From NCBI RefSeq assembly GCF_031877795.1, contig NC_133971.1, positions 15,416,325 through 15,480,324 of the forward strand: 64,000 bases of DNA, in the 5' to 3' direction. Source of the DNA: Strix aluco. Its lineage: Eukaryota > Chordata > Aves > Strigiformes > Strigidae. The notes beneath the pieces were generated by a model. That model searched no databases. It saw only the letters and a list, made by a program, of their open reading frames with translations, and had not been told where the DNA came from. Of this stretch, positions 1-64,000 are shown in pieces. Every line of letters begins with the position of its first letter. Within the stretch, counting starts at the first letter, position 1. The position numbers were made by a program, and so were the translations under genes.

Positions 1-1942
1 TTTCAATGTCAAATCTTAATCAATGGAATGAAAAAACATGTTGTATCAGTAGTCATTATATTTTAAATATTACTAAGTATTGCTAAATAATTAGCATTAC
101 TGAAAGAATATTTTATGAGAATAAATGCACTAAGCAATTTAAAAAGCTAATGTTATACACAAAGAATAAACTTTGAAACTATTTTACAAACTGTAGCATT
201 AAAAGAAAATGTGTAAATGCAAAATAGTCAAACCAACTTGTTTAGACATCAGTGGTCTTTTTTGTTTCATACAAGTTACTACACCACTGTGATGTACTTG
301 AGAACCAAGGAAGCAAAACAGATGAACACATTAATGTAACAGGCAATTGTCCGCATTGAATTAAATTTCAAGAACAAAATAAATATACAAATTTTATTAT
401 GTATTGAAATAAAAAAATATATTCAATATAAATAATTTCAATTTTCCCATTCCACCTGCTCTAAACAATGAAGATTCTGTATAGAAAATCTCAAGATTAT
501 TAGGAAAACAGACTTAGTACCCCTTTATGAAATTTGAAGAGTCTATTTTTGGATTGTATCCTCACCAAAGTTAGTGCAGAATAACTTCTGATGATAACAG
601 AATTTGTGAGGCTGCCCCAATATATTGATCTCTAGATGTAATGGACATAAAAATAGAAAACAAAAGAGTTTCAGTTTTGTATTACCATCCAAATATTGCA
701 GAAATGTGGGTACATGTTGCATTTATCTTCTACTGCTGATTGGCAATGAAGCCTTTGGAATCATTAAATTGTATTATTTGTATTTTTTGAGGTGCTAAAA
801 ATATAAAGATAACAGGAAATGCACACGAGTGCTTTAGAGGGATTCCTTCTCCCCTAAATTTCTTTGGACATGTTTTTAAGGCTTTGTCTAGATTAGGTAT
901 TGTTTTGATACAAGTTCAGTAATCAAGATCTGTATTACTGCAGTCTATTACTTATATTAATATTTAACTCCTCTCTCTGCTCCAGAATAAAAGCTTGCCT
1001 TAAAACAATCAGATTTAAATAATAGCAACAGAGGGTTTTTAATACCTATTCTAATTTTATATCTTGCAGGTAACAATTTATTATATTTTAAAGCTTTTCT
1101 GTTGCAACCAGGAGAGAATGAAAATTTAAAGTTGATATTCACACATGCCCATTTTCATCTAGAAGTTGAGGTTATTTTAGGTCATATTAAATCCTAATTT
1201 CTGTTGATTCATATCTCATCCAGTTTTCATACCACTTCTTCAAGTAAATAACTGTTTACATTTAAAAAAAAAAAGTTCCATATTACTTTTTATTACTTAT
1301 ATACTTAGAACAACAAAAATACAAATCAGGTGGCTCCAAACATGAAATGACAAATGAAGCAATGAAAGATATAGCATCCAATAGTAATTACAATAAATGG
1401 CTAAACTGAAAATTACTAAAATAAGTATCTCATCACTCATTTTGACTTGCCTGTCTTATTTAGATGGAGATGTCTCACAGCTTTACTGTAATTTAGCTTT
1501 AATAACATCTCTATTAAACAGATGCCTGTTGAACAGACAAGCATTACTTAAATAATGACACTTCAGTAGTGAATTAACTTTCTGCTGTGCAATTAAGTAG
1601 CTGTCCATGACATTCATCATATTACTAAATTGTCTTTCAGTATCTTCATTATTATGTATTAGCCACTGTTAGGTACTGGAAACGTGAAGAAGGCAAAACA
1701 ACAAAACAGTGAGAAATCTGTGAAGCACACATTTTCCTTGACACAGAGTGCCCAGAACAAACACAGGATGGGATGAAGGTCCAGTGATTTGTGTTTGATG
1801 TGGCGCTAAGGAGGAATGCGAAGCGGGGTGCAGGCTGCACAGTCCCATTCTTTCACTTCTCTCAAGGACAGATTTATCTCCTGTTCTACTCGTTTCCCTT
1901 GAAATATGATTTTTTGTAACATCCGTCCAACTCTGTGCCTCA
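1..1942. other. AT-rich intergenic DNA, no gene seen
   Basis: No splice-bounded coding block, RNA gene or recognisable mobile element was found. Open frames here are short and AT-driven. From about 1650 the base composition becomes more GC-rich, leading into the repeats below. Confidence 0.6.
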
Positions 1943-2050
1943 CCCTCCCTTCTTTCCCACACAACCCAGCTGCACCCCTCGCACCAAGTCGACCTTGCTT
2001 TCCATCCTCCCTCTTTTTCCCACAAAAACCAGCTGTACCCCTTGGCACCA
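1943..2050. repeat. Imperfect tandem duplication, unit about 63 bp
   Basis: A pyrimidine-rich block at 1943-1986 (CCCTCCCTTCTTTCCCACAC and on to GCACCA) recurs with changes at 2006-2050 (CTCCCTCTTTTTCCCACA to GGCACCA). It lies just before an LTR-like segment and may belong to the same element. Family not recognised. Confidence 0.6.
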
Positions 2051-2089
2051 CAAAATGAATTATGTCATTACTGACAGAATAATGATTTG

Positions 2090-2603
2090 ACTACAGTCCC
2101 ACCCACTCACCATACCTACTAAGATAAATAGTACCCCAAGTTTGTACCTAACTTGGAGGGATGAAGATCCAACACCAAATCGGAGGGACAGATCAACGGG
2201 TCTGTGCTCTCACCCCCCGCCAAGAAGGGATGCCTTTTGGTAAGACTTCCTCGGCTACGCCGGGTGTATACCCGGGAACTGTGTGTGTGTGATTGCAATC
2301 CTTTTCTTTTGTGTAGTGCTATATAGCCAACCTGCAGTTTGTGCATTTATCGTAGGCAATCTTAAAGAACTGTAGATGTTGCATGAAAATAAACTGTACT
2401 ATTCGTGAATCTGACTGCTTCTCTTGAATGCAACCAGACGTACAGTGTATGGGCTGTTTGGGCTGGGTCAGACCTATAGAGATGGCCACTAATCCACACT
2501 ATTTGTGAATCTGACAGCTTCTTGTGAACGCAACCGGACCTACAGCATACAGGCTGTTTGGGCGTCCAGGTCAGACCTATAGTTACGGCTCCAATTGGCA
2601 TAC
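2090..2603 (+). repeat. LTR-like fragment with a tandem duplication
   Basis: The segment has LTR-like parts in plus orientation: a TATATAG-like box near 2320, an AATAAA at about 2389, and a GC-rich stretch between 2190 and 2280. Directly after the polyadenylation-like signal, about 100 bp is present twice in tandem (about 2394-2496 and 2497-2601). Both copies carry GTGAATCTGAC, GGGCTGTTTGGGC-like and GTCAGACCTATAG blocks. No clear TG...CA ends or target duplication were found, so assignment to an endogenous retrovirus is tentative. Confidence 0.4.
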
Positions 2604-5600
2604 CTATTAAAGAACAAGTCCAGCCGCCCCTAGCCCCTCATCTCTGAGGACTGGCTAGAATGCAAGGGGATTTATCTCTTACTAAATTTATTCTCACCAT
2701 AAACACAACAGCCACCCACATTATTTCCTCAGGCAGACCATACAGTGACTGCTTTCCAGGACGAGGGTTGAGCCCTTTACATACAATAGCTGATGCTACT
2801 GGAGAAGAGGGAGAGGGCAGTGATAACTACTCAGAAACTGAAGGACCTCCCATGTAACATCAATGGTAAAGCTTTCTGGTTAATCCAGGTTTGAGCCAAA
2901 CAATATGGAGTCTGTTTAAGGAAATAAACATTTAGTCCTCATTTGAATATGCTTTTTTGTTCCAATGACTAGCCACTTTAATTTTTATGGATAAGTAGCT
3001 TATTTTTGTATTTTTATGGCTTTAATTTCAAATCATTGCTATTGTGCTTATCTTGGATGACTTCATTCTTTGTTAACTTTTATTTTCCCCCCATAAGATA
3101 CAAGTACACACTCAAAAAGTCATCTTTCATCTTTCTTTTGATAAGCCAGTCAAACTGAACTGATAAATTTATAAGTTTCTGTAAGACTTTTTTTTCAAGT
3201 TGTGAAAAAGTTTTTTTCAGTCTCTTTCATACCCTCTCTTGTTAATCAGTATTTTTTTTATAATTATAGTAGAACTGAACATTATAGTCCTGTAACTACT
3301 ACTACTTTTAACTACTTTCTTGGAACATAACCTAGGGCTCCAAAGAACTTACAATTTTCATACTAGTTATATAACAAATTATTTGCCTTCTCTGTTCTCT
3401 CTTTTCCCTTGGTCATGGGACTACAATGCTTTCCAGTAAATTTACTTGCAATTCTTCCTCTTGTTTTCAAGGTTCATGAAGTCTACAATGACTTGCTTAT
3501 TCCAACAGGTCTTCAGACACATGGTCAAATACATAATATGAGCAGAAACTTGCCTCACAGCTCCAAAACCTTGCCCAGATTTTCATCTCTTCTTGGATAG
3601 AATTCATTTGACTAAACGAACCTGTCTTTTACAATGTATCCCTCCACATCTGATCTACTTATCAAAAACTTCATTTACAGTTCATAGCAAGAAATAGACA
3701 TAGACATAGACATAGACATAGAAATAGAAGTAAATAGAAATAGGGTGTGAAATATCTGACCGAGCGTCGATGTCTACTTTAGAATGAAATTCTTTGGTCT
3801 ACAGTAATAAATCCTATTCCTTAGGATCCTTTCTCTGCCATTCTTCCTAATAAGAAATAATTGGTGATGATTGCTACACTTTTTCTAGAAAAGTTTAGAA
3901 ATCTCAGGTAGCATTGGAAATTTGCAAATTTTCCTTAATTTTAAGCATAATATCTCTCTTCAATTTTTGTGTCCTTTTGCTGGTGCTAAGGTCTGTTCCA
4001 TAATCACTAAAACCAAAACTACTGTCTCAGGAATAGCTATTCTGTTTAGTATTTTGCTATTTGGCAGCTGTCTGATTCGCTGCCAAACTGCTTCCAAAAG
4101 CATCATCATTTGGCACACACTTCTGTGCATTGACATCTTTCTGAAGGGTATTTTCAAATTAGGTAGTATATTTTGAAAAGTTTAGCCAGGCTGAGCAAAG
4201 AATATGTTTGCTTAGTTCCTTACTATTCAAATGCAAATATGAAAATTATGTTCATATAGTCTAATCAGTGAAAGCATTCATGCATTTTAAATTTCTGAAT
4301 TATGTAGTGCCTACTGTTTTTCAGGATTTGCAATAGGGAGATACAAAGTTAGGGTGGTAGAAATAGCAATATTCTCCTTATTAAATAGAAATATATTTTT
4401 CCAAAGCTAGGTTTTGTTCATAAAGAGATGAATCATTGTTATTACAAGCATTTATATGAAGGAAATTACTACATTGTTTCTGATAATTTCAAGATAAAAT
4501 AAGAAACAAAGAAATAATTTACCACAGAATCTGCACAATAGAATTATTCAATTAAGTAAGAAGAGCAAAATATCCTCCTATTCTTCCTTTTAGGCAACAG
4601 CCTAAATGGGAACCTGCCACTTATTGAACTGTGTATAATTAGTTGTAAAAACTTGGACAATAGGATTTAACTTTCACTTTTCTTAAGTAGGAGAAAATTA
4701 TGCTTAAGCATAATTTGGCAGAAATGAATTGTAGAAGGGCAGTCCTGGAAGAACAGCAATGAGCTTTATCTTCCAAGAAACAGATCTGAAAATTTTAGAC
4801 TAGTGCAAGTCAAGCAGTAGGATGAAAGAGAGAGACAAATTTAAATATGTGGCACATGGGCTGCTTAAGTTCTTGCAAAATATAACCAGCTCCTTGAATT
4901 TCACATTTTGTGACAGCAAAGAGAGCAATGTTCATTTCAGTCATATGTTTGGAGGCCATGTATTAAAATTAATAGCCAAAACTTCTGATTGATTTTTAGT
5001 CTCCCAGATAAAGCTGCTAAAATAGCTTAGCTAGTTTATCCCACACTTTCATAATCATGTTTCTGGGATAATCCGAATTTGTGCTATTAACTTAGAGAAA
5101 AGGCTTCTTTTCACTGCAAGTTCATTAGTCCAGAAATTTTTGGAAACTTAGCTCTGCACAGAATTACCAATGCTATTAGCAATTAGGGCAGTTGACCAAA
5201 AATCTTCACAAGCCCCATTCTGACAACAGTTTGATTCTCCCTGTGCAAAATGGCCAGAATTATTCTGTTGGTATCATTCCCATATCTAAGTATCCAACAC
5301 CTTTCCTCAAATGAAAACTGCAGTTTAATTAAGCCTCTCTAGCTCTGTATAAAAAGTCTTGTGCACTTTTCAGTTGGATCTCATGATAAGCACAAACCAG
5401 GAGGTTTTCAGGCTGTCTGCCTCTCAGTGAAGTAGACCATCTCATTACTAGTACTTCCCTTAAAAATCTCAGAGGAAAGTACAAAATTCAAATAAAGATG
5501 TATATCTCCAGATATATTTATGAGGCATCAAATGTGACTTATTCCATGCTGTCCACATAGGCTTCTTTAAAAAAACTGGAAAAACTATGACAAACTCTGG

Positions 5601-6985
5601 TTCTAAGCCAGAGTTAGTATATGTTAATGCTTAATAATATATGCACAGTGAACCATGATTGCTAGGTCTAGCAAATAAAGATAGAAAAATGGAGGCTAAG
5701 TCTGAATTGTATGAATTCTGGTTCAAATACACTGAATTTTAACAAGAGTAATCAGATACTGTGTCAAATTAATGGATGTTTGTCAATGCAGTGAAGATAT
5801 ACATTGTTCTCCTAAATGGTAGTCACAGTACAGAATACTTTTAATTTGAAATAGGAGTCAATGCATATTCTGTATCTTGGTCTATGAAGGGGATCAGATG
5901 AAGAAACACAGGTTCTTTCTGGAATTAACTCATTCTGCAAATGTTTAAATCATGTCTATGCTACTGTGGCCATACTGGTAGGACTAGGTTGTTGAACAAT
6001 GACTGGGATACCTATAAGATAATTACTCTGGAGGGCACAAAGAACAATAGCTTAAATGGAATCAACAATGAAAATTAAAAAAAAAAAAACAACCCCAAAA
6101 ATATTTACAGCTCAGCTTGATTAAACTAACAAGCAAGTAGAAGGCCGTATCAAATCTTCATTTCATGATAAAAAGACTGACTGGAGCCATATAAGAAATT
6201 ATTTTAATTAAACATGTGAGTTTACATGGTGCTAAAATAGAAACATATATGAGGAATTACTGGTTTATTGCATTTTCACAGTTATCTACGTAGTCACTGG
6301 AGAGCTACTGTTAAGCAGTACTTCACTATTAAATTTTGTTTTCACTGCTAATATGCATTTTAACCCCTCAATTAATGGGATTAATTTTCTGAAAAATATA
6401 AAAAATAAACTCCAAAAGTAAGTTTGCAAAACATTCACATTTTATTAATAGTTGGAATTACTTTTCAAGATTAGCACTGCTCTGTAATATTTCTCAATGT
6501 TCAATGTCTCAAATGAGTTCTACTATGCTTAGTTTTTTTCCATACATTGTTATTCTAAAACATTAAAAATTGTAAAGTGCATAGCATTAAATATCACACA
6601 CCTTATTTTAAGGTAGCAGATGTTGAATTTGAAGTAGTGATCACAATTCATCATCCCATTATTTCTCACTGGTTCTGCAAGCTTCATTTACCTTCTTGCC
6701 TGGTACATTTTGGGTGCTCAAACAGGAAACTCAATCCAGCTCTGAAGTCCAAACTTGTCTGGTTTTGTAACTTCATTGTGCTTCAGTTTCCTGGTGCAAT
6801 TCATTATATTTGGCATTTATTGCATAAGTACATCGTGACCATTTGCTTCATAGAAACTAATCACACATCATAGGCAAGATCATGTATTCATAAGCTAGTT
6901 TATATATTCATCAGCTGTAGTTTATGTTTTGCTCTATGTACTATGGCATTGCTCTATGTATTATGCTGGTCTTTTAAATTTTGCA
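2604..6985. other. Intergenic DNA, no gene seen
   Basis: AT-rich non-coding sequence. Apart from one short hexamer repeat at about 3.7 kb I see no recognisable repeat family, exon or RNA gene. Open frames near 3.9-4.2 kb and 6.6-6.9 kb have no domain resemblance or splice context. Confidence 0.55.
3691..3743. repeat. (CATAGA)n microsatellite
   Basis: Four consecutive CATAGA units are visible, followed by degenerating AAATAGAA-type units. Confidence 0.85.
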
Positions 6986-7450
6986 TGTCCAGAGAAGGAC
7001 AACGAAGCTGGTGAAGGGTCTGGAGCACATGTTGTACGAGGAACGGCTGAGGGAACTGGGGTTGTTTAGTCTGGAGAAGAGGAGGCTGAGGGGAGACCTC
7101 ATCGCCCTCTACAACTACCTGAAAGGAGGTTGCAGAGAGCTGGGGATGAGTCTCTTTAATCAAGTAATAAGTGATAGGACAAAAGGGAATGGCCTCAAAT
7201 TGTACCAGGGAAGGTTTAGACTGGATATTAGGGAGCATTTCTTTACAGAACGGGTCGTTAGGCATTGGAATGGGCTGCCCAGGGAGGTGGTGGAGTCCCC
7301 ATCCCTGGAGGTGTTCAAGAGGCGGGTTGACATAGCGCTGAGGGATATGGTGTAGTTGGGATCTGTCAGTGCTAGGTTAACGGTTGGACTAGATGATCTT
7401 CAAGGTCCCTTCCAACCTAGATGATTCTGTGATTCTATGATTCTGTGATT
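6986..7450 (+). mobile_element. CR1 LINE, 5'-truncated, 3' end
   Basis: This is the 3' end of a chicken-repeat-1 non-LTR retrotransposon in plus orientation. A frame open from 6981 to 7355 encodes the C-terminal end of the CR1 ORF2 protein, past the reverse transcriptase core, with the typical series [37 protein letters not shown] and [19 protein letters not shown] short 3' UTR follows (GGTTGGACTAGATGATCTTC) and then the CR1 tail of ATTCTGTG/ATTCTATG octamers to 7450. Like most CR1 copies it is strongly 5'-truncated. The open frame over the fragment suggests a fairly young insertion. It has no host function that I can see. Confidence 0.95.
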
Positions 7451-8272
7451 ATGGCATATGACAGCCTTCCATTAGGCTGCTCTTGCTCTTTGTAGAGCAA
7501 AGATCTGGGGTGTCAGCTGCACTCTGAACCTTGTTACTAAGAATGTGTCAAGTGGGTCGGTCAAGATGCGGAGCCAAAAAAAGGAACCACCACAGAAGTG
7601 TTTTGTGGTAGCCAATCTGTGCTCACAGAACCAGCCTATGACCTGAAATAATGTATTGCTGTACCACTGGAGACCCACTGCTTCTGGCTTCTCGCTGCCT
7701 GGGTGACAGGATAGGGTATGTCTGTGGTCTCTCTGCATGAAACAACGATTTTTGGTTGATAAGAAAGGCAGCTCACTTACACATTCAGCTCCTGCAGGCT
7801 GGACTGGTTTTGCTTAGCATGGACTCTTTACCTACCAAGTCTGTAATCAGTCTGTGCTGACAGAAACTTCTAGAAACACCCCAAGGCAATCAGTGATAGC
7901 ACTTAACTGTGCAAGCCTGTCTCATTCTGTTCCTCCTGCTTAAATTCCTCAATGACTAACATTAATAGAATCAATTTGGATTGTTCATTTTAAGGGTTAC
8001 TTAAGGAAGAAGTGAATTTGGAAGTACAAAACTGCATTAGCTGGGGTTTTCTTCAGCTATTGTTCCACAACTGATTTAATATTTATGAGACAATGTGATT
8101 CTTTTACATGGAAAATGCTGTATGTGTGTGAAGAAATTATTAAATTAACATAACCTAAATACTTAGTGTTATAACGTACACAGTGAAAATTTTCAAGTAA
8201 AAAACCCATAACTAATGCTATCGTCCTCATGCAGAATTTGCACTTTTATTACATACTGTCTTCATTTTGCAG

Positions 8273-8383
8273 CGTGTGAGACTGCAGTTACAGATCTGCT
8301 GTGGCAGAGATTATGTACTTACAGCATCAAACCTGTGAGCGAAATTGAACTGATACAATTCAATACGAAGACACCTGAAGAAA
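8273..8383 (+). other. Exon-like block of unknown identity, 111 nt
   Basis: A pyrimidine-rich acceptor (TTCATTTTGCAG, ending 8272) is followed by 111 nt without a stop in one frame and then by a consensus-like donor (GTGAGTA from 8384). The length is a multiple of three. In the open frame it would begin at phase 1 and read CETAVTDLLWQRL, then SIKPVSEIELIQFNTK, ending TPEE. The same frame stays open beyond the donor to about 8460. I do not recognise the peptide and found no partner exon. It could be an exon of an unannotated transcript, a relic exon, or chance. In mammals SCAMP1 lies upstream of AP3B1, but this does not resemble it. Confidence 0.25.
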
Positions 8384-10535
8384 GTGAGTATAGTCGATAC
8401 GGATATCTGCATTGGTCAATTTTCACATTGAACAGAGATGATCACAAAATAACTGCATAAGCTGATGCTCTAAATAGTGGAAGGCTCCATTACAGAAAAG
8501 TTATGTTTGTCACGTAAATGAAACATAACAAAGGAACTGATCCATAGGATTTCAGAAAATTAATACCAAGTAATTACTTAAAATGTCAAACTCCTTTGAA
8601 GTAAATATTTTTCTCCATACAGTAATTTTCTTAGTGACAACACAAATATAGCCTTCAGATAACATGTAGCAATGGTGATTTGAAAAAACCTTGTCTGTCG
8701 TTGACTACAGTTCCTGCAAAAGCTTTCCAGTCCAGAACATATAATAAAGTAGGTTCCCTTTCTGAAACATTTATTTGTGCAAGCAATCCTGACTCACATA
8801 AATAACTACCTTAAAGTTAATAAGTCTGCTAATGAACATACATGCAAAGCCAGACCCTACTATATTGGTCATGTCAGATGATAAAAACAGATGTAGAATG
8901 AAAAAGATTAGTTATTACACTGAATACTGTAAGTCTGGGTAACTCACAGGTCCATGAAAAAGTATGTTTAAAGCCTACACTGCTGCCTTTTAAAAAATGA
9001 AAAATCATGCTTAGGTAACTATTGGAAGATTAAAATACAGATAATATTTTTAATGTAATCATCTAACTTAGGTCCATATGTAAAGCAATTCTCATGTTTG
9101 CATTAATATAAAAATCTTTCATAGTCCCCTTTAAAAAAATCATCATTGATAATCCTTCTGCTAGGTAGCAGTTAACCAGACAAAGTGTGTGAGGGTCCCT
9201 ATGGAAAATTTATACAGGTAATGTGTCACTTTTTCTCCATGATATTTACAAGTGGAAAAGTTCTCACTATACTAAAAATTCAAATGTTTTAATAGACTCA
9301 AGTATTTCTTCCCTATGACTTACTAAAAAAAAAATTCAGCCACATAATGTAAACATAACACTGTTTAAAACTTAATAGTGTCTGAGGGTACAGCTACTCC
9401 TGGCTTTTAGTCATTAATTGCTTAGCTTGCAGAGAGCAAGAAGTAACTCACAAAGCAGTCCAAACCCATGCAGAAAATCATTAGATTCAGTGCAGGGTAG
9501 GTGAATGCCAGAGAAATGTGTTCTCCATCTCCCACAAAATCGGCTTCACTATGTGTCCTCTGATCTCATAAGTGCATGTAAGTGCATATAATAATATTTT
9601 GTCCCGAGAACAAAATATTAACAAGACACTGCATCCCCTCTGAAGTCCCAAGATCCCCTTGAAGAAAATATAAATAACACATGGTAGTCCATTATAAGTC
9701 AATTCATGGCTACCCCCGTTCTCCACATTACATCTTTACAACTAATCTCACTTTCTGTAAATAGACATAGAAGAGGAAATTAACAATTCCTGATCCTCGC
9801 TTACCTTGGTGTTCAACAGGGAGTGTTCAGTAATGTTGTACTTGCCGAAAGTTTCATGTGAAAACATCTACCTCTTGTGCCCAAAGTTGGAACTGCCACA
9901 GACAAGGCTAATTTTCATTAATCAATATAGAATAAAACTGAATATATATTATTTCCCTTTGACACTGATTCATACTAAGAATACAGCTCTTTATACTGTA
10001 AAGAGAATGTGGATCTATAGCCAGTCCTTGTCTCTGGATTTACAAATCAGGGTGCAGCAAGGGCCAGGGACTCCCAGGGGACGAGGCCACGCCAGGAAAT
10101 CAGTCCATGTAAAAGAAGTTTTAAAAGCACTGGTTTCTAATGCAACTAAGTTAAATTAAATACCAAAGCTAAGTTTATTTCACAAATCTCAAAGTAACTT
10201 CAAGTGCAAAAAAAAGGTAGTGCCTGATGAACATCAATTTTTATTTGGCTGCTTGGAGCCTTAGAATTTTAATTTACTTTATATGGGTAGGAATGAGTAA
10301 ATGATATCAAGATCTTCAGAGAATCAGATTTGGTGTCTTTAACCTATGTGTTCTGGAGACAATGGAAAGGGTTTCTATTGTGTATTCCTCCAACCCTTCT
10401 TCTAAAACCATGTTTTCTAGGTAATTTTATTTCTGACTTCCCATTTTCTGTTCCATGCAGCTTTCGTACTACTTTTTCCCCTTACTGATATAGAAAAGAT
10501 TTTAACGTACTACTTTCATGCCACAATCTCAATTA

Positions 10536-10690
10536 CAAGAACATAAGAAAGGCCATAGTGGGTCAGAATATGAAGTCATCTCTTAGTCTCCTTTCTCCAA
10601 AGGAGAGTAAGAGTAGGGCAAAAATATATAATACTTTTGAGAGCTCCCCCAGATTTTCTCAGTGTTTGGTATGAAATTTTCTCTGCATTT
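10536..10690. repeat. Ancient amniote interspersed repeat fragment
   Basis: The start (ACATAAGAAAGGCCATAGTG, then GGGTCAG) resembles the widespread amniote repeat with ATAAGAACGGCCATACTGGGTCAG, which I associate with the old CR1-like LINE seen again at 13.66 kb. The fragment is diverged and its right end is uncertain. Confidence 0.45.
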
Positions 10691-11097
10691 CTGTTATATG
10701 GGAAGTTGAGTGCCACTCAGAGAGACTAAAAAAGAACTAACAATGTACAGAAAGAAATGAAGAGCAGTATTAATGAAAGTCTGAAGTATTGGAGAAGGGA
10801 TGTACTTAGGCAGCTAAATTACTCAGTTCCTGTGTAGCTTAAAGCTTAAACCTATTGTTGTTTCAGGAAGACTGAAAGTTCATCTCCATTTAGAAGTGTT
10901 TTGCTGGTGTACGGTGTTTCAGTGTTTGTAACTGCCTACCACTTAAAATGAGAGTGTCTGAATTTAGAGACTTTAATTCATTAGCAAAGGCTTGGGTAAA
11001 AGTAGCCTGCTTTTAAAGGTACTAATTCTGCTTAAATTAATTTTTGCTGAAAAAGATGTAAGTCCTCATCTTTTTTGGAAATCAAGCAGATTTTTTG

Positions 11098-11418
11098 CTG
11101 AGCAAAGTAATATTTGTTTGAATGTCAAAATTATAGGTTGTTGAGTAATGTGAATCTTTTTTTCCCCTTATTTATATTTATATACAATATATGAGTTTTG
11201 ATGAAAATGCATATGTATTTATCTAGACAAATGCATCTTCCCTTCCATAGACCCTTGGAAGTTATTGCTCAGTGCAATTACTTATTAAAAGCTATTACTT
11301 ATTAAAAGCTATGTCCATATGTTGCGGGAGGATATCGGACTTGCACAACTCTATGAGAGTTATATCCAGCAAAGTAATTTATTTTTCCAATAGTACTACT
11401 TATGCTCTCGCCAAAGCA
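11098..11418. repeat. Duplicate of the provirus 3' junction: host flank plus 99 bp of LTR
   Basis: This block is a close copy of 17967-18292. Positions 11098-11319 match the host DNA left of the provirus, including a tandem TTACTTATTAAAAGCT and the target-site hexamer TCCATA (11314-11319). Positions 11320-11418 match the first 99 bp of the LTR (TGTTGCGGGAGGATATC onward) and then break off after GCCAAAGC. Because the same host/LTR junction is present twice, the simplest reading is a local duplication of about 320 bp after the provirus inserted, not two insertions. Confidence 0.85.
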
Positions 11419-12979
11419 ACTAGATTGGTAAAATGCAGGTAAGAGGCAGAAAGTTGTCAGCTATCAGAAAAAGCAAGTGTGAATGGGAACCTGAGTGAAT
11501 ACAGAGGCCCCAGATCTGCTGAAAAAGTGGCTCGGAAACTGTGCAGAAGGAAACTGCTATTTGGTCTTTGCCTCTGTTTTCAGGGAATAGGACATTGTGT
11601 ACAAAGCTGCATCAAAGAAATGCTTTTCTCAAAGCAGAATGAAGGCTGTTTGGTATCAAGGGAGAATTCTCTGGTCCTTTCATCTTCCCCAGTTCCCCCC
11701 AACCCCACATCTAAGTGAATGTGTGCATGGGTGGGGTCGTGCTCTCCAAAGCTCAGTGTTATCTTCTGCCCCAGAAGCAAAGCCCAATACACAAACTTCT
11801 GCTGAGGAGAACCAGATGCAGACCACCCTGGCCACTGCGTAGGTGTGGTATTCCCTGTTGTCCCAACTGCATTCCTCATCCCACTCCCATACGCTCACTA
11901 TCTGGAGTAGTGTGCCAGCTTCATCTATGCTGCATGCTCAGTTTTGCAGTTTCAGAATAGTTGACACTCCTTTTGAGTGCCCCTGTAGAGCTGCTTGTTT
12001 TACACAACACTCGCCATTACTTTGACTTTGTTTATCCCATCAATTTCTTTTTACGATTAAAATAAGCATGAAAAGCCTTGATTATTGGCTAGTAACCCAG
12101 ACCAGTAACAAACAACTATCTTTCCCTGATGAACAACCAATAAAAGGGGGGTAATGGAAATGCAGCTGTCTTCTTTCACTGGCATTTCATGACTCAGTCA
12201 CTAATGATAAAAATAAGGAAGAAATGCAGACATCAAAGGCCATAGAAGCAGAATTTTCTGATGAGAATGGTGTCAGAAGATTTGCATGACATATTGGCAA
12301 ATCTTTAAACACTTTATCAAGGTTTGAAAGGAAGTACATTATGTCTAGGACCTCTGCTTTCAGTTCCTAGTTGCTTGTCTGATGTTTGCGTAATTCTCCT
12401 ATCTCCAAAGATACTGTTTCATTTCCAATGAAATTCTGTAAGAAAGCTTTTCTCTTTTGAGTGTAGTTATGGAACAAAGAGGTATAGAAGGCAAAATAGG
12501 ATTTTGCCTCTTCAGCATCATCATCTTATTTCATATTTCTTTCATAAGAAAATGAATGACTGAAGTAGCTTGGAACCTAGAAATTAAAACCTAGACCGTA
12601 GTTTACTGCTACAGAGAAAAAAGAATTTCTGTGTAAGTCAAATTGTCTGATTTGAGTGAAGTGATTAGAAGGAGTGACCTGCTTCATGGAACACTGGATC
12701 TAATAACTGTACAGCACCAAAGCATTACAACTGAAGGACTAGACAACCAGCAAGTTGGGACTTGGTGTCCCTGACATTAGAACAGAAGGGCCATCCTAGT
12801 TATAACATCTCAAGTACATTTTAAAGATACTTATAATGGTCCTATAAACATGTAGTATTTTTAGAGTGATCACAGTGGTTTGGCAGGAGTGAACACAAAT
12901 TTTCTTTCTCAACTTCAAAGGCAGAAATGGCAAACACGACCTGAGGGGATAAATAAGACTGAAAACAAAGGATGTTTCT

Positions 12980-13210
12980 GGTTAGACTGGATATTAAGAA
13001 GTATTTCTTTACAGAACGGGTCATTAGGCATTGGAATGGGCTGCCCAGGGAGGTGGTGGAGTCCCCATCCCTGGAGGTGTTCAAGAGGCTGGTCGACATA
13101 GTGCTGAGGGATATGGTGTAGTTGGGAACTGTCAATGTTAGGTTAATGGTTGGACTAGATGATCTTCAAGGTCTTTTCCAACCTAGATGATTCTCTGATT
13201 CTGTGATTCT
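12980..13210 (+). mobile_element. CR1 LINE, short 3' end
   Basis: The sequence matches the last part of the CR1 at 7.2-7.45 kb nearly base for base: TTAGACTGGATATTAAGAAG, ACAGAACGGGTCATTAGGCA, CTGCCCAGGGAGGTGGTGGA, GGTTGGACTAGATGATCTTC, and a tail of ATTCTCTG/ATTCTGTG octamers. It is 5'-truncated to about 230 bp and belongs to the same subfamily as the 7-kb copy. Confidence 0.95.
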
Positions 13211-13657
13211 TTCCAATAAAACAGGAAGCCTCACTAAAGATTCAGCTTTTGTGATCAGAATAGGCCATATCATCTGACTTGCCTCATAATGTGGCATTCT
13301 TCAACTACAGATGGGGTAGACTGGTGTGTTCCCTTTCTTAGAAGAGGAAACAGAAGGGTAGCACAACTTTAATTCCCATTCTACTGAACTACAAGTCTTT
13401 GGTAGAAATTGAATCATGACATTGGATAATACATGTGCTAATTTCTTTCATTTTTATTATTTCTTTCATATTGCATTGAAATTTCTAGTTACAGTGTATG
13501 AGCTATTGGTGCTCCACAGAGCACTTCTGGGTGGTTTGTACAAACCTGGCTTATCAGTTGCAGTTTCCCATAGTTCAGCTACCAAACTGTGTTGTAAAAC
13601 AGCAGAATATCCACATATTTACATAACTGCAACAGGAATAGTCAACTGAAATATATC

Positions 13658-14290
13658 ACATAAGAACAGTTGCACCTGCAAAGGTCCATCTAGCTCCAAA
13701 TACTTATATTTAAGTATGACTAGTACCAGATTCTTATGGAGGAGTATCAGAACAAGGAGAGTATGTAATGACACTCTAATAAACTTGTGGTTCAGGAACT
13801 TCCTGAGCTGTAGATGTTATCTTTGTATTTAATAACCTTTTCTTCCATGAATTTGTCTTGTTGTTCTTTGAACTCACTAAAACTTTTGCCATCATCAATA
13901 TCCCATGGCAACTATTAAAATCCACATTTCAATTGTGCTGTAAGAAAAAAAAAAAATCCCTTTATTTTGGATCTACGATCTACCAGTTTCATTTGATACC
14001 TCCTAGCAGATGAGAAAATGAATCATGTTCTCTGTGTGATTCATGACCTTATAGATCTCTATCATAAAACAGACAGATCTCTATCAAATATCTATTTTCT
14101 AGGCCACAGAGTTCAAGTCTATTTACATTTTTTTCTCATATGTAAGTCATTCTTTATCTCAATCTCTCTGTATCATTTCAAGTTTTCTTAAGTACATCAT
14201 GAGATGTACTGACCAGGACTGACTGCAAATATTCTGCATTTAAATGCAGACTACATTATGAAAAAAGGGTTGTGAATGCACATGCAAAAT
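13658..14290 (-). mobile_element. Old CR1-like LINE fragment
   Basis: The plus strand shows, in order and diverged, the reverse complement of an old amniote CR1-type LINE: ATAAGAAC start, GGTCCATCTAGCTC, a segment near 13.8 kb (TATCTTTGTATTTAATAACC), CCATGAATTTGTCTTG with TTTGAACTC, TTATAGATCTCTATCATA (the reverse of the region encoding the late RT motif) and GAGATGTACTGACCAGGACTG. The order fits a continuous 600-bp fragment in minus orientation. It is much older than the other CR1s in the window. Confidence 0.6.
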
Positions 14291-17200
14291 AGCTTTAACA
14301 ATAAGAGTTTATAAATATGCACTATATTTCCTTTGTTTTAATCTTTAAAATAATGAATGAGAGAAATCTATTTTTCTTCACATAACTTTTAAGGAAGTTC
14401 CTTTTTAGAAATATGAAAAAATGACATAGTTTACAGTGATTCAGTAGCACTAAATAAGTGGAATAAGGTGTCTAATCAGTAAAAAAATAAGTATCAGAGA
14501 CATAGGCTGATATTTTCACAAAAATTTACATGTAGAATTATTTTCATTTATAAATTAATAATGTTAAATTTAAGATAATTACAGGATCATACTTATAAAT
14601 ACAATCACATTTCAATATTAAATAAATGTAATTAAAATAAACATAAATTTATTATAATTTTATAATTATAATTATAAAATCATTAAAATAAATATATTTC
14701 TAAATGAGAATTTTCACATAAATTCTCTTTACTTTGGATTCCCTGCATTTTTTTAAAGAAATAGGACATACATCTTGTCTGAGAGATAACAGTTAATTAT
14801 AGGAAAAAACCTTCAGGTTTAATTAACTAAATAAGTGAGCTAGCTTTAGAATCACACTTGTAGGGTGATGAGAAACCTTTATCTCATTCCAAGGCAAGCC
14901 AGAAATCTTGTTCAACAGGAACACACATTTCCATGGACTTCAGAGTTCCAGGTTAGGAATGGTCACTATTCAGACATGACTGCAAGGGGAGTCTCTGACA
15001 AAAAAGTTTTTTTTTTTTTCCTTGTCTGAATTATCTTCCGTGTATCCAGTGTTATTTCCAATATAAATCTTTAAACTTCCTCATTCTTAATCTGCCAAGA
15101 AAATAATTTATTGGCCTTTTCACCTCTTTCATATACAAGTGCACTTGAGTGTAGCAATTGCTTACAGACCTGATTCTCAGCCAGTTCATTATGTTCTTTC
15201 CAGAAACCACTTATAAATTATCATACATTTTAAAAAATCCAGTAGGATAAGTAATGTGTTTCACCCTTAGGAAAATGTGAGGACTAACCCATTCTTGATA
15301 TAGTGCCTTTATTTTCTCACTTTGTTACTGCTCCAGTAAGACTCTCCTATGTTTCTCCCCCAAATCCTATATACGTTCTGATGAAGAATTTTATCTTTTG
15401 TGATCACTACCACCTGAAAAAAATGCCAGGTTTTTCTGAGCCCTCACATCTCATTTTTGCTCATTCCTGTTTCTAAAAAGAACTTTCTCCTTTCCTCTAT
15501 TATCTGATTTCAGGCTCCACTTTATTTTTACATAATGGGCCTGCTTCTATTACAGTCGGATTAGTTTGTGTCCTCAAATTACACAAAAATGCTAGAAAAT
15601 AAGTTAAATCTCCTTGGGCGCAGACTTTTTTGTTGTGTACTCTTTTCTCACCCCATGGGACAGGGTACATGCTGAATGCTGCAGAAGAAGGCTGTATGTT
15701 TGAAGGACATTGTGCTCCAGCTACAGTGGAAAGTATTTGGATGCTATGTTCATTCAACATCAGTAAAACCTGTTCCCATACTGCTGTAATCCACATCAGG
15801 ACTGATGCATAGTTGACCCCATACCAAGGAAGTGCTTATATCTAGCCTTCTCCCTGCTTATGGACTAGTTGCTCAAAATTGCCTTATTTTTCATTTTATT
15901 GTTGTACGCATCGTAATTGCTGTTTATTCAGCAGTAAACTGAATGCAAAACTCAAAAAGTGAATATTTGTGTACACTGACTGAAAGATACAGACAAACTC
16001 TGAGAAGATCTAATTATCCTGCCATTCTTGCTATGAATATTCATCCCTTTACTTCTACCAAACAACTCACTTGCAGTACCAGTAGGAAGCAAAGACAAAT
16101 ATCTGTTATCTGTTCTAGTGCAGTCTGAAGGTAGAACATGGAGGATGCACAGGTACACTAGAAATGTGAAGGTTGAAGTCCTTACTAAGCGCAGCTTGAT
16201 TTTCTTTTAAAACTCAGGACCCAATAAGGCAGTTGGACTATTTCCAACTGTCAAGGCATGTATTTCAAAGGCAGCCTAATCCAGTGGAGTTTCTAGATAA
16301 TGGCTAGGAGACACAACTATCAAACTGTGAAATACTAATAAAGGCAGAAACCCCGCTGGTTTAGTCTGTCAGTTAAGGCAAATCCCTCAAGAAGTCTGGA
16401 GCTGACCTCGGCCCTGTAACCTTACCCAGCCAGATACACTACAGTATAAATTGTTTATATAGGCACAAGGTTTTAAAAAGTTATTTAAGCTGCATTACTT
16501 AAAACAGTTAAATATTTTGTTCTAATTTAGACCTGTGCTTGCCTAGATTAAGAAAAGCAGAAGATAAATTGGCCAACCCATACCTATAGTTGATATTCCA
16601 ACAGATCTAGGGGGAAACCTAGAACCGATGTGAACAAGGTAGATCAAGAGTGAATCTGTAACCTGCGACTGCATTAGGAAGGTAGTTGTGGCTAGCGAAG
16701 GTATTTGATAGAACCCACCACACCCTAAATTTCTTCTCCTAGTTAAGATAAATCTGAGATACAAGAAATTTTCTCATTCTATAGTAGTATGTATTTTTTA
16801 AAATTAGGATACAGTGAATTAAACATCTGAACATTGTTTTGAACATTTTAAACTCATTACTTGAGTTCTGTGAGCATTATGTATGACTGGGAATTTGTAA
16901 TACTTTTGAACATAATCTTAATATTTTTAATTCCAAAATAGTCTCTACCTAAAAGTAAAATCTAAATTTATATATACATGAAAGTTATAATTCTAACTCT
17001 AGTAATACCTATTTTTCATGTTTATGCTTGAGGAAATTACAAAGAACTTGTGTAATTGAAGAATTGTTCTATTTTTCAAACATCTTCTCTTTTGTGTTCT
17101 ATGTTTTTGCTTTTTGCTTTCTATTTTTCCTATTCATTGTTTAACCAAAATCTTCTTAATGTTCGAAGGAATATTAATTTATGAAGCCAGAAGACACATA

Positions 17201-17966
17201 TTGTGTAATTTTAGAGTTTATAGAGGAGCTGTAGGAGCAAAAGAAAATTTGGAGTCTCCTGGTTTCAACTGCATGTATGTGAGCAGCTTGTGTGAATAAT
17301 ATAGTAGCCAGCTCTGCTATGAAGGAATGGAGAACAGGTGCTTTGGAAAGAACACTGGTTACAGTCCCACATCTGGATTCAACTGGAAAGAAGCAGACCA
17401 AAGTTTTTTTCAGACCCATTAGTTTTTCCATTTGGATAAGAGTTTTCCTGAACTACTCAGAAATACTAGCAGCTGAGTTCATGCCTCAGACTGAAAACCC
17501 ATTATTCCAGGTTACGGAATGAGTTCTCAGTGCTTAATTTTAAAGTAACTGACTATACATCAGATTTCTAAATCATTACTGAATGAAAAATCTTAAATGT
17601 TCAGAAGTTTGTGTTGTATCATTGTCTTTCATCAATGACATTTACTATGAAAAAATATTGTCAAAACTTTTAATTTGTGTAGGATCTGCAATACCAGCAT
17701 ATTTTAGGTATATCAGAAACTATCAGCAATATAGAAAATATGAGCAAAGCATTTAATATCTTGACATTTCTGTTACACAGAGCCTGAACTCCATTCCTTA
17801 CCAATGCATCCTGTCTTTTTCATGACAAATAGCATATTAATAATCTGAGCCACAAGAGGGCACTAAATAGGCATATGGCAGCTCAACTCAAGTTTAAAAA
17901 AAACCCAAAATGGACATAACTTGGTAAAAAACATTGTAAAATATCTTCTGTAGATGCTTTAGAAAT

Positions 17967-18187
17967 CTGAGCAAAGTAATGTTTGTTTGAATTTCAAAAT
18001 TATAGGTTGTTGAGTAACGTGAATCTTTTTTTTTTTTCCCTTAAATGCATATTTATATACAATATATGAGTTTGATGAAAATGCATATGTATTTATCCAG
18101 ACAAATACATCTTCCTTTCCATAGACCCTTGGAAGTTATTGCTCAGTGCAATTACTTATTAGAAGCTATTACTTATTAAAAGCTATG
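17967..18187. repeat. Host flank of the provirus, second copy at 11.1 kb
   Basis: This segment is nearly identical to 11098-11313. It contains a T-rich run, ATTTATATACAATATATGAG, and a 17-bp tandem repeat (TTACTTATTAGAAGCT / TTACTTATTAAAAGCT) just before the target site. It is the original pre-integration sequence on the left side of the provirus. Confidence 0.85.
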
Positions 18188-18193
18188 TCCATA
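18188..18193. repeat. Target-site duplication, left (TCCATA)
   Basis: TCCATA directly precedes the LTR terminus TGTTGC and recurs directly after the other LTR at 25147-25152. Six bases is the duplication length of alpha- and betaretroviral integrases. Confidence 0.93.
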
Positions 18194-18586
18194 TGTTGCG
18201 GGAGGATATCAGACTTGCACAACTCTATGAGAGTTATATCCAGCAAAGCCGTTTATTTTTCCAATAGTACATACTCATGCTCTTGCCAAAGCTCTTACTT
18301 CATAATTAGCAAATCAGCAGTTAGACAGCTATTAACCTTTTCTCCTATCAGCATAAGACCACTCTAACACACGCTGTGCAGACCAATCAACTTCTTGTTC
18401 ATGCGACGGTAACTTCCCACAGTTCAGTACTTTCCCACAGCTCAGTGTTGCAGCTGTCCGTTGTTTTTCCCTGCCACCTTGGCACAACTCAGCAGTTTCT
18501 GATCTTTCTCCCAAGGTCTGTTTCTCAGCAAAGCCTAGCTGTCGATTCAGAGGCTGTGCAGGGCTGACAGACCGATGTCTCCCACA
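18194..18586 (-). repeat. 3' LTR of the provirus (393 bp)
   Basis: It starts TGTTGCGGGAGG and ends CTCCCACA on the plus strand. The minus strand is the sense direction, beginning TGTGGGAG and ending CGCAACA. On that strand an AATAAA lies in GGAAAAATAAACGGC near 18250, as expected for the R region. It matches the right LTR over its whole length. Confidence 0.95.
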
Positions 18587-18600
18587 TCTCCCCCTTCCTT
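18587..18600 (-). promoter_or_regulatory. Polypurine tract
   Basis: Directly inside the 3' LTR, the minus strand reads AAGGAAGGGGGAGA, 14 purines in a row ending at the first base of the LTR. This is the expected plus-strand primer site of a retrovirus and fixes the orientation. Confidence 0.88.
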
Positions 18601-18717
18601 GTTTTACAGCTGCACCTGCAAGACTTGTTTCAGAGCTTTATCAATTAAGGTTTAGACAAACTTCAAAAAACACAGTATACATAGACGAACTTCAGAAAAC
18701 ACAATATACATAAAATA

Positions 18718-18729
18718 ATTACAAAATAA
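18718..18729. repeat. 12-bp direct repeat left of the VLDLR insert
   Basis: ATTACAAAATAA occurs here and again at 19203-19214, on either side of the VLDLR-derived sequence. It lies within AT-rich viral spacer on both sides. See findings for the capture-junction interpretation. Confidence 0.7.
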
Positions 18730-18738
18730 AGAAGATAA

Positions 18739-19183
18739 CTCCTTGAGGGGCTCATCACTCCAGTCTTTGCAGTCTCTCTGCTGGTCACACACTTTATTGA
18801 CACATTCTCCACTTCTGCACTTAAATTTGCCAGGTCCAGAGCACTGAATAGCACTGTTACAACTTACTTCATCGGAGCCATCCAGACAGTCTCTCACACC
18901 ATTACAGTGCCTACTCCCATGGATGCAGTTCCCATCTTCACATCTGAACTGGTCTGGTCTGCAAATCCGAGAAGGGCAGTTGACTTCATCACTTCCATCC
19001 TTGCAGTCAGGATCTCCATCACAGCACCACTTTTTGTGGATGCATTCACCTGAGCTGCATTGCATCTCCATCACACTGCCATCTGTTAGGCACACTCTCA
19101 TCACTGCCATCACACTGACCACTGATGCACACAAAATCAGATTCAGCACACGTCTTCACCACACAAGCAGTCTAATCACTTCC
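18739..19183 (-). pseudogene. VLDLR: Processed VLDLR fragment captured in the provirus
   Basis: An open frame from 19149 to 18652 contains three LDL-receptor class A repeats that I recognise as VLDLR repeats 6, 7 and 8: [10 protein letters not shown]...[34 protein letters not shown]...[10 protein letters not shown], and [12 protein letters not shown]...[12 protein letters not shown]. Cysteine spacing and the acidic SDE calcium motifs are kept, except for a Cys in place of the usual Arg after KKW and a two-residue loss in repeat 8. Upstream, in another frame, are the end of repeat 1 (with an in-frame stop) and repeat 2 ([10 protein letters not shown]...GQC). Repeats 3-5 are missing. In vertebrate VLDLR genes introns separate the exons for repeats 1, 2, 6, 7 and 8, and none is present here, so the source was spliced RNA. 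Homology stops after PLKE, close to the exon boundary before the EGF module. No signal peptide or membrane anchor is evident. Confidence 0.88.
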
Positions 19184-19189
19184 ATAAAG

Positions 19190-19690
19190 CATATGACTAA
19201 GTATTACAAAATAAGGAAAATACAGAATAGCACACTTATTTAACGCGGTACTAATACTCAGATCTGCAATTGCTGGGGAACCCTGGGTGCAGCGAGAATT
19301 TAGAGTGCCCTTCCTTGCAAACCGGAAATCCTACGCGATGCGTTCATCTGTAGGTGAGGCATCCAAAGTTGCTGCAAGCAGGTCCAGCCTCTAAATCAAC
19401 AGGCCAAAATAACTGGCAATTTTCTTTGAGCGGAAACATCTGATTTCATCCTCCTGTTGGGTTCCACCCAGAGCCTGGCCACCACTCAAGGGGGAAAACC
19501 AAGGGAGTTTCTAATAAGGTTAAACACTCGAGTTCTTAATTCTTAATATTGCTAAACAAAGAAAGTTGAATACACACATTCTTACAGCATTTCATCCTTA
19601 TCAATAACTACATTTTGTCTAAGCTACATCTTTCACTAGTGACTAGTAAGCCTATATATTTCATTAAGGAGTTGTAATTACTATTAGCAT
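19190..19690 (-). repeat. Proviral internal repeat, copy 1
   Basis: This non-coding block between integrase and the VLDLR segment has a diverged second copy at about 22310-22920. Shared landmarks, in order: GGAAAATACAG, CAGATC(T/C)GCA, GAAATCCTACG(C/T)GATGC, ATCTGTAGGTGAGGCATCCA, AATAACTGGCA, CAGAGCCTGGCCA, AAGGGAGTTTC and TAAGCTACATCTTTCA. Its origin is not recognised; it has no coding content that I can see. Confidence 0.75.
19203..19214. repeat. 12-bp direct repeat right of the VLDLR insert
   Basis: ATTACAAAATAA, the partner of 18718-18729. It is immediately followed by the viral spacer motif GGAAAATACAGAATAG, which is also present (diverged) in the second copy of the internal repeat. Confidence 0.7.
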
Positions 19691-20002
19691 TTTCTCTTAA
19701 AAGAGTTGGCAACCGTAGTGTGATTAAGGACAGAGATAGTGTATTTTGTCCTATTGCAGCAACAAGCATTACCCATCCATTCTGCTTAAATGATCAGTCG
19801 AAGAGATTGCAAACTGTCAGCACAGGGGCATCCACAGCACCCACAGCCGGCTCCTGAGTGTCCACCAGAAGCTGCCTCTCACGCCTCAGGTATGGTCACA
19901 CACGCCTTGCTGGTAACCACCGGGGACCGTGACCTGTGGAGACACAAGCATAACCTCTTCCCCAGGTTATTAAAGGATCTGGTCCTTCCCAGTTACCACT
20001 TT
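19691..20002 (-). other. Proviral spacer between integrase and the env position
   Basis: No envelope gene is recognisable. The stretch holds no open frame resembling surface or transmembrane protein motifs on the minus strand. Confidence 0.5.
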
Positions 20003-20852
20003 CTAGGTTTTTTTGCTAACACTTGAGCCTTGCCCTGGACCTCTTGTTGATCTGGTATCTGATGAGAAGTGACGCAATATAGGTGGCACCTGTGAGACAG
20101 GGGAAATGTTTAAAAAGTTCATGACATATAATGCCTTATTTAGCCTTTTGTGAGGTGTAGATTGATACCCTCCATCTCCCCCTTTTTGTTGTTGTAATAG
20201 ACGCTTTAGCGTGCCATGCGGGCGCTCCACAATGGCCTGTCTGGTCGGTGAGTGGGGAATGCCGGTCAGATGCTTGACTCCCCACTGTATGGCAGGACGC
20301 AAACACTGCTCCAGAAATGGTATCAACAGACACATGTACATATTTTAACATTCCAAATGCAGCGAAGTGAGTGACGTCAGATTGCCATAATTCTGAGGAG
20401 GTGAGTCCCTGAGGGTTGACACCACTAGCTGCTGAAGAGAGGGAGTCCTCTGGTATTCAGGGCAAGTCACAATGATGTCTATAGCCTGACGCCTTGATAA
20501 AGAAAACATTTTTTGTATTGCTCTGGCGTTTTGGTGGAAAAAATGCATGTGAAAGCCGTGTTTGCTCAAAGACATTTGTATTGGCCACTGTAACATGTGC
20601 ATAGTAACTGGAACAATGATACACACAGGTTCCTGATCAGCAAGTAATAGTAGGTGCTGCCTACCTTTCATGATCAGTTTGGCAAACATTTCTGGACAAG
20701 CAGTGACCGTCTTGTGCATTTGGTGTGACAAACAAAAATCCATTCAATAATAACAAAAGGGTCACTAAGTGTTTCATCCCACTGAAACAGCAGGGCATAG
20801 GGCTGCCCTGGAGGGTTAAATAATGTCGGTTGATACGGATGGCCAGGCACAC
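20003..20852 (-). pseudogene. Retroviral integrase remnant (pol 3' part)
   Basis: Integrase of the class II provirus, which would join viral DNA ends to the host chromosome. Visible pieces in two or more frames: an N-terminal zinc-binding region with an H...H...C pattern (FFHQNARAIQKMFSLSRR followed by IVTCPEY) in 20743-20345, and the end of the catalytic core (GIPHSPTRQAIVERPHGTLK, 20341-20003), which contains the glutamate of the D,D-35-E triad in QAIVE. The core segment between is damaged. Frameshifts at about 20340 and 20700 and the C-terminal truncation make it non-functional. Resemblance is to betaretroviral integrases. Confidence 0.85.
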
Positions 20853-21164
20853 ATCGCGATGCTTGTGTTTCTGAGATGGCGTTAGCTACACGGTGGAGAT
20901 CTTGTTTCGCTTCCTCTGTAAGTACTCTGGTGATGTCAATGAAGGATCTCCTCGCGAAATATCAAACAAGCTATGCAGATCATCATTAGTTAGGCCCAAC
21001 AATGGCCGTATCCAATTTATGGCTCCTAACTCTTTCTGTAAATCATTTAAAGTCTTAACATCAGTTTTAAGTTTAACCTGTTGCGGGACAATGGTCTGTT
21101 CACAAATTCTCCACCCCAGGTACTGCCACGGTGATGATCGCTGTACCTTTTCAGGTGCTATTTG
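20853..21164 (-). pseudogene. RT connection / RNase H region, degenerate
   Basis: By position this is the segment between the RT palm and integrase. Only scattered similarity is visible and no RNase H catalytic motif can be traced, so a deletion is likely, as the interval is far shorter than a full connection plus RNase H. Confidence 0.5.
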
Positions 21165-21789
21165 TCACCCCATTTGAGATACTGAGTCTTTGGTTAAAGC
21201 AAGAGCCTTTTCCATGATCTCCTGTGTTTCTGCTGCTATAAGGATGTCATCCATATAATGATATATAACAGCCTGGGGGACCTGCATTCTAACAGGGCTC
21301 AAAGCCTTTGCAACAAACCACTGACACATCGTGGGACTATTTTTCATGCCTTGTGGCAAAACAACCCAGTGGTACCGTCTTGCAGGTTCACTATCATTAA
21401 TACTGGGAACAAAAAAGGCAAATTTAGGTGCATCATCCGGATGCAAGGGAATGGTAAAAAAACCAATCCTTTAGATCAATTATTACAAGATGCCAGTTTC
21501 AGTGAATCATTGTTGGGGAGGGCAGTCCTGGCTGTAATGTACCCATATCCTCCATGGCATCATTGGTGTGTCAGAGATCATGTAAAAGCCGCCATTTACC
21601 ACTTTTCTTTAACATAACAAACACCAGGGAGTTCCAAGGACTGGTGGTAGGTACAATATGTCGTGCACTTAATTGTTTCTGAACTAAATCATTAAGGTGG
21701 TGCAACTTTTCCATTGGCAAGGGCCACTGACCCACCCACACAGGTGATTCTGTGGGGTTGTGCTGCAGTGGGTTGTGCTGCAGTGGCAA
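21165..21789 (-). pseudogene. Retroviral reverse transcriptase remnant
   Basis: RT of the class II provirus, split in two frames. 21789-21571 carries the N-terminal fingers ([38 protein letters not shown]). 21446-21165 carries the palm: HPDDAPKFAFFVPSIN, VLPQGMKNSPTMCQ and the catalytic box YMDDILIAAET. The first catalytic aspartate region lies near the frame break at about 21450-21570. The order and motif wording are those of beta/alpha-type RTs. Disruptions make it inactive. Confidence 0.92.
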
Positions 21790-21925
21790 TTAAGACAAAT
21801 TTGATCCAATTTGAGTTCCCCATTGAGCCATAGAGTCACGACCCCATGATGTAACAGGGATTTCCAATATAAATGGACGAATATTTGCTACCCGGTTTTC
21901 TGGGCCCCTTACATGAATGAGATAT

Positions 21926-22177
21926 TTACTTTGAAACATTACAGCATGACCAGCAACCCCGAAAAGTGCTTGAGTTACCCGAGCTAATGGCCAGTCTGCT
22001 CGCAGCTATTACGGTCACATCCGCACCAGTATCTAAAATGCCTGTCAGTTCAACAGATTCTTCTGCTTTGGTGAGGGTACATTTTACCAGAGGTCGACCT
22101 TGTGTCACTGTCTGAGCCCAAAATATTTGAGGAGCACCTGTTGATCCAAATCCTGAGTCACCCTGGCTTCTCGGCAT
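21926..22177 (-). pseudogene. Retroviral aspartic protease remnant
   Basis: The frame reads GDSGFGSTGAPQIFWAQ, then GILDTGADVTVIA, the retropepsin active site with the catalytic aspartate. In betaretroviruses the protease follows dUTPase in the same frame and opens with a similar glycine-rich linker, so this is the expected neighbour, but here about 930 bp of extra sequence separates the two. The frame loses similarity after the active site and lacks the expected flap and the C-terminal GRD/N motif. Confidence 0.88.
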
Positions 22178-23110
22178 ACTATTAGAGGGAGCCTGTTTTG
22201 CTGATTAGGGATACCAATTAAACTCAGACACCAGAGTGAAAAGAGCAGGCATATTTTACCAGAAATAACTAAATAATATAACAGAATAATACAGAAAACA
22301 TACAGTAAGAAAAGACAGAATAGTGCATTTAAACAAATAGGAAAATACAGGGTAATGCATAAAATCATTACTACGTGAGAGAGAGAATAGTGATTAAGAA
22401 GATACCTCACCACTTGCATACGTTACCATCACCCAGATCCGCAGTCGCTGGGCAGCCCCGGTTACAGCGAGGATTTGGAGAGCCTGTCCCGGCAAGTGGG
22501 AAATCCTACGTGATGCATCCATCTGTAGGTGAGGCATCCAAAGTCGCTGTGAGTGGGTCCAGCCTTATATACCAAAAATCAGCAAGCCAGAATAACTGGC
22601 ACCTTTGTTTTCAGTGGAACATCTGGTTTCAATCTCACACTAGATTCCCCCCCAGAGCCTGGCCAGGGCTCAAGGGAGAAGCTAAGGGAGTTTCCCTGCT
22701 TATCTAATTTATTTATGTTCTTTTTAGAACAAGGCCACACGTCTGGTCCCAAGGCTGGACAGCTGGCTTCATGGCTTTGTTAACTTGCCTCTACACCAAG
22801 AAGAAGAAAGATACGTTCAGGATAGACATGTTTTCATTACATTCATCATCAGTAATGAGTATATGATATCTAAGCTACATCTTTCATTAATGAGCATACA
22901 TATTTTGCTAATGACTACATACTAAGTTAGCAGCTTTGGCTCGGGGCCTGTTGTTCAGGCTTCAATACTTCAACATTTTAGCACTTTTTACATCAGTATA
23001 GGTGGTTTGTTATAACCTAGTACAATACCTACTAGCACAATGGTTATCAGTTATAAAATATACAGGATTCATCTATAGGTCAACCCTGGCTTGGGCCTGT
23101 TGTCCAAGCC
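22178..23110 (-). other. Extra block between protease and dUTPase
   Basis: These domains are normally adjacent, so this block is an insertion relative to the family plan. It contains an AT-rich hydrophobic-coding stretch (22200-22400), copy 2 of the internal repeat, and near its right end two similar 25-bp pieces (about 22937-22965 and 23086-23113, both with GGGCCTGTTGT). Confidence 0.65.
22310..22920 (-). repeat. Proviral internal repeat, copy 2
   Basis: Diverged duplicate of 19190-19690, in the same orientation, with landmarks in the same order (GGAAAATACAG, GAAATCCTACGTGATGC, ATCTGTAGGTGAGGCATCCA, CAGAGCCTGGCCA, AAGCTACATCTTTCATTAAT). It is longer than copy 1 because of insertions around 22700-22850. 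Confidence 0.75.
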
Positions 23111-23389
23111 TTAGCACTTCAGAGCTGCAGTAAAATAAACAAGCTGAACAATTTTTGACCCTTTTGTTACTGAACACAGGGGTACAGGGGTCCAGGCCAT
23201 AATTCTGATTTCCCCTTCATAATCAGCATCTATGACCCCTGGTAAAACGAACAACCCCTGTAAGGTTGTAGATGATCTTCCCAGTAATAATGCAGTTTTT
23301 CCATTTCCCAGTGGTCCATATACTCCTGTTGGTATCAAGGATATTGTGGTATCTAATAATGTTACTGGCTCGGAGGCTGCTAGGTCCAC
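23111..23389 (-). pseudogene. Retroviral dUTPase domain remnant
   Basis: This resembles the betaretroviral trimeric dUTPase, which hydrolyses dUTP to keep uracil out of viral DNA and is encoded in the gag-pro frame. Motifs visible in order: VDLAAS (motif 1), LGRSSTTLQGLFVLPGVIDA (motifs 2 and 3, with the GRSS and the catalytic GVIDADY aspartate) and a C-terminal KGSKIVQLV strand (motif 4 region). The glycine-rich motif 5 is not seen. The frame is short compared with a complete domain. It supports assignment to the beta-like class II group, because alpharetroviruses lack dUTPase. Confidence 0.88.
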
Positions 23390-24363
23390 GCCTGATCAAT
23401 AGTGACTAAATTATTATAAACCACCACTGATTGCAATATTTGATTAGTGTCTTTTTATTCACACTTGCGCCTGGAGGTCCCCCTATCTTCTTCCAGCATT
23501 TTAAAATACAGCCTAGGGGACTCTTTTTGACTATTGCCCCACTCTGGCTGCTTCCCATCTTGTCTACTTTACCTTAAAATGCTACGCGATTAGCTGACAA
23601 TATCCCCCTCAGGCAGATGGTACAAGGGTGCACTCTCCCCACGGAGTATGCACCTAAATTCAAGACAACAATTAACAAAGAATTACTGCCTCCTGCTAGA
23701 GGAGATATTTCACCTACGACACTTAAAACACAGCCCGAACAAACTGGCAGCACCACTGACCCAGCGGGCAGGCACTAGGGGCCTCTGTACTAAGGAATGT
23801 TCCCTCATCCTGCACTACCCCCCACTGGTACAGAGTCTGCCCTGCGCTTCGTTCCTCTCCGGCCCCTTCCCTCACGGGATAACGGGACTGCGGGTAGAGA
23901 ACTCTGCACTCTGCAGCTGCGGCTGGGCTGCGTCTCACACACGCAGAACAATCACACAACCACACAAAGGGGGCCCTTACACTTATTATTCACACAACAT
24001 AAAATGAGAAATACTACAAACATCAAAACACCATTAAGAATGTATAAATCCATTGCTTGTTGATTATGTGGTGTGCCCAGAAAATTCCCCCTTCTTTGTT
24101 TTTAAATCAAGCCTTTAGTGTACTGACCATCAGAAAGGTTTAAAGTTAGTCCTTTTAGAATGGACAAGGGACTCCGCATCACAGTGTCAGCACCTTCTGT
24201 AAAAAACTGCCGCTTTTGGTGTTCGGGGGAGGCGGGACAGACGATCGCGCGGTGCCAGATGGCCGCAGGCAGTCGCTCTGCAATGGGGGGGCTCGGTGAG
24301 GCCCAGGGCCCCGCCGCCAACTCCGCGCTTTAAGAGTGTCCAAAACCAACTTCCAAGTGGTCG
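23390..24363 (-). pseudogene. Degenerate gag region
   Basis: By position this should hold the rest of gag (matrix end, capsid, nucleocapsid). Capsid major-homology and zinc-knuckle motifs are not recognisable. GC-rich proline-containing frames at 24102-24409 could be a gag linker. The interval is too short for full gag, so deletions are likely. Confidence 0.55.
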
Positions 24364-24600
24364 CTAGCTCACTGGCATGCTGACCCCCCCTTGGAAATAG
24401 CATCCCCACAACTGTTCACCTATTTCAGCCCATTTTGCTGCTTCAAAGGCTGTGACAGCATCGGCAGGATAGCGGTGGTTTCTGCACCATTTAAGTAACC
24501 TTCGTACAGAAGTTTCGTTATAAGTTATCCCTCTCTTAGAGAGTATATGCAGCAGGAGTCTGACAGTGGCCATCTCCTCTGCGGACTTGTTCTGCCCCAT
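24364..24600 (-). pseudogene. gag matrix N-terminus
   Basis: The frame starts MGQNKSAEE, with Gly at position 2 as in a myristoylated matrix protein, followed by helical sequence (VRLLLHILSKRGITY, RRLLKWCRNH, AAKWAEIGEQLW). It begins 134 nt downstream of the primer-binding site, the right place for gag, and stops after 78 codons. Full gag is much longer, so this is the truncated start of the gene. Confidence 0.8.
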
Positions 24601-24734
24601 GCTGCCCCCGATGGATCACCTCTCCCGGGTGATTTTCCGTCGATCGACTGTTTTCCATCCTCCCTGTCACAGTCCCGCTGTAGACAGTACCTCCAATCGG
24701 GGATCCTCCTGCGGTGTCTTCTGTGCTCCATCCT

Positions 24735-24752
24735 GGGACATCGGGGTCACCA
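24735..24752 (-). promoter_or_regulatory. Primer-binding site, tRNA-Trp-like
   Basis: Two bases inside the 5' LTR, the minus strand reads TGGTGACCCCGATGTCCC. The first 12 bases match the tRNA-Trp primer site used by avian alpharetroviruses (TGGTGACCCCGA). The last six are diverged, giving about 14 of 18 matches by eye. Confidence 0.8.
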
Positions 24753-24754
24753 TT

Positions 24755-25146
24755 TGTTGCGGGAGGATATCAGACTTGCACAACTCTATGAGAGTTATAT
24801 CCAGCAAAGCCGTTTATTTTTCCAATAGTACATACTTATGCTCTCGCCAAAGCTCTTACTTCATAGTTAGCAAATCAGCAACTAGACAGCTATCAACCTT
24901 TTCTCCTATCAGCATAAGACCACTCTAACATGCGCTGTGCAGATCAATCACCTTCTTGTTCATGCAACGGTAACTTCCCACAGTTCAGTACTTTTCCACA
25001 GTTCAGTGCTGCAGCTGTCCGTTGTTTTTCCCTGCCACCTTGGCACAACTCAGCAGTTTCTGATCTTTCTCCCAAGGCCTGTTTCTCAGCAAAGCCTAGC
25101 TTTTTCTCAGAGGCTGTGCAAGGCTGACAGGCCGATGTCTCCCACA
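24755..25146 (-). repeat. 5' LTR of the provirus (392 bp)
   Basis: Same ends as the left LTR (TGTTGCGG ... CTCCCACA). Sense is minus: U3 begins TGTGGGAGACATCGG and the polyadenylation signal AATAAA lies in GGAAAAATAAACGGC near 24811. It would have driven proviral transcription leftward, towards gag and finally the VLDLR segment. Confidence 0.95.
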
Positions 25147-25152
25147 TCCATA
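25147..25152. repeat. Target-site duplication, right (TCCATA)
   Basis: Perfect match to 18188-18193. It shows that the two LTRs belong to one integration event. Confidence 0.93.
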
Positions 25153-27289
25153 CATCACGTTATATAGTTGTTTACATCTATGAGTGGAAGAGTAAGAAAC
25201 TATGAATTTACCAGATACTACAGAAGTAGCAGTTGTGAAAATGGTATGAATCATGGAGGTGAAATGGTTTCAGAAAGAAACGTGATGTCTGGAAAACTGA
25301 GAAGTAAAAGCCTTCTATGTTCACTGTTTTAAGCCTTGTCTGTTACTTTTCTTATGCTGCACAAAAACTTGAAATACAGAATACTATAATCAATGATGTA
25401 ACTGGAGAATTCAGATTTGGTACTATTTTGTGTTTCATAATTCAGTAATTTTGACATAATCTAGTACAGGTATAAATTCATTGTGCAAATATGTTATCAC
25501 TGCATGGTGATTTTGAAGAGTTAATATAGCCAGAAAAAGACTATTGAACAGTTGTGGCATATGTCAGGCTAAAACTAGATAGCAAGAGTTGATAGCAAGA
25601 GCTTATAGCTAGCCATCCTGATATGACTGTTTAATGATACTTAATAAATCTTCATATATTTGCTTTCAGTTCTCAGTTTCAAGGCCCTTCCAAGCTCTCC
25701 TTCACTATTATTATATGCTCCTCATATCACAGTCCCATGATCATTTACCTCAATAGTCCATGTCTGCTTCTCCCCATATTTGTACTCCCACAAATTTCTC
25801 TAAATATTCTCTTAATCCTTCCTCTAAGATTACTCTTTAAGTGATATACGTAATAAAATAATTAGTCTGTTGTACTTGAGATATTTCTTATGGCTAACAA
25901 TAAATACTTATTTTATAGATTTATACAAAGAAGCAAGCAGTTTAAACCTCTTCAGAGAACAAGCAGGCAGTCTTAAAAGAAACTACAATAGATCTACCTG
26001 TCAAACTGTGGACTTCGTTTAGTATAGGTTATACCTTCCTACACTGTATGTGCCTTATACACAAATAAAAGATGTAAGCCAGGGGCCCTGTCATGTAAGC
26101 ATAACCATGTTTGGGACCAAAGTTCAACGTTCTCACAGTTACATTTTTAAATTAACTCATGGTTTGATAAAGAGAGAGTCAATTTTTAATGACTGCTGAT
26201 AGGAATTCTTGGATCTCTCTGTAGATCAAAGCAACATCTTAAACTTTTAGGAGAGAAGTGTCCATTTTTTCCTGGTTCAGACCCAGTTCTCCAGCTTACT
26301 CTGGGTTTTGATCCTTTAAAATTTGGAATGTAGGATGCTGTCTGACTTGGTATGATCAAGAGGTGTCTGCCTCAAGTCATATTATTGGAAGAGTATCAAC
26401 AGTTACTGTGACCATTTATGGTACTTATAACAAGGTATTTCCATCTACAGGGAAAGAAAAGTATGATGGCTGTTACAGTAAACGATGCAAACGGCAGGAC
26501 AAAAATGGAAGTCTAAAAAACCAGCAGGTAAAATGGCGATGGTCAAGAATATTCACACTAGTACTTTTACACTCTAAGCCATGACTTTCAAGAGACGGTG
26601 CTACAGAGAAAAAAGTTGTGAGAGATCATAAACCAAAACCGAAATGTTGGCATCCACAGAAGGCAACAATTGACAACTGCCCTTATAGCATCACCGCACT
26701 CTTAATAATTAAAATTCTGCATCGGTAACTCCTTTTGTCAAGTTTATTTGATTGGTAATGACTCATTTTCAACCAGAAATATACAAGTTGCAGAAAGACA
26801 GGCAAGTCAAAAAGCTGCTTCAGAAAAATGACAATCCATTCCCCTCCCCCCCCCCCCTTTTTTTTTTTTCTGAGATAAAAAGTATTGATTGAGAACTGTA
26901 ACCTTTTGGAAACTATTTCAGTTCTCAGGATGAAAAGGTTGAACTCCACTAATGTGTTATGTCAGGAGATGGATAGAAAGGCATTTTAATGAACACAGAT
27001 TATTCCTCAGACACTGGGGGGAGCGGGAGAAGATGCACATAAGAAAATAAGATTGTAGAAAATAATTAGGAGAAGCTTTCGTCAGACGACTTCTAATTAT
27101 CCTTTCATATTTTATGGCCTCCCATATGTAGACTGCTGCTGTTAGCCTAGGCTATGCTACAACTACTGTAATAGTGACTGTGGAGGTCAGCGTGAGGTAC
27201 CGATATTTACTGCAAAACATGTAAATTTGTTGTTTGGATTACTAGAAGCAACAAATGAGCTGATGCTATAGGCCATACTTTGTAGGCCC
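25153..27289. other. Intergenic DNA upstream of AP3B1
   Basis: AT-rich with no exon seen. A C-run followed by a T-run sits at about 26845-26870 and marks a likely length-variable site. GC content rises sharply after 27290. Confidence 0.6.
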
Positions 27290-27781
27290 AAGGCACAGCG
27301 GAGGGCTGGGAAGCAAAGCTTGCTTCCCAAGCAGCCTGGGTATCTCTGCCCCTGGGCAAGCCAGGCCCTGGGGCTCCCGTCGCAGCCTGACTGCTGCGGC
27401 CGGTCGCTGACAGGAGGCACGGAGCCACAGCTTCTCCCGGAGCTCCCCGGAGGGACGCTGAGCGAGGCTGGCCTCCGCGGGGCCCGCTCGCCCGGTCTCG
27501 GGGCCTGCGGGGCCGCCGGATGGGAAGGGAGGGAGGACGGGGCCGTTAAGAGGCGAGGCTGGGAACAGCAGCCGTCCCGAGGCGGCCCTCCGCGCCGGGG
27601 AGGCAACCGTCTGCCTCCTGCGGGCGCCGCGGCTCTCCTCGCTCCGGGGCCGGGCGGCAAAGCCCGCTGTACCGAGACACCGGCCCGGGCGCCGCCAGAG
27701 GCCGGGAGAGCAGCGGAGGGAAGCGGCAACGGCCGGGCTCTGCCCTCTCCTCGCGCACCTCTCGCGTCACCACCGGGCCGC

Positions 27782-27795
27782 GTTGCCGTAGCAAC
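27782..27795. promoter_or_regulatory. X-box (RFX-type) palindrome
   Basis: GTTGCCGTAGCAAC is a perfect match to the RFX consensus (GTNRCC, short spacer, RGYAAC), about 185 bp upstream of the AP3B1 start codon. Binding is inferred from the motif only. Confidence 0.65.
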
Positions 27796-27850
27796 GGCAG
27801 CCTGTCGGGGCAGGGCGAGTTCTGCCCCGGCCGGCTGGCCCCGCCTCTCG

Positions 27851-27860
27851 CCACGTGACC
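27851..27860. promoter_or_regulatory. CACGTG E-box (CLEAR/M-box-like)
   Basis: CCACGTGACC contains CACGTGAC, the core shared by USF, MITF and TFEB/TFE3 sites, about 120 bp upstream of the AP3B1 start codon. AP-3 builds lysosome-related organelles including melanosomes, so MITF/TFE control would make sense, but the motif is common. Confidence 0.5.
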
Positions 27861-27978
27861 TGCCCGCCCCGCCGTGCTGGCGCGTGCCCGCCGCTTCCGG
27901 GGGGAGCGCTCGGGTTCTGTCGCGCCGGTAAGTTTGTCGGAGCGGGCGGGGAGCGGCGGCATCGGCATCGGCATCGGC

Positions 27979-28109
27979 ATGTCCGGCAACGGGCTCAGCT
28001 ACAGCGAGCAGGGGGGAGAGGCGGCGCCCGAGCTGGCTCAGGAGGCGGTGCCAACCACGACCCCTTCGGCTCCCGCGGCCTTCGGGCTCTTCAGCAGCGA
28101 CACTAAGAA
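27979..28109 (+). CDS. AP3B1: AP3B1 exon 1, coding part
   Basis: Starts [19 protein letters not shown] and ends [11 protein letters not shown]. The last codon is split AA|A, with donor GTAAGGG at 28110. The start was chosen by its match to the mammalian N-terminus (MSSNSFPYNEQ). The same frame is open upstream to an ATG at 27874, which would add 35 residues. That extension is GC-driven, includes a (GGCATC)n repeat directly before the chosen ATG, and contains a splice-donor-like CGGTAAGT at 27926-27933. Confidence 0.94.
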
Positions 28110-31100
28110 GTAAGGGGGTCGGGCCGGGCCGGGCTGGGCCCCGCTCCGCGCCGCTCGGGCTTGTGTTGGGCGGGCGAGCGGTGACCGGTTCCGTGGGCCT
28201 TGGGGCGGTGCTGGGCCGGCGGGACCCTGCCCTCAGGCGGGGGGGCCGGGCGGCGGGGGCGGGGAGGACTGCGGCCTCAGGTCTTCCCCCGGTTATGGAC
28301 AGCTCCGGGTGGCCGTGGCGGAGAAGGCGTGCCTCGGTTGCCCGGTTTTACTACCTCGTGACTCCGTCGAAAAGTTCGCTTGCTTGCCTTTAAGGTGTTC
28401 ATAGCAGAATGAGTGATCTATAAAGTTTTCTTTGTTGATTTGTTTGAAAAACTGCTTATTACTTTTCCTCTATTTTGATAGCTACCCACACTGGCATTAG
28501 TTTAATTTTGCCTTCAAGTGTATTTAAAAAAAAAAAAAGTGCTTCGAAGTATTTGTGGGAGTTGTAGTTGGAAATGTAGTTGATTATGGCGAGGTGGCCA
28601 ACTTGAAGTGGGTGTTGTGTCTTGGTCAGAAGTCAAAATGAGGAAATGGAGGAGGAAGAAAAACCGGCCGAAGTGCACTAGTACAAAAGGCTTTCAACTC
28701 TTTAAAGGAAAAGTGAATTGGGGAGGAAAAAAAAAAAAGTGTCTAAATGGAAAGATCAAGAGGTTTGCTAAGCTGGAATTGTATCCTATAACAAATTGGA
28801 AATCTATTCTGAGAGCAACCAATAAAAAGCACCATAAACTAAGGTCTCAGGTACATTAGAAAATCAATCACTTCTTCAGTTTGATTGTTCTGCACAAAGA
28901 GAGCATCCATGCTCTAGAAACCTCGACTGATGTGTTTATTTTTGTGCCACACCAAAGTAAATCACAACGTGAAGCTGCTGACACTCTGGTGCTTAGCTCT
29001 GTGAGACAGCAGCTGATAGGCCTCCTCAGTTTGCCAGACAAGTCACATTTCTCTTCCCCTGCTATTCCACTGAATAACTTTGTTCATTCTGCTCCAGTTA
29101 AAATTTTTGCTGCTCTAGCATGAATGACCCTCTGCTGACCTGTACGTTGTAGCTGATTTATGTTGTTTGCACTCTCTTTTCCTGTCCCCTTCCATAGAAG
29201 CAACTTTACACTTTATTTCTTAACCATTGTTTTGCTGCTGCCTTTCCACAGGGGGGGGTACCTTGATCATTGGTCATGGCCATAATTCTCTACATAACCC
29301 ATTTAATCCTAGACTTCAAACTGTTTTGCAGGTGAAGTATAGCTCTCTGTTTTATCAGATGCAGAAGCTGAAGTGACTGATTCTACCTGTGGCTGCCCAG
29401 TGGTCAGGGGGAAATATAGCTCTGAAGTCCTGAGATGTCTTGTACACATATATGTATATGGTTGCCTTTCAGTATGGAAGAACTAGAATAGCTTGTGATA
29501 TGTATGTATACCTTATTAATTGCTTCTCCAGGCTTGTTCTTACACTTACAGGAGGGGAGAGAAGATCCATCTTCTAAAGGAAAGCAGGCATTGATCTCTG
29601 TGGTCTTTTGCAGCTGACACATTGTTGTTCAAATAGAAAGATATCCATTATTCAGACCTGTATGGGTAAGCTGTGAGTATGGATCGGATAGTTGCGGAAC
29701 ATACAGCATGCAGGGAAGATTATGAAATTTGTGTAGTGTGAAGAAGCCACTGGACTGCAAGTGAGAGTTATTGTTAGAAAAGCAGACTGTGTTGCAGTCT
29801 GTTTGGAAAATGCAGTAGTCATTTATCAAACATATATCATGTATGTCTTATAGTCCGCTGTGGTAATAGAGCTGAAATGGAAATCTTAGAACAGGAACTG
29901 TAGCCCAGATGGAGGACATTGCATCTTTTGGTGGTTTGGCTTTGTGTTCCTTAAACTGGTCAGACCTGATCCCTCCCTACTGGGCATACAGAGAAGTGCA
30001 AGATGTGACTCTGCCTCTTGCATATTAAAGTCTGGGGATAGTGGGGTATTCTGCTGGTGAAAATAAAATTTTCAGTTACTGGCTTTTCAGAGTTTGTTTG
30101 CTGATCTCTCTTGATTGTCACTCAGCACTGCTGAATATGATCTTATATATGCTTATGTTCCATATCACTGTGGTTTTTTTAGTGCTTGGCAAATGTTTTA
30201 TTGCTGAGGAAGGGGGATTCTTCCTTAGACCTACTGATCATGCAAGAAGTACTCCTTCTCGGTAGAGGGGCAGATGTATAATGTATGGCCTAGAATGTTG
30301 CTGCAGTAACTGTTCAACCAGAGGCCTGCACTTGCCTGTTGCCAGTTAATCTGAACAATATCATGTGGTTACAGTATAAATGTCAAAATATTACTGTAAA
30401 CACTTTATTTAAAAAATCCCAGTCTCTTTTCCTTATGTTGTCTGTCTTCTCCTGTTTGTCATGAAGAAGTAAGCCAAAATGCTTCTGAAATAAATTATTT
30501 ATTAGGATAGGCTGTCTTCAGTCTTGAAGCATTTGTTAGATAGAATGGCCTATGACAGGTTTCACACGGGGGCACAAAGGAGTATCAGTAGACTTAAATC
30601 TGAAGTCTAAAGTTGACCTAATGTAAATGATTTGTCCTAACTCTTTTGGTTTTAGCATTTCAGTAGAAATACTCAGGTGAAGTACTTACCTAAAAGTTCT
30701 GAGCATCTCTTGGTGTCAAAAGCCGATGTGTCTTATTCTCCTGCTAAAACTGCCTTTTTTACCTTTAGCAATTATATGATTTATTCATTAGCTTTCAATT
30801 ACAAATAGAATCTTCAGTTAATGAACACAGTATTTTCTCAACATGTTAGTGTTTTCGTTTCATTGAGACACATGCTATCGGTATTGAAAATATCTTAGTG
30901 CCTCAAAACTTTTGTTGTGGTAACATCTTAAATGTAAGTGGAAAGTTTGACTGTTAGATCGATAAAGATGAAACAATCATTGAAATACACAGTTATCTTA
31001 ATACAAACAAGGTACACCATTTGCAAATAACATGTTTCTCATTAGTTAATATATTATATGTATCCAGTGCAGTGGAAAAACAAAAAAAAAGATTGCAAAA

Positions 31101-34100
31101 ATACAACTTTGGTTTACTTCTATTAAGTAACTGTGTAAATGTTCAGAACAAAGGAAGTGAGGAAAAGAGGTTTTTCTAAACTCTATTCTATAAATTATTA
31201 CTAAGTACAACATGTACCTAAGAAGCTGTTTTCTTACCATGTTTGACTAAAGTGAAACTCTTCTTGAATAAGAGATTTCACAACAAGTATATGAGACTCT
31301 GCATATTGAATCCTGACTAAAGAGACAGATATAACTTGCCTGTTTAGTATGTATTGCTTTTAAAAAGCTTTTTGGTTAGTTAAATTGCTTCAGATATGTC
31401 AGAGGTGGATCTCGTGTTCAGAGGATGCAGACTTTGTGTTTGTTCTGTTAAATATCTCAATAACTGAGTAATTAAAAGATCTTACGTACCCAAGATGAGT
31501 CAGTCTAAATCTTCTGTGGAATGATTCCCACTGCATGGCTGAAGGTGCCTGTTGTTCTTCTTTCCCTCTCCTTCCTCCAGGCTTGTCACAGGAGCTGACA
31601 TTTATGGTATTCCTTTATACAGCTATCTTAGGAATTTATTTGTGTGTCCAGGTAGGTGGTCTGATACTTTGTCTGTGAACTGGTTGTGTTCTAGACATAG
31701 GTCACTCCAGGTGTTCCAGATGTACATCATTCACATGCCCCACATGTTTGAAAAAGAAGAGAAAGGGTCAGGTTGTGGGCCACCAGAATAATGGCATGGT
31801 CTGCAGACAAGTCTTTGCCCATAACAGGAGTTTTCAGCAGAAAATTGGTAAGAGCCGAGTGGTCATGTAAATCTTACGGGCAAGCTGAATGCAGCCTGAG
31901 CTGGACCTGGAGCTATTACTCCATGGTCTAGATTGTTGAAATCCATGAAATAAGCATTGCCTATGAGGAAGACTGTTAAAATCATCTGTATAGTGTAGAA
32001 ACATACCATTTGATGCACATCACCTAAATGAATAGAGTATTTTTATAGTTACATTATGTACTATTGCTCTGTGTTGAAGGATGAAAACTCTAACCACCTT
32101 CCAACTTTTAAGAAAACCTGGAGAGATAATTAATAACAGAATCCATGTTAACTGTATACATTAGGATGCAGCTATTACTGCCTACAGTTAATCGCAGGTG
32201 GACAGAGGATTTTCATCTGTATTAAGTGCATTTTAAACAAAATTTACCTGCATGTAATATTAAAATATAATAATGTTTGGTTCTTGGAAGTGATACAGTT
32301 TCAGTTCTCTAAACCAAATGTAAAAACTTACAGGTGAACCACATGAGTAACGTCAGCAGATACCAATTGATAAATACAGTATTGAAACAGATGGCAAAAT
32401 TTATAACATGCATTTTCAACTTTACTGATTTGCATCTTTAAACTGTATTCCTGCCAAGCAAAATACATTTGTAATTTATTAGACCTTTTTTCCTGCAGAT
32501 CTGGCTTATGCATTCTGTTGAGCTATTCATCAGAAAACTCGGCAGGGCTGCAAACCCATTTTTTTTTTTTTTTTTTTTTTGCTGAGATTTGCAAGCCTGT
32601 TTTGCAGAGAAATCTGAGGTGGTGATTTCATTAAGATACTCATTCCCCAATTCTCTGTGCAGGAGACTTTTCCAAATTCATCAGAGCTAAAAGCTAACTT
32701 TCAACAGATGCCAGAGATGTTCTTGGAGTCTTAAATTGATCTAGTTTTGTCTTGGCATATCCTGTTAACAGTCATAGAAAGCATGTACATAGACTGCCAT
32801 TTGTGAAATTCTTGGAGGAGACTCCAGCCCTAATATTCAAACTTGATGCATCCGTTAGCTCATTGGCATAGCTACTTTCTTTCCCCATCTGTTATAATGG
32901 CGCTATGCCCACTAATATGGTGATATGCCAGTTTTGGTAGGATGTACAAGCCAGCAAAGATGAATGGTTTGGATGAACTGATGACTCTACAAGATAAAAT
33001 CTGAACCCTGTAGTCAGTACCAGGATAGGAACTAAATGCAGTGTATGAACGTGGGCATGCTATTGCGGAGCACTTCTCCAGCTGAAATTGGTCAGATCTG
33101 ATGGGGAGTAGCACACAATGAATATATTCTTAGTGCTGTGCATTTGACGCATTATGAGGATGCGAACAATGAACTGTGATTCTGTGCTGTGATTCTCTGT
33201 AACAGTCATTAAAAAGTTTTTGAGGCTTTTTTAATTTCCTTTGAAAGGCAAGTCTCATAGTTTTAAGGTCTTCACTGTGGTTCCTGCATATTTATGTTGT
33301 CATATATTTGCCTTAAGTGCTTGCTGTGATCTGCGTCCTGAATGGCATTAAAAATGCATTTCTCTAACACTATTATAATATAAGGCTGACGCAAGAAATT
33401 CCAGATTTTCTTAGATCTGCTTTTCTGAAGACTATTGTCTATGCTACCCTGCGGTAGTTTTCTTACTTTGAGAAAAACAGAATTCTTTTGGCCTATAAGG
33501 ATTTTTTGGCATCCTGCTAGAAGATGAACAGCATTGTAATGTTCTTTAACAGTGTTTCTGAAATGTTGTGGACATATATGTAAATATACTAACACTGTTG
33601 TAGGTTCTGGCAGTGACAGCACCACATTCGTGGTGGTATCTTTAAAAGAAGCCTCTTCCCACCATTTTCAGGAAAGCTGGAAATACTTACTGCCTCTCGC
33701 TCTCCTTCACAACTATCAAATGCTGCAAAGTGATCTGCAGATGTCTGAAAATTCTGATCACTGGCCTCAAGACAGGCTGTAAATTGACACAACCACGTAA
33801 GTGGCAGCACCACCTCACATGCCACTTTTTCAGCCCTCAGGAAACTGATCTCTGCCACCAAGTAAGATTTTTTTTCTCGCAGAAGCTTCCCTGCAACATC
33901 GGAGGTGTGGGCGCTATCAGGAGAGGTCACATGCAGTGGGGTTGAAAGATTGTACTTTCCATCCTTTCAGACAACCTTTCTTGTTGTGGGGTGAAGTGTC
34001 TATAACTACTCTACTGACAACAGATAGATTAAATCACAGTCCTCTCCAGAAAGTGTTTCAGACTGCTTTGTCATACTAGTTGCCATCTGGTTACAGCTTT

Positions 34101-37100
34101 TGAAATGTAAGTGCATTGATGATGGGGGTAGCAGTGAGATACACGTGTTCGTGCACTGAGTTGCTCAAGCATTGTTCAGGTATTACAGTTTCATGACAGG
34201 GAACTGGGAAGATGCTTTATTCAGTTTTGACTTTAGACTTTTCTATGTATTTCCTCGCTGAGAAGGATGAGACTTTACTATCCAGATGGCAAGGGCTTTC
34301 AGAAACTAGTGACAAAGCAATCATTAAATGAGTTAAATTATGTTGCTGGTCAGACTATAACTGGTCGTCTTCTCTGTGGCTCTGAGCCTTGCAGGATACT
34401 ATAGTTACCCTGATTTTCCTCACATCTCTGCTATATATCCTTTAAAACTATCAAGTTTGCTTTTTGGGTGGTATGTTTGTGTTTCAGATTGAAAAATTAA
34501 GGGTGACTGTAAAAGAAATAGATTATTTCTTATCTCATTTGCTCTTTAAACCACAGTATAGTGGTGGCATACATAGCCAAATGTTTTGAGTCTCTCTTGA
34601 AATAACAGTTGAATTCTATGTTGGTGTTGTGAATTGGCAATAAAATATAGTGTTACAATGGAAGAGGGTGGTAATACTGAATATCACCACAAGATGTCAT
34701 TCAAACAGTGTGTGGTGTAGAGTGAAACTCAGATTTCTTGATTTTGTGCTAGAGGAACATCCCAAAGCAACAGCAAAATAAACTCAAATTGCAACATGTA
34801 TTTAGTGCCATTTTAGCGTCCATGTTACATGGCTCTGAAATCAATTTACAGTTGCTCTTTAAGTGTTACACTTGTTTAGAGTTTGCTCAATAGCCTGAGC
34901 TAGAATAAGCCAATTTATTTTAAGGATTTTGCAGTGCCAGTAAACTGTAAAAAAACCTGATTTTAAAATTTATTTATTTATTTTTTAATTTGTGGGGATG
35001 GATACGGGACCTTCCATAGGGCTTCATTACTACTCAGGTGCCAAGACCAGAGATTGAGCTGCTCTGTCAAGTGTGGATTTTCTGCTTTAAACCTAGTAAC
35101 ATTTACAGTACTTCAAACTTCATATTGGAACATTTTGCTGTGCTGCAGGCAAAAAAAAAAATCTTAGTATGCTGTGGTTAAAAGTATGTCATCCAGACTG
35201 AAGTCTCCTAAAGACTTTGAACGCAAGAACAATGCAGTTGATACCATGTGACTGAAGGCGTACAGTGGATGGAGAACTTAAAACAAGAAGTGCATTATTA
35301 AAACTGTTGAATGCGACTTTTGTAACTTCTGTTCTTGTTCTATAATAGGTGGTTCCATAATATTAGAACTGGTGAAGCTTGCTTTCTCCCTTGTGGTGGA
35401 TTTGTTTGCCGTTTCCTGTATCTGATCTTGCAGTAACACAATGCTGTCCTTGTATATGAAGAGCCTCTGTCTTGCCACGAGTTTATTTGTTTAAAATTCC
35501 TTCCCCTTTCTTAGAGGTGATTAAAACAGTTCCCAGATTTTTAGGCGTACAGATGGCATGGCAAATCATAATTAAATTCTTATTTTATAAAACAACAGGC
35601 TGATAAACCTCCAGGAGTAAAGATTTTGTAGCTAAAGAATTATTGCTGCATTGCCAGCTGGGCTTCAGTTGCAGTTTTGATACTTATGATATTTTTTTGA
35701 TATTTTGATACTGCTTTTGATGAAGAAAGCCTCATGGGTGACTTCTTTCAGTAACTAGGTATATTAGAACTGTAGCAAATGCTGACAATTTATGGGTTTT
35801 GTCATATGGTGTTGCTAAAAAGAATAGGAGATATAATAAATTTATCAGGGTGGAGTAAATGTTCTCTTAACAGTTTTTCAGAATATGTAGGTGCAGTGGC
35901 AAATGATATGCCGTATTTTATGGATTAGTACTTTAGTGCAATTAAAGGTTTGTGATAGTTACTATGAGAAGACAAAGTAACAGAGGCCCAGATTTATCAC
36001 TGACATAGCTGGTTGAAACCTCAGTGACGTACAGTTTTGCATACCCTCTTTTGTTTTCTGCAAAAGTGGGTAATGTTGCTCAACAGTATCTGAAATCCTA
36101 GTCTTAATCTAAGCAAGATGCCAGTTTTAGTGAGTGCTAACAAGAGTATGGCATACTCAGAGTTGTTCTTTAGTTGCTGTTGGCCATAATCAGCATGGAG
36201 AGTAATGGTCAGGGTCCTTTCTGGCATAAAAAAATAAAGTTAGGCAATGAATTTGCATTCCTAACTTACACTCACTAGCTTTCAAGTTCTTATATTGAGG
36301 AATAGAAGCCTGTGGTGGTAAAGATCCCAAAGGCATCTGAGTACTGATTCCTTAATATATTAGTAATTGTCTCATTGCCTTTTTTGGTAGATGCTATGCA
36401 AATAATAAAGATCGTATTTCATGACCTGTTCATGTTGTATATGGGTATAATATTTCTAATTATAGTCCATACCAGTGCTTTTAACTGGCAACTTTTTAGA
36501 ACAGTGGGACCATATTATATAGAAGTTAAGACACTAGATTACAGCTCAGGAACTCAGGCAAATCCTGTTACGCTCCTGGATATGGAAGGGGCAGACGGGT
36601 GGGAGTCTTTCTGGTTTTCCTTTTTCTCCCCTCAGAAAGTTGTTTCACTTCTTACTGTAGCGAAAATGGGCTCAGCAACAATGTATTTACTCTTACAAAG
36701 AATTTTGTATACCTACTGTTGGGACCATTACTGTCTTGCTTCATTCATATAGCTCCTTATTGTTTGTAAACTGTCAGATTAGTCTTCTTTAAACCTGGTT
36801 TTGCTGCTGAAGTAATAAAGCTTATTTTTCAGCCATCTGTAATATGTACCTTACTCTGTAAGGCTAGAATTACTCCAGAAGCTTTAGCAAGGAGAGGCAA
36901 AGATATTGATGCAGCTCAGAGGTTGCTTGCATTTTCCTGAGCTCCTGGCAGGTGGACATAAGTGATAAAGAAATTATTTGTCTAACATTGTATACTGAAG
37001 AACTGTCACTTCAGAATAATTAATGAGTATAGAAACATGAACAGCAGTGGGAGGCTTGCATTTATGCTTTCTGTTTTGAGGGATTTTACTTAAGGATTGA

Positions 37101-40100
37101 AATTCCCTTAAATCATCTTAATGCTTGGAAGCTTAAAATATTTTTGTATTATACAGAAAGACTGAAATGCATTTGTCTTTTCCATTGTTCATTGAGGCTG
37201 CTGATAAGAGTTGTTTTTGGAGGGAAATGACCTTTGAAATCTGCGTAGGATATTTGTTTCTAGAAGTTAAAACAGCAAGGGAGTGGGTATCCTGTTACTT
37301 AATATGATTTTCTTTTTTTTCTTAGTAGACCTCAGTCTCCTCAGGCAAACTTGGTTGAGTGCAGTCATCTCTTTTTTTTTTTTTTTTTTATACTGTACTT
37401 AAAAGAATGGAACAAAATTCTGCAATGCTGGGTAAAATAATTGAGGTGTCTTGCACTATTAAATCTGCTCTTAAAGGGCAAAACTTTGAGGTTACACTGC
37501 AACCATATTTAACTGTAGAAGAAAAAAGGCTTGCTGCTGCTGATCCATATGAATATATGGAGCAATACTTTACTCTGTAAGTATCTAATGCTTGCTAATC
37601 CTAGATTATAATTTGTTAGAAAAGATTACAAAAAATACATCAGTTCATGTAGCAATTAATTTCCAAATGGATTCGTCAAGAACTTGTGGGTTTTTTCTAT
37701 TTTGTTTTTTTTCTTCCTGCTGCTTTTCTCTTAGGAAAGCAAGGCTGGCTGTAACCAGGTCTTCATGTCTTAATCTCTCTCATTTATATCTTCTGGGTTA
37801 ACATTTCAAAATGTTTTAATTTGAAGTGTATGATAGAATATTTTCTATAAGCAGTTAGAAGTACATTTCATCATTAAATACTTCTTTCTTTTGTCTTCAC
37901 ATCTTAAATTCACCTTTTGTCTTTTTTCTTTGTATTTGTTACACTGGTAACTCATACTCATCCTGTGATTACTGCCTGCTTTTGTCATTCCCAACTTCTG
38001 GGAGGTAGTCTTCAGCATGTACTTGAATCTTGTGCTTTGTGACTTCCCGCGTTTTTGCTACTTGATCCTCAAGTTCAAATTATTGTTTTCTCATTTTCTA
38101 CTTTCTTACTTTCAGATTTTGTTGTCATATTCTTATTTTTTCATGGGGTTTTTTTTGTTAATTTTTTAATTTTGTAGATGTATTCCTAGACTTGAATCTT
38201 AAGCAGTTGCTACAATGTCTTATTCATGCAACACTTCTTGATTCTTTAGTCAGATACTAATTTTTTTGAAAAGTAGTTGCTTTGTTGGTTGTGCCAAGGA
38301 ACCAGAGCATCCTCCTACCAATTATATGAGAACTAGATGATCATAATTTACTAATATTATCCTGTACTTTAGCTTTTACTGATGTCTCTCTCAATTTGTG
38401 CATAATTATGTGAAATAGCAGTAGGAAACTAGAAGCAGGAGCATCAGACTAAAAGCAACTTTCTAAATCAAGTCCAGTCTTCTGCTATATAACTTTGGTA
38501 ACTGTGCCATATAGATGCTTTCACAAGCTAAGTTTAAAAGGTAAGGATTAAGACTTAAGCAGAAGGAATTAGAAGTCTTGGAAATTTCTGTATCCAACTA
38601 GAGCAAAGTCTCAGGCAGGGTGCTTCAAGCTGATCTAAAAGAACTGAGACTTAATATCCTGTGATATCATATGAGGAATAGGAGGACAGGAATGATCAGC
38701 AAAATGAGCTGTTTCTGTGGCCAAGAATGATGGGAATAAAGAGAGCTCACAAAAGTTAAATCAAGCTAGCCTTCCTAAAGAGTTAATTACAAGTGGAACT
38801 GTACAGAGAGATTAAAAGGTTAAAAAAGCAAATTATTGAATGTATTTTAAGTACAACCCTAAACCAACAAATATTTGATTTCTGATATCAAAAATAAGGA
38901 TATAGAGCTGAGGGGAAAATACGGAGTGGCTAAAAGGAGTGTGAGGATATAGAGGTGAACACTAGCATGCTTGAAGTGAAATTAGAAAACCAAAGAGCTT
39001 AATGTAGAGGGAGGTGTGACTTTATAGCAGGGAGTTTGGAGGAAGGCAGAAGGAAAAGATCTGTGAAATGGCAGCATTAGTTATTTTTAACAGATCTGTC
39101 AACTTGGAGTGGTGTTACAAGAAGGTCCACTGAATGTTACCACTGGCCATGGAGAAGGTGGCCATCTATAGACATATTAAACTGATCTCAATAGTATGCA
39201 AAACTACAGAACGAAGTTGAACAGGAAGTAAAATTCAAAGGACTGAAGTAAACAGCTAAATAAATGTAGCAATAGAAGACTGATGATACAGTTCTTTGAA
39301 CACTTCCAGGAGTAACTGAAAAAAAAAAAAAAATCAAAACCTTTGAGTGTGATGCAGAAAAAAATGAGTTCCCAGTGATATTTAGGAAATGGTGCTGAAG
39401 CAGTCAATGAAATTGAATGCTTCTACTTTTTTTGTTTTAAAGATAACACTTAAATATTAAGCTGTCAAGTGAAGCCAGTATTTACAACAGACCATCTGTA
39501 TTAGATTGCTTCCGTAGTTCAGGAAATAGTTGGTTTCAAAAAAGGAGTTAGACTTCAGCTGGAAGTTCCATGTAGGTATCTGCATCCTGAATTTTGCATG
39601 TTTTTCTTCTGGCTTGTTAGGAAAAAAAGGGTTTTTTTCCCCTTGGTTGTGGTTCTTAGTTTTGTGGTTGTATACTGAAGTGTGTGGGCAATGTGGATTT
39701 CTGATGGATGGGATGCTGTGCTGGACGTGAAAATATGAGGAAAATCTCTGTTAGAGTGTCTCTATGCCTTGCAAGTAGGAAAAATGCTATTTAAAGGTTT
39801 ATGAAGGAATGGATGACAATGTTTTGTCTCACTGTAACTAATTCTGGCTTTGACTTAAACCTCTTTTTCCTCCCCATCTGAAATTCTGAAGGCAGTGATA
39901 AATCAGAATATATCTATCTCTCTCTCTATATATATATATATTTCACATTCACTTTTTAAATCCTCTGTGGATGTATCGGGTCTGGCTGAGACGGAGTTAA
40001 TTTTCCCCGTGGCAGCCCTCATAGTGCTTTGCTTTGTATTGGTAGCTAGAAGGGTGTTAATAGACACTAGTTTTGGCCACTGCTGAGCAGTGCTCACACA

Positions 40101-43100
40101 ATATCAAGACTGTCTCTCCAACATTCCCCATGCCTCAGGTCTTCAGCTTTCCAGCCAAAGTTCACATAACAGCAGTTGCATGGACTTGTTTTATTGTTGT
40201 TATCTGATAGCTTCTTTTAATAAACACTCCATTATACTAGGCCAGCATGTTAACAAATACAATTTAAAAGTGGGCAAGAAGGAGCAGTGCTTCACCTTAA
40301 GTTGCTGAACTGATGCCAGAATATAAAAATGGTATTCTAGTTTTATTTTTCACTTTTTCTAATGGATGCTTTACTGTGTTTTTACCATAGAAATGAAGAC
40401 CTAAAACAAATGTTGGAAAGCAGTAAAGATTCTGCAAAGCTGGATGCTATGAAAAGGATTGTTGGGGTATGTGAATTTTATTTATTAGATGTGAATTCTG
40501 GTTTTGCTTTACAGATCCTGTACCAAGACAGCATTTGAATCTAAGTGGTGTTTAAAAACTGCTGTAAAGTCTTTAATTTGGAATTTTGTGTAGAAATTGT
40601 TACATCAAAATATATACAGTCATATACTTTTAAAATATTTATGTAACAGTGCCAATGTGCCTGTAAATAACTATTTTCAGTAGGGAGGTGAGATTTTAAA
40701 TATGAAATGGTTCCTTCAGAGAAACTTCAATTGCTGTGTTAATTCAGCATAAATTTGCAGGAGTAAAATGACAAATTGCATTTACTATATTTACTTTTTT
40801 AGATTGTATAAGGATTTTTTTAATTGAGCATGCTGCATATATATTTGACTATTTCAGGGGAACTGTGTACCCACAGAGGTGATTAAATAGTGTTTAACAC
40901 TGTTGTGTGTGTAAACTCCGTAAACTAAACATCATGAAGTTGGTAAAGCCCCTTTATTTCTTCTTAAAAGTATTAGAAGATATTCTGGTTTGACCCCAGA
41001 GGGCAACTGAGCACCACGCAGCCATTCCCTCACCCCTTCCCCCCCAGTGTTGGGAAGGAGAAAATGAATCAAAAGGCTCAGGAATGAAGGTAAGGACAGA
41101 AAGGGGTGGCTGCCCCATTATGGTCACAGGTAAAAGACAGGCTCGCTAGGGGAAGAAAACAAGAACATCACTTTAGTTCAAACACTAAGAAAACCAAACT
41201 GAACAGACAGAATGGGACAGTGACAAGTAATATCATATCATAAAACACCTCCTCCTACCCCTCCCTTCTTCCCAGGCTCAGCTTTGTTCCCGATATCTCT
41301 ACCTCCTCCTCCAGCAGCACAGGGGCAGGGGATGGGGGGTGCAGTCAGTCTGACATTTCTTCCTGAAAGGGGGGTGTGGGCAAGCACTCTTCTGCATTCT
41401 TCCTCCTACTCCACGTGGTGTCCCTCTCACAGGAGACAGTCCTCCACAAACTCTCCCCACTGTGAGTCCTCCCCACGGGATGCATTCTTCTCAAGATGCT
41501 CTGGTGTGGGTCACCTCCACGTGTGCAGTCCTCCCAGCGCCGAACTGCAACAGCGGGGGCTGCTTCTTCCCACAGAGTCCGGGGTCCTCCACAGGCCTCA
41601 GGCAAATCTCTGGTTCTTCAGTGACCTCCATGGGTGGCAGAGAGTGTGGCCTTGCCCTCTCACCACAGGATACAGGGGGGTTCTCTGCTCTGGCACATCT
41701 CCCCCTCTTCCTCCACCTTCCTTCCATTGACCTCAGTGTTTGCATCTGTGTCCTTCATGTATATGGAGGAATTAGAAACTATTAGATTGGGTCAGCTTTA
41801 TATTTTAAACCAATGCTTTACTAAACTGATTTTTTTTTTTCATTTTTTTTCCTACAAACAATGCTCTTATTATGAATGAGCGTGCAATGAGCAAATGCAC
41901 TCAAATACCTGCTGCTGCTACATATTCGAAGCAGTTCTTAACAACTGTTTCTTTAATTTCCTAGAAGTATAATACCATGAAGCTGGAGACATTTAGTTAG
42001 CACCGATTGCTGTGGTCCTTGATGGTCTTAGGCTGAGGTGATCAGGCTCAACAGCTCCTTAGCAAGGGAAGGCAGAAGTGCATTGAGCACATTCTTTCTT
42101 TTGCTCCTCCATTTCCCAATTCCAGATTTTTGTCCTTTTATAAGTTCCCAGTCCTTGGTTGCTGTCCCTGTTCTAAGCCCTGGAAGAGCACTACTTTTCC
42201 AGATGTCACCAGGCACCTTCTGTTTCTTGGATATTTTTCCCTTGCTCAACTGCTGCTTCTTTTCTTAAAGCAGAAGCAGCCTTCTAGCTTGTAAGGTTGA
42301 CCATTACTTGACCACAAGTGAGTTGTTTGAATTACTGGATCCTTGGTTTTCAGTCTCTTGCATATTTTCAAGGTATTTGCGGTTACCCTGTGTTTAAAAT
42401 GTATTTCATAACAAACACCTGATACCAACCTCCGGTTCACATAATGAACTGCAACAATGAGCTTTACAGGCCAGGACTGGAACTTTGCTACAAGGTCTTA
42501 TTCTAGTTGTGCAGTGGTGATAATGTTCTTGCTTGGCACAAAGATGCTTTTATGTTACTAGTTGTGTGCTTACATTTAGGGAGTTCTTGGGGATGAGGTT
42601 TGTTTTCCAGAGATGAAAGGCTTCCTCTAGCCTTATTATTAAAGGAAAAAGGAACTTTGTTGTCAGAATATTGTTTAACGTGTCTCACTGGAATGCTCGT
42701 TTTCACTACTTTTAGGTAGGGGATTTTCCAACAGTTTTCTTATTCTTTTAGTAGACTTCAAGAGGCTGAACCTTCATTTGTCCATATAGGTGTAATGGAA
42801 AAGTACCAGGAGAACACTGCTTGTGGCTCCTTTTGCTGCTTCTTCCTCCTTTAAGGTGGTGTTTGAGTTGTCTGCTGGGGAGAAGGAGATTCATTACAAA
42901 TAACTAAATCTGTCTTGCAGAGAGTGACTTTTAATGTAATTTTAAGCATAGGAGTTTTGATCTTTCAACTCCTCCTCTTACATGAAGGTGTCTAAGCATA
43001 TCTTCAGCTAAAATACATATGTGTGATTTTAATGATTGATGATGCCTTTTTTTTTTTTTCAGCCAGTATGTTATTTTTCATGTTTCTTCTTTACATGCAT

Positions 43101-46100
43101 GCCATAAATAATTACAATCTTTGGAAGATTACAAGCAGCAGTGCTGGTTTAGAAGTAAATTCAAAGTGTATACAGAGCCAAATTTATTTTACTATATGCA
43201 TGAAAGCACAATAGCTGGTATTTCTTTTAAAATGTACACTGATATTACAATAACCACAATATTCTTGTTACCAGGTCTTGAAACCTGTTTGAACATGTTA
43301 TCTGGGAAAAAAGTCTCAGTGGAATTTCACTCCTGAAGATTTCAGAGCAGAAATTTAGGAACCAAATTCACATGCCTGATTTCCCACAGAGAATTATATC
43401 CATGTCTGAGTGTCTCTCATTAAAAAAACCAGTTTAATACACCCTGACATTACATAGCACTTATTGTAGAATAAAAGTTTCTGTCTTTGCAGGAATGCCA
43501 GGTATATAAGCCAAAACAAATAGGCACAGCAACAAAAATGACATGATAGACCTTAGTCTTGGAAAGAACCACTATTTTCTTTCAGATTAATGATCTGTGG
43601 GCTAAGGAGGATTTACGCTAATCATTATGATTTAATGAGTCAAAATACACTCTTTTAAAAGACCCTAAATACATATTTACATGGTACGCTTGAGCTATTA
43701 TGGTTGATCAGTTAAATAATGCAAGTAATGCATAGAGTCATACCATTACAACCTATCAGGGAAGTCTAAGGTTCATCCCTATTTTTGAATTACATAACTT
43801 CTGTTGCATCAAGATGAGATGATTGATAACGTTTTATTCTGTGATACTTCTCTGCAGTGCATTTTGCTACTAAGTTCTACTTGATTCTGGTTGTTCTGAA
43901 TCTGCCATTTATGGAAGACAGCCCCTGTCCCCAGTCCTGACAACAGGGGTTTAATTTAGATTCTTAGTTAAAACCTCTTGAAAATCATACAGTGTGCTTG
44001 CTTCTTAGTTTGTCGCTTCCTGTGCTTTATTATAGCTGCAAGAGATAGTTTACGATGTTAAATTGGCTAAGTTGAAATGTCATGCTGGACAGCTGCTCCT
44101 AAACCCTTTTGAAAGGCTCACTCAGTATTAATTTGAACTACAACTACCTTCTTTCTTCTTCTAGCATCTTTGTTCTAACCTCAGAACATGGTTTTGCATT
44201 TTCTTGCTTTTGTTGCATAAGATCCTAGTTCTTTATGCCTTTAATATGTTTTATCAATGAAATACACAAACAGACCTGTGAGTTAAGAATATGGAGTTTA
44301 ATCAGCTGTATAATGTTGGGTAATGGTGGGAATATGAGATGGTTATGAACAGCAGTAACAGCAGTCACAAAACTCATGTTCCTCTGTTGGATTCCTGCAT
44401 ATTTGCTTGTCTTAATGAGTTCTTGTCCTTTCTGATTAGCTTGATGTTTCACTGACTGGATTCTGCCCTTGACCATAGCTGGGGGTGCTCTGAGTCTGTA
44501 TTCAGCAGCACTGTAACTTGATATAACATGTTCATTGAGTGCACCCTCAGCAAGTATGCCAACGACACCAAGCTGTGTGGTGCGGTCGACACGCTGGAGG
44601 GAAGGGATGGCATCCAGAGGGACCTGGACAGGCTTGAGAGGTGGGCCTGTGCAAACCTCATGAAGTTCAACAAGGCCAAGTGCAAGGACCTGCACATGGA
44701 TTGAGGCAATCCCAAGCACAAATACAGGCTGGTTGATGAGTGGATCGAGAGCAGCCCTGCAGAGAAGGACTTGGGGGTGTTAGTGGATGGACAACTGACT
44801 ATGAGCCAACAATGTGCACTCACAGCCCAGAAAGCCAGCTGCATCCTGGGCTGCATCAAGAGAAGTGTGGCCAGCAGGTCGAGGGAGGTGACTCTCTCCC
44901 TCTAGTCTGGTCTCATGAGACCCCACCTGGAGTACTGTGTCCAGCTCTGTGGCCCCCAACATAAGAAAGACATGGACCTGCTTGAGTAGGTCCAGGGGAG
45001 GCCACAAGGATGATCAGGGGACTGGAGCACCTCCCCTATGAGGACAGGCTGAGAGAGTTGGGATTGTTCAGCGTGGCAAAGAGAAGGCTGCGGCAAGACA
45101 TTATAGCAGCCTTCCAGCACTGATTAGGGGCCTGCAGGAAAGATGGGGTTGGGACTCTTTATCAGGGAGTGTAGTGATGGGATTACACATAATGGTTTTA
45201 AACTGAAAGAGGGTAGATTTAGATTAGATATTAGGAATAAATTCTTTCCTTTGAGGGTGGTGAGACCCTGGAAGAGGTTGTCCAGAAAAGTTGTGGATGC
45301 CCCTTCCCTGGAAGTGTTCAAGGCCAGGTTGGACGGGGCTTTGAGCAACCTGGTCTAGTGGAAGGTGTCCCTGCCCATGGCAGGGGGTTGGAACTAGATG
45401 ATCCCTTCCAACTCAAACCATTCTATGATTCATGAAATTCCAGGGTTTGCAGCTTGGACGTGAAGAACTGGCAGACATTCTGTGGGAATTAGATCTGAGA
45501 AATAAGATAATTGTGCAGCTCTAGTGTATACTGAAGTATTTTATTCTTACTAATATACTTCTTGTTTCTTATAAATAACTAAATGTTACTGTAAGTGTAA
45601 TTTACAAATAGCTAATAAAATGTTTCTTATAAATAAATTCTTCATTAATTGTTCATACAAGGATGGAAGCTAAACTGGGGTTTTGTTGTTTGTGCTCTTT
45701 ATTGAGACAATTTTATTGCTTACTATATGCCATAGTTTCAGATTTCTCTGAGATCAAATAGGAAAACTTTCGTCCTTTTTAAAAATAAAATCACACTGGG
45801 TTGACTGATCTTGCTTTTACCTTGTTTTTTTGTTCTGTATAAACACTTTAAAACCTTGTGTGTTTAACTTGCTGTGGAAACAACTTTGCTTTATTTTTAA
45901 GGTACTATGTTGGGTTTTGTTTTTATTTCTCCTTAGTTCTGTTGCATAGCAAGATTGTTCCAGGGAAAAGGAACAGGACTTTAACTTGTGTAACTTTTCC
46001 TGATTTTTTTTGTCATTGCTTTTTTGTTTTGATTTTTTTTTTTTTTTTTGATTACAGCTCCTGAAAGGTAATTCTGTAAAGCGTTTCAGGTTACTGAGAT

Positions 46101-49100
46101 AATTGTTATAAGTAATTTTTAAAGCAGAAGAAATGATTTGCAGTCTCACGTGGTAAATTCCAGTTCATTGATTCCACCCCCCAAACTTGTAACCAGCTAG
46201 CACTCAGGAGTTTAGTTGTGTAAATAGTATCCTGTAAAGTCTAATAGTTAACCTCATTTTCCTCATACAGTGTAACAGTTAATCTCATTTATCCTCAACT
46301 TCATAGAAATCAGGTTTGAAATACAGATTTGGAATAAATGCCTATCTCTTTTTAAAAAAACCCAAAGAACCAAAAAAACCCAACCAAAAAACCCCACTCT
46401 AATATTATTACATTACTAAAATTTCTCCCCCCCACCCCCCCGCTTTTTTTTTTTTCAGATGATTGCGAAGGGGAAAAATGCTTCTGAGCTGTTTCCTGCT
46501 GTTGTGAAGAATGTTGCGAGTAAAAATATTGAGGTATTCCTATAGCTCATTAAGCATACTGTTATGGAAGATATGTTTATGACAGTTTAATTGTATCTGA
46601 CTTTGGGATAAAACATAAAATCTCTAGTATTTTTTTTAATAAAATTACTTGGAGTTTAATTTCAATGACAGCATTGTAGTAGTAGTTTAATGTGTAAATA
46701 AAGGAAACCTGCTGGGTGATTTGGAGAGAGGAATAATAACTATTTACATTTTAAAAAATTGATTGATTAGAGAAAGTTTGTGGAAGTGTGTGGTGGTAAT
46801 TCTGAGAAAAGGTACTATAGTCTGTTTTGAGGTGTGGTGCTGCTTGCAAAGACTGAGTATGGGTTGTGCTACGTTGTATTTGAAAACTTGTATTGCAGAT
46901 CAAGGCTGAAGTAAGGGTTGGATAAAAAAGTTTTCACCATTCCAATCATGTAGTATATTTATAAAAGAAATCTCTCAGTGTTAGGATTGCAGTGTGAGAT
47001 CACTTTAACTCAGTTAAACAAGTCTTTGTATGAATTCATTGTTAGACAAAATGTGATATTACTAATGGAGTGTATTTAAAATAATTTTTTATTTCACAAT
47101 ACTTAAACGTTGGTTCTTTTGATAATTTAGTTGAGAGAATTTGTTTAATGCTTTGTTAATGTGAATGTCTGTAATTCCAGAAGATTACAGAAAAGTAGCT
47201 TTCAAATCTCAGAGTCTTTTGGAGAAATGTGACTATTTAGGGGGAGGATAGATAGGTCACATCTTGAGCAGAGAAGAAATTTTTGCTAATATGCAGTGTA
47301 ATCTCAAATTTTTGGGTTATTTTTGTTTTGCAAGGCGTGGAGACTTTAGAGCAAAGTCATACATGCATTTTAGGAATAAGACCTTCTTAATTTATTTTGT
47401 ATGAAGAATTATGAAAGGAGTATATGAGGGGGCAGACAAGAATATTATAAACTTCCTATAAAAGCAGCTGATCAAGAACCTGAGTCAGAATAATCTGTGA
47501 TAGGAGTTAATTTCTTGAGACAATTTGCTTGACTAAATTTATTCAACTTTCACTAAACTGTGTGACTTAATTAAAAGACAACATGTTTAATAATTGTTTT
47601 CAGGATTTCCATAGATAAAAACAATAGCAGAAATATAAGTTTTCTTTTCAGGCTGTTCACCATCCATGTTATTTTAGCAGCATATGTGTCAGCTCTTGCC
47701 CCAATTTTGGGTGTTGGACACACAAACTATCATGCTTCTGTATCTTTTTTTTCTTTTTTCTCATAAGAAAGCAAGCAAAAAACCCCATCTTGGACTAGTG
47801 AAAAATCAAATTTCCAGGAAGTTAAAAAAATGGAGATTGTGTTCAACTATGATGAGTTTAAATCCACAGGCTTACTGTGTGCCTTGAGGTAATCTAAAGC
47901 AGCACCTGCATTAGAAAGTTGTACAACCAGAGGTTTTATAAAGAAAATATTGCTTTAATGCTCACTACCAGTACTGTACATATGCTCTGAGCTCCAGTGC
48001 AGAGATGTCAGAGTTATATTTCACTTGAAAAATGAGATTTGGATGAAAGTAACATCTGTAAGTTTGTCGTTCCAGACCACGTAGTGACCAATAAGCATCA
48101 GTTTGAGGAAAGCAGAGCAAACATGCAATGATACTAGTTACTTCCTACTGTACAGGATCATAATTTTGGAAAAATGCTGGAGATTGTTGTTTGAAACACT
48201 GGGTTTTAAGAAGAGAAGTCAATTGAATGCATGCTCCAATTCTTCCCTCCTCACCTGGAAATATGTCCTTCAGCCTTTGTTATTAACAGCAACAAAAAGT
48301 TGCTTTTTCCCTGACTTATGACACCTGAATATTTTATTTCCTGCAATAATGACTTCAGCAAACTCCTGTGTCTCTCTAATGTGCTGCGATATATGTCTGT
48401 TTTCTTCCTTATTTTACGTGGATGGATAGTGATAGTCAAATTTGAGTCTAATTTTAGCTTTAGGTACTGCATTAACAATGTTTTTTTCCATTCTTTGAAA
48501 GAATGCATATATTTGGGTGAGGCCAAATACTGAGCTTTGGTAAGTCAAGGAGGCATAAGCGTGCAAAGCTGACAATGCAGTGTCTTTCAGAACGTACTGT
48601 ATTAAAATAATTTTAGAAATTGTAGCTGTACTTTTATTAATTGATGATAAAAGGAAATGTGGCAAGGAATCAGATGAGTTAAATGTTCTCTTCCTCTTTA
48701 ACTTCTGTTTGTAAGTTATGAGTACTCATAAGTCCAGTTTTGAATAGAGAGACCTTACATGAAAGAGGAGTCCCTTGAACAGTATTATTCATCTTGAGAG
48801 CTTATAACTGTTAGGGCTGGAACTGCTAGCCCAACAAAGGCAAGACTGCCCCAGCTCCAGGCTTTCAGCCCAACCAGTAGTGAGGCTGGGAGTGTATTCC
48901 TAGTAAGTATGTACATACACACATATACACACACCTGTGTCTATATACACACACACACAAGAAATACATACATACAGAGACAGCCACATAAATTGATGTA
49001 GGGTACTCACATGAACACAAACAGCACCAGCAGCTCGACAGTTCAAGGTGAAGGTCTGCTGGTGGGAATGTATGTATACATACATATATACAGGATGGAT

Positions 49101-52100
49101 CCGTCCAAGAGCTGGACTCAGATATGGTTTGCCCAGTGGCTGGCCCTGGATCCCAGTCACTGCTGTTGCTGGCACCAGGACATATGAGCCCATGAGTTGC
49201 TGGTACAAACTGCTGTACACATGTAAACCAGGACTCCCCTTGTCCCCCAGTAGCTACCCCTTAATGGTCTTGCCCTTAACCACACAAATGGACCTTGTCC
49301 AGAAATCCCCTGGTCCTCTGCTAGCCAACCCCCTGTCATTATGCACTTAGAAAAATTGCACACAAATACACGGTTCTTGCCCCTAGAGACCTACAGACCA
49401 TCTGGTTTCTCTGACAGCAGGATGGGACTCCCCTGGTCTATGCCATAGCCACCTCCTGTGGTGGTCTCACCCTTAGATGCCCACACGCTTACCTGCCTTC
49501 TTCCCAGGCCACTTCACCTACTCGACAGCTAGTGCAGCTTGATCCACTGGTACAACTGTACCTATTCCAGTCACTGGCACCACAGACACATGGACTTGTG
49601 CTTGGTTTTACATACTCCAGTCTCTTCAGTTGCTTGCACCCATGCTCATGGGCCCTCTGGCATGTGGCCCCAGCCCACGTGCTGGCAGCCAGACCCTCAC
49701 TTGTTCCAGGTACTGGCCACCATGGGTGTAAGGGCCCCTATGACTTGAGGTCCCATTCCACTTGCTGGAGTTGCACTTAAGTCCCCTCACTCTGGTCTCC
49801 CTCGTTGCTGGTGCCCATGGACAGATGGGCCCTCCAGCCTGTGGCCTGACCGTAGTTGCTGGCACATACATGCACCTTCACACTGAATCGAGAGTATCTC
49901 ACCAAGACAAATAGTTCAAAATGGAATTTAATGAGAAAATACAAGTCAGTGCTGATCAGGTGCAGGGCACAAAAGGGTAGATGTACCAACCAGCAAACTG
50001 TTTAGATGTGTCCAGCCATTTTTGTCTGCTTACGCCTCTATTTTCCCTGACTTGTTCCTCCCAGGTCACATAGATTTCCCTCTCTTCTCCTTCACTTTGG
50101 TTCCTGCCCAAAACACCCCATGATAAATCTTGTGCAATCCTAAGATACTCTTCATCTACATCCTGTACCTCTACACAGAAAAGCCCCTTGGTCTGAAAGG
50201 TGCTCTGGTGTTGACTCTTGATGGGTTTTACACCTTGACATGGGAGCTGAAGCTCTCCTGAGGTGGTCCTGGGGAGGGACCTGACAGGATGTGCTTTCCT
50301 TTGAGTCCTAAATTTGGATTGCCTCCTACTGCTGTGTCTCTCTGCACCTCTGGGCTGATGGTTCCTGTGAGAGCCTAGGGAGAAGCTAAACCTGTGTGGG
50401 TGTGCAGGCAAAGGTTTTATCACATAAGCTAACATTAATTAGCAGAAGCCTTTCACTGTTTATATTTTATGGGCCTTTTCTTATATTTTAAAACAACTAG
50501 TTGTGAATTCACATGTCTTCCTCTATGCTGTAGTTAAAGTTCCCTCATTACTTATTTTTCCACCATTTAGCGCTAACATATTTGTGTGGAAGGTTTGTTA
50601 AACTGAAAAGAGATCAGGGCATTCAGTAAAACCAGCTGACTAATTTCTTTATCAATGTTAGTTAGATGACAAGTTTAGGCCATAATGTAGCTATACTTAG
50701 AGCTACCTGATTAGCACTTCTAGGTCTCAGAAACCTTTACCATGTTCCAATTTTTAGGATGCTTTTGAAATCCTAATGAGATATTACTGGGTTAAGGCAG
50801 ATTCTTAGTACATTGATCCTGATAGTGTTTTCTGAAAATGTTTTGCCAAATTCTTCCTGTCCTTAAGAATTCTTACACAAATCTGTCCATACAAATTGCT
50901 ACAATGCAGTAGTATAAAATACATTAGTTCATCTGAGTGACTTTCCTGCCCAGAAATGGCTGCTGTTTTTTTTTTTTTCCTCTGGGGGTGGATGCTCTGA
51001 TAGGGTGAAATGGAGGTGAAGAAGCAGTAGAACACGTTCATTTATTTTAAAAGAAGCAAAGGGCATTTTATTGTTTACAGAAGTGCCTTGTGATTTTTGT
51101 TTTTATAAGTACACGCTGATCTCAACTTGATTATGTGCATCATGTCATGGATGGTAAGGATACAAAAAGTGACCTAATAAACAATTGGTGGTATAGAACA
51201 AAAATAAGTCTTGGTCAATAACTCATGGAGTTTGATGTGCTTATATTGATAAACTAATTAAACAAATCTGCCTGTGTTCCTGAAGCCTAATGTGCCCCTG
51301 TTATGATTAGTTTTACAGAAAGGAGCATTTTAACATTGAATGAAGGTAAATAGTAAAAGAATAGTGTAGTCACGAAGCTCTAAGTGCTTCCATTTCTAGT
51401 CACAGAGTGGTTTCAAGGAAAGGAGGCTTTCTTTGCACACCTGCAGTCATTCAATGCATAGGCCTCTTGTGGTCAATGTTGATTGCTGCTTGTCTATAGC
51501 TGAACAACAAATAATTTTGTATGTTGTAACCTTCTGTGATTTAATATTATGCTTTTTGCCAGAATTGGCACAAACATACATCTTCTGATAGTGACAGTAA
51601 TTATAGCACAGCTGTAGTTGAGGGTCTTTCAGAATTTTCCATTATAAACCCCAATAGTCAGTTTACAACTCAAATGTAAAAAATGTTTTCACTGCTTCCT
51701 GGGCATACAGTGGCCATGAGGGGGTAAAGTGAACTAAATTGAATACCCTCCTCCCCCAAGATCATACTGAGGTTTTCTTAATCTTTGAACATTGCATCCT
51801 TTGTGGTATGCTTATATTGGCTACATCTTTTGAATGCTTGTAGTCAGGCAAAGGTGAATCTAATACCCTTCGCTTTTGTCCAAGACATAGTCAGAAGTGC
51901 TCTTTTAAGCAGATTTAAAGAGTGTAAGTTAACACACTTCATTTGGAAATTATATTATCTTTCAAATGTGTTAAAGTAATTGATTTTGAGTGTCAGGGTA
52001 AAGTAAAATGGGCTTGTTGAAATCCTTGGCTATTGCAGTTCAACCTATTTTCCATAAGAAAAAAACAGGAGTGCTCAGGTGGTCAGTTACCACATGTCAA

Positions 52101-55100
52101 CTTCTTAGATTATTCAAGTCTTTATTTACTAGGTGATAATATAAAGCAGTAGTATGTGTTGTTAGCCTTCATCTGACTGTATTATTAATTAGGTAATATT
52201 GCAAAAGCTCAGGGAGTTTCTTTTAAAAGCATTACACTAAATCATAAGACTTTTGAGAAGCATGTGAGTGATATATTAACTCTTCAGAGAAAAAAATGTT
52301 GATGAAAATGTGCAATCTAGAACTTCGTTTTATAGAATTCTAGAACTTTCTGATAATGATGTTCACGGTGTTTTTCTTTTCAGATAAAAAAGCTTGTATA
52401 TGTTTATCTGATGCGTTACGCGGAGGAACAGCAAGATCTAGCATTACTGTCCATCAGTACTTTCCAGCGTGCTTTAAAAGTGAGTGACTACTAAACAACA
52501 TTTCATAGAGAATTCTGAGCTGGTATCACAAAAATAAAAATATCTGTGTAGGGTAGTCTGGTAAACTAAAGCATGTAAATACCTGCATCGGATAGAGTAG
52601 TTTCAAGTTATGTCATTGACAGAGTTTTTTGTGCTACCTCAAACCTCATCAAGCAGCTAAGCCTGCATGAAATAAAATTACTTCACTAAAGAAAAGCAGC
52701 CTATTGGTGCTCTCAAATTCACCTGTCCAGCATTTAATTTCTGGAATGCCTTTCTCTTTCCAAGGTAGTTTATGCAGGTAGAAAGAAGACCTTGTTACTA
52801 CCCTGAACCACCTGTGTTCCTTTTAGTTTGTGTAAAAGATCTTTGTGTACAACAGATAATTGGAACAAAAGGAAGATTGTAGTACCTAAATTAAAATATT
52901 CAATGTGTTGCACGTGCTTCTTTTTTATTAAAAACACTGAAGAAATAGTATTTTATACTGTTTTATTTCAAATTCAGATCACAATGGGGAATGGGATTAA
53001 AGAACAAAGATTAGGATTGCCTTTGAAGTGTGACCATGGAGAAAAGAAAGATTTATTAAGTCTCTGTTCTTAAGTTTGGCCAGTTTTTGTAATAAGAGAA
53101 AGTTGGATTTTTTTCTTGTACTCTTCTTTTAAGGCTACTCTAGGTTCATAATTAATTTCTGTCATGTCACTGATCCAGACCTTGCATCTTGTTGGAAAAT
53201 GTTGCAATTAGAGCACCAAGTGTGCAACTGTAGGAGCATCTCACAACTGACTAGAGAGCTTTCTGCCCCTTTCCTTCTAGTTTTTATCTCAATGACATAT
53301 CACAGAATCACAGAGTCATTCAGGTTGGAAAAGACCCTTGGGATCATCGAGTCCAACCATCAGCCCTACTCTACAAGTTCTCCCCTACACCATATCCCCC
53401 AGCATCTCATCTAAACGACCCTTAAACACATCCAGGGATGGTGACTCCACCACCTCCCTGGGCAGCCTATTCCACTGTCTGACCACTCTTTCTGTGAAAA
53501 ATTTTTTCCTAATGTCCAGTCTGAACCTCCCTTGTTGGAGTTTAAAGCTGTTACCCCTTGTTCCGTCACTAATCACCTGTGAGAAGAGACCAGCACCAAC
53601 CTCTCTACAATGTCCTTTCAGGTAGTTGTAGAGAGTGATGAGGTCTCCCCTCAGCCTTCTCTTCCTCAAACTAAACAGTCCCAGCTCCTTCAATCGCTCC
53701 TCATAGCATTTGTTCTCCAGGCCCTTCACCAGCTTCATTGCCCTCCTCTGCACTCGCTCCAGCACCTCAATATCTCTCTCGTATTGAGGTGCCCAGAACT
53801 GGACACAATACTCCAGGTGTGGCCTCACCGGTGCAGAGTACAGGGGGACTATCACCTCCCTACTTCTGCTGGTCACTCTATTTCTAATACAAGCCAGGAT
53901 GCCGTTGGCTTTCTTGGCCGCCTGGGCACACTGCTGGCTCATGTTCAGCTGCTTGTCAATTAGAACCCCCAGATCCTTCTCCTCCAGACAGCTCTCCAGC
54001 CACACCTCCCCAAGTCTGTAGCGATGCAGGGGGTTGTTGTGGCCCAAGTGCAGGACTTGGCACTTGGCCTTGTTGAAGCTCATCCCGTTGACGTTGGCCC
54101 ACCAATCCAATCTATCCAAGTCGCTCTGTAGAGCCTCCCTATCCTCATGCAGATCGACACTCCCGCTTAACTTGGTGTCATCTGCGAACTTACTGATGAT
54201 ACACTCTATGTCCTTATCAAGATCATCAATAAAGATGTTGAACAGAAATGGTCCCAACACCAAGCCCTGAGGAACACCACTTGTGACCGGCCGCCAGCTG
54301 GATTTAGCTCCATTGACCACCACTCTCTGGGACCGTCCATCCAGCCAGTGCTTGACCCATCAGACCGTTCGCTCATCCAGGCCATGGGCAGCCAGTTTTT
54401 CTATGAGAATGCTATGGGGAACTGTGTCGAATGCTTTTCAAAAATCCAGGTAGACAATATCCACAGCTTTTCTCTTGTGCAATAGTTGGATCATCTTGTC
54501 ATAGAAAGAGATCAGGTTTGTCAGGCAGACCTGCCTTTCATAAACCCATGCTGACTAGGCCTGATCCCCTGGTTGTCCATTATATGACTTTTAATGGCAC
54601 TCGAGTTGACCTGCTGCATGACCTTCCCTGGCACTGAGGTCAGACTGATAGGTCTGTAGTTTCCTGGATCCTCCTTTCTGCCTCTTCTGTTACATTTGCC
54701 ACCCTCCAGTCCAGTGGGACCTCCCCAGTTAGCCATGACTTCAGGTAAATCATGGAAAGTGGCTTGGTGAGCACATCTGCCAACTCTCAGCACCCTTGAG
54801 TGTAACCCATCTGGTCCCAGACTTGTGTGCATCCAAGTGGAGTAGCAGGTCTCTGACCACTTCCTCTTTAATTGTGCTGACCTCATTCTGCTTCCCCTCC
54901 CCATCTCCCAGCTCATGAGGCTGGGTGTCCAGGGAACATCCAGTTCCACTGCTAAAGACTGAGGCGAAGTAGGCATTGAGCACCTCAACCTTTTCCTCAT
55001 CCTTTGTTACCATGTTTCCCTCTGCATCCAATAAAGGAGGGAGATTTTCCCTAATCCTCCTTTTGTTGTTAATGAATTTATAGAAACATTTTTTATTATC

Positions 55101-58100
55101 CTTAACAGCTGTAACCAAGTTGAGCTCTAGCTGCGCTTTGGCTCTCCTAATGTTCTCCCTGCATAACTTCACTACATCTTTATAGTCTTCATCAGAGACA
55201 TGGCCTGTCTTCCAAAGGTCATAGATTCTCCTTTTGTTCTTGAGATCCAGCCAAAGGTCCCTGTTTAGCCAGGCCGGTCTCCTTCCCCACCTACTTGTGT
55301 TTGGGCACGCGGGAACAGCCTGCTCCTGTGCCTTTAAGACTTCTCTCTTGAAGTATGTCCAGCCTTCCTGGACTCCCATATCCTTCAGGGCAGCCTCCCA
55401 AGGGATTTTGTCAATCAGTCTTTTGAACAGGTCATAGTTTGCCCTCTGGAAGTCTAAGGCGTCAGTTTTACTAACCCCTCTCTTTGTTTCTCCAAGGAAT
55501 GAAAACTCAATCATCTCATGATCACTGCACCCTAGACAGCCTCCAACCTTTACTTCCCCCACAAGCTCTTCCCTGTTCACAAGAAGCAGGTCCAGGAGGG
55601 CACCTTCCCTGGTCGGCTCACTCACCACCTGTGTGAGGAATTATCCTCCATACATTCCAGGGACGTCCTGGATTGTTCCCTCTCTGCTGTGCTGTGATCC
55701 CGGCAGATATCTGGGAAGTTAAAGTCCCCCACAAGAACAACGGCAAGTGACTGTGAGATTTCTCCCAACTGTTTATAGAAAGCTTCATCCACCTCACCAC
55801 TTTGGTTGGGAGGTCTATAGCAGACTCCCACAGCAAGATCTGCTTTATTGGCCCTTAACCTAATCCAAACACTCTCAACCCCGTTATCACTATACTTGAT
55901 TTCTGAGCTCTCATATAGTTCTCATACTGCATCATGGCTTCAAGCTCCCCCTGTTTGTTGCTCATACTGCGTGCATTGGTATAGAGGCACTTGAGATGAG
56001 CTAATGAATCCAACACCTTTTTGTGAGTGTGGGCCCCATTTCCTACCAGACCCTTCTCAGGTGCTTCCATGATTTCTAAACATCTTTCCCTTCTCTCAAA
56101 TGAAATGGCAGAGGGAGAGCCCTCACCAGTTCACCATCCTTCAAGCCTTGGTATGCTTCCCTTGAGCTTATTCCCAACAGGCCCAGTTATCTCCCCCTCT
56201 ACCCTCATATCTACTTTAAAGCCCTGTCAATAAGCCCTGCTAACTCCTGCCCCAGAATCCTTTTCCCCCTCTGGGACTACGTACTACCTTTACTATCTGT
56301 GACTGCCATGAAAAACTAAAATTCAAATGACTGTGTGTCCTGTGTTTTTAATGAGATGTGTATACAGTAAATACTTCTCATGCCATAACTTTTTAAAAAG
56401 CTGTGCATAGTGGGAACAAAAGGAGAGAGGATAACTCAAATGTTGTGGCTGTGAGTAACTCAGAAAGAAGTGATGGTGTGGCAAGGAGGTAGACAGAGCT
56501 AGCTGAGATTTTCAGCAACTAAGGAAATTACTAAGCCTGCTATGGAAGATAGGCAAATGTAATTAATTCTCTCTTCATTTTTTCTAACATTTTGTTTCTG
56601 GTTTTGTTATGAAGATTATAATTTGGCTTTGCGTGTAGAGATTTTTCCTTCCTCTTTAGAAAGAACTTTTTAGAGTATTTTAAACTTGTATGATTGGAAA
56701 TGAGCTTTGCAAACTCTGATAAGATCCTGTTGTTTTTCCAAAAACTGTCAAATTAAGTGCTTTCACCATCCAGATACTTACTAATCAGAAGCTGCTAAGA
56801 TGTAGGAATTTTAAGAGCTTAGATGAACTGATCATTAAGTAATACCAGTCTGAAAACCCATGTTGCCAACTCTCAGTCCTTGGGACAAATGATCTTTGGG
56901 TAGTGCCCTTCTAGCAGGCATTACACGGAAATAATGCTGCTGCAGTTTCAGTTTGCTAGATTTTAGAGGATTTAGTACTTGATTAAGCAACACATTTCCT
57001 GTATGTCCCAAGCCCATGATCAAGGGACAAGGTTTACATAATAGTTCCTCCAAATACAGACGTTTTGTGCTATTGTTGGATCTCCAAGCTAACCCTAGCA
57101 TTATAAAAGGGCAGCAAGTACTGGGACAAAAGAAGGGAGGGTAAGAAATAGAGGAAAGCCTCAAAACACTTAGCTTAATATTTTGACATGTTCTTAAGAA
57201 AATTCATTTTGTTACAGGCTTCAGTTTATATCTTGCAGAAAAGCATAAAATGGATCTGCTGTCAAGAACTTGGGTGGGAGTATCACAACTGAGAACCATA
57301 TTTTCATTTCACAGTTCTTACATTTAAGTAATAAAACTGGGCTAGGTGTGTTTTTCAGAATATCTGAATTCCACTTGGATTGCAGAAAAGGTTTCAGACC
57401 ATTAAAGAAAATATTAGTCTGTTTTATCCATCATTCCTATATTTTGCTTGGGAAAATGAATTGTGTTAATGTTTTCCTTTGCCAGATTTCCAGATTTTCA
57501 TAATGTTTCAATGTTTTCTTTCTTACCTTCTTCTACTTTTGTTGGTTGTTAAAAGTTTCTTCTGTGAATTTTGGTACATTTTATTATTACTGTGACCTTA
57601 GCTTGCAATCCTGACTGATAGATAGATATACATGTTTTAATGTGTGGTCACTAATTAGTGTAAACACTGCACCGAATTTAATGATGCTTTTCTGCACTAG
57701 CTTATTTCTCCCCTCCTCTCCCATTCTTTAGGATCCTAATCAGTTAATCCGCGCAAGTGCTTTGAGAGTTCTATCCAGTATCCGTGTCCCAATTATTGTT
57801 CCTATTATGATGCTTGCTATTAAGGAGGCCTCTTCTGATTTATCTCCTTATGTGAGGAAGAATGCAGCCCATGCAATCCAAAAACTGTACAGGTAAGTGA
57901 TTCTGACAAATCCTGAAAAGCAATTTTAAGATAGTTGTGGGCTGTTTATTAAGACTACTGGTGGGGTTGGCATGTGTCAGATATATCAGATCCGTTTCTT
58001 AGAAAGTGTAAAGTGTGTGTAGACATTCTGTCACTCAACTGATTTGGTTGAAATTCAGGCAAGTTTCTTGCTTGCTGGAATGACAGGATAACTATGCAGA

Positions 58101-61100
58101 GATACAAAAAGAAACTGATACACTATCTTTTGTTTTTAATATATCAGGTATTGTTATCTGTGTAGCAACTATTTTGATGGTTACTCTCAGAATTGAAGAT
58201 TTCTGTGTTTAGCATCTGCATCTTTCATCCTGAAGGCATTTGCTGTAGTTTGCGGTACAGGTGACAAACGAATACTAACTTGTAGAGATTGGATCTGTGC
58301 AAATCTAAATGTTCCAAATCTTCCTCTTCCCTCTTCAGAAATTCTTGTTGTGGAAGAGTTCTTATGAAGAGGTGGGTGCTGGTTTACACAGGTGGGGACA
58401 ACAGAATCTATACCTTTCCAAAAAAAGGGCAGGCATTTATTCTATTACTTATTTCCCTTTTATTTCGCCTATGCCAAAAAGAGGAGAGTGAGAGGTGTTA
58501 GGGTTTCCGAATCAGATAGCCTGAGGCTTCTGCAGTTCCATGCCCCCTCAGACCAACCAGTAGCAAGGCTGAGCACATATTCCTAATGGACACATACACA
58601 CACATATACAGCACACATGGACGCAGCCAGCTATACAGATGAGTACAGACAGAAAACAGCACTCATGCAAACAAAACCAGCACCAACAGCCTTATCCTGT
58701 TGCATTCTCTGGCTGAACAGGATGCAGGCCAATTAGCAGACCTATATATGTGCAATATGGATCCCCCAGTAATGATCCTAGATGCTTAAGCTTTCCAGTA
58801 ACTGGCTTTGGATCTCCAGTCTCCCCAGTCGCTGGCACTGGCGTATACAAGCACGCAATGCTTGCAACCCCGCTGCATTTTCTGTTACAGACCTCCTCAA
58901 TCAGACACACACATGCCCCCACCCTTTCACTCAGACACTGTGAATCCCACAATAGCTGGATTTAGACACTCAGACTATGCAGTAACTGGCTCTTATATCC
59001 CCTCTTCTCCAGATGTGTCCCACTGGGTGAAGGTGAAGAAGGGAGAGAAACAGAGGGACTGAGACACACAAATGGGTATCTCAGTCAACCTCCAGACCTT
59101 ATAGTCTCTCCAGCAGTTGGCCTGGGTGCCCTGGTTCCTGTGGTAGCCAGAATCTCCAGTTGTCTCACTCAGAGACATGCAGACATGTCCAGCCCAGACC
59201 TATGACTCTACTTTAATACCTGGCTTCCCAAGCCACCTAGTCTGGCTTGATATTCTCTAGCAATCAGTGACATATGTACTTGCTCCAGCTGCTCGTTCTG
59301 CAGTTATACAAGTCCCTATAACCCATGGCCTGACTCCAGTTTCTGGAGCTTAGACCTCCATATCACAGATGCACACAGAATAGAGACTGCCTCACCCAGG
59401 GCAATAGTTAGAAACAGAGTTTAATGAGAAGACAGAACAGAGTAGTCATCAGGTACAGAACATGGCCAGACAAGTGCTGAGCAGCAAAGTGTTTATATCC
59501 AACTGGCTCCTTTTATGCACCTGTCCTTCTTATTTTCCTACACTTGTTCTTCCTGAAATCATCTAGATTCTTCCCTTTCACTTCTCCCATAAACATCCCG
59601 TAGTAAGTCTTGTACAGTCCCAAAATGCTCTTTCTGGCTTTGTGTAGTAAGTCTTACACCCCTAAGTCTGCAAGGTTTTCTGGAGAGCTTCTCTCAGTGA
59701 TGATAGGTTCATTTCAGGACCATAAGGCTGATGACTTTTCTGTGGCAGCTCTCCGAAGAACCTGGACAGGGGCTCCTTCCTTCTGGTGATTTTTTTTTTT
59801 TTTTTTCTTATGAGCCAAGTGCTATCATGGGATGGCCTTGGGAATAGCTGGGTCAAGATGTTACTGGAGTTTCCCCCACCTTTGTACTCCTCTGTGTGCA
59901 GACAAGCCTTTTATCACATAACCTAACAAGAGGGAATGGATTTTAAGTCCTTTGAGTAGTTTATTTTTCGTTAGCATTCGGTTCCAGCACACAAAAGACT
60001 TTGTGGTCTGAATTATTCTCTATATACAGAACGTACTTTGATTTCCTGATAGTATCAAAACTATTTGGAGGAGTTCAGCAGTAATTGTTAGTGCCAGCAA
60101 GGCACAGCAGTGTCTGGACAGCAGTCTGGATGGTATTGTTATTTTGTCTTTAATTGATGCTTCCATTTCTTCTCTTCATGACAGGCAAAGTTTACTAGTC
60201 CAGATTAAAGAGCTTATTGGTGATTGGTGCAAAACTGGAAGATGCTGAAACCTAGCTTGGTTACTAAAAGACCTTTTATCCATCTTTCATCCAACCAGAT
60301 ATGATATGATTGCATCTTCAAATATAACTTGTATTTTTTATTTATATCTGGTTCATATGGTATCCTATGCTTATATGGCGAGATTTTGAAATCATCCTTG
60401 CAAATACCATAAAACGGTATTTTTTATGGTAAAAAATAGAGCACATGGTAAAAAATACAGCAGTACAATCGAGAGAAACTGGTCTCACTCCCTTCTAGTT
60501 TTCGTGAATTCCTGACTGGTAGTAAAATGGATGTCTAGCTCACATAGCAAAGGAAGACTTATTGAAACTAATGTTCTATAAAGATTTCCTTAATGGTTTA
60601 GAGGGCCTGTACATCCTTCACAAGTTTTCACTTCATGCAAACATCCTAGGCATCATAATGCAAGTTTTCAAATTGATGTAGCTGCAAACTCCTGGGCTGC
60701 AGTAATCTTCATGGTAACTTGTGAGTGGAGTTGTAACTAACATTTGTGTTCTTGGTAGTAGAATTTGGGAACTGCTTATAGAAAGCACATGAACTTTTAT
60801 TGTCACATTTTCAAAATTTACTTATACAAATGGTGTATCTGATAGCACTGATTTACCGCAGGACCAAGGGAGAGAGTGTAGTTTTCTGGATCACTTGAAG
60901 AAGCAGCAGTATTGGGAACTGGTGAAGAGGCTGTCAAATTAACCAGTCCACAGGCAGGCCTGGTTGGCTTGCCTGCAAGTAGGAGTCTTTAACAGGCAGG
61001 CCCAGCAGATGTTTCAGCAAAAATCACTACTGTAGCTCCTCATTTCAGCGATAGAGATCATACTGGTGACAAGGCTGTCTTTTGGCCTATTTGGAACAAG

Positions 61101-63331
61101 CAGGTACTTTCAGAAGATTCATTCTGAAGTTGGTCAAAATCAGAATTCTGGATGGATTTTTGGTGTGAAGATCAGTCCACATTTTATATACTGTCCTACC
61201 TCTAATTACTCCATCTTTTGTGAGCATTTGAGTAAGAAGAAGTAACAGTTTATTCTAATAGTGCCTGTATGCTCCATTGACTTTTTGGTTTCCATGACTT
61301 CGCTACCTGTTTGATAGTCCTGTAGTTCTGTTAGTGCTCCAGTCGGGCTTCTGGATTCAGGTTCGATACTCCAATCTTCCTTGCATTTAGTGTCATGGTG
61401 TTTGGATGGATGTCTGACCTAGAAGAGCTTGTTCATTAGTGGTTCAATCAATCTTAGCAGCAGGAAGCTTACATATCAAACAGAAAAGATTTCAGGCATT
61501 GTGTGAACAGCAACATTTGTGCCCAATGCAGTCAACATTGCCAGGTACATTGGGGTAATTTTATCATTGAAAATGTCAGACCTCTTGCTTATTTCACTTA
61601 GAGTGCATTTCAAAGCTATTAGTATCTTACGTCTATCAATAGAAAGCTCTTCTGCGTACTTGCACCTACTTGCAGTGAGTTTTGGAAAAGAACTTTTAAA
61701 AGTCCCATTGCTAGTATTAATAGATTCCATACAATTGCTAGTAGATACCATAATGGGAGCAGATCACTCTGAACTCTTTAGCCTGTTCTTTTGTCTCCAG
61801 GAATGCTGCCTTCCTTATCTAAAACATCAGGAAAGAGGGGGACGAATGTGAATTCAGTTAAAGAGTCCTTACTGAAGTTTTTCTGATCATATAACAAAAT
61901 CGGTAATTTTCAAAGTTTCTTAGTAATAAGCACTTACTTCTTTCTCTCTTTAAATTTTTACCAATTTTGAAAATTTGAAATAAGGCCTATTAGAAAGACT
62001 TCTGGCTTTTCCTCTGAAGGTTTTGGTCCTTGGCAGAAGATCCAGTAAACCTTTTTTGACAAAAATAAAAATTGAAACAAAAGGTGATCATAGAAGTACC
62101 TATGGCACAATGTGCTGTTGCTTTGCTTATGATGATTGTGGCTTCTAACAAAGTTTTGTTACCCATTTAGCATGTTCTGGTATTGCTAGGTGTTAGAGCC
62201 TTAGTGAAGTAGTATGCAGCTAGATACTTCCTTTGTGAATCTGTAGCTGAGAAGGGTATACTGTGCATTAGGGCAGTTTATCACTCAGCATTAAAACTGA
62301 AGTGTACAGTAATGACCAAATACTTCCTTACTTATCTGTAGTTGTATCCATGTTGAAATGACTTTTCAAAGGCATAGAACTACTCATCTGTATGGCACTT
62401 GGTACCTGCTTTCTCTTTGTATTTTCTTCTGCCTTGGCTTCGATTCTTCCATGCTCTATAGATCCATGATGAAGAAGCAGAGTGAAAAGTTGGTCCTTAC
62501 CTACCTAAGAAGCAAGTTTGACAATAATTGATGTTTCTGGCAAATTTTTCTCTGCTCTTTGAATATGAAAATGATGGTACAAAGGTTGTTGTTTGCAACT
62601 TTTTGTTTTTCCTCTGTTTTTACTATTTATATAGGACTTTAAGCAGTTTATTTTTCATCAGCTTGCACACCCAACTTTGCATAGGTACACTTGAATACAA
62701 TGTCCAAATTTCTGAGTTCCAATACTACTGACTAAAATTAGTGAAGTTAACAAAGTGTCTTACTTTAAGCATTAGATTGATAATTAGATAATAAAGGGGT
62801 GATTTTGCTTTTGTCTTGATGTACATTCACTGCTGAATTCATTCATGCTGAAATTCTCTTCTGCAAAACTAGTGACATCCTTGTGACTTAACATCTGAAG
62901 CTCTGTCAGGTTCTCCCTAATAGGCTAGCCTGACTTAATGTTTCTTTTATCCTAAAATTTCTATGAGTTTAAGATTATTATAGAACACACATAAGTGGTA
63001 ATCTTCATACTTTACATTAACATAAAGGTAATTCTCATAATTCAATTTTATACTCCTTCAATTCAGTTCTCTATTCCCTGATTAACTTTATTTTCAGTCA
63101 AGCTCTTTTACAATCAGTTCTTTGGAATAACTGATTTTTCTGAAAGTGGTTTCTTCAATGTTTTTGGTTCCCAGCTTGTGTCTAAAGGTCAATAAACCTA
63201 ACCTCTTTTAATTTTGGACATGTCTGACCAAATGAGTAAAAAGGATTTTTATTTTTCCTTCTAGTCTTGATCCAGAGCAAAAGGAAATGTTAATTGAAGT
63301 GATAGAAAAGCTTTTGAAGGATAGAAGTACG
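27979..63331 (+). CDS. AP3B1: AP3B1, AP-3 complex subunit beta-3A (exons 1-6, partial gene)
   Basis: Large beta subunit of the AP-3 adaptor, which sorts membrane cargo (tyrosinase, LAMPs) from endosomes to lysosomes, melanosomes and platelet dense granules; loss in humans causes Hermansky-Pudlak syndrome type 2. Six coding exons (131, 76, 75, 96, 161 and 67 nt) give 202 codons in one frame. Residues 1 to about 43 are a flexible N-terminus; the rest is the start of the adaptin N-terminal helical-repeat solenoid (exons 2-6), nearly identical to mammalian beta-3A ([58 protein letters not shown]). The human protein has 1,094 residues, so about the first fifth is here. Wording such as the exon 1 sequence fits beta-3A rather than neuronal AP3B2. 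The remaining exons lie beyond the window. Confidence 0.96.
37407..37576 (+). other. Exon-like open block inside AP3B1 intron 1, identity unknown
   Basis: A frame begins ATG at 37407 and runs 57 codons to a TAA that overlaps a strong donor (CT|GTAAGTAT, GT at 37577). The peptide looks coding rather than random: it starts [19 protein letters not shown] and ends [21 protein letters not shown] possible acceptor is the AG at 37404-37405 after a long T-run, which would give an internal exon of 171 nt; otherwise the ATG marks a first coding exon. It does not belong to the known AP3B1 protein and I do not recognise the family. Options are a nested gene on the same strand, a retrocopied exon, or an alternative AP3B1 transcript. 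Confidence 0.4.
39972..40137 (+). mobile_element. Avian ERV LTR fragment
   Basis: Diverged match to a common bird LTR, recognisable by GGTCTGGCTGAGACGGAGTT, AATTTTCCCCGTGGC and GCCACTGCTGAGCAGTGCTC. It covers only the first part of the LTR. It lies 250 bp upstream of AP3B1 exon 2. Confidence 0.65.
40391..40466 (+). CDS. AP3B1: AP3B1 exon 2
   Basis: 76 nt. The first base completes the split Lys codon, followed by [19 protein letters not shown] and MKRIVG. Acceptor CCATAG, donor GGG|GTATGT at 40467. It encodes the start of the adaptin trunk. Confidence 0.97.
40983..41760 (-). mobile_element. Avian ERV LTR, probably solo
   Basis: The left end has the bird LTR signature GAGGGCAACTGAGCACCACG with CAGCCATTCCCTCACCCC. 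The middle is C/T-rich with many CCTCC blocks, and the right end has TCTCTGCTCTGGCACATCTC and CCATTGACCTCAGTGTTTGC. The reverse complement reads as the usual sense direction. No internal viral gene is present and no target duplication could be delimited. Minus orientation is an inference. The open frames in this GC-rich segment are not genes. Confidence 0.65.
44537..45433 (+). mobile_element. CR1 LINE, older subfamily
   Basis: Plus-strand CR1 fragment of about 0.9 kb with decayed ORF2 3' part: TATGCCAACGACACCAAGCT (the RT box, here YANDTKL), GACCTGGACAGGCTTGAGAG, CACCTGGAGTACTGTGTCCA, then GTAGATTTAGATTAGATATT and GTGTTCAAGGCCAGGTTGGA, and a tail with GGAACTAGATGATCCCTTCC and ATTCTATGATTC. 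Stops and frameshifts are frequent, so it is older than the 7-kb and 13-kb copies. Confidence 0.92.
46459..46533 (+). CDS. AP3B1: AP3B1 exon 3
   Basis: 75 nt, 25 codons in phase 0: [20 protein letters not shown] and SKNIE. Acceptor TTTTTCAG, donor GAG|GTATTC at 46534. It is identical or nearly identical to mammalian beta-3A over the whole exon. Confidence 0.97.
46534..52383 (+). other. AP3B1: AP3B1 intron 3 (5.9 kb)
   Basis: Contains one large LTR (48809-50434), otherwise AT-rich unique sequence with no recognised gene. Confidence 0.9.
48809..50434 (-). mobile_element. Large solo LTR, copy A (about 1.63 kb)
   Basis: The ends form an inverted repeat, TGTTAG ... CTAACA. It matches copy B at 58496-59928 in order and orientation, e.g. 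AATTTAATGAGAAAA near 49923, and CTTTTATCACATAA near the right end. In the minus sense an ATTAAA lies near 49930, so minus is the likely sense. The left part contains CA/TA dinucleotide runs (48910-48960, 49065-49090) and repetitive ACTGGCACC/GCTGGCACC-type units. Flanks ATAAC and TTAAT match only 3 of 5, so the target duplication has decayed. Family not identified; a class III (ERVL-like) origin is inferred from copy B's 5-bp duplication. Confidence 0.75.
52384..52479 (+). CDS. AP3B1: AP3B1 exon 4
   Basis: 96 nt, 32 codons in phase 0: [20 protein letters not shown] and [12 protein letters not shown]. Acceptor CTTTTCAG, donor AAA|GTGAGT at 52480. It encodes a helical repeat of the adaptin trunk. 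Confidence 0.97.
53301..56290 (-). mobile_element. Long CR1 LINE, nearly full ORF2, antisense in intron 4
   Basis: The element reads on the minus strand, from a GC-rich 5' region near 56.1-56.3 kb to the 3' tail (the plus strand shows CACAGAATCACAGAGTCATT at 53301, the reverse of the CR1 tail). Almost the whole ORF2 region is covered, whereas most CR1 copies are truncated to a few hundred bases. It is in opposite orientation to AP3B1, the tolerated orientation for intronic LINEs. The 5' limit is approximate. Confidence 0.93.
53385..56070 (-). pseudogene. CR1 ORF2 (endonuclease plus reverse transcriptase), broken
   Basis: In order along the minus strand: the start of the endonuclease domain ([18 protein letters not shown], about 56070-55855), endonuclease core ([21 protein letters not shown], 55831-55622), its last motif ([10 protein letters not shown]) and the linker ([15 protein letters not shown]...[11 protein letters not shown]) in 55628-54750, the RT N-terminal part ([17 protein letters not shown], 54521-55000 frame), and the RT palm with [18 protein letters not shown] and FADDTKL plus the C-terminal region in one 312-codon frame (54323-53385). 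Frame breaks near 55850, 55630, 54750 and 54330-54520 inactivate it. Confidence 0.92.
57732..57892 (+). CDS. AP3B1: AP3B1 exon 5
   Basis: 161 nt: [40 protein letters not shown] and [13 protein letters not shown], ending AG of a split Ser codon. Acceptor CATTCTTTAG, donor AG|GTAAGT at 57893. The donor is consensus. Confidence 0.97.
58496..59928 (-). mobile_element. Large solo LTR, copy B (1,433 bp), with 5-bp target duplication
   Basis: The ends are a 7-bp inverted repeat (TGTTAGG ... CCTAACA) and the flanks carry a perfect AGAGG duplication (58491-58495 and 59929-59933). In the minus sense there is a TATAAA box (GGATATAAACAC near 59490) and an ATTAAA near 59420, in the right order for U3 and R. 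The left 900 bp is repeat-rich with CACAC runs and recurring AGTAACTGGC/AGTCGCTGGC units. A 5-bp duplication is typical of class III (ERVL-like) elements. No internal viral genes remain. It is related to copy A at 48.8 kb. Confidence 0.85.
60185..60248 (+). other. AP3B1: Candidate alternative last exon of AP3B1
   Basis: A strong acceptor (CATTTCTTCTCTTCATGACAG, ending 60184) precedes a 64-nt open stretch whose phase fits exon 5: the split AG is completed to AGG, then [20 protein letters not shown] and TGA at 60246-60248. No donor is obvious nearby and no AATAAA is seen in the next several hundred bases. This block is not in the known protein. It would give a short protein of about 200 residues lacking most of the trunk. 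Speculative. Confidence 0.2.
63265..63331 (+). CDS. AP3B1: AP3B1 exon 6
   Basis: 67 nt: the first T completes Ser, then [19 protein letters not shown] and RST. Acceptor TTTTCCTTCTAG, donor ACG|GTAAGA at 63332. The mammalian protein has DKST at the end, so Arg replaces Lys here. Confidence 0.97.
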
Positions 63332-64000
63332 GTAAGAAATGTTATGCTATTAAATATTTTCAAAGAGTTTACTCCTGAGGTTGTCATTCAGCACTACATA
63401 ATATAATTCTCTAACCCTTGCTTATGTGGTTTTATATGTTTTTAGATAGAACTACCATTGTGTATTTATGCATTACACTATGACTGTAATAGTGACCATC
63501 TTTAATAAAGACTGATAATTTTACTTGCAGCATGGGTATTCTTAATCTGGTTTTGTTATCATGTTGTTTATGTATGCTTCTTTAAACTGAATTTTGACAA
63601 TGAAAGTTATATAGTGATATGAAGCAGTGTACAAGTGTCTATGTATAAACAATTTTTCATTGGGAAATTAGGTAATTTCAATTTGTTTGTGATACTGTAA
63701 GAATAAATTACTTCTGTACTATGCACAGTATACCTGTTGACATCAGTCTGCCTTGTAGTGTGTACAACTGTTAAACAATGATACTTGCTGTGCACTTGTT
63801 TGTTATTAGAAATATCCGTGGTAAATAAAACTGATGTCCTGGGACAATTTCTGTAAATTTAACACTCCTGTTATGTTTTGCCTGCTCTGTATAGGTGCAG
63901 GTTTTCTGTATGAACTTCTGGATGTCTCACAATGGTTACACACTTTATTTTTCTTTCTGTACCCTACAAATAAGCTTCCCATGTCTAAGCCAGAAAGGTA
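63332..64000 (+). other. AP3B1: AP3B1 intron 6, start
   Basis: Donor GTAAGAAAT. AT-rich with no recognised feature. The next exon, expected to continue LVAGS as in mammals, is not reached. Confidence 0.85.

Follow-up and report, generated by a model that had tools for sequence, protein, structure and literature searches.

The window analysed here, a stretch of 64,000 nucleotides of Strix aluco (contig NC_133971.1), contains a minus-strand provirus at positions 18194-25146 (Table 1). Its two LTRs (393 and 392 bp) have TG...CA ends and differ at 21 of 392 aligned bases, 18 of these differences being transitions, and an exact 6-bp target duplication, TCCATA, flanks it on both sides, as is characteristic of an endogenous retrovirus (ERV). 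In viral sense, a primer-site-like TGGTGACCCCGATGTCC adjoins the 5' LTR on its downstream side and AAGGAAGGGGGAGA lies directly before the 3' LTR. When 12 open pieces (ten and two more) were submitted to Pfam, matches were obtained to dUTPase, RVP, RVT_1, RVT_thumb and LDL-receptor class A, and to the integrase core below the cutoff (E 2e-5); five pieces (four of the first ten, one of the two more) had no match, and none of the 12 matched env. Rfam at gathering thresholds and a tRNA scan gave no matches. An earlier note on this sequence had described these coordinates, LTRs and duplication and the absence of a recognisable env, all of which our LTR, TCCATA and Pfam comparisons bear out. A 6-bp duplication and the order dUTPase-pro-pol are traits of class II retroviruses; the gene order here (dUTPase, protease, reverse transcriptase, integrase) is as expected for this type and, judged on these general criteria from its dUTPase and duplication, the element would be a class-II-like avian endogenous retrovirus.

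Table 1. Features of the provirus and its flanks (window positions)
Feature	Position	Strand	Basis
Left target duplication TCCATA	18188..18193	.	sequence comparison
3' LTR (viral sense), 393 bp	18194..18586	-	paired LTR
Purine-rich tract adjoining 3' LTR	18587..18600	-	direct reading
3' viral sequence; first part is the hydrophobic tail in the LA6-8 frame	18601..18739	-	
Open frame of 167 aa between stops; LA6-LA7-LA8 with a hydrophobic part on the N-terminal side and a hydrophobic tail	18655..19155	-	
Captured VLDLR LA6 (partial), LA7, LA8 (without last Cys), intron-less; host cDNA 645-979	18740..19068	-	alignment and Pfam
Captured LA1 end and most of LA2, host cDNA 97-200; 18-bp insertion matching LA1-end sequence	19064..19185	-	
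Viral sequence 5' of capture; in older copies (L025-L027) it recurs on the far side of the VLDLR insert	19186..19222	-	
Viral 'leader' segment	19223..19661	-	comparison with relatives
Integrase remnants	20006..20456	-	20139-20456 matches rve below cutoff; remainder by eye
Reverse transcriptase and thumb pieces	20889..21470	-	Pfam
Protease piece	21929..22204	-	Pfam
About 930 bp missing from L067, the sole form-B copy compared	22194..23121	-	
dUTPase	23114..23395	-	Pfam
gag start, matrix-like ORF	24367..24615	-	by eye, without Pfam match
5' LTR (viral sense), 392 bp	24755..25146	-	paired LTR
Right target duplication TCCATA	25147..25152	.	sequence comparison

VLDLR sequence is present between integrase and the polypurine tract: the end of class A repeat 1 (LA1) and most of LA2 are followed by LA6, LA7 and LA8, all without introns; LA6-7-8 share one frame (the ORF at 18655-19155) and the LA1 end and LA2 occupy another. 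The donor VLDLR gene, which has introns, was located on contig C41, and the insert is 93% identical to it over 335 aligned positions; a chance match is excluded by this identity together with the 63 junction copies described below, against none in a control. The LA6/LA7 and LA7/LA8 joints of the window, and the LA1/LA2 and LA2/LA3 joints of sister copies, are spliced exactly at the host intron positions. Both the repeats that had been read from the sequence (6-7-8 in one frame with pieces of 1-2) and the lack of introns are therefore upheld, the former by donor alignment and Pfam and the latter by these joints. The VLDLR cDNA in the copies lacks both ends, and the copies displayed show no poly-A behind the insert. 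A W-linked VLDLR gametolog was rejected as the donor, there being none among the 40 candidates scored out of 99.

A 33-base virus-VLDLR junction, sought at up to 3 mismatches, is found at 63 genomic places on 12 contigs (reversed control, 0), with 40 of the 63 on C40, probably the W chromosome; C10:1984678, C35:488387 and C202:1049870 lie outside the fetched set. The 26 LTR ends obtained from 39 loci have 22 distinct outer flanks among them (the ends of L052 and L054 being extrapolated by 3 bases), the pairs L019/L020 and L022/L023 sharing theirs. Duplications of 6 bp accompany seven of nine further copies (five exact, two with one mismatch) and were not found in the remaining two, whose 5' LTR edge is outside the compared stretch. 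LTR pairs in other copies differ at 24 of 401 (L010) and 8 of 341 (L013) positions. Proteins without names in Bubo, Otus and Strix (P0001, P0005, P0006, P0036) also have the same virus-VLDLR fusion. Thus the search for other loci that the earlier note had proposed recovers the same structure at 63 places with 22 distinct flanks, and its alternative of a 'dead-end defective genome' is wrong, the capture having spread to many insertions.

The copies take several forms. Form A, that of the window, joins LA1end-LA2 to LA6-8, and form B carries LA1end-LA2-LA3; L013, a form C copy, measures about 2.4 kb and contains VLDLR, a gag fragment and a pair of LTRs, and nothing that matches the window pol. 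In the form-B copy L067 a longer ORF corresponding to the gag start of the window matches Gag_p24. Near-identical 38-nt stretches stand on both sides of the insert in L025 and L027, while L026 retains the right one only; a LINE-type insertion with a long target duplication might in principle leave such a repeat. A search for the joint without cargo returned 60 places, four being flanks of VLDLR copies, and four of the other 56 were fetched. One of these, L060, carries the same joint empty, through to its LTR, and the whole leader segment sits after integrase in this VLDLR-less relative. In L059, L061 and L062 the joint and the 3' part of the leader (to 19576) lie within gag; within the window itself, the region 22194..23121 also includes a segment that matches part of the leader at 76%. 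The L061 element retains an env transmembrane remnant after integrase, with no match to the 3' LTR in the 3.5 kb beyond that remnant (L108). We had considered the form-B leader as an env-type signal peptide and dropped this as a main claim, since relatives carry the leader within gag and form B evolves neutrally.

Very probably, a retrovirus captured spliced host VLDLR mRNA, presumably by template switching, and spread it as the cargo of a defective retrovirus; shared junctions, distinct flanks and 6-bp duplications support the earlier note in its core inference that intron-less class A repeats were captured at the env position. The ancestral retrovirus would already have been without env and much of gag. 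Reverse transcriptase would have switched from the viral RNA to VLDLR mRNA, copied the latter from LA8 back as far as the LA1 end and then resumed on viral RNA, which would place about 38 nt of viral sequence on each side of the insert in older copies; the flanking 38-nt repeat, which is viral and common to the family, fits such switching. Form A would then have arisen by a later deletion that brought LA2 next to LA6, and form B by deletion down to LA1end-LA3. For replication the cargo proviruses presumably relied on relatives for Gag (and, if infectious, for Env), and they integrated at many sites. The capture may have taken place in an oocyte, VLDLR being the avian oocyte yolk receptor; in chicken, the oocyte VLDLR takes up yolk precursors (PMC3162882). 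The cargo would mainly have been a passenger, with form A perhaps encoding a protein for a time.

Whether there was one capture or two is evenly poised. In a second capture, a VLDLR-bearing element would have recombined with host VLDLR mRNA and taken fresh sequence, giving rise to form B. The form-B insert evolves neutrally at the fetched junction sites and is near to the host: 40 full-length copies (of 45 loci, five being dropped; L011, with a nested insertion, was excluded, and L010 and L012 are the same loci as L050 and L049) show a mean of 4.8 differences per 242 bases, with no change common to more than seven. This estimate supersedes a first comparison of form-B with LTR divergence that was biased, most copies coming from the top of the similarity list; 'leader190' divergences were set aside for misaligned rows (maxima 0.34-0.57). 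Over LA1-LA2, in contrast, ten A copies differ from the host at 4-8 of 100 positions, L024 at 9 and the form C copy L013 at 11 of 79, and these copies have derived sites in common (L014 and L017, without alignment start, were dropped). Form-B VLDLR would thus be too close to the host for simple descent from the A/C capture, and the capture history would include more than one event. Four A copies (L018, L025-L027) are mosaics, combining fresh LA1-LA2 (3/392) with older LA6-8 (54/1205; p 0.0002). However, a slowly evolving lineage, or A and B elements recombining with each other, would be expected to give mosaics too, and the stretch common to the forms is just 100 bp.

It is possible, though rather doubtful, that form A once gave a small class A protein, with LA6-8 between a hydrophobic N-terminus and a hydrophobic tail, that served the virus, for instance as a decoy or receptor mimic. 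Changes from the host shared among form-A LA6-8 sequences comprise 14 synonymous and 10 non-synonymous, against 9 and 45 among private changes (13 of 17 copies, without the duplicates L007, L020 and L023 and the stop-bearing L024), and the synonymous excess over expectation is confined to the VLDLR frame (p 0.0006; other frames 0.93 and 0.45). The frame is open end to end in four of 16 copies, and the Strix annotation includes a comparable ORF. This excess hints that a mini-VLDLR protein may once have been made, but the effect is weaker with transitions alone (p 0.006; Fisher 0.02), part of it may stem from divergence of the donor VLDLR or recurrent mutation at the same site, and some shared changes link copies without obvious sister relation. 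Moreover, no in-frame ATG precedes the hydrophobic part, LA8 is without its last cysteine, 12 of the 16 copies are truncated or interrupted, and form B evolves neutrally. The 'secreted decoy' suggested previously is hypothetical, with form B neutral and form A alone carrying a modest signature of protein constraint. We consider unlikely a more elaborate history read from the same sequences, in which env was replaced by a mini-VLDLR gene, the form-A LA6-8 protein (possibly membrane-anchored or secreted) was under purifying selection during germ-line spread in owls, and the viral VLDLR was renewed at least once from host mRNA through the homology of the stolen copy to the resident gene.

Intron-less host coding sequence is also what a processed VLDLR pseudogene would supply, had one landed by chance in a single old provirus, but this is very improbable and is refuted as an explanation of the family by a junction repeated at 63 places with distinct flanks and their own 6-bp duplications. 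The marks of a pseudogene named at the outset were a single locus, or a poly-A tail and a duplication of its own; the displayed copies instead share junctions, lack poly-A and hold cDNA incomplete at both ends. The first insertion into a master provirus was possibly LINE-mediated, in which case a poly-A trace would be expected in older copies. Host segmental duplication or assembly artefact, which the concentration of 40 of 63 junctions on one contig and the two pairs with common flanks might suggest, is scarcely credible; where the 22 distinct flanks occur it is refuted by these flanks, the 12 contigs, the individual 6-bp duplications and the other owl species.

Retroviral capture of host genes is known mostly from tumour viruses, among them the acutely transforming alpharetroviruses, which carry captured oncogenes. 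The owl element resembles these in having spliced host cDNA in viral sense, lost viral genes and a presumed need for a helper, but its cargo is a receptor ectodomain fragment and it forms a multi-copy germ-line family with subfamilies. The putative form-A product would be comparable to Tva, the class A receptor used by avian viruses of subgroup A, which is itself a small protein bearing an LDL-receptor class A repeat, although Tva is a host gene. Non-autonomous LTR elements are a recognised category, to which form C, at about 2.4 kb and without match to the window pol, is comparable, except that much of the internal sequence of the owl element is host coding sequence. Avian class II (ERVK-type) ERVs are enriched on the W chromosome (PMC8310711), and the owl element is like them in its 6-bp duplication, its dUTPase-pro-pol order and the location of 40 of 63 junctions on a contig that is probably W, but differs in a host gene cargo replacing env. 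A term search within three avian ERV papers (PMC8310711, PMC6523648, PMC11009239) gave 0 mentions of VLDLR in each, and among the matches listed from the open-licence literature there was no report of a VLDLR-carrying retrovirus. Semliki Forest virus enters cells via VLDLR LA2, LA3 and LA5 (PMC11661604); given this role and that in yolk uptake, whether the cargo was translated is a real and testable question. The capture described here gave rise to a germ-line family of many insertions with several subfamilies, alongside a relative whose joint is empty, so that capture, trimming and possible re-capture can be read as fossils.

The provirus carrying class A repeats (LA) of VLDLR, the host yolk-lipoprotein receptor gene, belongs to a family and is not an accident. 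Across the searched genome (1.41 Gb in 202 contigs, the window lying on contig C41) the 33-base junction between virus and LA1 occurs at 63 places at no more than three mismatches (40 on contig C40, seven on C41 and 16 on ten other contigs), and its reversed control gave 0 matches; the junction that the earlier note proposed to seek at other loci is thus found there. The 3' LTR end was obtained at 26 of the 39 loci examined; the outer flanks are of 22 kinds, and two pairs of duplicates and two loci fetched twice account for the four repeats. For nine copies, sequence was fetched at the place expected for the 5' LTR edge: the 6-base duplication is exact in five and has one mismatch in two, and in the other two the edge lies outside the fetched stretch.

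The window provirus itself has LTRs of 393 and 392 bp, differing at 21 of 392 aligned bases, and an exact target duplication, TCCATA, on both sides, which bears out the LTR-bounded structure first described for it. Twelve of its open pieces were compared with Pfam: dUTPase, protease, reverse transcriptase (RT), RT thumb and class A repeats are each matched by a separate piece, the integrase core weakly by one, and env by none. The repeats sit between integrase and the 3' LTR, and match host LA6-8 at 93% identity over 335 positions with the LA6, LA7 and LA8 exons joined exactly, as expected of the intron-less insert that the earlier note had claimed; LA1-end/LA2 is also present, with an 18-base insertion. 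A duplicated stretch here contains host flank together with 99 bp from the start of the LTR; the edge of the provirus was therefore copied locally after insertion.

Coordinates of features in the window, the host genome and fetched loci
Feature	Location	Strand	Remarks
Provirus	window 18194-25146	minus
Duplicated stretch	window 11098-11417; 17967-18292		93% alike
Segment between dUTPase and protease	window 22194-23121		~930 bp; missing in form-B copy L067; includes 76% copy of part of leader
Other repeat family	window 6987-7444; 12982-13210; 44533-45435; 53299-54210	both	67-93% alike
Host VLDLR	C41, 29.66-29.67 Mb		eight LA repeats over six exons
Partial form-C-like copies	G000:C41:26153700; C41:37889356		93% over 168 bases, plus 3' part
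Tandem array	G000:C16:10289800-10293200		many head-to-tail matches to L013, ~80 bases apart, covering its part around LA1-end/LA2-start
Additional insertions in VLDLR part of form B	L011:1616-2001; L081; L082; L099
Env transmembrane remnant	L108:3-422		TLV_coat, plus GP41 below cutoff; the relative concerned carries dUTPase-like sequence as well as retroviral pol

The LA repeats of the host gene are followed by exons that we read as EGF-like. Its LA1-8 protein matches VLDLR chain 8ufb_V over 326 of 327 residues (E 6e-188); with the same query, LRP2 chains have a higher total score over several stretches and LDLR a lower one. The duck VLDLR gene is placed on Z in PMC3162882, which, together with the 97-Mb length of C41, suggests that C41 is Z. 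Copies on C40 and C41 with an identical flank (L022/L023) would fit a site common to Z and W, and we infer that C40 is W.

Three forms of the insert were distinguished. Among 40 scored of 99 candidates, form A, that of the window (LA1-end and LA2 joined to LA6-8), occupies 17 places, duplicate pairs counted, and form B, in which LA1-end, LA2 and LA3 break off inside LA3 and are fused to the viral 3' region, occupies 22; LA4-LA5 occurs in the host gene only. Shorter form-A copies (C35, L017) also occur. All 32 newly fetched junction sites are form B, 27 of them full length. Form C (L013-L016) has LTRs 75-81% like those of the window in aligned parts; its LA2-LA6 joint is clear in L013 and L014, with more deletion besides. 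L013 is about 2.4 kb long, its own LTRs differ at 8 of 341 positions, and it gave no match to the window pol.

In two copies (L025, L027), about 38 nt of virus before the insert recur directly after it with a few differences; L026 has the right copy only, and L060, a relative without VLDLR, has the stretch once. Because this viral repeat flanks the insert and poly-A is absent after it in the copies displayed, template switching fits, in which synthesis would leave viral RNA for VLDLR mRNA and then rejoin the viral RNA at an earlier position. With VLDLR mRNA plentiful in the growing oocyte, capture in the germ line would be favoured. Template-switching recombination after retroviral RNA co-packaging is treated in PMC5086612, whose subject, as excerpted, is not VLDLR capture.

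The viral site of the insert occurs at 60 places without VLDLR, four of which are 3' flanks of VLDLR copies; of the remaining 56, four were fetched (L059-L062). L060 holds a gag fragment, the leader (the viral segment 5' of the insert), the 3' region, an LTR and integrase of another pol lineage (70-74%). In L059, L061 and L062 the leader lies inside gag, and in L061 it is followed by what we read as the capsid end and a zinc-finger nucleocapsid. That element continues with dUTPase and RT (by eye), integrase (E 5e-11) and then a remnant of the env transmembrane part (TLV_coat, E 1e-7). In one relative or more, therefore, env occupied the position at which the VLDLR elements carry leader and VLDLR.

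Form B and the LA1-LA2 part of four A copies are nearly identical to the host, and ten A copies, L024 and L013 have older changes in common in that stretch. This coexistence is best explained by fresh uptake of host sequence, aided by homology, or by recombination among elements. Across 40 full form-B copies, private changes from the host comprise 47 non-synonymous or stop and 16 synonymous, and shared changes 30 and 10, the neutral expectation being 2.9 to 1; form B is a passenger. In 13 form-A copies, by contrast, private changes number 45 to 9 synonymous and shared ones 10 to 14 (Fisher 0.0004), a contrast that weakens with transitions only (Fisher 0.02); the remaining two reading frames give no such signal. 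In form A the frame begins with a hydrophobic N-terminal stretch, continues through LA6-8 and ends in a hydrophobic tail, and it is uninterrupted in 4 of 16 copies. These patterns hint, short of proof, that form A was once coding; part of its shared changes may reflect donor divergence or repeated mutation.

Among the matches listed, in open-licence literature, no report of VLDLR capture by a retrovirus or repeat was found, which does not prove novelty. Searching proteins with the form-B frame yielded 35 matches, mostly VLDLR or other class A proteins, among them three nameless owl proteins, two from Bubo scandiacus and one from Otus sunia. One Bubo protein starts MNFLNISPVSQ, the integrase-tail peptide of the window ORF, and continues with leader and LA2-LA3; that of Otus has leader and LA2. 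The form-A frame gave 38 matches, headed by a Strix occidentalis protein with LA6-8 and nearly the same insertion peptide (MAVTRV versus MAVMRV); Bubo, Otus and Strix are all Strigidae. Two short nameless sequences, P0037 and P0040, are also form A. P0037, from an 881-bp contig, ends in NSGKWS, resembling read-through into the host LA7 intron (NSGKWN), and that contig is possibly chimeric. In two duck gene models (P0052, Anas zonorhyncha; P0026, Anas platyrhynchos), VLDLR exons are mixed with reverse transcriptase or with LA pieces in scrambled order; both models are without the viral leader of the owl elements and may be unrelated.
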